A stretch of 33,817 nucleotides of DNA, taken from the IMG/VR virus record IMGVR_UViG_3300044301_004261, positions 1-33,817 of that record, one strand, 5' to 3'. Position numbers and translations under genes: made by a program. The DNA comes from a virus. A model generated the notes under the pieces. It saw nothing but the letters and a program-made list of their open reading frames with translations, was not told where the DNA came from and ran no database searches. How positions within the stretch are numbered: position 1 is the stretch's first letter; each line of letters begins with the position of its first letter. Shown here in pieces: positions 1 to 33,817 of the stretch.

Positions 1-830
1 ATGTCGGCATCACCACTGATGTCCAATGAGGTGGCTTCAATCTCGCCGCTAGTCTTGAAGATGACATTATCACCACCATCAACCTCAAAGATGATCTGGT
101 TGTCTGTACCAAACTTAATGCGGTTGTCTGCATCGCGACCGATCTCAAGACTAGTGTTCACGACTGACGTGATGCCCGTCTGTGCGGCATCCACAGTAAA
201 TGTAAGATCGAATGGGTCTCCATCGCTACCATCAGAGGTATCTGTAAAGTTGGTTGTAAGACCGGAACCAATAAACTTTACTTCCTTACCGTTGGATACT
301 GTGACTTCGGTACCGTCGTCATCCTCTAAGATCCAGTTGTCCATGTTACCGGCACCGGACGTTTGAGAATCAACGTAAGCCTTGATGCTTTGTTGAGTCG
401 CCAGTGCAGTTGCACTGTTTGACCCCATTGCGTCTTCATCATTGATCGCAGTAACTGTGGCGCCGCTCGCAAGCGTCAAGCTGGTGGACGCAGTAATAAC
501 CGAAGCCTTCAATGCCGCATTGGTAAGCGTGAGATCGCCGGTACTTGCACCAGTAGCTGATGTAGTACACGCAACCCAGGTATCCGTACTCTCATCCCAA
601 ACAAGACCAGCATTAGTGTCGCTTCCACGCTCAACGATAATGCCAGCGTCACCACTGGCACTACCGGAAGACCCATTACCCAATTCAATGAGTTTATCTT
701 TTACAACAGTATTCGTAGTTGAGACTGTGGTAGTCGCACCCTTTACAGTTAGGCTTCCATCAATCTCAACATTTCCGTCGGCATCAGCATTGACGGATGA
801 ATCAAAAAGATTTCCAACAAGATTGCTCAT
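1..830 (-). CDS. Tail fibre-like protein, C-terminus beyond the window
   Basis: Reading leftward from ATG at 830-828, 276 codons stay open to the window edge, so the gene is cut off at its C-terminus. The translation starts MSNLVGNLFDSSVNADADGN and is rich in Ser, Thr, Asp and Gly. It contains the segments VVKDKLIELGNG, GDAGIIVERGS, ATGASTGDLTLTN and, near the edge, DNRIKFGTDNQIIFEVDGGD followed by FKTSGEIEATSLDISGDAD. Such beta-rich segments are common in tail fibre or appendage proteins of marine phages (from memory, not searched). The start overlaps the previous stop as TAATG, so translation is probably coupled to the 151-aa gene. The role inferred is host recognition at the end of the tail module. 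The receptor-binding tip would lie outside the window. The open frames on the opposite strand here are shadows. Confidence 0.75.
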   Translation of the reverse strand, partial: MSNLVGNLFDSSVNADADGNVEIDGSLTVKGATTTVSTTNTVVKDKLIELGNGSSGSASGDAGIIVERGSDTNAGLVWDESTDTWVACTTSATGASTGDLTLTNAALKASVITASTSLTLASGATVTAINDEDAMGSNSATALATQQSIKAYVDSQTSGAGNMDNWILEDDDGTEVTVSNGKEVKFIGSGLTTNFTDTSDGSDGDPFDLTFTVDAAQTGITSVVNTSLEIGRDADNRIKFGTDNQIIFEVDGGDNVIFKTSGEIEATSLDISGDAD

Positions 831-1285
831 TATGCTCTCCAGTTAAGTCTTGCATCAGCCGTACATGGTGCTGCCACACCACCACTATCGACACACTTAA
901 TAAGCAAGTATAAAGTGCCCTTAGTAGAACTGCTTACGGTTCCGTCAAAGTGAAAGTCTTTATTAATTTGAAAAGAGCAACCACCTGTAGTTGATACACC
1001 AGGATTCAACACAGTGACTCGTTGCGTTGCGCCATCTAGATGCGCAGACGTAAGCGGTACGTTACCCGCAGAATCTCTAGCAAGGTAAACAGTTACCTTA
1101 TCACCGTCTGAAATGCTCGAAAGTTCTAGTTCAAGTGACTCAATAAAGCAGTCGTGAGGAACATCATTCGAATTAATTACGTCTGAGTCTTTTGCGATAG
1201 CTATAGGACCGGGGGAAGTAAACGCTCCCGTAACACTAATTCCTTCAGCAATAGAAAAACCGAATCTTCGATCTAAGACACTCAT
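830..1285 (-). CDS. Hypothetical virion protein, 151 aa
   Basis: No family recognised. The protein is Ser/Thr/Gly-rich and predicted to be mostly beta, with alternating hydrophobic stretches such as KVTVYLARD and GTLYLLIKCVDSG and an N-terminal MSVLDRRFGFSIAEG. It has no membrane segment or catalytic motif. The SD sequence CCAGGAGCC lies just upstream of ATG 1285. The stop overlaps the start of the tail fibre gene by one base (TAATG). An 80-base gap with a possible extended -10 promoter separates it from the giant 2414-aa gene. Its position suggests a fibre-attachment or small appendage protein; this is inference from context only. Confidence 0.55.
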   Translation of the reverse strand: MSVLDRRFGFSIAEGISVTGAFTSPGPIAIAKDSDVINSNDVPHDCFIESLELELSSISDGDKVTVYLARDSAGNVPLTSAHLDGATQRVTVLNPGVSTTGGCSFQINKDFHFDGTVSSSTKGTLYLLIKCVDSGGVAAPCTADARLNWRA

Positions 1286-1313
1286 TTTGTGGCTCCTGGC
1301 TTGCGGTGTGCCT

Positions 1314-1322
1314 ATTGTAACA
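1314..1322 (-). promoter_or_regulatory. Possible extended -10 promoter for the 151-aa and fibre genes
   Basis: In the 80-base gap (1286-1365) the minus strand reads TGTTACAAT, a TGn motif plus a TACAAT -10 hexamer (5 of 6 matches to TATAAT). I see no good -35 box. The gap is one of the few in the leftward block large enough to hold a promoter. Pattern match only. Confidence 0.3.
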
Positions 1323-1365
1323 CCAAAACAGTAACATAAAGTAGGTACGAATTATTCACACCCGA

Positions 1366-4300
1366 TTAATTTTTACCCGTCAACTTTTTCTTTGTCTTAT
1401 CGGACGCTTCTTCTTTTGCTTTGTACATGTCTGATCGAGCACTTTTTGCTCGTGAAATGTCTTTTAATTCTAGTCCCGTAGCTACCCTAATTGCTCGTTG
1501 CATTTGACCACGTAGACCCGCAGCCCTTTCAGGTCCAGTTCTTTCGGCCAACAACATAAAGTTATTTATTTCCTGTAGGCCACTATTCTCAAAAGCCATA
1601 CTCGGTATTCCAGGTGCTAAGTAGTAAACCTTACCTTCCTTAACCAAACTCAAGGGCTCCCGATCGTACTGACTTAAATCGGGTGCCTCATCACCTTCTG
1701 GTTCGACCAATGACCAAGGATCATCATTCTCATCTAATTCAAGGACCATGATGTTTAAGTACTCAGCCCAATGGACCACCGAAGCTGAGATTCGTTTAGG
1801 CATACCAGGTTTAGTCATACCTGCCGCTGCCATAGGATCTTTGAGCATCGGTGAGCGTGCCGGATTTACCAAAGCCTCAAACGGCACCAAAGGTGAAATA
1901 ATATCTGCACCATCGTCTTCATCCGTAAACCATTTATCTCCAAGCTTTTCTACCTCACCAGCTAAAAGTAGACCGAATGAGATCAAATGAGCAAAATGAT
2001 TATACGCAGCCATGTAGCTTGTTTCAGGTAGGAACAAAGCTGAATATGGTGCATCTGGATTTCTCATTCGATACAAATCCAACCACGTTTTCATATTGTC
2101 GCGAAACTCTTTTGGTATCTCAGGGTCACGCGCCACATCCTCATAATCGGGCGGGGTGTACGGCCATCGAACAGAGATTCTATTTCGCTGGTACGAAGCC
2201 ATTGAGGATCGATCTGTACGAGGAACATAATATGACGACAAAGCCCGAAGATCGATTGGTATCGGTTCACCCGTTTCAGGATCTTTTAGTTGGTCTGCAA
2301 TAGCCCGTAACTCATCGCTAAGTGGTGCTGTTGACGACAGCATTTGACCACCGTAAAAACCAACACTTGAATTCGCTACAAACATTCTCATTTCTTCGCG
2401 TAACATCGGAGACACGCGACCGTCAGGTGTCAGATTTTCATACACCTGATTTTTAAACGCAAAATAACTTTGCCTCAACTCAGGCGGCAAAGCATCAACG
2501 TCAATACCATTCTCATCCACAGAAGCGTTGTAAAGCAACTCACTAATCGCATCCGAACCCTTATCGTGTACCCGACGCATAACACCTAAACGGTAAGCGC
2601 CTTCGGGGCTGAATATCGTGTCGAACAACTGACGGTTCGTATTCTTCTGGAAAGCCCAAAACGGAAAAAACAAACCCACCAAGAAGTGCCGATCAGCTTT
2701 CGACATGCTGCCAGCGTAATCGTAAAGGGCATCTATTGTAATCCTTGCGGCTGTTCGAGGGTCAATACCAGCCTCCATCAAAGTCAGTGCCAACCCAATG
2801 CGTTCGCGCTCTGACCAAGCTTCCGCAAGATCTTCCGTGGCACCCTTAATGTTGTCTTTGACATACTTAAATGCGCGGCGAGGCATTCCCGCCTTTGCAG
2901 CCTCGTCTAAAAACAAATGCCCAACATTTTGAATCTTTGTTCCAAGTTGACTCGTATCAAACGAAGCAAAGATTCCTGCACCAAGAAAATGATCTCGAAC
3001 ATCTTGAGCCTTATATGGGCGACCACCAATAAGGATCATGGTATCTCCACCACGAAGAATATCATTTACGTTGATATGGTACTTAGATGCTCTCGTAAGC
3101 TTACTCATCCACTTTGCTGTAGCGTCACCACCAGCTTGTAGTGCACGTCGGACATCCTCTACTTTTTGTCCCTTACCCACCATTCGTGCTGCCGCGACAA
3201 CAGATTGGGCTTCTGGATTCATTATAAGGTTCTGTGGCAATAGGCGTAGTGCCTGTATCGTTGCGGTTCGATAATCAGTAGCAAGTGCCGTTTGGTTAAA
3301 CGTGTCGAACCAGTTCATCCAAAAATGTTTTGTCTTCGTTATGTAATGACCTCGAACCTGGCGCGTTTTCCAGACACGATAAAACAACGCCATTGACATC
3401 TTTTCTTTCTTACGTGGTCCCGCAGCACCTCGACGCATAATCTCTTCGGGCTCAGCACCGATATTCCAAAACTCTTCGAAAATATCACCGCGCTTTGCCT
3501 CACGTAATTCAGGGTCCATCGCCTGGTCCAGCGCCATTGATAACCGCTTTCGGCCTTGTTCTGGTACGTACATTTTCACGCCGTACAAATCAAAACTCTC
3601 AACCATATTGGGATTGTTACCCATAGCTTCGACGAAATTCTTAACTTCTGCTATCACATCATCCGATACATACTCACCAATAAGATACTTTTTGACGTTA
3701 GCCACAAGTTCTTCATCGGCAGCAATACCCATGTCGACCCATTCCATTTTGGCTTTATGAGCGTGGCCGTGAGCCGCAACCAAAACTGCAATACGATTCG
3801 GTACGTTAGGGTCTTCTTTAAACAACTGCGCAACTTCTTCGTACAACATTTGAAACGATGTTTCTGACCGGACCAAGATAGAATCTGCCGCCATTCTTTC
3901 CGTAAAAAACAAAGACGACCCTTGATACGGTCTACGTGTTCGATCCCCGAGGTACAGAAAAACCTCAAGCAATCCACCAGGGTCTTGGAGCCTCGTTGCA
4001 CCTGACCTCGATTGCGTAAAATACTTGGGTAACAAACGGTTGTTACTTCCTTCTTTAAAGCCAGCAGCCTGGAACGCCTCACGAAGAAACCTGTTTGCTT
4101 TTGCACCCTTTACAACTTCATTAAAGGCTTCCATCAACTCTTCTTGATCGTAAAAGAGTTTGTCCATTTCTCGTACAACTTGAGCCGTAGAACCTCGCTC
4201 ACGCACACGCATGACAAAGTCCTCCAAAATAAGCATTTGTCTGCGGCCTTTTTCTGTACTTGAAACCGCCTCAAAATAGCCTCGCAGACTATTCATCACA

Positions 4301-7300
4301 GTCTCTACCGAGTTGTGTCCAGCGCTTATCGCGGATCGACCACCCTGCTTAAACTGAATCTCAGCTTGACCTGTCAAGTAACGCATCAAATTATCTACAT
4401 CTTTTTCGTAGATAAGCGTGACCGTATCACCAACCGCTTGCTGTACTTTGCGTGCACCAGCCTGAATTGACTCGCGTACGATTAGGGGAAGACTCCGCAT
4501 ATCGACGTAAGCATCGGAGCCGAGAAAAAGACTTCTAAAAACAGACAGCTTACCGCGACCAAAAACAATTTGATCAATAAGTTCAGAGGCCGTCCTCTCA
4601 GTAATCGCCATGTGTGCGCCACCCAAAGCGATACGAGACGTATCAGACATTTCCAGATGCTTCGCGTGTTCCAACTCACCTTGGATTATCCTTAACTCGT
4701 CAAGCGTATAATCATCTTTAGGTGCCCTACCTGAAAACGATATAGGACCAGGTAACCGGATTATTGCCTGATCTAACTTACCTGCATTGTACGCCTCAAG
4801 AGCCTGCAACATTTGTTTATCAAGGTCTTTCTGACTCATAGGAAAACCTAAACGTTGAGTCATACGTAGGATTTCCTGGCCCACATCAATCTGAGAACCC
4901 TTTACCTTTGGTGTAAACAAGGCATCTTTTGTAATCTTATAGATATTAGGTAGTGCCACCTTTTCAGATGGTCGAGCCAGCATCTTATCCAAAACCTTTT
5001 TCAAGTCAGGGTTCATGTCTTCTGGCGGGCCACCAACGCTTCGGCCTGTCGCTGATGCGTACGTGTCCTTCAACCACTCAGAAGCCTTGTTTAAACCTCC
5101 CTTAATCTTTGGGCTGTCAGCTTTCCCTGATTTGACGTATGCCAGATAAGCTGAAGCAAACTCGTCCTCTGCCAACTTGATCACTTCAGGATCAGCACCC
5201 GTAAATACTGCACCGCTGAAACCAACTTTAATACCACGCCCACCTAACCAGGCAGTCAAAGCAGTCATGTCATTCTTACTAAGGTTTCGTCGAGACGCAG
5301 AACCCAAGGCGCGAATAAAATCATCTGCCGTAGCTGTATCTGTCAAAGCCTTTAGAAAAATTCGACCATCGTCTAAGCGTTCAATAACAACAGGGTTGGT
5401 AGCAACATCACCAGCCATGGAGTCGAATACCTTCGGAGTACCAATTGAAGGTGTTCTTGGCTTACGTTTACTGTGCTCAAGTGCAATTGCGTCTAAGTCA
5501 ACACGCTTTAAATCTTCCGCATCGATAATAAGTTTTGTGCCAATATCACCATTAGGTAAAGTGACGCCTTGACGACGAAACTTAATACCGTATCGCTCAA
5601 GCGAATCGTAAACTCGAAGCGCTTCTGGACTTGGGTTTACGTCACTTGCAAAACGCATGTCACTCTTTTTTGCTTCTGAAAGAGCCCTTAAATATAATTC
5701 AACACCTAAACCTTGATTTCTTAATTCAGGAGGTAAATCAATATTAACGACACGAAGTTCGTTAATTACAGGTCCACCTTCTCTTTCGATAAAAAACTCA
5801 GACTCAACTTTAATCTTAGGTCCATCAGGACCATCACCCCTTCGACCAAGATCTATGTGGGCGTAATCTGGGTCAAGTGGGGATGTACTTTGAGGGTTAG
5901 AACGCTCAAACGAAGTCTGATTTAAATCAATTATTTCCGGCTCGGCGGGAGTTTCTTTCGGTGCTACTGTTGGGGTTTTCTGGTCAGGCTTTATGTCCTC
6001 GAAAACTTTTGATAGGCGAAAGTTTTCCTCATAGTACTTACGTATCGTACTATTGTTTTTCTTTGCCCACTTAGCTGCTTTCCGATCTTCGATCATGACA
6101 ACACGAAGGGCTTCATCACCACGAAGATTAGGTACAGCCAATTCGAGTTGACGCAAAAAACTTAATCCATCAGGGGATAAACCTGCTTCACCAACAGCTT
6201 TGTGTTTTTCTGTGATGGGTACAATAAGTGGATCAGCCTTTACACCTGCCTGGTCAGCAATATTTTTGCGCACAAAAGCCATCGCTGCTGCACGAGACTC
6301 GAGTTGACCTTCAACAGCTTTTACTGCACGTGCTGTAGCATTCCGTGCATCCTCAGGGGATACCTTTACTTTGAGGTTCTTTTTAAGTTTCTTTACGTTT
6401 TTGATTGTCGGTTTGACAAGTTTCGACAATTCACTCAGAAACTTTTGTTGTACCGCAGGATTGTCTTCAGGAAACGGAAGCTTCAATGCAAGTTCAGTTA
6501 CTCGACGATGCCAAGCAGCGGGGTCGTCTTTCAAGAGTCGGGTAGATTCATACCGACGCAAGAAATCAACAAGGTCACCTGATGCCTGTCTCTGTGCTAC
6601 GGTCAACCCTGTTTGTTGAGTTGATAAACCAGAATCAATCATCAAATTCGTAAGCTTAGATGAGAAATTATTTGCCTCATCTACATACGCAATCAAAAAT
6701 TGCTCGTCGATGTCACCCTTTTTAAGTAATCGAATCGTGTCTTGAAGAGACTCAATCGCGAGATTCGTACCTAAAATTTCATAAAAGGGTGCAAGCTGAT
6801 CATCTGCTGGACCACGCAAGTCAACTCGACGAATACTCGGATGAAGGTTTTGAGCCGTCGCACCAAAGGCACCGGGAATTTGTGAAGCTAATCTCCTACC
6901 TTCTTTAAAACCCATTTCAGGTACTTCGTCTGTAAGGCGGCTAGATATTACAGTATCAAGCCTGTCTACCTCAGTAGCCATTACCTTGTTGTCTTCCCGA
7001 ACAGCCGCGATCAATTCATCGCCCTTAGAAGCATACTCTTTAGCCTGCTCAAGCAAGTCCAAAGCCTTGTCATAGTCTCCAGCCGCAAGCGCGTCAGAAA
7101 CGCCATCCATGATAATTTCTTGTGCTTTGGCCAGTGATTCGGCGCCCTCCCCCAAATTATCGACGAGCCTCGGAGCAAGAGTTTTAAAGGCACGTACAGA
7201 TTTTGCCTGTTCAGCAACCTTCTTTGAAACACGAGCCACCCCAGCAAGGCCCATAAATAAATCGGGGGTACCAACAGCAGCACCAAAACCCAACGAACCT

Positions 7301-8610
7301 GCGGCGACAGCACCCAGGGTTGAGTTCTCTGCCGCCTCGGTAGACATCCCCGCCTTCAAAAAGTCTCGTTTGTTTCGTAGTCCCTCCAGGGAGCCCTCTT
7401 TGATGGCTTCCATGATAGACTCATCTTCTGGCCCGTAAGCAAGCCGCTCACCTACACCAACGACCATTGACTGTGGGGCATCAGCCATTTCAAACATGTG
7501 CCAAACTGGGTGGGTCAATCGATATACAGGTGTGCCTTTTGCATCTAGACCAACAACCTCCATACGAACGTTAGACCAACCGTCCCACGCTTTTTCAATC
7601 CATAGAGTATCTTTGTCTGATGCTGGGTCACCAAGCTGCAATGCAGGGTCGATCATGTCATACGAAATGAACATCGGAAAGACATGCTTGTTCGTCGCAC
7701 GAAGTAACGTGGTTTCGTACAAGGCGTTCTGCCATGCACGTTTCTTTAGCGCCTCATACTCGGGCGACCCACGTTTTGCCCCCTCTTCTCGGGCCAATGT
7801 ATTTAAGTCATACGCATACAACTTACCGAGCATTTCTTGAAAATGTTTCTCCGCAATCCCCTCACGAACCATAGAACCCATAGATCGTGGACCTGCGTAG
7901 GTAACCATGTCGAGTAGCATTTGAGCCCGCTCTGGGTCATTAGCAATCTTAGGGTCCGTAATCTTTTGCGCAAAACGCTCAAGGCGGTCGTACCCAGGGT
8001 CGCCAGGTTTAACGACAGCATCCTCGGCCTCACCAGAAGCTGTACCACCAAAACCAAAAATCTTAGGTTTACGTTTTTTCGGATCAAACGTTGACGCAAG
8101 CTGGTCTAGTGTCTCTTCTTTTGTTTTTGGATCAAGTTTCTTTTCACCTGTTTGGGTTCGACGAAAACCTTCCAAGAGAATGTTTTGACCTCTTTGCTTT
8201 ACTCGTCGCTGCTGCGGGGTCAGCCCCGCAACGTCTCGATGATGTTGAAAGGAATCAATCACCTCATTGATCGGCTCACCTTGTTGGGTGATGCGTTCAA
8301 ACATTTGGTTTAGTGGTATTCCCTGCAACTCAAATGCCGACACAGTCTCTTGTGGCGTCAGGCCGGTAAGACCTTCTGTGGTTTGCAGTACCGTTTCTAA
8401 ATCCGCAATCGGCTCACCACGAGATATTTTTTTCTTTGCTAGATCAGCATTAATCGCCATCTGAGATTCGCGCTCAGCAGCAAAAGCCAGTCCAATTGCT
8501 TTTAGATTTAGATCCCTATTTAGTTTCTCATCGAGTTTCGGTAGGTCTTCTGTGACAGTGCCAAAGGGCTTTTCTTCCTCTGGTGTTTCTACCTCTTGTT
8601 GTTCTGCCAC
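1366..8610 (-). CDS. Giant virion protein (2414 aa), probable ejection protein with embedded GNAT domain
   Basis: The gene starts with GTG at 8610, with AGGGA about 7 bases upstream and two bases after the previous stop. The N-terminus is acidic and charged. Around residues 430-460 is a Gly/Ala-rich hydrophobic stretch (GAVAAGSLGFGAAVG) that could insert in a membrane. Residues about 925-1050 resemble a GNAT N-acetyltransferase: strand ELRVVNIDL, the acetyl-CoA-binding R-x-x-G-x-G motif as RNQGLG near 964-968, then NPSPEALRVYDSLERYGIKF. Near residue 1970 AARITIDALYDYAG followed by LFFPFWAFQKNTN recalls the A..D..F...PF pattern in C-terminal parts of large phage 'polyvalent' virion proteins (LPD38-like, from memory). 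It follows the 246- and 953-aa genes as T7 gene 16 follows 14 and 15, suggesting an internal protein ejected with the DNA. I saw no lysozyme, transglycosylase or RNA polymerase motif. GNAT call fairly sure; ejection role inferred. Confidence 0.65.
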   Translation of the reverse strand: MAEQQEVETPEEEKPFGTVTEDLPKLDEKLNRDLNLKAIGLAFAAERESQMAINADLAKKKISRGEPIADLETVLQTTEGLTGLTPQETVSAFELQGIPLNQMFERITQQGEPINEVIDSFQHHRDVAGLTPQQRRVKQRGQNILLEGFRRTQTGEKKLDPKTKEETLDQLASTFDPKKRKPKIFGFGGTASGEAEDAVVKPGDPGYDRLERFAQKITDPKIANDPERAQMLLDMVTYAGPRSMGSMVREGIAEKHFQEMLGKLYAYDLNTLAREEGAKRGSPEYEALKKRAWQNALYETTLLRATNKHVFPMFISYDMIDPALQLGDPASDKDTLWIEKAWDGWSNVRMEVVGLDAKGTPVYRLTHPVWHMFEMADAPQSMVVGVGERLAYGPEDESIMEAIKEGSLEGLRNKRDFLKAGMSTEAAENSTLGAVAAGSLGFGAAVGTPDLFMGLAGVARVSKKVAEQAKSVRAFKTLAPRLVDNLGEGAESLAKAQEIIMDGVSDALAAGDYDKALDLLEQAKEYASKGDELIAAVREDNKVMATEVDRLDTVISSRLTDEVPEMGFKEGRRLASQIPGAFGATAQNLHPSIRRVDLRGPADDQLAPFYEILGTNLAIESLQDTIRLLKKGDIDEQFLIAYVDEANNFSSKLTNLMIDSGLSTQQTGLTVAQRQASGDLVDFLRRYESTRLLKDDPAAWHRRVTELALKLPFPEDNPAVQQKFLSELSKLVKPTIKNVKKLKKNLKVKVSPEDARNATARAVKAVEGQLESRAAAMAFVRKNIADQAGVKADPLIVPITEKHKAVGEAGLSPDGLSFLRQLELAVPNLRGDEALRVVMIEDRKAAKWAKKNNSTIRKYYEENFRLSKVFEDIKPDQKTPTVAPKETPAEPEIIDLNQTSFERSNPQSTSPLDPDYAHIDLGRRGDGPDGPKIKVESEFFIEREGGPVINELRVVNIDLPPELRNQGLGVELYLRALSEAKKSDMRFASDVNPSPEALRVYDSLERYGIKFRRQGVTLPNGDIGTKLIIDAEDLKRVDLDAIALEHSKRKPRTPSIGTPKVFDSMAGDVATNPVVIERLDDGRIFLKALTDTATADDFIRALGSASRRNLSKNDMTALTAWLGGRGIKVGFSGAVFTGADPEVIKLAEDEFASAYLAYVKSGKADSPKIKGGLNKASEWLKDTYASATGRSVGGPPEDMNPDLKKVLDKMLARPSEKVALPNIYKITKDALFTPKVKGSQIDVGQEILRMTQRLGFPMSQKDLDKQMLQALEAYNAGKLDQAIIRLPGPISFSGRAPKDDYTLDELRIIQGELEHAKHLEMSDTSRIALGGAHMAITERTASELIDQIVFGRGKLSVFRSLFLGSDAYVDMRSLPLIVRESIQAGARKVQQAVGDTVTLIYEKDVDNLMRYLTGQAEIQFKQGGRSAISAGHNSVETVMNSLRGYFEAVSSTEKGRRQMLILEDFVMRVRERGSTAQVVREMDKLFYDQEELMEAFNEVVKGAKANRFLREAFQAAGFKEGSNNRLLPKYFTQSRSGATRLQDPGGLLEVFLYLGDRTRRPYQGSSLFFTERMAADSILVRSETSFQMLYEEVAQLFKEDPNVPNRIAVLVAAHGHAHKAKMEWVDMGIAADEELVANVKKYLIGEYVSDDVIAEVKNFVEAMGNNPNMVESFDLYGVKMYVPEQGRKRLSMALDQAMDPELREAKRGDIFEEFWNIGAEPEEIMRRGAAGPRKKEKMSMALFYRVWKTRQVRGHYITKTKHFWMNWFDTFNQTALATDYRTATIQALRLLPQNLIMNPEAQSVVAAARMVGKGQKVEDVRRALQAGGDATAKWMSKLTRASKYHINVNDILRGGDTMILIGGRPYKAQDVRDHFLGAGIFASFDTSQLGTKIQNVGHLFLDEAAKAGMPRRAFKYVKDNIKGATEDLAEAWSERERIGLALTLMEAGIDPRTAARITIDALYDYAGSMSKADRHFLVGLFFPFWAFQKNTNRQLFDTIFSPEGAYRLGVMRRVHDKGSDAISELLYNASVDENGIDVDALPPELRQSYFAFKNQVYENLTPDGRVSPMLREEMRMFVANSSVGFYGGQMLSSTAPLSDELRAIADQLKDPETGEPIPIDLRALSSYYVPRTDRSSMASYQRNRISVRWPYTPPDYEDVARDPEIPKEFRDNMKTWLDLYRMRNPDAPYSALFLPETSYMAAYNHFAHLISFGLLLAGEVEKLGDKWFTDEDDGADIISPLVPFEALVNPARSPMLKDPMAAAGMTKPGMPKRISASVVHWAEYLNIMVLELDENDDPWSLVEPEGDEAPDLSQYDREPLSLVKEGKVYYLAPGIPSMAFENSGLQEINNFMLLAERTGPERAAGLRGQMQRAIRVATGLELKDISRAKSARSDMYKAKEEASDKTKKKLTGKN
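5460..5835 (-). other. GNAT acetyltransferase-like domain inside the giant protein
   Basis: Roughly residues 925-1050 of the 2414-aa protein. The order of a beta strand (ELRVVNIDLPPE), the RNQGLG pyrophosphate-binding loop, a helix (VELYLRALSEAKK), a strand (MRFASDVNPSPEA), a helix (LRVYDSLERYG) and a final strand (IKFRRQG) matches the GNAT core from strand 4 to strand 6. It is preceded by a Pro/Thr/Glu-rich linker (about residues 880-915), as expected for an inserted domain. The substrate is unknown. Confidence 0.6.
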
Positions 8611-8612
8611 GA

Positions 8613-9515
8613 CTACATCCCTGGACCTTTGATTGTTTTGCCCGTATCTGATCCAAACCTACCATATTCCGCAAGCTTCGCTCGACGATCAAGTTGCTCA
8701 TCTGTGGGCTTACTTGGGTCCACACCAGACACTCTTCGACCCGTGCGGCCAGCATCACCCTCTTCGTTTAACGCCGCCAACTGTGTTTCATCTATTTGCC
8801 TTGCAATTATCTCGTCCGGTGATTCAACCCTTTTCGCCTTAGGTCTGTCCATCGTACCACCCACATCTGTGTATAAGTCCACTAACTTTTGTCGCCTTGG
8901 AAGCATCTGATCTCGGATACGAATAAGCTGTGCATGTACCTCTTTTACCCGACGCAAATCAACTTGGGCTTGCCGAATTTCGTTTGGATCAGCTTGAACC
9001 TCTTCCAATCGCTCCAACTTCTCTTCGAGGATTTGACGATCTTGGACGGCAGTAGTCAACGCATCGGTGACCCGATTCTTTGCTACATCTGGACTTAGAT
9101 GCTCTAATTCTTTCCCCGTTATAAACGGTGCGCGATACTTACCCGTCGACACTGGTTGTGCATGTTTATCCGAGTATCGCCCTGACTCGTCAAAAAAATC
9201 ATCTGCATCAGCCGGACCCAAAGGCACTTTGCTTAATCCCCCGAAGATGTCACTCAATGCTGTAGGCGATGACGGCATGTCTCTAATTGGGTCAGCCTGT
9301 TGTGCTCGCTTAGCAAACTCTTCAAAGCTAAGGCCGGTTGGGGTAGGCTTAGGTGTCGGTGTAGGCTTAGGCTTAGGTGTAGGCTTAGGCGTAGGTGTGG
9401 GTGCTGGTTGCTGTGGTGGGTCACCAGCAACCTTATCAGTACCAGCTTGATCCGCCGCATCATCAACCTCACCCGCTACTTTTGCTGGTTTACCTATAAA
9501 TGCTGCCCAAGACAT
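8613..9515 (-). CDS. Hypothetical virion protein with Pro-Thr-Lys linker, 300 aa
   Basis: Family not recognised. ATG 9515 follows AGGGG, which overlaps the previous gene's stop. The first 30 residues (MSWAAFIGKPAKVAGEVDD) are followed by a low-complexity tether at about residues 36-60 made of PTPKPTPKPK-type units. After it come SFEEFAKRAQ and a charged helical region at about 155-200 (LEEKLERLEEVQADPNEIRQ, then DLRRVKEVHAQLIR) likely to form a coiled coil. The tether would give an extended rigid or flexible spacer between an N-terminal anchor and the helical part. It sits between the 134-aa gene and the giant gene, two bases from the latter's GTG start, so it is probably made together with the ejection-protein set. 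No enzymatic motif seen. Confidence 0.55.
   Translation of the reverse strand: MSWAAFIGKPAKVAGEVDDAADQAGTDKVAGDPPQQPAPTPTPKPTPKPKPTPTPKPTPTGLSFEEFAKRAQQADPIRDMPSSPTALSDIFGGLSKVPLGPADADDFFDESGRYSDKHAQPVSTGKYRAPFITGKELEHLSPDVAKNRVTDALTTAVQDRQILEEKLERLEEVQADPNEIRQAQVDLRRVKEVHAQLIRIRDQMLPRRQKLVDLYTDVGGTMDRPKAKRVESPDEIIARQIDETQLAALNEEGDAGRTGRRVSGVDPSKPTDEQLDRRAKLAEYGRFGSDTGKTIKGPGM
9350..9410 (-). repeat. Degenerate 6-base tandem repeat encoding Pro-Thr/Pro-Lys linker
   Basis: On the plus strand the unit ggtgta / ggctta recurs about nine times with small changes (ggtgtc, ggcgta, ggtgtg). It encodes alternating PT and PK dipeptides on the minus strand. The in-frame 6-base period shows it is a coding microsatellite-like linker, not a DNA site. 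Confidence 0.8.
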
Positions 9516-9517
9516 AA

Positions 9518-9922
9518 CTACCCCTGTTTCCGACGACGCATAGTCAGCGCATCAACCATACGGTCAAACGATTTATCAATCGCATCACTTGCCTCAGGAT
9601 TGTACCTCTGCCCCTGAGTTGACTGAGTCGCAGCCCCAATGCCCGAAGCCACTGCACTCAAACGAGGTTTGTTAAGTTGAAATTTAGCCGCACGCTCGGA
9701 CCTCTTTCTTAGGCGCCGACTTTTTTTCGGTGCCCGCTTTTTCTCTCTGGCCACTTTCTTTATGTCTCGATCGACCTTGCGATCGTACTTTTTTCGTTGC
9801 CAATCTGTGACCGGTTTTCCGTCAACGGCTGTTATCTCTGGTCCAGGGCTATCACCAAACTCAAAGTTATTGGGGTCAAAGTCACCAAGAGGTTGGGACG
9901 GATTAAAGGATTTTTTACTCAT
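9518..9922 (-). CDS. Hypothetical basic protein, 134 aa
   Basis: No family recognised. The frame is open from an ATG at 9979, but that start lies inside the 953-aa gene. I chose ATG 9922 (MSKKSFNPSQPLGDFDPNNF): it has AGAGG upstream and is one base after the upstream TAA stop. The protein is strongly basic in the middle, with Arg/Lys-rich stretches such as DRKVDRDIKKVAREKKRAPK and SRRLRKRSERAAK around residues 48-85. The C-terminus is more neutral (YNPEASDAIDKSFDRMVDAL). Such a composition would suit binding to DNA or acidic partners inside the head; this is inference. It is tightly packed between the 953-aa and 300-aa genes. Confidence 0.55.
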   Translation of the reverse strand: MSKKSFNPSQPLGDFDPNNFEFGDSPGPEITAVDGKPVTDWQRKKYDRKVDRDIKKVAREKKRAPKKSRRLRKRSERAAKFQLNKPRLSAVASGIGAATQSTQGQRYNPEASDAIDKSFDRMVDALTMRRRKQG

Positions 9923-9923
9923 C

Positions 9924-12785
9924 TTACTGCCTCTGTGCGTCGGATTTATTCTTAGGTAGATTATTCGGTGAGGGTACATCTACAGGAGACACGCCTTCAT
10001 CATCGAGTCGATTGACATCCCAACCTTCACCAGTATCCGGTGTTTCAAACTCGCCTTGCCCTACAGCTTCCCGCTCAAATTGAAGCGCCTGATACTTTTG
10101 AAGTACTGGTTTCGCCCATGCGTCTCGAGCAGTTGGGTCGTCTGCACCCGCATAAATTTTATCTAATCTACTCGTTAACCGTGAAAGCTTCTTATCAGAC
10201 GCCTTTTTGTACTTATCTCGCTCACGTTGGTCCGAATATTTCGCAGCCCGCTTCTTAGATTTTTCCTCGACCCTTGACTCTTTCGCCAATTCTTTATCCG
10301 CAGCTTTCGCCTTCTTAGTTACATCCCTAGCTGCTCGCGTCGTAGACTTCAGCATGTCTCGCCTCGATTTCTTCTTAGCCTTGTCATCCTCCGATGCTTC
10401 TGGTTTCGCTGTTTGTGTCGGATCAACCCAATCTTTGGGTGCCTCAATTTCTCCCACCGCAATCGCATTTGCCAACGAGCGTTCCATTTCACGGTTCGAT
10501 GAGCGTTGCTCCGCAGTCAACTGGGCAAATTGCTCCAAAGTCATCTCAGGTGGTGTACCTGGAAGTGCTCCTGTAGGTTGCCCTAAATGACCACCTTCAA
10601 GCGACTCACCACCAATAACCGTCAACGGTGGCTCATCTACTGCTTCGGCTACAATCGCGTCTTCGACCGGTGTATCAGAGTCTAACTCATCATCCGAAAA
10701 CTCATACTCTTCGCCTTCACCAAGAGTCCTAAATCGAATCCCCGCAGAATCATCGACGGTATCACCAGGCCGAAGAGCCCACGGATCTGGTTGTCCTTTT
10801 GTTTTAGTCACAACAGATTCGTCTGGTATTGCGTTAGTTTCTTGCTCTGCTGCGAGCGCGATTAACTGCTTAGTTTCGCCTTCAGCCATACTCGCTACTT
10901 GCAGATCCGCAGGCAAACCTGCCTCAAGTGCTTTCGCTAAATCAGCTTCACCAAAAGATGCAGCCCCACCCGTGACGTCATTAAGCACGTACAACCGATC
11001 TTCCCGATTGGGTTTAGACCGTTGTACTATTTGTGACGCTTGGTCTGGCGGGACAGGTGTTAGTGCCCCATTCTCATCAACACCAAAGACACTACCCTCT
11101 GGCCCAACAATAAAGAACCCTTCATCGTCTTTAATTCCATAGTACCCTGAATTATCAAACGCCGCGCTCTTTCGGGCCTTCAATTGCTCATTTGTAAGAT
11201 ACTCACCCGTAGCTTCGTCAACCGCATAAGCATCTTCACCAAGCTTGACCGTATCTGCACGGTCCTCAAAATCAGTGCGGCTCAGTGCGTCTTGAGCAAG
11301 GCTTGCGTATTCAGCCTTCTCTTTGTCATAGATATTCATTGAGCGACGATCAATCCGAGTGATGTCAGGCTCGGGGCGCTTCAAATAAATTGCCTCGTTA
11401 ATCTCACTTGCCAGTAAAACACGAGCGCCATCAGGCTGTACAATGCGGATAGCGCCAAAGGGATCTGCCGCGTGACGGCGCAAGCGTTGGCCCGTAACGA
11501 TAGTGCCATCTTTCAACTCAACCCGAAGCACCTCACCGGAGCGAATACCCTTCATTCCGTAGTTGCCTGCACGACGTTGCGACTGTTTTCCCCAAGCAAG
11601 CAAGGCAGCAACGTCATCACCACCTGCGACATACGTGCTCAAGTCAGGCTTACCGTCTTCACCCATCTGAACGCTACCAAGTCGGTCCCACCCATAATCC
11701 GCAGCCCAAGCGCGAAACACAGGATTCGCTATTGCTCGTGGAATGTTCTTATACTTCTGCCTTACCCCACCATCAGGACGTTTACTTTTCAAATACTCAT
11801 GAATATCTTTGGCTTCCTCAAGTGAGTACTTTCGATATTCTGCGTCTTCAATAATTTGATCCAGGGTTGATCTGTCTTCAATATTGTTGATATGCGCGAA
11901 AGTGGCTTTTTGCTTTTGATCAATCTCTTCGAACAGGTTCAATGCCTGCTTAACTTTCAACTCATCGCCAATACCCTGATCGATCTTATCTAGTTCAGCC
12001 CCTGCTGCGTTGAGAGCAGCTATACCCTCTTGAATCTCCTTGTTCATTTGTGCTTCTTGAAAATTACGACGCCTTCGAGCGTCATTGTAATACTTCATAT
12101 GAAACTGAATGTTTTCGTACTCGTCTGAATTATCAATGTTGCGTTTAAGTAGATTGTTCGTCGTTGCCTGAATATCAAGCAACTCATCGCTACCGGGCTG
12201 AAACACAAAGATTTCGCCTGATCCTGTTGTCGTCTCACGGTTGTTCAACATAGTGAACATTTCAAGTAGCGTCTGGTTGTACTTAGGATCGTCAGTTGCA
12301 ATCTTCGGACGCTTACCTTCACCGCCCACAGATACAGGCTCGTTCAGTGCGTCAAAAGCCAAAGCAATACCGTCTTGACCTTTTTGCAGGGCAAACAAGT
12401 CCGAACGAATCTTGCCCGTAATCGACGTATCCGCGCTACGTACCTTTTCGTTGTATCGCCTGTCGGCTGTTTCTCGAGCCTTTTGAAGTTGAACAAGTGC
12501 GGTATATCTTGAGCGTAAATTCGAGCCTGAGGTCTCCAGCAACTTAGCGTAGAAATCCTGCTGGTTCTTACGCCAGGTCATCTTCTCTTTAATGTTGTTT
12601 GCTCGACGCTTCTCTGCTTCTGTCGCAATACCCTCTTCTAACTTACGAATAAGATCAAGCGCTTCAAGTTCTTCTTTTGCGTCGTAGCCTGACTTCTCTT
12701 TCTCTGTCGCTTCTGTTGTAGTTGATTGACCCAACCGCGCACGATTTGCTGCAACTGCACCGACTACTTTATCTACGTAACTCAT
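9924..12785 (-). CDS. Large internal virion protein candidate, 953 aa, coiled-coil rich
   Basis: ATG 12785 has AAGGA upstream, overlapping the stop of the 246-aa gene. The first 350 or so residues are charged and helical, with coiled-coil-like segments (LDLIRKLEEGIATEAEKRR, LNLFEEIDQKQKATFAHINN). The middle has short beta-rich units such as LRVELKDGTIVTGQRLRR, IRIVQPDGARVLLAS, YYGIKDDEGFFIVG and GSVFGVDENGAL. The last 200 residues are highly charged, with an Arg/Lys/Asp-rich helix (KSRVEEKSKKRAAKYSDQRE). No catalytic motif found. Its place between a small membrane protein and a giant protein parallels T7 gene 15 between 14 and 16, suggesting a component of the ejected DNA-translocation machine. 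I saw no direct T7 gp15 similarity, so the role is inferred from order and size. Confidence 0.5.
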   Translation of the reverse strand: MSYVDKVVGAVAANRARLGQSTTTEATEKEKSGYDAKEELEALDLIRKLEEGIATEAEKRRANNIKEKMTWRKNQQDFYAKLLETSGSNLRSRYTALVQLQKARETADRRYNEKVRSADTSITGKIRSDLFALQKGQDGIALAFDALNEPVSVGGEGKRPKIATDDPKYNQTLLEMFTMLNNRETTTGSGEIFVFQPGSDELLDIQATTNNLLKRNIDNSDEYENIQFHMKYYNDARRRRNFQEAQMNKEIQEGIAALNAAGAELDKIDQGIGDELKVKQALNLFEEIDQKQKATFAHINNIEDRSTLDQIIEDAEYRKYSLEEAKDIHEYLKSKRPDGGVRQKYKNIPRAIANPVFRAWAADYGWDRLGSVQMGEDGKPDLSTYVAGGDDVAALLAWGKQSQRRAGNYGMKGIRSGEVLRVELKDGTIVTGQRLRRHAADPFGAIRIVQPDGARVLLASEINEAIYLKRPEPDITRIDRRSMNIYDKEKAEYASLAQDALSRTDFEDRADTVKLGEDAYAVDEATGEYLTNEQLKARKSAAFDNSGYYGIKDDEGFFIVGPEGSVFGVDENGALTPVPPDQASQIVQRSKPNREDRLYVLNDVTGGAASFGEADLAKALEAGLPADLQVASMAEGETKQLIALAAEQETNAIPDESVVTKTKGQPDPWALRPGDTVDDSAGIRFRTLGEGEEYEFSDDELDSDTPVEDAIVAEAVDEPPLTVIGGESLEGGHLGQPTGALPGTPPEMTLEQFAQLTAEQRSSNREMERSLANAIAVGEIEAPKDWVDPTQTAKPEASEDDKAKKKSRRDMLKSTTRAARDVTKKAKAADKELAKESRVEEKSKKRAAKYSDQRERDKYKKASDKKLSRLTSRLDKIYAGADDPTARDAWAKPVLQKYQALQFEREAVGQGEFETPDTGEGWDVNRLDDEGVSPVDVPSPNNLPKNKSDAQRQ

Positions 12786-12795
12786 AATCTATTCC

Positions 12796-13536
12796 TTAGC
12801 GCGGTTGGCTCGGCATATTGGCCGCTACAGCGTCAGCTTGACCCATTTTATCTGTCGGAGTAAATGCTCCCTGAGAAGCCATCTGAGTACCACCAGACAA
12901 CAAAGAACCAACACCTTGAGCCGCGCCGGACCAAATTTGAGTGTTCGCAGCCGACAACGCACCTTCCGACGCAACCTTTTGTTGTGCCGCTGCTTGCATT
13001 TCGTTTAGTGTTTGACCTCGCTCCGCTAGTGCTTGCTGAGACGAAACCTGCTCAATTCCGGTACGCTGCTTTGCCTCAAAGTCTTTCGACGCATCAGTTA
13101 GTTCTTTTAGCCGCTTCCGTTTACCACCAGCACTATAGGGATCTTGGGCATCGCGCTTAAGGTCACCTTCCAGACCAGCTAACCTTGATTGGAATGATAA
13201 CGCGCCCTCGAGAGTCGCAGCACGCTTTTCAGCCTCTGTCTTACCGTAGTCACCTGCCGCCTCTTTTTCGCGAGCCTTCTTACCTACCTTCACCATTGCC
13301 TTATATTCAGGACTAGACTCAATCCTCTTACGCGCACGCTTAGCTTGGATACCCTTAATGATTGCAGGAGCAGCAGTCGCGGCAGCAGCACCCAAAAGCA
13401 GTGCGCCCGCAGCCAAAGGCGGAATCGCGTACGAAACCTCACCATTATGAGGCCCACCAAATACCCAACAGACGACTAAAGCAACTAAATACAAAGCCAT
13501 TTGCATTGGTGTTAATTTAGGAATCAACAAATGCAT
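12796..13536 (-). CDS. Membrane-active internal virion protein candidate, 246 aa
   Basis: ATG 13536 has GGGAG about 8 bases upstream. Two hydrophobic segments lie near the N-terminus: residues about 11-28 (MQMALYLVALVVCWVFGG) and about 36-60 (IPPLAAGALLLGAAAATAAP). They are followed by a basic turn (KGIQAKRARKR) and a long Gln/Ala/Glu-rich helical region. The C-terminal part has a Gly/Ser/Ala-rich stretch, NTQIWSGAAQGVGSLLSGG, typical of small phage ejection proteins. T7 gp14 is 196 aa and forms the outer-membrane part of the ejection channel; this protein is similar in size, precedes two large proteins as gene 14 does, and has potential pore-forming helices. The first hydrophobic segment could also be read as a signal-anchor. 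Function inferred, not proven. Confidence 0.5.
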   Translation of the reverse strand: MHLLIPKLTPMQMALYLVALVVCWVFGGPHNGEVSYAIPPLAAGALLLGAAAATAAPAIIKGIQAKRARKRIESSPEYKAMVKVGKKAREKEAAGDYGKTEAEKRAATLEGALSFQSRLAGLEGDLKRDAQDPYSAGGKRKRLKELTDASKDFEAKQRTGIEQVSSQQALAERGQTLNEMQAAAQQKVASEGALSAANTQIWSGAAQGVGSLLSGGTQMASQGAFTPTDKMGQADAVAANMPSQPR

Positions 13537-13566
13537 CGAAATCTCCCGTAAAAGTATAGCGCGAAA

Positions 13567-14565
13567 TCAGAGAAAAGACACTACACGAGCGTTACGCACA
13601 CCAAAAGAAACCTTACCGACAAGTGTAAAGTGACCTCGAAGTTTATACCAAGTTGTATCTTTATCGGACCATTCTACTTGTTTACCCACGTTCTGGACAA
13701 ACACAGGTCCAGGTTTTTCACCATTTCGATCTTTAAGCGATCTAATTGAGCATTGAACCGATATTTCGTGGTAACCCTTCTTTAAATGATTTGCTGAAAG
13801 TAAACTATGTAAGTCAAAGTAAGTTGCTGAGTGCGCTTCGGGAAAACAATATTTGGGGTTACCCCCACCATTAAATTCCGTGTATGAAGAATAACTAGGT
13901 TCGTCACCACCAAAAGAGTCTAAACCTGGACCAAACATGTCTGCCGATTGTTGATTAGGAGCCCCAGGTGAAACTGGGTGAAAAAAGTTTTCGCCCAAGC
14001 GACGATTAGTACCTTTAATAACTTCACCGTCAACCAAACAGCGGAGACTGATTTCCGTAAATACACCTTGACCCCAAGACGACCTAAAAACATCCTTAAA
14101 TCGACCCATCCAATTGTTCCAACTGAGAAAAAAACTCCATTGAGCAAGTGCCGCTGAAGCGTCGTAAGCTTGGTACCAACGTAAAGATAAACCCGGCACG
14201 GTGAAAAAATCACCCGCCTCGGAACCTTCAGTCTCTGTTGGATATGTATCCTGTTCTGATGAACTATCAGAACTACGACCATAAATTGTACACGAATCTC
14301 TTAATGACTCCATTCGAGATATAACAGCCTGCTCGGGCATAATGTGCTGCTTTTGGACCAGAAAACTATCAGAAAGATTATCTTTGTCTAATTCACCATT
14401 AACCGTACTGTATAAACCCGAACCAGTCTTTCGCTGCAACCACGGAGTGTAAATATTTTTATTGTACCCCAACCAAGGGTCAGAAACTCGACGATTATCA
14501 TAAAGATTTGGTACCAGAGAAGTAGTCGAGCCCCTTGCTAAGTCTTTAAATGTAATGATTGGCAT
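13567..14565 (-). CDS. Appendage-like structural protein, 332 aa, related to the 845-aa neighbour
   Basis: ATG 14565 lies 7 bases after the previous stop; GAGTGA, overlapping that stop, may serve as the SD. The N-terminal part contains VNGELDKDNLSDSFLVQKQ followed by HIMPEQAV, a 'linker-helix' pattern I associate with phage collar or appendage proteins. From about residue 125 it is aromatic and beta-rich (LSLRWYQAYDASAALAQWSF). At about 177 CLVDGEVIKGTNRR, at about 267 GYHEISVQCSIRSL, and at the end VSFGVRNARVVSFL follow the same order as equivalent segments in the 845-aa protein (RVDGEIIDETITG, SHTVEIVARRL, FTRKITSITLPI). The two adjacent genes therefore seem to share a jelly-roll-like domain. 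The exact place in the virion cannot be told. Confidence 0.55.
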   Translation of the reverse strand: MPIITFKDLARGSTTSLVPNLYDNRRVSDPWLGYNKNIYTPWLQRKTGSGLYSTVNGELDKDNLSDSFLVQKQHIMPEQAVISRMESLRDSCTIYGRSSDSSSEQDTYPTETEGSEAGDFFTVPGLSLRWYQAYDASAALAQWSFFLSWNNWMGRFKDVFRSSWGQGVFTEISLRCLVDGEVIKGTNRRLGENFFHPVSPGAPNQQSADMFGPGLDSFGGDEPSYSSYTEFNGGGNPKYCFPEAHSATYFDLHSLLSANHLKKGYHEISVQCSIRSLKDRNGEKPGPVFVQNVGKQVEWSDKDTTWYKLRGHFTLVGKVSFGVRNARVVSFL

Positions 14566-14572
14566 ACTAATA

Positions 14573-17110
14573 TCACTCGCTCAACTTCAAAATAGATAAA
14601 CTTGCATCACCCCAATGAACCTCGGTACCACGTAAAATACCTCGACCCTCTACAGGTGAAGCCCAGTCGTTAAAAATATATTCTGAGTCACCAAGACTAC
14701 CATCAGACTCGACAGATATATGGCCTCGAGCGGCAGTACTATACTCTACACCATAACTAGCATGACGATAATCCCAATTGTGCGGAAAGGTCGACGATAC
14801 GAAAATGGCAATCTCTTCTATTGTCCCACTAGTTTGAGGAATATGTGCGAACAATGGAATGTCAATGCCGCAATTAGACGGATATGTTTGACCTCCACGA
14901 CGGTCTAATACCCCCTCTGACTTCTCTAGTAACTTAAAGCTTTGCTCACTTGCACCAGTACCATAATGACCCGGATCACCTGGCTCAACCCAGTCGTATA
15001 CGTACCCTAGATCTTCACCTTCTTCAGCAATAAATCGAGGTGTACGATTAACCCAATTAAATGAATTAACTAATGCAGGGGCAAACTTAGAACCAATGAA
15101 CCATTTACCATCGAGTTTATACCCAATAGCAAAATAAGCAAACAAATCTAAGTACTTATGCTCCATTTGCCAACATTGATAATCTCGTTGGTCTTTCCAA
15201 TGATCCTCGGTGTGGGGACCCATCGCCGGAGGAATTGCCCCAGCAGCTTTACCGGACATCAAAGGCTCGATACGAAAAAACTCAATATTAGCAAAAACCA
15301 ATAAATGCTCTTTTGCACCAACGTCAAAACTTTCACTGCCTGTCGGTTGTAGCCTCAAAGCACCTGATTCACCCTGTACATAATCCCAACCACCTGTACC
15401 TTCCTCATTGTACCAATCATCATGAATACCACCAATCTCATCCATTTCGGACGAGTTCATAAATCCGGGGAATCGTGCCGTAGAAGTAAATTGGCTTGGT
15501 GGATCTAAAATTGCACTAGACCCAAGTCGCTTTAAAGGAGCAGTTACACTATCTTTATGTGTTGTAATGTTAGTTGATTTACTTAAAAGAACCTTGCTTG
15601 GTAGATGTGTATTCGGAAGCGAATGAGATTTAACATCACCCGATTGAATTGTATTTAATCGCTTTCGAAGTGGTTCAAGCGTTTCATCCAACTTATTATC
15701 ATTAAATGGGCCCAATGTACCATTCGGTACAGCCCGAACCAATTCTCGATTAAATTCTTCTCTTCGAGGATCATAAGTGTCACCAAAAATAGGCAGTGTT
15801 ATTGACGTAATCTTACGAGTAAAAACACCGACAAAGTCACCAACACCAAAATCTTGTTTCTTTCTACTTAGGCGACGAGCAACAATTTCAACTGTGTGAC
15901 TACCACCTTCAATCGGAACAACTGCACCTAACCGAACAGGCATACATTCGGGGCCCATCGATACGGCGCGACTTGTCCTTAGTTTTTGTCCAGACGCACT
16001 CCGGGCAGTTTGGGTACCATACGAAGCGTTGAACATAGTACTTCTTTGAGATCGCCGACCAAACAGCTTAATTTCTTCTCCGTCTTTTTCGCTGAGGTCG
16101 TGCTCTAGTGGACCATCAGCAAATCTCATACCATGAGCAGATTCTTCAAAAGAAAATTGTTTACCTGTAATGGTCTCATCAATAATCTCACCATCAACAC
16201 GCAAAGCAAATTGAACTAAAGCAGGGTAAAACCCCCTTGAAATATGATGTTGACCACCGAAATTTGGATGAGAACCCTCAACCACGGAGCGATACTCATT
16301 TAGTGGAAAGGAGTATGGTACGTCTTGAACAATGACATCTCCTGAATGTTCAGCCGCATGACACGCCCAATAATGCGAAGGACCAAAAGCATTTAAAGCA
16401 TCACGCTCCCTTCGCGCTAATTCCTTATGATCGTACATAGAAGGATGATCTACGTGAGACCACGCAAGAACATTACCATCAGAATCAAGATAACTATGAG
16501 GACCATCTTCCCACTCATTAACGTTCTTGTAGCCATCATTTAAATAAGTTACCCAAGGGTTTTTGTGCTCATAAAAACCTTGCCAAACATATTGAAGATA
16601 GGCAGTAATCCATACCTTTGCCTTACCTACGGTTTCAAACGTAGTTTGCATTGGACCAGATAATTGTCCATTCTGAACAGTTGTCCACTCACCCGTGTGA
16701 GGAATAACAAACGGTTTTCGATTAAGCGAACCTGCCAATGCACCACCTACACCATCATCCCGAAAAGTCTTACCATCAGGTTGAACAAAATTTGGTGGGG
16801 CACGATGAGCGTTTTGGTAACTTTGATTCCTACTAGGCCACGTAGGATAAGTTTCAGTCTTTTCGTCAAACTCCATACGAGTACGAACTTCTACTTCCGT
16901 ATGCTGGATATCATAATAAGCACCTGTATCAACAGAGGGCTCACCAGACGTTTCTTTCGCAGGTAATGTTTTTAACGATGCAGCAAAAAAGTTTGTTCTA
17001 TCAAGACCCTGATCTAAAACAGCCGTCAAACCATCTATGTCAGCTTGAAATTCTTCCGGGTGAAGAATGTCCTTGTGACGAAGAAATCGCTTCGGAAAAA
17101 TATAAGGCAT
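14573..17110 (-). CDS. Large structural (neck or appendage) protein, 845 aa
   Basis: ATG 17110 has GAGG about 11-14 bases upstream, overlapping the end of the nozzle-like gene. The N-terminus, MPYIFPKRFLRHKDILHPEE followed by FQADIDGLTAVLDQGLDRTN, fits the N-terminal anchoring pattern of phage appendage proteins. The body is aromatic, beta-rich and has few Cys. Two similar modules can be picked out. Module 1: RVDGEIIDETITG near residue 303, GGSHTVEIVARRL near 400 and FTRKITSITLPI. Module 2: YKLDGKWFIGSKF near 663, then TIEEIAIFVSS, ending VHWGDASLSILKLSE. Module 1 matches the 332-aa protein encoded next. No hydrolase motif was seen, so I do not call it a depolymerase. Confidence in a structural role is good; the specific location in the particle is unknown. 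Confidence 0.55.
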   Translation of the reverse strand: MPYIFPKRFLRHKDILHPEEFQADIDGLTAVLDQGLDRTNFFAASLKTLPAKETSGEPSVDTGAYYDIQHTEVEVRTRMEFDEKTETYPTWPSRNQSYQNAHRAPPNFVQPDGKTFRDDGVGGALAGSLNRKPFVIPHTGEWTTVQNGQLSGPMQTTFETVGKAKVWITAYLQYVWQGFYEHKNPWVTYLNDGYKNVNEWEDGPHSYLDSDGNVLAWSHVDHPSMYDHKELARRERDALNAFGPSHYWACHAAEHSGDVIVQDVPYSFPLNEYRSVVEGSHPNFGGQHHISRGFYPALVQFALRVDGEIIDETITGKQFSFEESAHGMRFADGPLEHDLSEKDGEEIKLFGRRSQRSTMFNASYGTQTARSASGQKLRTSRAVSMGPECMPVRLGAVVPIEGGSHTVEIVARRLSRKKQDFGVGDFVGVFTRKITSITLPIFGDTYDPRREEFNRELVRAVPNGTLGPFNDNKLDETLEPLRKRLNTIQSGDVKSHSLPNTHLPSKVLLSKSTNITTHKDSVTAPLKRLGSSAILDPPSQFTSTARFPGFMNSSEMDEIGGIHDDWYNEEGTGGWDYVQGESGALRLQPTGSESFDVGAKEHLLVFANIEFFRIEPLMSGKAAGAIPPAMGPHTEDHWKDQRDYQCWQMEHKYLDLFAYFAIGYKLDGKWFIGSKFAPALVNSFNWVNRTPRFIAEEGEDLGYVYDWVEPGDPGHYGTGASEQSFKLLEKSEGVLDRRGGQTYPSNCGIDIPLFAHIPQTSGTIEEIAIFVSSTFPHNWDYRHASYGVEYSTAARGHISVESDGSLGDSEYIFNDWASPVEGRGILRGTEVHWGDASLSILKLSE

Positions 17111-17112
17111 TA

Positions 17113-19770
17113 TTATTTATCCTCACGATAAGGCACACGACCCAGCGGTGTACCAAGAGAAGCAACACTAGCGTCGAAGGCAAAGGCCGCAAGACGTATT
17201 CGCCCTAATTCTGGCCAATAAGGAGTTGAGTAAACTCCGTCGGCTGACGGTGGTGTGTCTGTCGAAAAATCTCGAATTGATTCAAGTAGTTTAGTAAATT
17301 CATGGTAATTACGTGGACGTGAATCACTCAGATTAGGATCCATCATACTAAGAAGAGAATCCATTATACTATCAGAAGATGCGGGATCTAACCCTGAGAC
17401 TTCCTCTTCTGTAAAGGCCAACGCATGCCTTGCTAACTGTATCATATCGACGGGGTATAATTTCATAAGCGCCGCAATGTCACCATCACTTGTTGGGGGA
17501 AACCCTATCACCGAATCTGGATCAGCCGTGTCTGTAGTAGATACTACTTGCGCATTGGCGTAAGGTGTAACAAAGCCCAACAACTCAATTTCAAAAGCCC
17601 ACGAAGTTACATTTTCAAGGTTTACCGGTATCTGGCGCCAAAATAACCGAGGCTCATGATATCGAGAGATATTAAATTTTGCTTTATTTGCTACATCAGC
17701 GACTACGTTAGACTCGTCATCAGTACCAACGAGCCTTAAATTGCGCATGGTGTGTACTGGTTCATGCTCACCATTCTTAAAAATTCTAACCGTTGCTAAC
17801 CCGTCCCACGCATCCTTTAAACCGACATAAAGTGTACGAATATTTGTTGGTGTTAATCCATATTTAGACGAATAAATCCAATTAGATCGGTAACGAATAC
17901 GTCTTGGAGGCGCATACCAATCTGTCGTTTGATGGTCTAAAACAAAAACTCGATGTAAATCCGTGGAAGCTGTTGTTCCCGTCTTATCCTGCGGGTCTTT
18001 ATATGAAATTTCAACACCACGCTCTCTTATATAGTCACTACCAATAGCAAATACATGTCGAAACGTATCAGTAGATACACAAATATCAGACAAATGAATT
18101 TGTAACGTTTGTCGTCGCCAATACTTACCATCGAAACAAAAAATTAAATTGTTATGCCTTGACCCTTTTTCAGACAAAACACAACGGTACTCACCTGTAT
18201 TTGGATCAACCACGGCAGACGCGAGATTAATTCGACCCTTATTTACGTCAGACTTAAAAATTTTATCTATCGGCGCACTTAAGCGAGTGATACTCCCAAA
18301 CTGTTTCATGCCGTAAAAACCGTCACGACTCAACCAAATAAGCGTACCATCTTTAAGGGCCGTTATCGTTTGGGGCGCACTACAACCAATGCCAAGTGAA
18401 ATTGGTTGGGGAGTCATGAAATCATCGCCAACTGCAAACATTGATTGCTCTGTGAAGGCAATAAGAACGCCGTTGTGCGAAACCAAGCCAGTAATTTCAG
18501 CACCACCAGCATCAGGATAAATGTAATCGTCTACGAGAAAGGTTCCCGGAAACCCTGGCTCTGACCGACGAACCATGCCAGGTTCACCCTCTATATTACC
18601 AATAATTAGTCGCCCCTGATGAGAGCACATTATATGAAAAACAGGGGTGCTTACAGTCTCAACCCACTCTGAACTAAGTTCACTGTCAGACTTGTTATCA
18701 TCGTACATGAAAGCTTTTGTCCCTGGTACGCGAGCAACAAAACGTGGGGTGTTGTCTACATGCCTCGTGTCAGGTGTCCGAAAAATTCTAATTGCTGCTG
18801 TGTGTTCCGGTGCTTTACCGCTGAAGGAAACTAAAAACCGGCGTGTCAGATCATCAATCTCTGATCCGTCTGGTTGCAGATATTGAGTGTTTTGTCCTGA
18901 GTATTTTCTTAATGAAATTACATCCCCGTCTACGTTGTGGACGGCTTCGTAGGGATAAGCCTGGGCTGCTTTGGTGGAGACTGATTCACTACGATAAGAA
19001 AACTCTGAGAGGTTTCCGTGCCGATCCTCGAATTGAAAATAGTAATACCACTGACCATCTAGAAGAGATCCCTTCCGGCCTGTAAGCGTATCTCCTGGCG
19101 TACCGATACGGCCTGGAAACGAATAACCTAATGAGTTTGGGTAATAGTTATCTACTTCATCAGCTTCTGCCTGAGACGGACCACTCAGCATTGGTGTTGA
19201 TGGGCGCTGCGTATAACCTAAAGGATCAACAGAACCGTCATAGGAAATAATTTTGGCGTGATCAATTCCGTTTGTAAAAATTACCTGATTGTTAATGACC
19301 ACATATTGATCGGGGAATCTCGGTGAGATTTTACTCGCTAAGCCCGATACGATCGCTTCATCTTCTTCGCCCGATTCACCACGAAAGCGATAAATTTTGT
19401 CGCCGAATCGATAGTACAATGTATCCGCTGAACCATTTAATAGTTGAGCGTAAAAAATACTGTGGGGTCTAGCTGTCTTAAAGTACTTCGGAACAACACC
19501 CGATAATTTGAAATCGACAACAGATAAGTCTAATAAACTACTATCAACCAAGTCCTCTGCGGACAGGCCCAGGCGGGGTGTCTCATCAATCTTATGTTCT
19601 TCTTTAATTCGAAGGATTGATGGACCAACAATACTTTTGACCGTATCGTGCTCATCCAGTTCAAGATTCTCAACAAACCAAGCAAGAGCCGAAGGAGAAA
19701 AAATCCTCCGACCCTCACCAGGTGGAATTATAACTGCATTTGTTGCTTGATGTTTCGGTCCCGACACCAC
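17113..19770 (-). CDS. Beta-propeller tail nozzle-like protein, 885 aa
   Basis: The start is GTG at 19770 with a second GTG codon directly after it. AAGGGG sits 2 bases before the first and 5 before the second, so either could be used. Residues about 380-500 carry repeated propeller-like units: HQGRLIIGNIEGEPGMVRRS, GLVSHNGVLIAFTEQSMFAV, ISLGIGCSAPQTITALKDG, TLIWLSRDGFYGMKQFG. The 'x-L-I-x-F-T-E-x-S-M-F' to 'G-C-x-A-P-x-T-I' to 'L-S-R-D-G-F-Y' series is common in phage tail nozzle or 'tail tubular B' type proteins (T7 gp12 is a propeller-bearing nozzle of 794 aa). Downstream parts are beta-rich (LYVGLKDAWDGLATVRIF). It follows the adaptor-like gene and a small gene and precedes the appendage genes, as expected for a short-tail nozzle. 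Confidence 0.6.
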   Translation of the reverse strand: MVSGPKHQATNAVIIPPGEGRRIFSPSALAWFVENLELDEHDTVKSIVGPSILRIKEEHKIDETPRLGLSAEDLVDSSLLDLSVVDFKLSGVVPKYFKTARPHSIFYAQLLNGSADTLYYRFGDKIYRFRGESGEEDEAIVSGLASKISPRFPDQYVVINNQVIFTNGIDHAKIISYDGSVDPLGYTQRPSTPMLSGPSQAEADEVDNYYPNSLGYSFPGRIGTPGDTLTGRKGSLLDGQWYYYFQFEDRHGNLSEFSYRSESVSTKAAQAYPYEAVHNVDGDVISLRKYSGQNTQYLQPDGSEIDDLTRRFLVSFSGKAPEHTAAIRIFRTPDTRHVDNTPRFVARVPGTKAFMYDDNKSDSELSSEWVETVSTPVFHIMCSHQGRLIIGNIEGEPGMVRRSEPGFPGTFLVDDYIYPDAGGAEITGLVSHNGVLIAFTEQSMFAVGDDFMTPQPISLGIGCSAPQTITALKDGTLIWLSRDGFYGMKQFGSITRLSAPIDKIFKSDVNKGRINLASAVVDPNTGEYRCVLSEKGSRHNNLIFCFDGKYWRRQTLQIHLSDICVSTDTFRHVFAIGSDYIRERGVEISYKDPQDKTGTTASTDLHRVFVLDHQTTDWYAPPRRIRYRSNWIYSSKYGLTPTNIRTLYVGLKDAWDGLATVRIFKNGEHEPVHTMRNLRLVGTDDESNVVADVANKAKFNISRYHEPRLFWRQIPVNLENVTSWAFEIELLGFVTPYANAQVVSTTDTADPDSVIGFPPTSDGDIAALMKLYPVDMIQLARHALAFTEEEVSGLDPASSDSIMDSLLSMMDPNLSDSRPRNYHEFTKLLESIRDFSTDTPPSADGVYSTPYWPELGRIRLAAFAFDASVASLGTPLGRVPYREDK

Positions 19771-19779
19771 AACCCCTTA

Positions 19780-20286
19780 CTATGCGGTGATCTCGTATTC
19801 CTTGTTCTTCCAAGAACTAGAAAGCTTAGACTTAATTGACTCTGAACCCTTCAAACCAGGGACGGATTTCAAAACACGAGACTGCCACGACATGAATTTC
19901 TCACCCTCCCATGGCGCAGGAATGACGTAAACAGTTGACTCATGCTTGATTCGAGCCTGCTCAGGATCTTCAAACTCAACGTCCAAGGAATCATCACGAA
20001 GGATCGCTTGAGGTGGTATCCAACCAACTTGGTCTTCATCATACACCCAACCAACTGGCATCCAGTCATGGATTGTACGATGCTCAACATGACCACTTAC
20101 GTGCTCAACACCATTCTTGGTCATCAAAGTACCACTCCAGTCTTCTGCCGTGGCTGATGATGACAACACAGAAACCAACAAAGCTTCTTCGTATTGATTA
20201 ACCAACGTGAGTCGATAAAAGTTTGTTCCAACGGCTATGCGTGGAAGCGCTGTAAGTGTTGAGTATAGTTTTTTCTGCTCTGACAT
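19780..20286 (-). CDS. Hypothetical small virion protein, 168 aa
   Basis: The frame can be extended to a TTG at 20322, but ATG 20286 (MSEQKKLYSTLTALPRIAVG) has AGAGGT about 4 bases upstream and is the likely start. The N-terminal part is beta-rich (FYRLTLVNQYEEALLVSVLS). The middle has HVEHRTIHDWMPVGWVYDED and GWIPPQAILRDDSL. The C-terminus is helical and basic (SWQSRVLKSVPGLKGSESIK). No known family or catalytic pattern recognised. It lies between the adaptor-like and nozzle-like genes, so a head-tail joining or tail-completion role is plausible. The 45-base leader holds a small hairpin, TCCC-GTAA-GGGA, with a GNRA-type loop. Confidence 0.55.
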   Translation of the reverse strand: MSEQKKLYSTLTALPRIAVGTNFYRLTLVNQYEEALLVSVLSSSATAEDWSGTLMTKNGVEHVSGHVEHRTIHDWMPVGWVYDEDQVGWIPPQAILRDDSLDVEFEDPEQARIKHESTVYVIPAPWEGEKFMSWQSRVLKSVPGLKGSESIKSKLSSSWKNKEYEITA

Positions 20287-20331
20287 TTTTACCTCTTGTT
20301 GTTCTTCCCTTACGGGAGCCAAACCAAATTA

Positions 20332-22233
20332 TTAATCATCTAGTGGGAGCGAACCAAATGTACCATATCGAGTGCGCCCACGGTAGCCTGTAAATGGTAC
20401 AGGTTCTACAACACCACCAGTATTCGCATATCTCTCTCGATACAACTTTACCAATTCCTGGTAACGATCTAAGTGTGCTTGGGCGCTTGCCTGGTCGTTA
20501 CCATCATGAAGACTCACGTAATACAATGCCAGTTCGATCAAAGAAGAAACAGCATCACGCTGTATCGGTGCTGTATCTTGATCATCGATAAACTTCTTCG
20601 GTAAACGCAGCACACGTAGATCCAACTCATACAGATCATTCTGATGCGGATAACACTTAAAGGCATAGTACCCGGTACTATGTTTTAGTGGTCGATGATA
20701 GTCGTATTGTTGACTACCGTTCCAAAAAATTACCGCCCCACCGTTAGATTGGAATATGCTCTTAGCCTCGGAATTATTCGTAATTGAATATGGTATGGAA
20801 ACACCGGAGCCCGCATAGATTCTGGAATCGTATATATATTGGTTGTATGTTGGTTCTACCTCACACAAAAGATAAAATCTTTCGTTAGTCTCGATTGGAA
20901 ACGCACCTGCATCACGAACGGGTTTATTCTCTTCCAAGACAGCGACGTAATAACGAATTCGTAAACCACTTTTCTTGTAACGAACATAGGTATCGTCCGA
21001 AAAACCTAAAATACCGTCAACGTTAGGTGCGGCAATCATTATATTCCCGACAAACGAATTATCTGCACCACGGTTGTCGATGATACTCACAGGTGATGGG
21101 GCGCTTTCCCACTGAGGATCTGGTATACCGGAATAATGAAGCTGTTCTGCGTCAGTCGTAGATCCCATAGGATCAAGATTTGGATCAGCATAAGACCATA
21201 GCAAATCGTCGTTTTGTGGCGAACCGTCAATTTCTCGCGCCCCACCAAACTCCATTAAGTCCTCATAGCCTGTACTCACACTATTAAAGCCTGGAGCAAC
21301 GCCGGGGGCTTTTTGTCGTTCAAAATCTCTTCGACCCCAAACATATGTGTAACAAATAGCAAACCGGCCCCGAGGAAGACCTGATGCCCCCATGCTTTTA
21401 GTTAACCAATTATATTCCTTTGGGAACGACCCCTTATCGCCAGGATCACCCATAACGTTGTGGAGAAATGGTGCCTCCGTTGGGGCCTGCATTTGAAAAT
21501 GCCTACCACGCCAAAAACGGTAGGGTCGCCCCGTTGAAGTACCCTTATAGTCATGCATATCTTGACGACTCGCGCCCGCAGTATCAATTTTCCAAACCTG
21601 TTGACGCGACTCGTCATAAATGACCGCAGGCTCTAAAACTTCCATCACGTCGTCACTGACAAAAAACTCAGGCTGAAAAATACGAAAGTCATAGATACAT
21701 CGTTTTTGTCCGTCCATCGGTGAAGATACCGGTCTATCCAATGTACAGTAGTAATGAAGCTTCCTAACTTGTACGTCATCCACCATAACGATTTCATGTT
21801 TGCAGAAAAACTCAACGCATTGACGACGCTGAACATGGTTAGTTACTATATTCGTTAATTCAATATGCATGATGCCATCATGCTCACGAGTAACGATAGG
21901 TCTCCAGGTAGTTAAGCTGTCCGAGAATGCAATTGGTGTATCTTTCTCTTTACAGAAAAATTCGATAACCCTTGTATCAACGGTATTATCGTCATCCATC
22001 TTACCATTAGCAACTTTGGCCCTTGCCGCCACAGTTGAATTAGTGCTTACAGTGTCGGGGTTGAGAAAAATATGTTCTTCGTCTGGAACAAGTGCCTCAG
22101 GAACCTCACCTGCAAGCCTATCAAGCGCAATATTTAACGTTTTACGTATGCGATCATCTTGGGTCTTACCTGTCGAATCCCACGAACGTAAAGCCAATAA
22201 CGTTTCTCTAAGCGACTTAAGTGAAGTATCCAA
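20332..22233 (-). CDS. Head-tail adaptor-like protein, 633 aa
   Basis: The start is TTG at 22233; an in-frame TAG lies five codons upstream, so no other start is possible. GGAG sits about 6 bases before it. The N-terminus is helical (SLKSLRETLLALRSWDSTGK, then DDRIRKTLNIALDRLAGEVP). The C-terminus returns to helices: DAVSSLIELALYYVSLHDGN near residue 561, then AQAHLDRYQELVKLYRERY. Between them is a long beta-rich region (about residues 85-530). Helical ends that pack together around an inserted beta region are what I would expect of T7 gp11 / P22 gp4-type adaptors that sit under the portal. It is the first large gene after capsid and decoration genes, which fits. It is much longer than T7 gp11 (196 aa), so the insertion probably forms extra tail structure. 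Adaptor assignment is inference. Confidence 0.45.
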   Translation of the reverse strand: MDTSLKSLRETLLALRSWDSTGKTQDDRIRKTLNIALDRLAGEVPEALVPDEEHIFLNPDTVSTNSTVAARAKVANGKMDDDNTVDTRVIEFFCKEKDTPIAFSDSLTTWRPIVTREHDGIMHIELTNIVTNHVQRRQCVEFFCKHEIVMVDDVQVRKLHYYCTLDRPVSSPMDGQKRCIYDFRIFQPEFFVSDDVMEVLEPAVIYDESRQQVWKIDTAGASRQDMHDYKGTSTGRPYRFWRGRHFQMQAPTEAPFLHNVMGDPGDKGSFPKEYNWLTKSMGASGLPRGRFAICYTYVWGRRDFERQKAPGVAPGFNSVSTGYEDLMEFGGAREIDGSPQNDDLLWSYADPNLDPMGSTTDAEQLHYSGIPDPQWESAPSPVSIIDNRGADNSFVGNIMIAAPNVDGILGFSDDTYVRYKKSGLRIRYYVAVLEENKPVRDAGAFPIETNERFYLLCEVEPTYNQYIYDSRIYAGSGVSIPYSITNNSEAKSIFQSNGGAVIFWNGSQQYDYHRPLKHSTGYYAFKCYPHQNDLYELDLRVLRLPKKFIDDQDTAPIQRDAVSSLIELALYYVSLHDGNDQASAQAHLDRYQELVKLYRERYANTGGVVEPVPFTGYRGRTRYGTFGSLPLDD

Positions 22234-22237
22234 ACCA

Positions 22238-22275
22238 ACTCCAAGCTACAAAAGGAGTGTAGCTTAAAACTACAC
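22238..22275 (-). promoter_or_regulatory. Leader with mutually exclusive hairpins before the TTG start
   Basis: On the minus-strand RNA, GTGTAG (22275-22270) pairs with CTACAC (22262-22257). Alternatively AAGCTAC (22265-22259) pairs with GTAGCTT (22249-22243) in a perfect 7-bp stem with a 9-base loop. The loop contains ACTCC (22258-22254), the exact complement of the SD-containing GGAGT (22242-22238). The first two stems overlap and exclude each other, and an ACTCC:GGAGT pairing would hide the SD. The layout looks like a translational switch or attenuator for the adaptor-like gene. Confidence 0.4.
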
Positions 22276-22279
22276 CACA

Positions 22280-22293
22280 TAAGTGTATCACGT
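22280..22293 (-). repeat. 14-base intergenic motif, copy 2
   Basis: Minus strand ACGTGATACACTTA, 9 bases after the stop of the 186-aa decoration-like gene and just before the leader hairpins of the adaptor-like gene. It is identical to the copy at 22924-22937. Confidence 0.6.
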
Positions 22294-22302
22294 AACCAAA
22301 AG

Positions 22303-22863
22303 CTATGGCAGACGAAGCAAGACGTGAGCGTAGTTAGTCACTGTTTTGTCTTTGTCCTCAAGAGCAATACCGATTTGATTTTGAGGTGCTGTGTCGGTCG
22401 CCACATTACCTGTAGTACCATCAGCAGAAAGAGCATCACCATCTGAACAAGATGCAGCAGCCACAAAGCAGACACCCTGCTTTATGATCCAACCATACTT
22501 ACCATCACCAATGTCATGGTCAGAAATACCGGCCAACTGCATCGGATGATGATCGTTTACAGTGTTTCCTTTGACATGAAATGGTAGGGCTTTACCGGTA
22601 ATTGCCGCACCATCTGCATCAGTTGCTAACGTCGTATAATCATACGCCAAAAGATGACCTTTGGTTACATCGCCCACCGCTTTAACAAAGATCCAAGTAC
22701 GGTTTCCCTTACCTAACCAAGTGCTTGCAGTAACGTCAGAACTAACCCCGGTAAGATTAGATTCAACTTCTTCAGATGGTTCAATATAAACCGTACCAAG
22801 AGCATAGACTTCATCATCATAAACGCTTGATAGTGGATCAGTTTTAGTCGCTAGCAAAGACAT
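22303..22863 (-). CDS. Putative head decoration protein, 186 aa (paralogue B)
   Basis: The frame is open to 22941, but that stretch contains a terminator hairpin. ATG 22863 (MSLLATKTDPLSSVYDDEVY) has AGGA 8 bases upstream and is chosen. The protein is beta-rich and Gly/Asp-rich. It aligns by eye with the 184-aa product encoded just upstream: YALGTVYIE with YPVGTIRVE, GNRTWIFVKA with GDRTWLFVKA, GISDHDI...YGWIIKQGVCFV with GIAQNAI...YGWVVIRGQCVV, and SADGTTGNVATD with DTNGSSGDDGQCD. Position directly after the major capsid gene and the small beta-rich build suggest a shell-stabilising or decoration protein. The equivalent Cys in both copies (QGVCF, RGQCV) may be structural. Tail-side roles cannot be excluded. 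Confidence 0.55.
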   Translation of the reverse strand: MSLLATKTDPLSSVYDDEVYALGTVYIEPSEEVESNLTGVSSDVTASTWLGKGNRTWIFVKAVGDVTKGHLLAYDYTTLATDADGAAITGKALPFHVKGNTVNDHHPMQLAGISDHDIGDGKYGWIIKQGVCFVAAASCSDGDALSADGTTGNVATDTAPQNQIGIALEDKDKTVTNYAHVLLRLP

Positions 22864-22891
22864 GATAATTCCTGTAATAAAAACTGTTATG

Positions 22892-22924
22892 AAAAGGGGG
22901 CGTAACCCGAAAGCCACGCCCCCT
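22892..22924 (-). terminator. Intrinsic terminator between the decoration paralogues
   Basis: The minus strand has AGGGGGCGT (22924-22916), a 12-base loop and ACGCCCCCT (22903-22895), a perfect 9-bp GC-rich stem, followed by a run of T (TTTTC, including 22895-22892). It lies 28 bases before the ATG of the 186-aa gene. It should reduce read-through from the capsid and first decoration gene into the tail genes. Confidence 0.65.
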
Positions 22925-22937
22925 AAGTGTATCACGT
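22924..22937 (-). repeat. 14-base intergenic motif, copy 1
   Basis: Minus strand ACGTGATACACTTA, 10 bases after the stop of the 184-aa gene and directly joined to the terminator stem. It is identical to 22280-22293. GTGATACACTTAGG faintly resembles phage RNA-polymerase promoters of the SP6 class (GTGACACTATAG), and TGATACACT can be read as an extended -10; neither reading is proven. Confidence 0.6.
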
Positions 22938-22947
22938 TCAATGTGAT

Positions 22948-23502
22948 TTACCTAATGCCCCATACATAAGCAGCCACTGTGCTTGCCACAGGAGTTCCCG
23001 TACCTGTGAGCGCTGTTGCAATGATCTCTCCAACCGTAGTCGAGTCATCGCACTGACCATCATCCCCAGAACTACCATTCGTATCGAGGTACTGACCAGC
23101 AGTAATGCCATCAGCACCCTTAACAACACACTGACCACGAATTACAACCCAACCATAGCTGTTGAGCGCAATAGCGTTTTGTGCGATGCCCCGGATGGTG
23201 TAGTCCTTGGCAGCGTCATCAGGCGTAGGCTTAACCACGAGTGGTGTGGCAATTGCGTTGTTGACAACACAATCATAAGCCTCAACCGCAACACCAGCCT
23301 TTACAAAGAGCCATGTTCGGTCTCCCTGCAAGCCCAATGAGGTGCCATCAGTATGCTCAGCAGCCGCAACCTCGTCAGCAGACTCCACTCGGATAGTTCC
23401 GACTGGGTACTGCTCTGTGGTATACGTTTGGCTAAATGAGCTTTTTGCATCTTCTCCATCGACGACGTTTCCGCCTCCGGTAAATTGATTTCCATATGCC
23501 AT
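22948..23502 (-). CDS. Putative head decoration protein, 184 aa (paralogue A)
   Basis: ATG 23502 has a near-perfect SD, AAGGAGGT, seven bases upstream, overlapping the capsid gene's TAA stop (TAAGGAGG). This implies strong translation coupled to the capsid gene. The protein is 184 aa, beta-rich and contains YPVGTIRVE, GDRTWLFVKAG, a central YGWVVIRGQCVVKGADGI and a Gly/Ser/Asp-rich loop (DTNGSSGDDGQ). It is clearly related to the 186-aa product of the next gene. High expression, tight coupling to the major capsid protein and small size suggest a capsid decoration or stabilising protein. Family name not certain. Confidence 0.6.
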   Translation of the reverse strand: MAYGNQFTGGGNVVDGEDAKSSFSQTYTTEQYPVGTIRVESADEVAAAEHTDGTSLGLQGDRTWLFVKAGVAVEAYDCVVNNAIATPLVVKPTPDDAAKDYTIRGIAQNAIALNSYGWVVIRGQCVVKGADGITAGQYLDTNGSSGDDGQCDDSTTVGEIIATALTGTGTPVASTVAAYVWGIR

Positions 23503-23513
23503 AATATACCTCC

Positions 23514-24590
23514 TTACAGGATCGTTTCACCGCCACCAGCAGCACAACCCTGAGCAGCCAATTTGGTGCAGATCATGTTGCCTTGCATGGCGAAGATAGC
23601 TGTTACGACATCTTGATCACCAACACGCTCCTTGAATTCCGAGATATTCGGGGCTTCAAGCATTGCAAACTCAAAGAAGTCTGTGTTGAGCATGTAAGTA
23701 ACACCAAGCGCAGGTCCATCAGAACCAAATGCTGTGGTGTCAGTACGATCAAGATCGATCGATGAATGAATTTCTGCCAACCCAATACTTAGGGCCAGAG
23801 AGTTTGTCTTGTCTGTCTTGTCTTGGTAGACATTGACACGAATGTTGTCACCACGAGTAAGTGACTCGTAGTTTGAATACGTATCATCATCCATCAAAAC
23901 CATGTCTGGTCCCTTACCGACACCACCCGAATAATGCGAGCACTTACGATAAAGTCGACGAAGCTTACCAATACCACCATCCGACATCGGCCCTGTAAGT
24001 GCTTCATACTGGTTTGCGTGGAAGTAACTAGCACTCTTCTTCACATTTTGAACTACGTCGCTTTGTGTTGCAAACGTTTGGAAGTCAAGAAGACCGTTAG
24101 TTACACCGGTTCCGATACCCGTTGAGTGGTTACCGTTAAGCGTAAGCATACCCAGCAATTCAGAAGTGTTGAACGCAAGACCACGACTCACACCCGTAAG
24201 CAGGAACTTGTTCAGGTCTGCCTTAGCAGCTTCCATAGCAGTTTGCGGATATTCTTCGATAAGACGAACAACAGCCAGCTTTCCACTGTTCTGGTTCAAT
24301 TCCTTCTTAGGAATGTTAATCGCCATAACCATACGATGAGGCTCAACCTCAAACTTACGGATTTGTTGACGACGGGTCATGTTCAACAGTTCGTCACCGA
24401 CGTAGACACCAACACCGCGAGCAGGAGCGCCACCAGAGAAGGAACGTTCAATCTTCGTTCCGCCTTCCATGGGCATACGTGCTTTCGAGTTAAGTGCTTC
24501 GAACAGTTCGTTGCTGCGAACAAATGAGTTTACTAGGGGTCCACGGAGATCCGCGAACGTAGTATTCAGCAATTCAGTACTGATAGACAT
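23514..24590 (-). CDS. Major capsid protein, HK97-fold-like, 358 aa
   Basis: ATG 24590 follows AAGTGAGAAC, a weak SD. The N-terminus MSISTELLNTTFADLRGPLV is helical. A basic region MTRRQQIRKFEVEPHRMVMA near residue 70 resembles the strand-rich E-loop/P-domain of coat proteins. Helical KADLNKFLLTGVSRGLAF follows, then aromatic MVLMDDDTYSNYESLTRGDN and the C-terminal GVTYMLNTDFFEFAMLEA, then DQDVVTAIFAMQGNMICTKL. The pattern 'x-L-N-T-x-F-F-x-F' plus 'G-N-x-I-C/T' near the end is typical of P22- or HK97-type coat proteins of about 340-430 aa. It is the first leftward gene, next to decoration genes, and is read from the divergent control region. No protease or N-terminal delta domain is evident, which fits a separate scaffold protein (encoded on the other strand). 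Confidence 0.75.
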   Translation of the reverse strand: MSISTELLNTTFADLRGPLVNSFVRSNELFEALNSKARMPMEGGTKIERSFSGGAPARGVGVYVGDELLNMTRRQQIRKFEVEPHRMVMAINIPKKELNQNSGKLAVVRLIEEYPQTAMEAAKADLNKFLLTGVSRGLAFNTSELLGMLTLNGNHSTGIGTGVTNGLLDFQTFATQSDVVQNVKKSASYFHANQYEALTGPMSDGGIGKLRRLYRKCSHYSGGVGKGPDMVLMDDDTYSNYESLTRGDNIRVNVYQDKTDKTNSLALSIGLAEIHSSIDLDRTDTTAFGSDGPALGVTYMLNTDFFEFAMLEAPNISEFKERVGDQDVVTAIFAMQGNMICTKLAAQGCAAGGGETIL

Positions 24591-24694
24591 TTTGTTCTCA
24601 CTTGAAATAAAATATTAAAAAAACACTTCGCCTGCCCGCGATGCAAAAACTGGACCCAAAGGGCTACCCAACACATCTAAATGGGTGCTCTTTC

Positions 24695-24723
24695 TGTATA
24701 CAACACAAAATAAAACGCTGCAA
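24695..24723 (-). promoter_or_regulatory. Candidate sigma70-like promoter for the capsid operon
   Basis: Minus strand TTGCAG (24723-24718), a 17-base spacer and TATACA (24700-24695), about 105 bases before the capsid ATG. The hexamers match consensus at 3 and 4 of 6 positions, with ideal spacing. Moderate match only. Confidence 0.35.
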
Positions 24724-24743
24724 GGCAGATATTTATATTACCA

Positions 24744-24775
24744 ACCAAAAATATTTGTAACTACCCAAAATATTT
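24744..24775. repeat. Near-direct repeat, possible operator
   Basis: ACCAAAAATATTT (24744-24756) and ACCCAAAATATTT (24763-24775) differ at one position, with a 19-base period, close to two helical turns. They sit just upstream of the terminase start in the divergent region and could bind a regulator cooperatively. Confidence 0.4.
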
Positions 24776-24799
24776 TCGCACCTACATGATCATGATACT

Positions 24800-26470
24800 A
24801 TGACCACTATGGCAACAAACACAGCAAGAAAACAAAAAAAGCGTGACACAAGTAACGCAGGCGCAGATTTCGCAACCGCACCAGGAATACATGACGGAAA
24901 AGTTAGAGCACTTTTCTCTACCCCTGATGCTTTTGTGTCTATGTGTCACATTGTCCGAGAAGATGAATCAACAGGATTCATGGAGCCAACTCACACACAA
25001 AAGAAACTATTAAAAGCATACGATGAAAACCGATGGCTGATGGTAAACAAATTCCGTCAGGCAAAGATTACAACCGTGTCCGTCATGTTGCTACTGCGAG
25101 ACTGTATGTATCTCAGCGGCGTCAAGGGTTTGCTTATTGCAGAGCGTCAAGACACGGCAGAAGATATCTTTGAGAGGATACTGTTCGCATACAACAGGCT
25201 CCCTGCCGATGTAAAAATGCCGCTTGCGCCAGGACGAAAAGCAGGCGCTACACAAATGCAGTTCATACACGGCGGGGGAATTAAGGTGCTCACCGCTGGT
25301 GGACGAAGCCCTGCTATCGGGCGATCCATTGATAGGCTGGTAATTACAGAGTTTGGTGAAGCACAGTGGCAACGCAAGGCTGCGATTAATATCTTTCCAA
25401 CTGTAAACAAACGGCCCAACGCAAAAGTTATCCTCGAGTCTACGCCAGGTCGTGCTGGATCACACCACGAACAAATGTGGCGCTCAGCGTTGGAAGGAAC
25501 AAGTCGGTTTCATCCGTTGTTTCTCGAGTGGTGGGAAGACGAAAGTTGCCAAGAAAAAGATGAGTCTTTTGAACCAAGCGCCAGTGAGTTGGAATACTTA
25601 GATCGCCATGATGGCATGAGTAAATTCAATCTCGCCTTTAGACGACGTGGACTAAATACGGAGTTTGTTGGAGACACAAGACTATTTTCCTGCAAATACC
25701 CGTCAGACGAATACGATGGGTGGCTTGGAAGTACAAACCCCGTCATGCCCGCAGAGATTCTAAAGCCTCTGCTAGACCAAGCAGAAAAAGATCCCATACT
25801 TGGACCGTACGCTTGTCATGAGTTTGAGCCACCAAAACCTGGACACAAATATGTAATCACTGCTGACCCCGCAGGATTCGGTAGCACAGGCGATAAATCA
25901 GCACTGACTGTTTGGGATGCGCATGAGTGGCGCGAAATCGCTTTTTGGGAAGACAGAGAAACGCCCGATCGATTCGCGCAAAGACTTCGTATTGTTCAGA
26001 AACGATACCTTGGCGCCCTGCTTGCTGTTGAATCAAACGCCACCGCATGTATCGCAATCTTAAAAGATCAAGATACGCGAAACCTATTGTGGACGGACAG
26101 AAACCACCCTGGTTGGTACGCCACACAGAAACGTATTCAAGAATCCGAAGCACGACTAGTACGTATGCTGCGGGAAAAAGAACTAAATATTCGTAGTCGT
26201 GGTATGTTACACCAGCTACTCAACTATGACGGCACACGAAAGAAGCGTGTGCGCGGAGAAGATGGAACGGTTCACCACTTTGACCGAGCAAGGACTGCCG
26301 TTATGGCAGCAGACATTCTTGCTCGCAGACATTTTACTCAAGAGACATCTGCTGTAGAATCGGATTACATTCCAGGACAGATTACAATCAAACAACTCGA
26401 TCGAGTTAAGTCGAAAAAACTTCAATCAGCAAAAACAGTTTTTAAACCCGCATCACAGATATGGAAATAA
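24800..26470 (+). CDS. terL: Terminase large subunit (packaging ATPase-nuclease), 556 aa
   Basis: Motor that pumps DNA through the portal and cuts it. The ATPase domain has FRQAKITT at residues 84-91 in the place of the Walker A / RQ-x-G-K-S/T loop, LVITEFGEA at 178-185 as Walker B plus catalytic acid, and VILESTPGRAGSHH near 211 as the coupling motif (S/T-x-P/S-T-P type). The nuclease domain has VITADPAGFGSTGDKSALTV near 352 (first Asp), LLAVESNATACIAIL near 410 (Glu) and FDRARTAVMAADILARRH near 494 (last acidic cluster), the usual RNase-H-like three-acid layout. Length is typical. Starts at ATG 24800 or at ATG 24809; neither has a clear SD, so the start is uncertain. No terminase small subunit was recognised nearby. 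It leads the rightward operon and the next gene follows one base after its stop. Confidence 0.88.
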   Translation: MTTMATNTARKQKKRDTSNAGADFATAPGIHDGKVRALFSTPDAFVSMCHIVREDESTGFMEPTHTQKKLLKAYDENRWLMVNKFRQAKITTVSVMLLLRDCMYLSGVKGLLIAERQDTAEDIFERILFAYNRLPADVKMPLAPGRKAGATQMQFIHGGGIKVLTAGGRSPAIGRSIDRLVITEFGEAQWQRKAAINIFPTVNKRPNAKVILESTPGRAGSHHEQMWRSALEGTSRFHPLFLEWWEDESCQEKDESFEPSASELEYLDRHDGMSKFNLAFRRRGLNTEFVGDTRLFSCKYPSDEYDGWLGSTNPVMPAEILKPLLDQAEKDPILGPYACHEFEPPKPGHKYVITADPAGFGSTGDKSALTVWDAHEWREIAFWEDRETPDRFAQRLRIVQKRYLGALLAVESNATACIAILKDQDTRNLLWTDRNHPGWYATQKRIQESEARLVRMLREKELNIRSRGMLHQLLNYDGTRKKRVRGEDGTVHHFDRARTAVMAADILARRHFTQETSAVESDYIPGQITIKQLDRVKSKKLQSAKTVFKPASQIWK

Positions 26471-26471
26471 A

Positions 26472-26687
26472 ATGGCAAACCAAGATTACAACGCAGCAAA
26501 AGATCAAATGGCCAAAGAAGCCAAAGATTCTGACAACGAAAAGACAAAGAAAATTCAGGGCATGACGGATGAAGAGCGAGCAAAAATGCTCGCAAGGTTG
26601 AAAGGTCAGGTAGAAGCTGAGAAGAAGGCTGGGGGTCTTGCAAGTAAAGAAGACAAAGCGATGGAACAAATTCAGAGCCAAAAATAA
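26472..26687 (+). CDS. Small helical protein between terminase and portal, 71 aa
   Basis: It begins one base after the terminase stop (TAAAATG). The 71-aa product is Lys/Glu/Gln/Ala-rich and predicted to be almost all helix (DYNAAKDQMAKEAKDSDNEK, ERAKMLARLKGQVEAEKKAG), with no hydrophobic core of a membrane protein. It shows no helix-turn-helix that would support a terminase small subunit. It may help assemble the portal or the motor, but no function can be assigned. Confidence 0.55.
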   Translation: MANQDYNAAKDQMAKEAKDSDNEKTKKIQGMTDEERAKMLARLKGQVEAEKKAGGLASKEDKAMEQIQSQK

Positions 26688-26708
26688 TATCTAAACGGAG
26701 ATAGTGAT

Positions 26709-28502
26709 ATGGCTTCTAAGCTATCTAAATTAATTGATAGACACCTTGACTATTACAAGCGTGCCGAGAAAAAAGATTTCGATAAAGCGAGACGATTTTA
26801 TCGAGGTAATTTCTTCGCATCTAGTGATAGCGATATTCAAGGACTTAGTCAGTCATCTTATCTGTGCTCGAAAAACCTAATCTACGCCATCGCAGATACA
26901 GCGGTGAGTGCTCTACTCGGCCCAAACCCATCAGTGGGTGCGGTAGCAAGAACACCACTGTCTCAAGATGCTGCACCTGCTGTAACGGGACTGATTGAAT
27001 ATGTATTTGAATCAAACAGGTTTAGGCGAAAAGCGGCAACAGCACTAATCGATGCCGTATTATGCAAACGGGGAATCTTTAAAACCGGCTGGGACTCAAA
27101 AAAAGATATTCCAATTGTCCGAGCGATTAACCCATCCAGCGTTTTCTTTGACCTAACCGTTCGAGATCCAGATGATATCCGTTACTGGATTGAAGCCACG
27201 GTAATCTCATTCGAAGAATTTAAGCAACGAGTCAAGTCAGGTCAATATAAAGCTGAATTGGTAAAGGAAATTCGACCAGATCGATACCCGAAGTGGTTGC
27301 TTGATGACAATCAAAAGAATCAGACCAACCATGTACGTGATGCGTTTCAATGGGTGACGGTATACGAATACTATGACCGCGAACGCGGTATGATACAGCA
27401 CTACATCAAACAAGCTGATGCTGTCGTATTCGAAGATAAAATCGACTACATCCCATACTCGATGTTCACACTGAATCAATCAGGAATCGACTGCACAGGT
27501 CTCAGTGAAGTGCAGCTTGTCTTGAAACAACAAGAGACAATCAATGATCTGCTGACACACATGAAGCAAATCACGTACCTGCAAATCCCACGAGTGATGT
27601 ATGACTCAGGTCGACTCACAGAAGAAGATTTAAACAAAGCAGTAGAGTCTTCTGCGGGATCGTTTGTAGGAATCAACCCATCAAACAGTGACGCCTTACG
27701 TAGTTTAGCTACACTATTCTACGAAATGCCCATACCCGATAGCCCCGCAGGTGTTAAAGAATTCATCGCTCGACAGGAAGACGATGCTGCTTTTATTTCA
27801 GCACTTGCTGAAGCCGCCCGAGGCCAGGTCGCTGGGGCACGAACCGCCACCGAAATGGCCATCATCGATGCCCAACTACGAACCCGTCTCGCAACAAGAG
27901 AAGGTCACCTTAATGACGCACTTGAAGATGTGGCTAAAAAGGTTTTTTACCTCTGCAAAAAGTATATGCGTGAAAAGAGGTTGATTCGAATTTCAGGTAG
28001 CAACAAGTGGGAGGAATTGAACCACCAAAATCTTATTGAGATTGATGTCGACTTTGAAATGGTTGGGCACAACCCAATTAGGCGCAACCCTGGAATGATG
28101 GCAGAAACACTGATTCAACTGCTACCATTCTTGTCTCAAAACCAAAATGTGGATGTTCGAAGATTGACGGAAGAAATTCTAACCAACCTTGGACTACCTG
28201 CCCGAATTATGATTCCAGAAGCAGAGATTATCGCACAACAACAAGCCATGGCAGCACAACAACAGGCTCTTATTCAGGCTGAGCAGCAAGCTAAACTTGG
28301 TGGGGCAGCGGCAGGAAAGCCTGCTATGGAGGCTAAGGAGCAAGCACAACTACAGCAACTGCTAGCATCGCTGCCTCCCGAAGAAGCCGAGGCGATGGTT
28401 ATGGCGATGGCTCAACAACAATCTGGAGGTGAAGCGCCCGTGGAAGGCGCAGAAGAATCGCTACCAGGAGGCGGCGGGGCGCCCATTAGGGGCGAAGCTT
28501 AA
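26709..28502 (+). CDS. Portal protein, 597 aa
   Basis: Ring protein at the unique vertex through which DNA enters and leaves and to which the adaptor attaches. GGAG lies about 10 bases before ATG 26709. It has the usual portal layout: an N-terminal helical start (LSKLIDRHLDYYKRAEKKDF), a wing/clip region (YLCSKNLIYAIADTAVSALL, then INPSSVFFDLTVRDPDDIRY), the clip-to-stem segment VYEYYDRERGMIQHYIKQAD, the stem/crown helices after residue 260 (EVQLVLKQQETINDLLTHMK) and ARTATEMAIIDAQLRTRLA near 380. The C-terminal tail after residue 500 is Gln/Ala/Glu-rich (EIIAQQQAMAAQQQALIQAE) and could form a barrel or extra coiled coil. It ends in a TAATG overlap with a 55-aa gene. Confidence 0.82.
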   Translation: MASKLSKLIDRHLDYYKRAEKKDFDKARRFYRGNFFASSDSDIQGLSQSSYLCSKNLIYAIADTAVSALLGPNPSVGAVARTPLSQDAAPAVTGLIEYVFESNRFRRKAATALIDAVLCKRGIFKTGWDSKKDIPIVRAINPSSVFFDLTVRDPDDIRYWIEATVISFEEFKQRVKSGQYKAELVKEIRPDRYPKWLLDDNQKNQTNHVRDAFQWVTVYEYYDRERGMIQHYIKQADAVVFEDKIDYIPYSMFTLNQSGIDCTGLSEVQLVLKQQETINDLLTHMKQITYLQIPRVMYDSGRLTEEDLNKAVESSAGSFVGINPSNSDALRSLATLFYEMPIPDSPAGVKEFIARQEDDAAFISALAEAARGQVAGARTATEMAIIDAQLRTRLATREGHLNDALEDVAKKVFYLCKKYMREKRLIRISGSNKWEELNHQNLIEIDVDFEMVGHNPIRRNPGMMAETLIQLLPFLSQNQNVDVRRLTEEILTNLGLPARIMIPEAEIIAQQQAMAAQQQALIQAEQQAKLGGAAAGKPAMEAKEQAQLQQLLASLPPEEAEAMVMAMAQQQSGGEAPVEGAEESLPGGGGAPIRGEA

Positions 28503-28669
28503 TGTCTGATGAGAAGACATATGAGTTGACTGGTGGACCCGATGAGGCTGGTAACGATATGTATCGCATGAACCCAAAGCCATTGTCTGATCGTATGCGA
28601 GAAAGGGTATCTAGAATATATCCCCAGATCGACCTGAACGAACCGAAGAGTATAAGCGATGAGTTTTAG
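28502..28669 (+). CDS. Small hypothetical protein, 55 aa
   Basis: ATG 28502 overlaps the portal TAA stop (TAATG), and its TAG stop at 28667-28669 lies inside the start of the zinc-ribbon gene (ATG 28659). The translation starts MSDEKTYELTGGPDEAGNDM and ends NEPKSISDEF. It is acidic with a short basic helix (SDRMRERVSRIYPQ). Overlaps at both ends, with no other use for the 156 bases between portal and next start, argue that it is a real, translationally coupled gene. No family recognised. Confidence 0.6.
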   Translation: MSDEKTYELTGGPDEAGNDMYRMNPKPLSDRMRERVSRIYPQIDLNEPKSISDEF

Positions 28670-29120
28670 AACAAACAATATTGAGTGTACTGGCTGCGAC
28701 TTCTTTGAGTACGAAGTGTTCTACCGTACCTCGGAAGGTCCACCTGACTGCCCTGAGTGCGGCAGCAAACGCAAGATGAGTTTCAAAGGCTTTACATGCG
28801 CCATTAAGGGACAAGGCTACGGATCGTTTGTTCCTGTCGACTTCGGTGTGCTCGGTAAAGCAGAAACAAAAGAAGACTATGACCGATGCGTAGCAACAAT
28901 CGAAAAACGCTTTCCAGGAAAACAGGTACAAATCGAATACGAATCAGATTCTAAAAAATCCGATCGAATAGATACGATAAGACAAGGTAGCTGGCAGCGT
29001 AAAAAAGACCGAGGTGTCGACGGTAAAATGTTGAAGGAAATCTCGGAGGCGAAAAAAAGATATAAGGCCGAAGGGCGTACGAAAAAGAAAGCTGCGCCAC
29101 CAGCCGAAGGATCTAAATGA
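28659..29120 (+). CDS. Zinc-ribbon protein, 153 aa
   Basis: N-terminal zinc ribbon: Cys10-x2-Cys13 and Cys31-x2-Cys34 (ECTGCDFFEYEVFYR, then CPECGSKRK), of the FmdB-like small zinc ribbon type. A conserved-looking core FKGFTCAIKGQGYGSFVPVD is followed by FGVLGKAETKEDYDRCVATI and then a basic, Lys-rich C-terminal tail (SEAKKRYKAEGRTKKKAAPP). It overlaps the 55-aa gene by 11 bases and the next gene by 4 (ATGA). The tail would bind nucleic acid or acidic partners. It is placed with packaging genes, so a role at the portal or in packaging control is possible; function not known. Confidence 0.6.
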   Translation: MSFRTNNIECTGCDFFEYEVFYRTSEGPPDCPECGSKRKMSFKGFTCAIKGQGYGSFVPVDFGVLGKAETKEDYDRCVATIEKRFPGKQVQIEYESDSKKSDRIDTIRQGSWQRKKDRGVDGKMLKEISEAKKRYKAEGRTKKKAAPPAEGSK

Positions 29121-29377
29121 TGCGACGAAAGAATCTTAGGAATCTGTTGTCTGATGTAGAAAAAGTCGAGTACGCACAACACGTAGCCGACCAAAATGGT
29201 CGCGCACTAAAACAAATAAAAGATGACACAATAAGAGACTCAACCGTCTACGAAGATAAAGCGTCAGGAGAACAGCGATCTCTACCAAATAAATTTATTC
29301 GAGCGCTAGGACTAGCCGCCGCATTTGAACTTGTTGATCCTACACTTGATGTTGTCAACTCAACTGATTTAAACTAA
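29117..29377 (+). CDS. Hypothetical protein, 86 aa
   Basis: Starts in an ATGATG overlapping the TGA stop of the zinc-ribbon gene; the AAGGA at the previous gene's end serves as SD. Product begins MMRRKNLRNLLSDVEKVEYA, is charged and mostly helical, and ends in FIRALGLAAAFELVDPTLDV. No recognised family. It is translationally coupled with its neighbours. Confidence 0.5.
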   Translation: MMRRKNLRNLLSDVEKVEYAQHVADQNGRALKQIKDDTIRDSTVYEDKASGEQRSLPNKFIRALGLAAAFELVDPTLDVVNSTDLN

Positions 29378-29383
29378 ACCATA

Positions 29384-29403
29384 GCGGTACGACACCGCAG
29401 GAG
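29384..29403 (+). promoter_or_regulatory. Small hairpin directly before a strong SD
   Basis: GCGGT (29384-29388), a 5-base loop and ACCGC (29394-29398) form a perfect 5-bp stem, followed at once by AGGAG (29399-29403), the SD of the 167-aa gene. It could protect the mRNA end or tune translation. It is one of several hairpin-plus-SD units in this window. Confidence 0.4.
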
Positions 29404-29409
29404 TAACCC

Positions 29410-29913
29410 ATGCCAACTGACCCAAAAACCGGACAACGACTGCCATACCCAGGAGAACCTGGATACGAAGAAGGTCAGGCGAGCCCTGCACCAGATGAAG
29501 GTGGTGGTGAGGCCGCAGCACTAAATGAGGAAAGCGAAAGGCTTGGTGACATCATCAACCAACTTGATTCAGCACTTGGACCAGACGCAGAAGGTGAGCC
29601 TACTGAGGGTGAGCCTGCGGAAGACGCTCCAGAAGAAGCTGAGTCACAGGATCTTAGTGCACTCGTTGAAACACTTGGTGTGTCACCTGAACGTGCTGAA
29701 ATGCTTTACCAAGCCGCACAACAGTTGGCATCGACACAGGGTAAGAGCCCTGAAGATCTTGCGAAGATTATCGCAGATGATTTTAACATTCTGATGCAAC
29801 TCGAAGTGATTGCTGCGCGGGATATGAAAAATCAACCAGAAGAACCCGCAGCGCCCGCAGAACCGGAAGCAGCAGGTCTGCCACCAGAAATGATGCCGCC
29901 AGGAGGAATGTAA
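29410..29913 (+). CDS. Acidic hypothetical protein, 167 aa, next to the scaffold
   Basis: ATG 29410 has AGGAG about 7 bases upstream. Proline/Glu/Asp-rich at both ends (PAPDEGGGEAAAL, EPTEGEPAEDAPEEAESQD, and PAAPAEPEAAGLPPEMMPPG). A compact helical middle is SERLGDIINQLDSALG, then LGVSPERAEMLYQAAQQL and SPEDLAKIIADDFNILMQLE. It is very acidic and contains no Cys. It stands 3 bases before the scaffold-like gene (TAA at 29911-29913, ATG at 29917). It may be a scaffold cofactor or an early assembly protein; inference from composition and neighbour only. Confidence 0.55.
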   Translation: MPTDPKTGQRLPYPGEPGYEEGQASPAPDEGGGEAAALNEESERLGDIINQLDSALGPDAEGEPTEGEPAEDAPEEAESQDLSALVETLGVSPERAEMLYQAAQQLASTQGKSPEDLAKIIADDFNILMQLEVIAARDMKNQPEEPAAPAEPEAAGLPPEMMPPGGM

Positions 29914-29916
29914 TCA

Positions 29917-30927
29917 ATGTGGAATGAGGATAATGAAACAGTTGAGGCCACTACGACAGAAGTCGCTGAAGTTGCCGACACTGCACCCGAAGGGGGCGGT
30001 GAGGCCATCGTTGAAACAAGTGGTGTCGAACCTTCTGATGCCACCACAGATACGGTTGAAGAGGCTGCTCCTGTCGAAGCTGAAGAAGAAATTGAGGTGC
30101 CCGCAGTCTTCGAGTGGAACGGAGAGTTTGATAGCCTTAGAGACTCTGAATGGATTCAAAGTCTCGATCAAGATAAGCGAGAAACGCTGCTAAATGGTAT
30201 CGAAGAAAAATACCAAAACTGGCAAAGAGGATACACAAACAAGTATCAAGAGTTGGCTAAGCAACGTCGTGAAATCGAAGATCGCGTCAATGAGGTAAGA
30301 GACCAAGAAATACGGGTTCAGCGTTGGCTTAACGGTGACGTAAACCCAATGGTCGAAAAACAAAAAGAAATCGACGAACTAAAAGTAGCACACAAAACAG
30401 CTATGAGAATGCTTCGTCGTGACGCAGAAGAGGCACACGAAAAAGCTGTTCGATCTCACGGCAAAGAAATGGAAGAGGCTGCGAGAGAACGAGACGAAGC
30501 ACTAAAAAATTACCAAGAATTAAATGGTAAGTTTGAGCACTTTGAAACACAACAAACCGAAGCACAAGTAGATGCTCTCGAGAAGTGGTTGGTCACAGAA
30601 CACAAAGATATATACGACAACGATGAAGCTTTCGATCAGTTTTGTGACTTGGCAAAAGCAAATATCCCACCTGATAAAGCAATCAAAATGGTTCGCGGAC
30701 TCTTCCCGAAAGAAGTGGTGGTCGAGGCGAAACCAGAGCCCGAACCAGAACCAGAACCAGAACCCGTACCCGAACCTGAGCCAGTACCCGAAGGTATGAA
30801 GCTTATGAATATGGGACCAGATACGGCTGCTGCAACCGAAGGTGGAGACCCCAGGTCATACGAAGAAATTATGAATGGTCTAAGAAAGGCTGCAATGGTT
30901 GAACACGAATTGCTTCTTCGTCAATAA
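29917..30927 (+). CDS. Scaffolding protein candidate, 336 aa
   Basis: AGGAGG lies 8 bases upstream of ATG 29917. An acidic disordered N-terminus (to about residue 65) leads to FEWNGEFDSLRDSEWIQSLD, then a long coiled-coil region (about 85-210: KYQELAKQRREIEDRVNEVR, KAVRSHGKEMEEAARERDEA). A shorter helical domain (WLVTEHKDIYDNDEAFDQFC) precedes a Pro-Glu repeat linker near 271-292 and a helical C-terminus ending VEHELLLRQ. An acidic start, long central coiled coil, flexible linker and terminal helix match phage scaffolds that bind the coat protein through their C-terminus. It is last in the operon and followed by a terminator. Oddly, the coat gene is on the other strand. Confidence 0.6.
   Translation: MWNEDNETVEATTTEVAEVADTAPEGGGEAIVETSGVEPSDATTDTVEEAAPVEAEEEIEVPAVFEWNGEFDSLRDSEWIQSLDQDKRETLLNGIEEKYQNWQRGYTNKYQELAKQRREIEDRVNEVRDQEIRVQRWLNGDVNPMVEKQKEIDELKVAHKTAMRMLRRDAEEAHEKAVRSHGKEMEEAARERDEALKNYQELNGKFEHFETQQTEAQVDALEKWLVTEHKDIYDNDEAFDQFCDLAKANIPPDKAIKMVRGLFPKEVVVEAKPEPEPEPEPEPVPEPEPVPEGMKLMNMGPDTAAATEGGDPRSYEEIMNGLRKAAMVEHELLLRQ
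30735..30795 (+). repeat. Pro-Glu repeat coding region in the scaffold-like gene
   Basis: Alternating Glu-Pro codons (EPEPEPEPEPVPEPEPVPE), made of 6-base units such as gaacca with small changes. It encodes a rigid, acidic linker between the coiled coil and the C-terminal helix. Confidence 0.75.
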
Positions 30928-30929
30928 AT

Positions 30930-30970
30930 AAAAAACCCCCGATTGCCTAAGCGACCGGGGGCTTTTCTTT
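30930..30970. terminator. Bidirectional intrinsic terminator
   Basis: CCCCCG (30936-30941) pairs with CGGGGG (30956-30961). Inside it, TTGC (30943-30946) pairs with GCGA (30951-30954) around the loop CTAA, with one A-C mismatch. The plus strand continues with CTTTTCTTT, and the minus strand with TTTTTT (30935-30930). It lies between the convergent scaffold-like gene (stop 30927) and the 226-aa gene (stop 30982) and should end both transcripts. Confidence 0.85.
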
Positions 30971-30981
30971 GTCTACGTTGA

Positions 30982-31662
30982 TTAGGCGTAGATGACGTAT
31001 GTAATGACGTCGTTACTATCTAGGGCACCGTTAGCTGTGATAGTCAACGTACCCGAAGCAATCACGGCACGCTCAATTGCTGCATCAACAGAACCAGCAG
31101 AATCACCAGCTTGAGTACAGACAACCGGAGCACCGTCCAATTCAGCGGTAAACCCAGTTACCGTAATGGTTGTGTCACCACCACCAGTAACCTTACCAAC
31201 CAAGGCTCCGTGATCTCCACCACCAGAGACCCAAATCGAACCTGTAGTTGCATGAGACGAGATTACTCGACCAATACGAACGTTCAATGAAAACGCTCCC
31301 GCATCAGCAGTAGCAGCCGGTACAGAACCAAGCACGTAACCACCGGCTGAGTTTCCTGTGTTGAGGTAAACAGCATCACCAACACCGGCTGAACTAGTGT
31401 TAATGTTCTTAATCAATAGACTAGGGTAAGCAATACCGAAATCCCCTGAACCGTATGCGGTTTCTACAATATAAAAAGGTCCGCGACACTTTGTAATTAC
31501 AGCCGCATCTGCCTTATGAACCGACATAATACCCGAACTCGTAATTCCCGTAGGAACCACAATATCATTAGCCGATACTGCTTCCGAAAACTTTACTCGC
31601 ATTGCGTTTGAAGCAAGCTTGGTAATACCAGGGGCTACTTCTCTTTGTTTAACTCTAGCCAT
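30982..31662 (-). CDS. Head decoration- or fibre-like protein, 226 aa
   Basis: ATG 31662 has GGAG about 7 bases upstream. Gly/Ser/Ala/Thr-rich, beta-strand-rich and free of helices or membrane segments. A central VGDAVYLNTGNSAGGYVLGS, then VRIGRVISSHATTGSIWVSG resembles the core of small phage capsid decoration (DUF2190-like) proteins, where 'G-D-x-V-Y/L-L...T-G' and 'V-x-I-G-x-V' recur. The C-terminal third (VTGFTAELDGAPVVC, TLTITANGALDSNDVI) looks like an extra beta domain. It stands alone between two terminator-like structures with its own promoter, so it is expressed separately from both blocks. Stability or receptor function not known. Confidence 0.55.
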   Translation of the reverse strand: MARVKQREVAPGITKLASNAMRVKFSEAVSANDIVVPTGITSSGIMSVHKADAAVITKCRGPFYIVETAYGSGDFGIAYPSLLIKNINTSSAGVGDAVYLNTGNSAGGYVLGSVPAATADAGAFSLNVRIGRVISSHATTGSIWVSGGGDHGALVGKVTGGGDTTITVTGFTAELDGAPVVCTQAGDSAGSVDAAIERAVIASGTLTITANGALDSNDVITYVIYA

Positions 31663-31673
31663 GATTTCTCCAT

Positions 31674-31685
31674 CCCCTCAAGGGG
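31674..31685 (-). promoter_or_regulatory. CCCC-TTGA-GGGG hairpin before the SD of the 226-aa gene
   Basis: On the minus strand CCCC-TTGA-GGGG forms a short GC-only stem immediately before ATGGAGAAATC and ATG 31662. It could shield the SD from upstream structure or act as an mRNA-stabilising 5' stem. Confidence 0.4.
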
Positions 31686-31692
31686 GTACACA

Positions 31693-31708
31693 TACGCATA
31701 ATTGCGTA
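31693..31708 (-). promoter_or_regulatory. Perfect inverted repeat in the leader of the 226-aa gene
   Basis: TACGCA and TGCGTA (31693-31698 and 31703-31708) form a perfect 6-bp stem with a 4-base loop. It lies between the candidate promoter and the start codon, so it could be an RNA hairpin or an operator for a dimeric protein. Confidence 0.35.
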
Positions 31709-31713
31709 AGGAA

Positions 31714-31741
31714 ATCTTAGCACAACGAACAAAAACATCAA
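31714..31741 (-). promoter_or_regulatory. Candidate promoter for the 226-aa gene
   Basis: Minus strand TTGATG (31741-31736), a 16-base spacer and TAAGAT (31719-31714), with TGC directly before the -10 giving an extended -10. The two hexamers each match consensus at 4 of 6 positions. It lies just downstream of the terminator-like repeat at 31751-31826. Moderate evidence. Confidence 0.4.
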
Positions 31742-31750
31742 CCAGAAAAG

Positions 31751-31826
31751 CCCCTACCAATCACCCGGCAGGAATCGACCATGCAAAAGCAACTACAGCC
31801 CAATCGACATAGATGAAAGGTAGGGG
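31751..31826 (-). terminator. Inverted repeat with 60-base loop, possible terminator after the edge gene
   Basis: Minus strand CCCCTACC (31826-31819) and GGTAGGGG (31758-31751) are perfect complements enclosing 60 bases, followed by CTTTTCTGG. The stem starts a few bases after the TAA stop of the large edge protein (31831). The loop is long and the T-run weak, so this could instead be a structured RNA. TGTCGATT and TGGTCGATT inside the loop share GTCGATT. Confidence 0.35.
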
Positions 31827-31830
31827 AGAC

Positions 31831-33817
31831 TTATTCCTTTTTCTTCGGTCGTTCACGCGGAGTACCCTTACGCTCTGCACGAGAAGTACCCTCAGGTACT
31901 TTACTTGACGCACCAGGAACGCTCGGAGTCCGCGTACCTCGAACACGACCAGGTTCAAGCTGAGCCCGCTGCTGCAACTCAGCCAAACGGCGCATATCTT
32001 CTTTCAGCATTTCTAATTCCTCAGGATCACCAAACCGACTCTGCTCGATCATTTGTTGGATCTCAGCCTCAGACGGTCCCTCAATATCGTCAATGCTACG
32101 ACCGCCTTCTCGACGCTGGATAAATTCAGCCATCTTTTGGCGCGTGTCGGCATTATCAGCAAAGATTTGCTCGGCATGAGCGCGACTTATCTCAAGATCA
32201 CCAGAAATTATCGCAGCCTCTTGCTCACCCATTCTTTGAAGCTTTATCAACTGGTCTCTATAAACAGATTTAGGTAACTTTCCTTGGACTTCACCATACA
32301 ACTTATCCTGCATTTCATTGATGTATCGGTTGGTTAATTTTGAATCACCGCCCCAACCTTCGTCAAGAACGCTATATCTTCCGCCGCCGGATGGGGTCTT
32401 GGTATAAACCATCGTATCGTGAGTTAAAGGGCGACCAAATTCATCATATACATTGTCGTCGAAAGGACTTGGTCCAGAAATACGTCCCTCGGCTACAAGT
32501 TCATCAACAGCCTTATAAAGATCTTGGTCAAAAGGCTGAGAAGGATCTGTGAAAACCTCAGTAAATGAGAACGGACGACCCTCGTCGGCAAATGACATAA
32601 CTAATTTTTTATACTGATCTATTCCGGTGTCTTCAGTAAACTCTGGAACACGACCACCGATTGGGAGACTGCCGGGGATATCAATCTCTTCAAAACCACG
32701 CTCAGACCTTCCTGGGAAATCATCGTATCCATAGGCTACATACTCATCCCGCAACTGACGCAACTCTGTTTCGCTAAGATTGTATTTACCTGAAAATTCT
32801 TCAAGCAGGTATCTGTCTTCGGGAAGAAGCGGACCCAAATCCTCTACAACATTGTGATGACCTTGATTCGACAAACCAAACTTAGGTGACGACAACTCGG
32901 GCTCATAGACACCAAGCCCCTTAGACCTGCGGTATTCTTGTTTAGCAGCCTCATTTGCCTTGAACGCAGCTACTCCACCGCCGCCTGGGGTGCCTCCGCC
33001 CCTCAACTGAGGATTGTTAGCGTAGAATTCTTCCATAATTTCTGTACGACGCTGGTTTATTTGTTGAGCCGACAGAGGACCATCATGCTGACCCATCAAA
33101 TAATCAAGTTCCTGCAACTCATCTAAAGTAGCTTGATCGGGTAAAACACCGCTAGGTTCACTACCGGTTAATTCAAACTGGTCTCGCTCTATAGCAATAC
33201 GTCGCAAGTCTTCCTCGAAATTTTGAAATCTAGAACGACCACCACCGCCTGGGGGCTTGCCGCTAACTGACTCAAAGTCAAAGTCTGTGTCACGATCACC
33301 TAACGACGCCTGATAATCATATGCATGATCGTCTTCGATCTGAGCCAACTCACGACGAATCTGCATGTCGTCTGTGACCTTTCCTTCGTCTACACGCTTC
33401 GCAAGATCGTTCATCTTCTTAGCGGCTTCGTCAGGAATCTCTTCGCCCGCTTCAGCAGCACTCTTCAACCAACCCTTGGACATTGATTTACCCAAAAGCT
33501 GCAAGACTCCAGGCAACAGAATCATTCCACCATACAGAGCAGCCTCACCGTACTTACCCTCTTCGGCAGCATACTTAGCCAGCGCAGCGTCACCCATAGT
33601 CGCGGCAGGCTCCACCATTGACTCAGATGCGCCTGTAGCAAGCTTCTTACGTGCTTCACGGTCACCAGAGGCAACCTTACCCACAAACTCTTTTGAGCCC
33701 TCAGGGTCGGCATACATAGCAGCTTTAGCCCGTGGAACAGTCAGGGCTGCATCAACGGCAAACTCACCTACACCCTTAGCCATTCCAGGCAAAACTTCGG
33801 CCTCCTTAAACATTTCC
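31831..33817 (-). CDS. C-terminal part of a large virion-like protein, partial
   Basis: The frame stays open at the right edge; the ATG at 33813 may be internal, so only the last 660 or so residues are seen. It starts in an Ala-rich helical region (VDAALTVPRAKAAMYADPEG) with a hydrophobic helix near residue 95-115 (YGEAALYGGMILLPGVLQLL). Gly-rich joints (KPPGGGGRSR, GGTPGGGGVAAF) separate charged modules. Around 400-445, SFADEGRPFSFTEVF, then LYKAVDELVAEGRISG followed by MVYTK looks like a winged-helix fold. The end is a coiled-coil (DDIEGPSEAEIQQMIEQSRF, EELEMLKEDMRRLAELQQRA) and a basic Arg/Lys-rich tail. It resembles modular 'polyvalent' or internal virion proteins. Function unassigned. 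Confidence 0.5.
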   Translation of the reverse strand, partial: EMFKEAEVLPGMAKGVGEFAVDAALTVPRAKAAMYADPEGSKEFVGKVASGDREARKKLATGASESMVEPAATMGDAALAKYAAEEGKYGEAALYGGMILLPGVLQLLGKSMSKGWLKSAAEAGEEIPDEAAKKMNDLAKRVDEGKVTDDMQIRRELAQIEDDHAYDYQASLGDRDTDFDFESVSGKPPGGGGRSRFQNFEEDLRRIAIERDQFELTGSEPSGVLPDQATLDELQELDYLMGQHDGPLSAQQINQRRTEIMEEFYANNPQLRGGGTPGGGGVAAFKANEAAKQEYRRSKGLGVYEPELSSPKFGLSNQGHHNVVEDLGPLLPEDRYLLEEFSGKYNLSETELRQLRDEYVAYGYDDFPGRSERGFEEIDIPGSLPIGGRVPEFTEDTGIDQYKKLVMSFADEGRPFSFTEVFTDPSQPFDQDLYKAVDELVAEGRISGPSPFDDNVYDEFGRPLTHDTMVYTKTPSGGGRYSVLDEGWGGDSKLTNRYINEMQDKLYGEVQGKLPKSVYRDQLIKLQRMGEQEAAIISGDLEISRAHAEQIFADNADTRQKMAEFIQRREGGRSIDDIEGPSEAEIQQMIEQSRFGDPEELEMLKEDMRRLAELQQRAQLEPGRVRGTRTPSVPGASSKVPEGTSRAERKGTPRERPKKKE

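Follow-up and report, generated by a model that had tools for sequence, protein, structure and literature searches.

The site at positions 22238-22275 (minus strand) of the window, the whole 33,817-nt stretch analysed here (positions 1-33,817 of IMG/VR virus record IMGVR_UViG_3300044301_004261), lies between the second decoration gene and a 633-aa adaptor gene, and by comparison of sequences it represents an eroded version of a hairpin that many related phages share. This conserved hairpin probably sets the amount of tail protein relative to that of shell protein, and the idea, put forward earlier from the sequence alone, that the site could set the adaptor against the capsid level was judged right. 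As for how it would do so, we lean towards an attenuating terminator; its 5' arm would overlap the beginning of a promoter that serves the adaptor and tail genes. A doubtful hairpin of a single genome is hence replaced by a conserved control point in a group of phages that are uncultured and for which the searches gave no close isolate.

The features of the region are collected in Table 1. PHROGs and the curated Pfam cut-offs gave no name for the 633-aa gene, and Foldseek alone returned no PDB match for its model at E <= 0.001. The label "adaptor" holds nevertheless, as had been proposed, because the predicted fold (mean pLDDT 67.6) matches podophage portal-tail chains, with Z values from 15.2 to 7.9 over the best 16 rows, all of which were phage tail or portal complexes. 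The structural match spanned residues 1-612 with some 185 of them aligned, which in this model suggests a large insertion; the matching chains have ~180-240 residues, versus 633 aa in the window. When a phage collection was searched, the DNA of 20332-24590 gave no distant match and the adaptor protein no match, while the capsid protein gave one remote match. The structural gene row ends with a 2414-aa ORF (1366-8610, minus strand) that had no PHROG match and no Pfam match over the cut-off, and the L014 contig carries a 2592-aa ORF near the corresponding end.

Table 1. Positions of the genes, motifs and pairings of the region in the window.
Feature	Position	Strand	Basis or remark
Head-tail adaptor gene, 633 aa, TTG start	20332..22233	-	predicted fold, leader comparison
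H3, ACTCC 22258-22254 / GGAGT 22242-22238, covers the Shine-Dalgarno sequence (SD)	22238..22258	-	part of the window's predicted dominant fold
SD, GGAG	22239..22242	-	corresponds to GGAGG of relatives
H2, 8-bp perfect stem AAGCTACA/TGTAGCTT	22265-22258 with 22250-22243	-	only in the window and the L002/L007/L087 contig
H1 hairpin, degenerate copy-2 version of the leader hairpin, two outer-stem mismatches	22252..22280	-	occupies the columns of the covarying helix
Predicted +1, 7th base after the hexamer, first base of the GTGTAG arm	22275..22275	-	usual distance from -10 to +1
Motif GTGATACACTT, copy 2, extended -10-like (TG 22290-22289, hexamer TACACT 22287-22282)	22281..22291	-	exact copy of the relatives' motif
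Decoration/cement gene 2, 186 aa, PF09956, flanked by both element copies	22303..22863	-	
Strong copy-1 hairpin AGGGGGCGTGGC..GTTACGCCCCCT, then TTTC	22895..22924	-	stretch 22855-22945: z -5.2, 0/200 shuffles
Motif GTGATACACTT, copy 1	22925..22935	-	
Decoration gene 1, 184 aa, 28% identical to its paralogue, gene 2	22948..23502	-	
Major capsid gene	23514..24590	-	phrog_9953

Conservation and duplication of the leader hairpin

Relatives were gathered with the adaptor and capsid proteins as queries, which gave 4, 60 and 80 (of 111) loci, and one further relative was a contig of a Flavobacteriaceae MAG. The usual order of their adaptor leaders was GTGATACACTT or a near variant, followed by a GC-rich hairpin and a U-rich stretch, then by GGAGG and the start codon, GTG or ATG. 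The pair GTGTAG 22275-22270 / CTACAC 22262-22257 (H1) turned out to be the core of this longer hairpin conserved before the adaptor gene. Its 12-pair helix was formed in 95.4% of cells (31 distinct rows), and five pairs underwent compensatory change, with 18 cells altered on both sides. Neither this number nor the covariation score was reached by any of 500 shuffles, and pairing fell to 44-69% when the partner was slid along the alignment; the rows L005 and L019 are shifted by one and were counted partly as broken. The outermost pair also covaries (A-U 20, G-C 8 and U-A 1 of 30), and the stems covary at the RNA level, G-U pairs included. Distant leaders, such as L148, L117, L145 and L151, have quite different stems at the same place. 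Across the family, the GC-rich hairpin is kept by selection; copy 2 of the window is itself weak. The leader element is nearly always single per genome. The hairpin was also considered as coding sequence, since by eye some genomes have an open frame across it; this was rejected, because indels after the hairpin put the reading frames of relatives out of register and because of the covarying stem. Following the hairpin, the tails contained on average 5.1 T of 8, compared with 2.95 T of 9 upstream of a set of 105 other SDs, and in the commonest leader type the U tract is interrupted (UCGUCUUU).

Two copies of the motif-hairpin block are present in the window, copy 1 (22935-22895) preceding decoration gene 2 and copy 2 forming the studied site, and the nearest relative (L002/L007 contig) has both as well. 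The copy-2 hairpin was evaluated at -9.2 kcal/mol, whereas the nearest relative has -16.7 and the others have roughly -20 to -29; the outer stem of copy 2 is broken by two substitutions (22279 and 22277). Copy 2 would hence represent a decaying hairpin behind an intact motif. Since decoration genes 1 and 2 are paralogous, a decoration gene and the block seem to have been jointly duplicated or acquired, so that the element would have been doubled along with that gene. The decoration protein between the capsid and the element is highly variable among relatives, and it is doubled in the window and L007. A swap of non-homologous decoration genes was ruled out, as all 35 compared proteins between capsid and element belong to one family, despite the little DNA shared there by the window and L002.

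A structured RNA leader also lies before the capsid gene (24630-24687, minus strand) and is conserved in 35 loci (alignment A3). Two stacked helices were 100% paired over 34 distinct rows with 36 double-changed cells, a number reached in 0/500 shuffles, while two other measures of the covariation test were no higher than in the shuffles. A long-range CCY/RGG pair fits 33/33 distinct sequences, most of which also accommodate a middle helix (GAUGU/GCAUC or UGCG/CGCA). An Rfam search of 22000-25000 gave no match, with one row far below the gathering score. This leader is perhaps a new cis-regulatory RNA of capsid synthesis.

The promoter-like motif and a proposed mechanism

An extended -10-like motif, CRTGATAYANT, directly precedes the hairpin in 56 of the 74 distinct leaders, which were searched with the pattern [AG]TG[AC]TA[CT][ACT]NT. 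The hexamer was TACACT in 37 leaders, TACATT in 12, TACAAT, TATAGT and TATACT in 2 each, and TATCTT in 1, and the stem starts 1-3 nt past its last T in 55/56 leaders. Over 52 distinct segments, C-17, TG, A-13, T-12, A-11 and T-7 were invariant or nearly so; TG, T-12, A-11 and T-7 belonged to the search pattern, which itself explains part of the invariance of the hexamer's T, A and T. The C before RTG lies outside that pattern and was invariant in 52/52. The arrangement TG-N-TANNNT, with T-12, A-11 and T-7 fixed and the centre variable, is that of an extended -10 element, though partly set by the search. No -35 element was recognised, as TTGACA was matched at at least 4 bases in 6% of the 52 segments versus 12% of shuffles. 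The 18 leaders that failed the pattern come from distant relatives (several of L124-L143, L147 and L150) and represent another conserved leader type before the adaptor, which ends in AGGAGGCGGGCATG, often with GGTAGCAACC and a small hairpin.

The terminase start displays a similar motif, TG-N-TANNNT located 5-7 nt before ATG in 33/34 distinct contexts, in which hexamer bases 3-5 vary. From this spacing the terminase genes look leaderless, the motif serving as the extended -10 of a leaderless gene; examples lie upstream of the capsid in L014 (minus strand) and around 24800 of the window. The pattern resembles that of lambda PRM. These copies bear on an alternative in which the motif is a phage operator, that is, a regulator-binding site, or in which the conserved block is a recombination linker serving the exchange of variable decoration genes. 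The conservation of C-17 and A-13 equals that of the promoter bases, which exceeds the demand of a plain extended -10, so that another protein may read the motif; in addition, the decoration proteins, placed between the conserved capsid and the element, are strongly variable, and the element was duplicated along with a decoration gene. The variable bases 3-5 in the terminase copies are however those expected of a -10 and not of an operator, and the stems covary at the RNA level with G-U pairs; we consider this alternative improbable.

A single-subunit RNA polymerase (PF00940) was not found in 5/5 records of 65-74 kb, for which the T7 and N4 controls were positive, and a TTGCA-N17-TAWACM promoter was recognised by eye before the capsid gene. 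These two observations are in favour of a host-type transcription machinery. A T7-like phage promoter (the motif ends in CACTTAGGGGG) was rejected, because the motif occurs at 17 places in 12 records, nearly all of them the element or the terminase start, and because of the same absence of PF00940.

In the reading we lean towards, the motif would act as an extended -10 promoter, and the adaptor/tail transcript would begin inside the 5' arm of the hairpin. Read-through RNA from the capsid promoter would form the whole hairpin and be partially terminated, as at Tphi of T7, while RNA born at the motif would lack the outer arm, its 5' terminus carrying no more than a short hairpin. This missing outer arm is proposed to let the motif-born RNA escape termination. 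When transcripts started 7 nt after the hexamer were modelled, the first base was paired in 54/54, a result partly built in by the assumed start within the 5' arm. The same models place a hairpin at the 5' terminus in all 54, which also suits a role chiefly in mRNA stability or processing, where a 5'-terminal stem-loop or an RNase III-type site would protect or cut the late mRNA and the motif would only place its 5' end. The fixed distance from motif to stem and the imperfect U tract fit such a role, but the tails are U-rich and the outermost pair covaries even though a transcript from the predicted start would be without it; we regard it as unlikely. The covariation of the outermost pairs calls for the read-through RNA, itself a postulated species of the attenuating terminator.

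A more specific version of this attenuator, which we regard as less likely than not, is a two-in-one element, in which the 5' arm of the terminator is also the first transcribed stretch of the promoter, so that only the capsid-side RNA would be stopped and the site-born RNA would escape with a short protective hairpin. If true, capsid transcription would end and tail transcription would start within a single spot of ~40 bases, which would also set the ratio of the two. An overlap working as proposed would be a compact means to insulate and rebalance adjacent operons. The conserved element as such yields exact, testable predictions of start and stop positions.

Pairings over the Shine-Dalgarno sequence

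Three complementary pairs had been noticed at 22238-22275 in the sequence-only reading, and all were found at the bases it gave: H1, H2 (AAGCTAC 22265-22259 / GTAGCTT 22249-22243, which one extra pair extends to a perfect 8 bp) and H3. CTAC is used by both H1 and H2, which makes them mutually exclusive as claimed. The TTG start was confirmed, as the ORF begins with TTG at 22233-22231 behind GGAG at 22242-22239, and no alternative start is available because an in-frame TAG (22248-22246) precedes any other upstream start. The adaptor start codons of 54 leaders were GTG (34), ATG (18) and TTG (2), and the TTG start may itself lower translation. A perfect stem of 8 bp was reached in 7/1000 dinucleotide shuffles of the 72-nt leader and was present in 17/938 72-nt tiles of the record, and the fold energy of the leader was mildly unusual (z -1.9 with 8/200 shuffles; z -1.7 with 63/1000 shuffles). 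A stable H2+H3 pseudoknot was set aside on the earlier argument that its loops would be of zero length.

Exclusive pairings with one of them over the SD are the layout of a translational switch, in which H1 would free the SD and H2/H3 would hide it, limiting adaptor synthesis. Conservation and co-variation of the arms had been suggested as a check of this layout. H1 is the only one of the three helices with covariation, while the arms of H2/H3 occur in one other IMG/VR contig only (L002/L007/L087), and those of H3 are not conserved outside the window and L002. The tile 22276-22217 is identical at 60/60 bases between the window and L002; covariation is hence unavailable for H2/H3, whose arms are identical in only two genomes.

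The window leader was folded from seven assumed 5' ends. The pair probability of H3 was 0.69-0.96 for five of them and 0.54-0.59 for the two shortest RNAs, with an unpaired probability of 0-0.16 for the SD bases. H1 reached 0.26-0.30 when the 5' end was 22280, 22276 or 22275, and was at 0.01 in the two longest RNAs. The predicted competition in the window is between H1 and a longer hairpin that includes H3. H2, the most striking stem, was barely populated (0-0.04 for five of the seven 5' ends, 0.25-0.36 for the two shortest RNAs), which counts against a switch, and the 3' side of the longer fold extends into codons of a conserved protein. For L002, which shares the 60 bases, a long RNA gave H1 at 0.98-0.99 with a freer SD, while an RNA from the predicted +1 gave H3 at 0.98. 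On these models a bistable leader is possible, start-dependent in L002, and if so the same RNA of the window lineage would fold differently over the SD depending on its start. The cost of opening the SD was 4.7 kcal/mol in the window and was equalled or exceeded by 3/33 relatives (range 0.9-8.0); from the assumed promoter 5' end it was 6.2, about 5th of 54 (others 0.5-7.1). The burial of the SD is hence inside the range of relatives without these arms.

Taken chiefly as a translational SD switch, the site is unsupported, since covariation resides in H1 only and the neighbouring features point to transcription. We rate a switch as quite improbable, a possible reading that the present comparison does not support. 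With the attenuating terminator, the SD-covering pairings would be an addition in the window lineage that may lower translation.

Comparison with known systems

The exclusive hairpins, one over the SD, are shared with SD-sequestering translational switches in general, from which the site differs in that its arms are conserved in two genomes only. We know of no ligand or inducer for the SD-covering arms of the window. A second comparison is with SAS/ESAS of Cluster K mycobacteriophages, which likewise are conserved inverted repeats placed shortly before the SD and start codon of phage genes (PMC3203893). According to that source, departures from the ESAS generally give no support for RNA pairing, and the sites precede many non-structural genes (PMC3203893). 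In contrast, pairing is supported here and the element is rarely repeated in a genome, and the 13-bp SAS/ESAS GGGATAGGAGCCC was not seen by eye at the SD of the adaptor leaders compared. The motif shares TG, N, TANNNT and variable central hexamer bases with sigma70 extended -10 (TGn/-10) promoters, such as galP1 and lambda Pre (PMC2613000), and differs from them in being without a -35 and in the extra conserved C-17 and A-13. No description of the motif-hairpin element was recognised in the literature searched, and publication elsewhere is still possible.

The closest arrangement is that of T7, in which the annotated terminator Tphi lies 18 bases before gene 11 and the sequence reads hairpin, T run, SD and ATG. 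There, the stop of gene 10 (capsid) is followed by hairpin, T run, SD and the start of gene 11 (tail tubular A, the adaptor), and the window and its relatives have the same order of capsid/decoration, hairpin, SD and adaptor. By this analogy, the element likely performs the same task as Tphi, namely the production of less adaptor than capsid. T7 however relies on a polymerase of its own, and the T7 annotation examined has no promoter overlapping Tphi, whereas here a promoter-like motif lies against the stem and the T run is weaker. The element is thus of a known general kind, a capsid/tail attenuator, real and conserved, with a promoter-like motif fused on.
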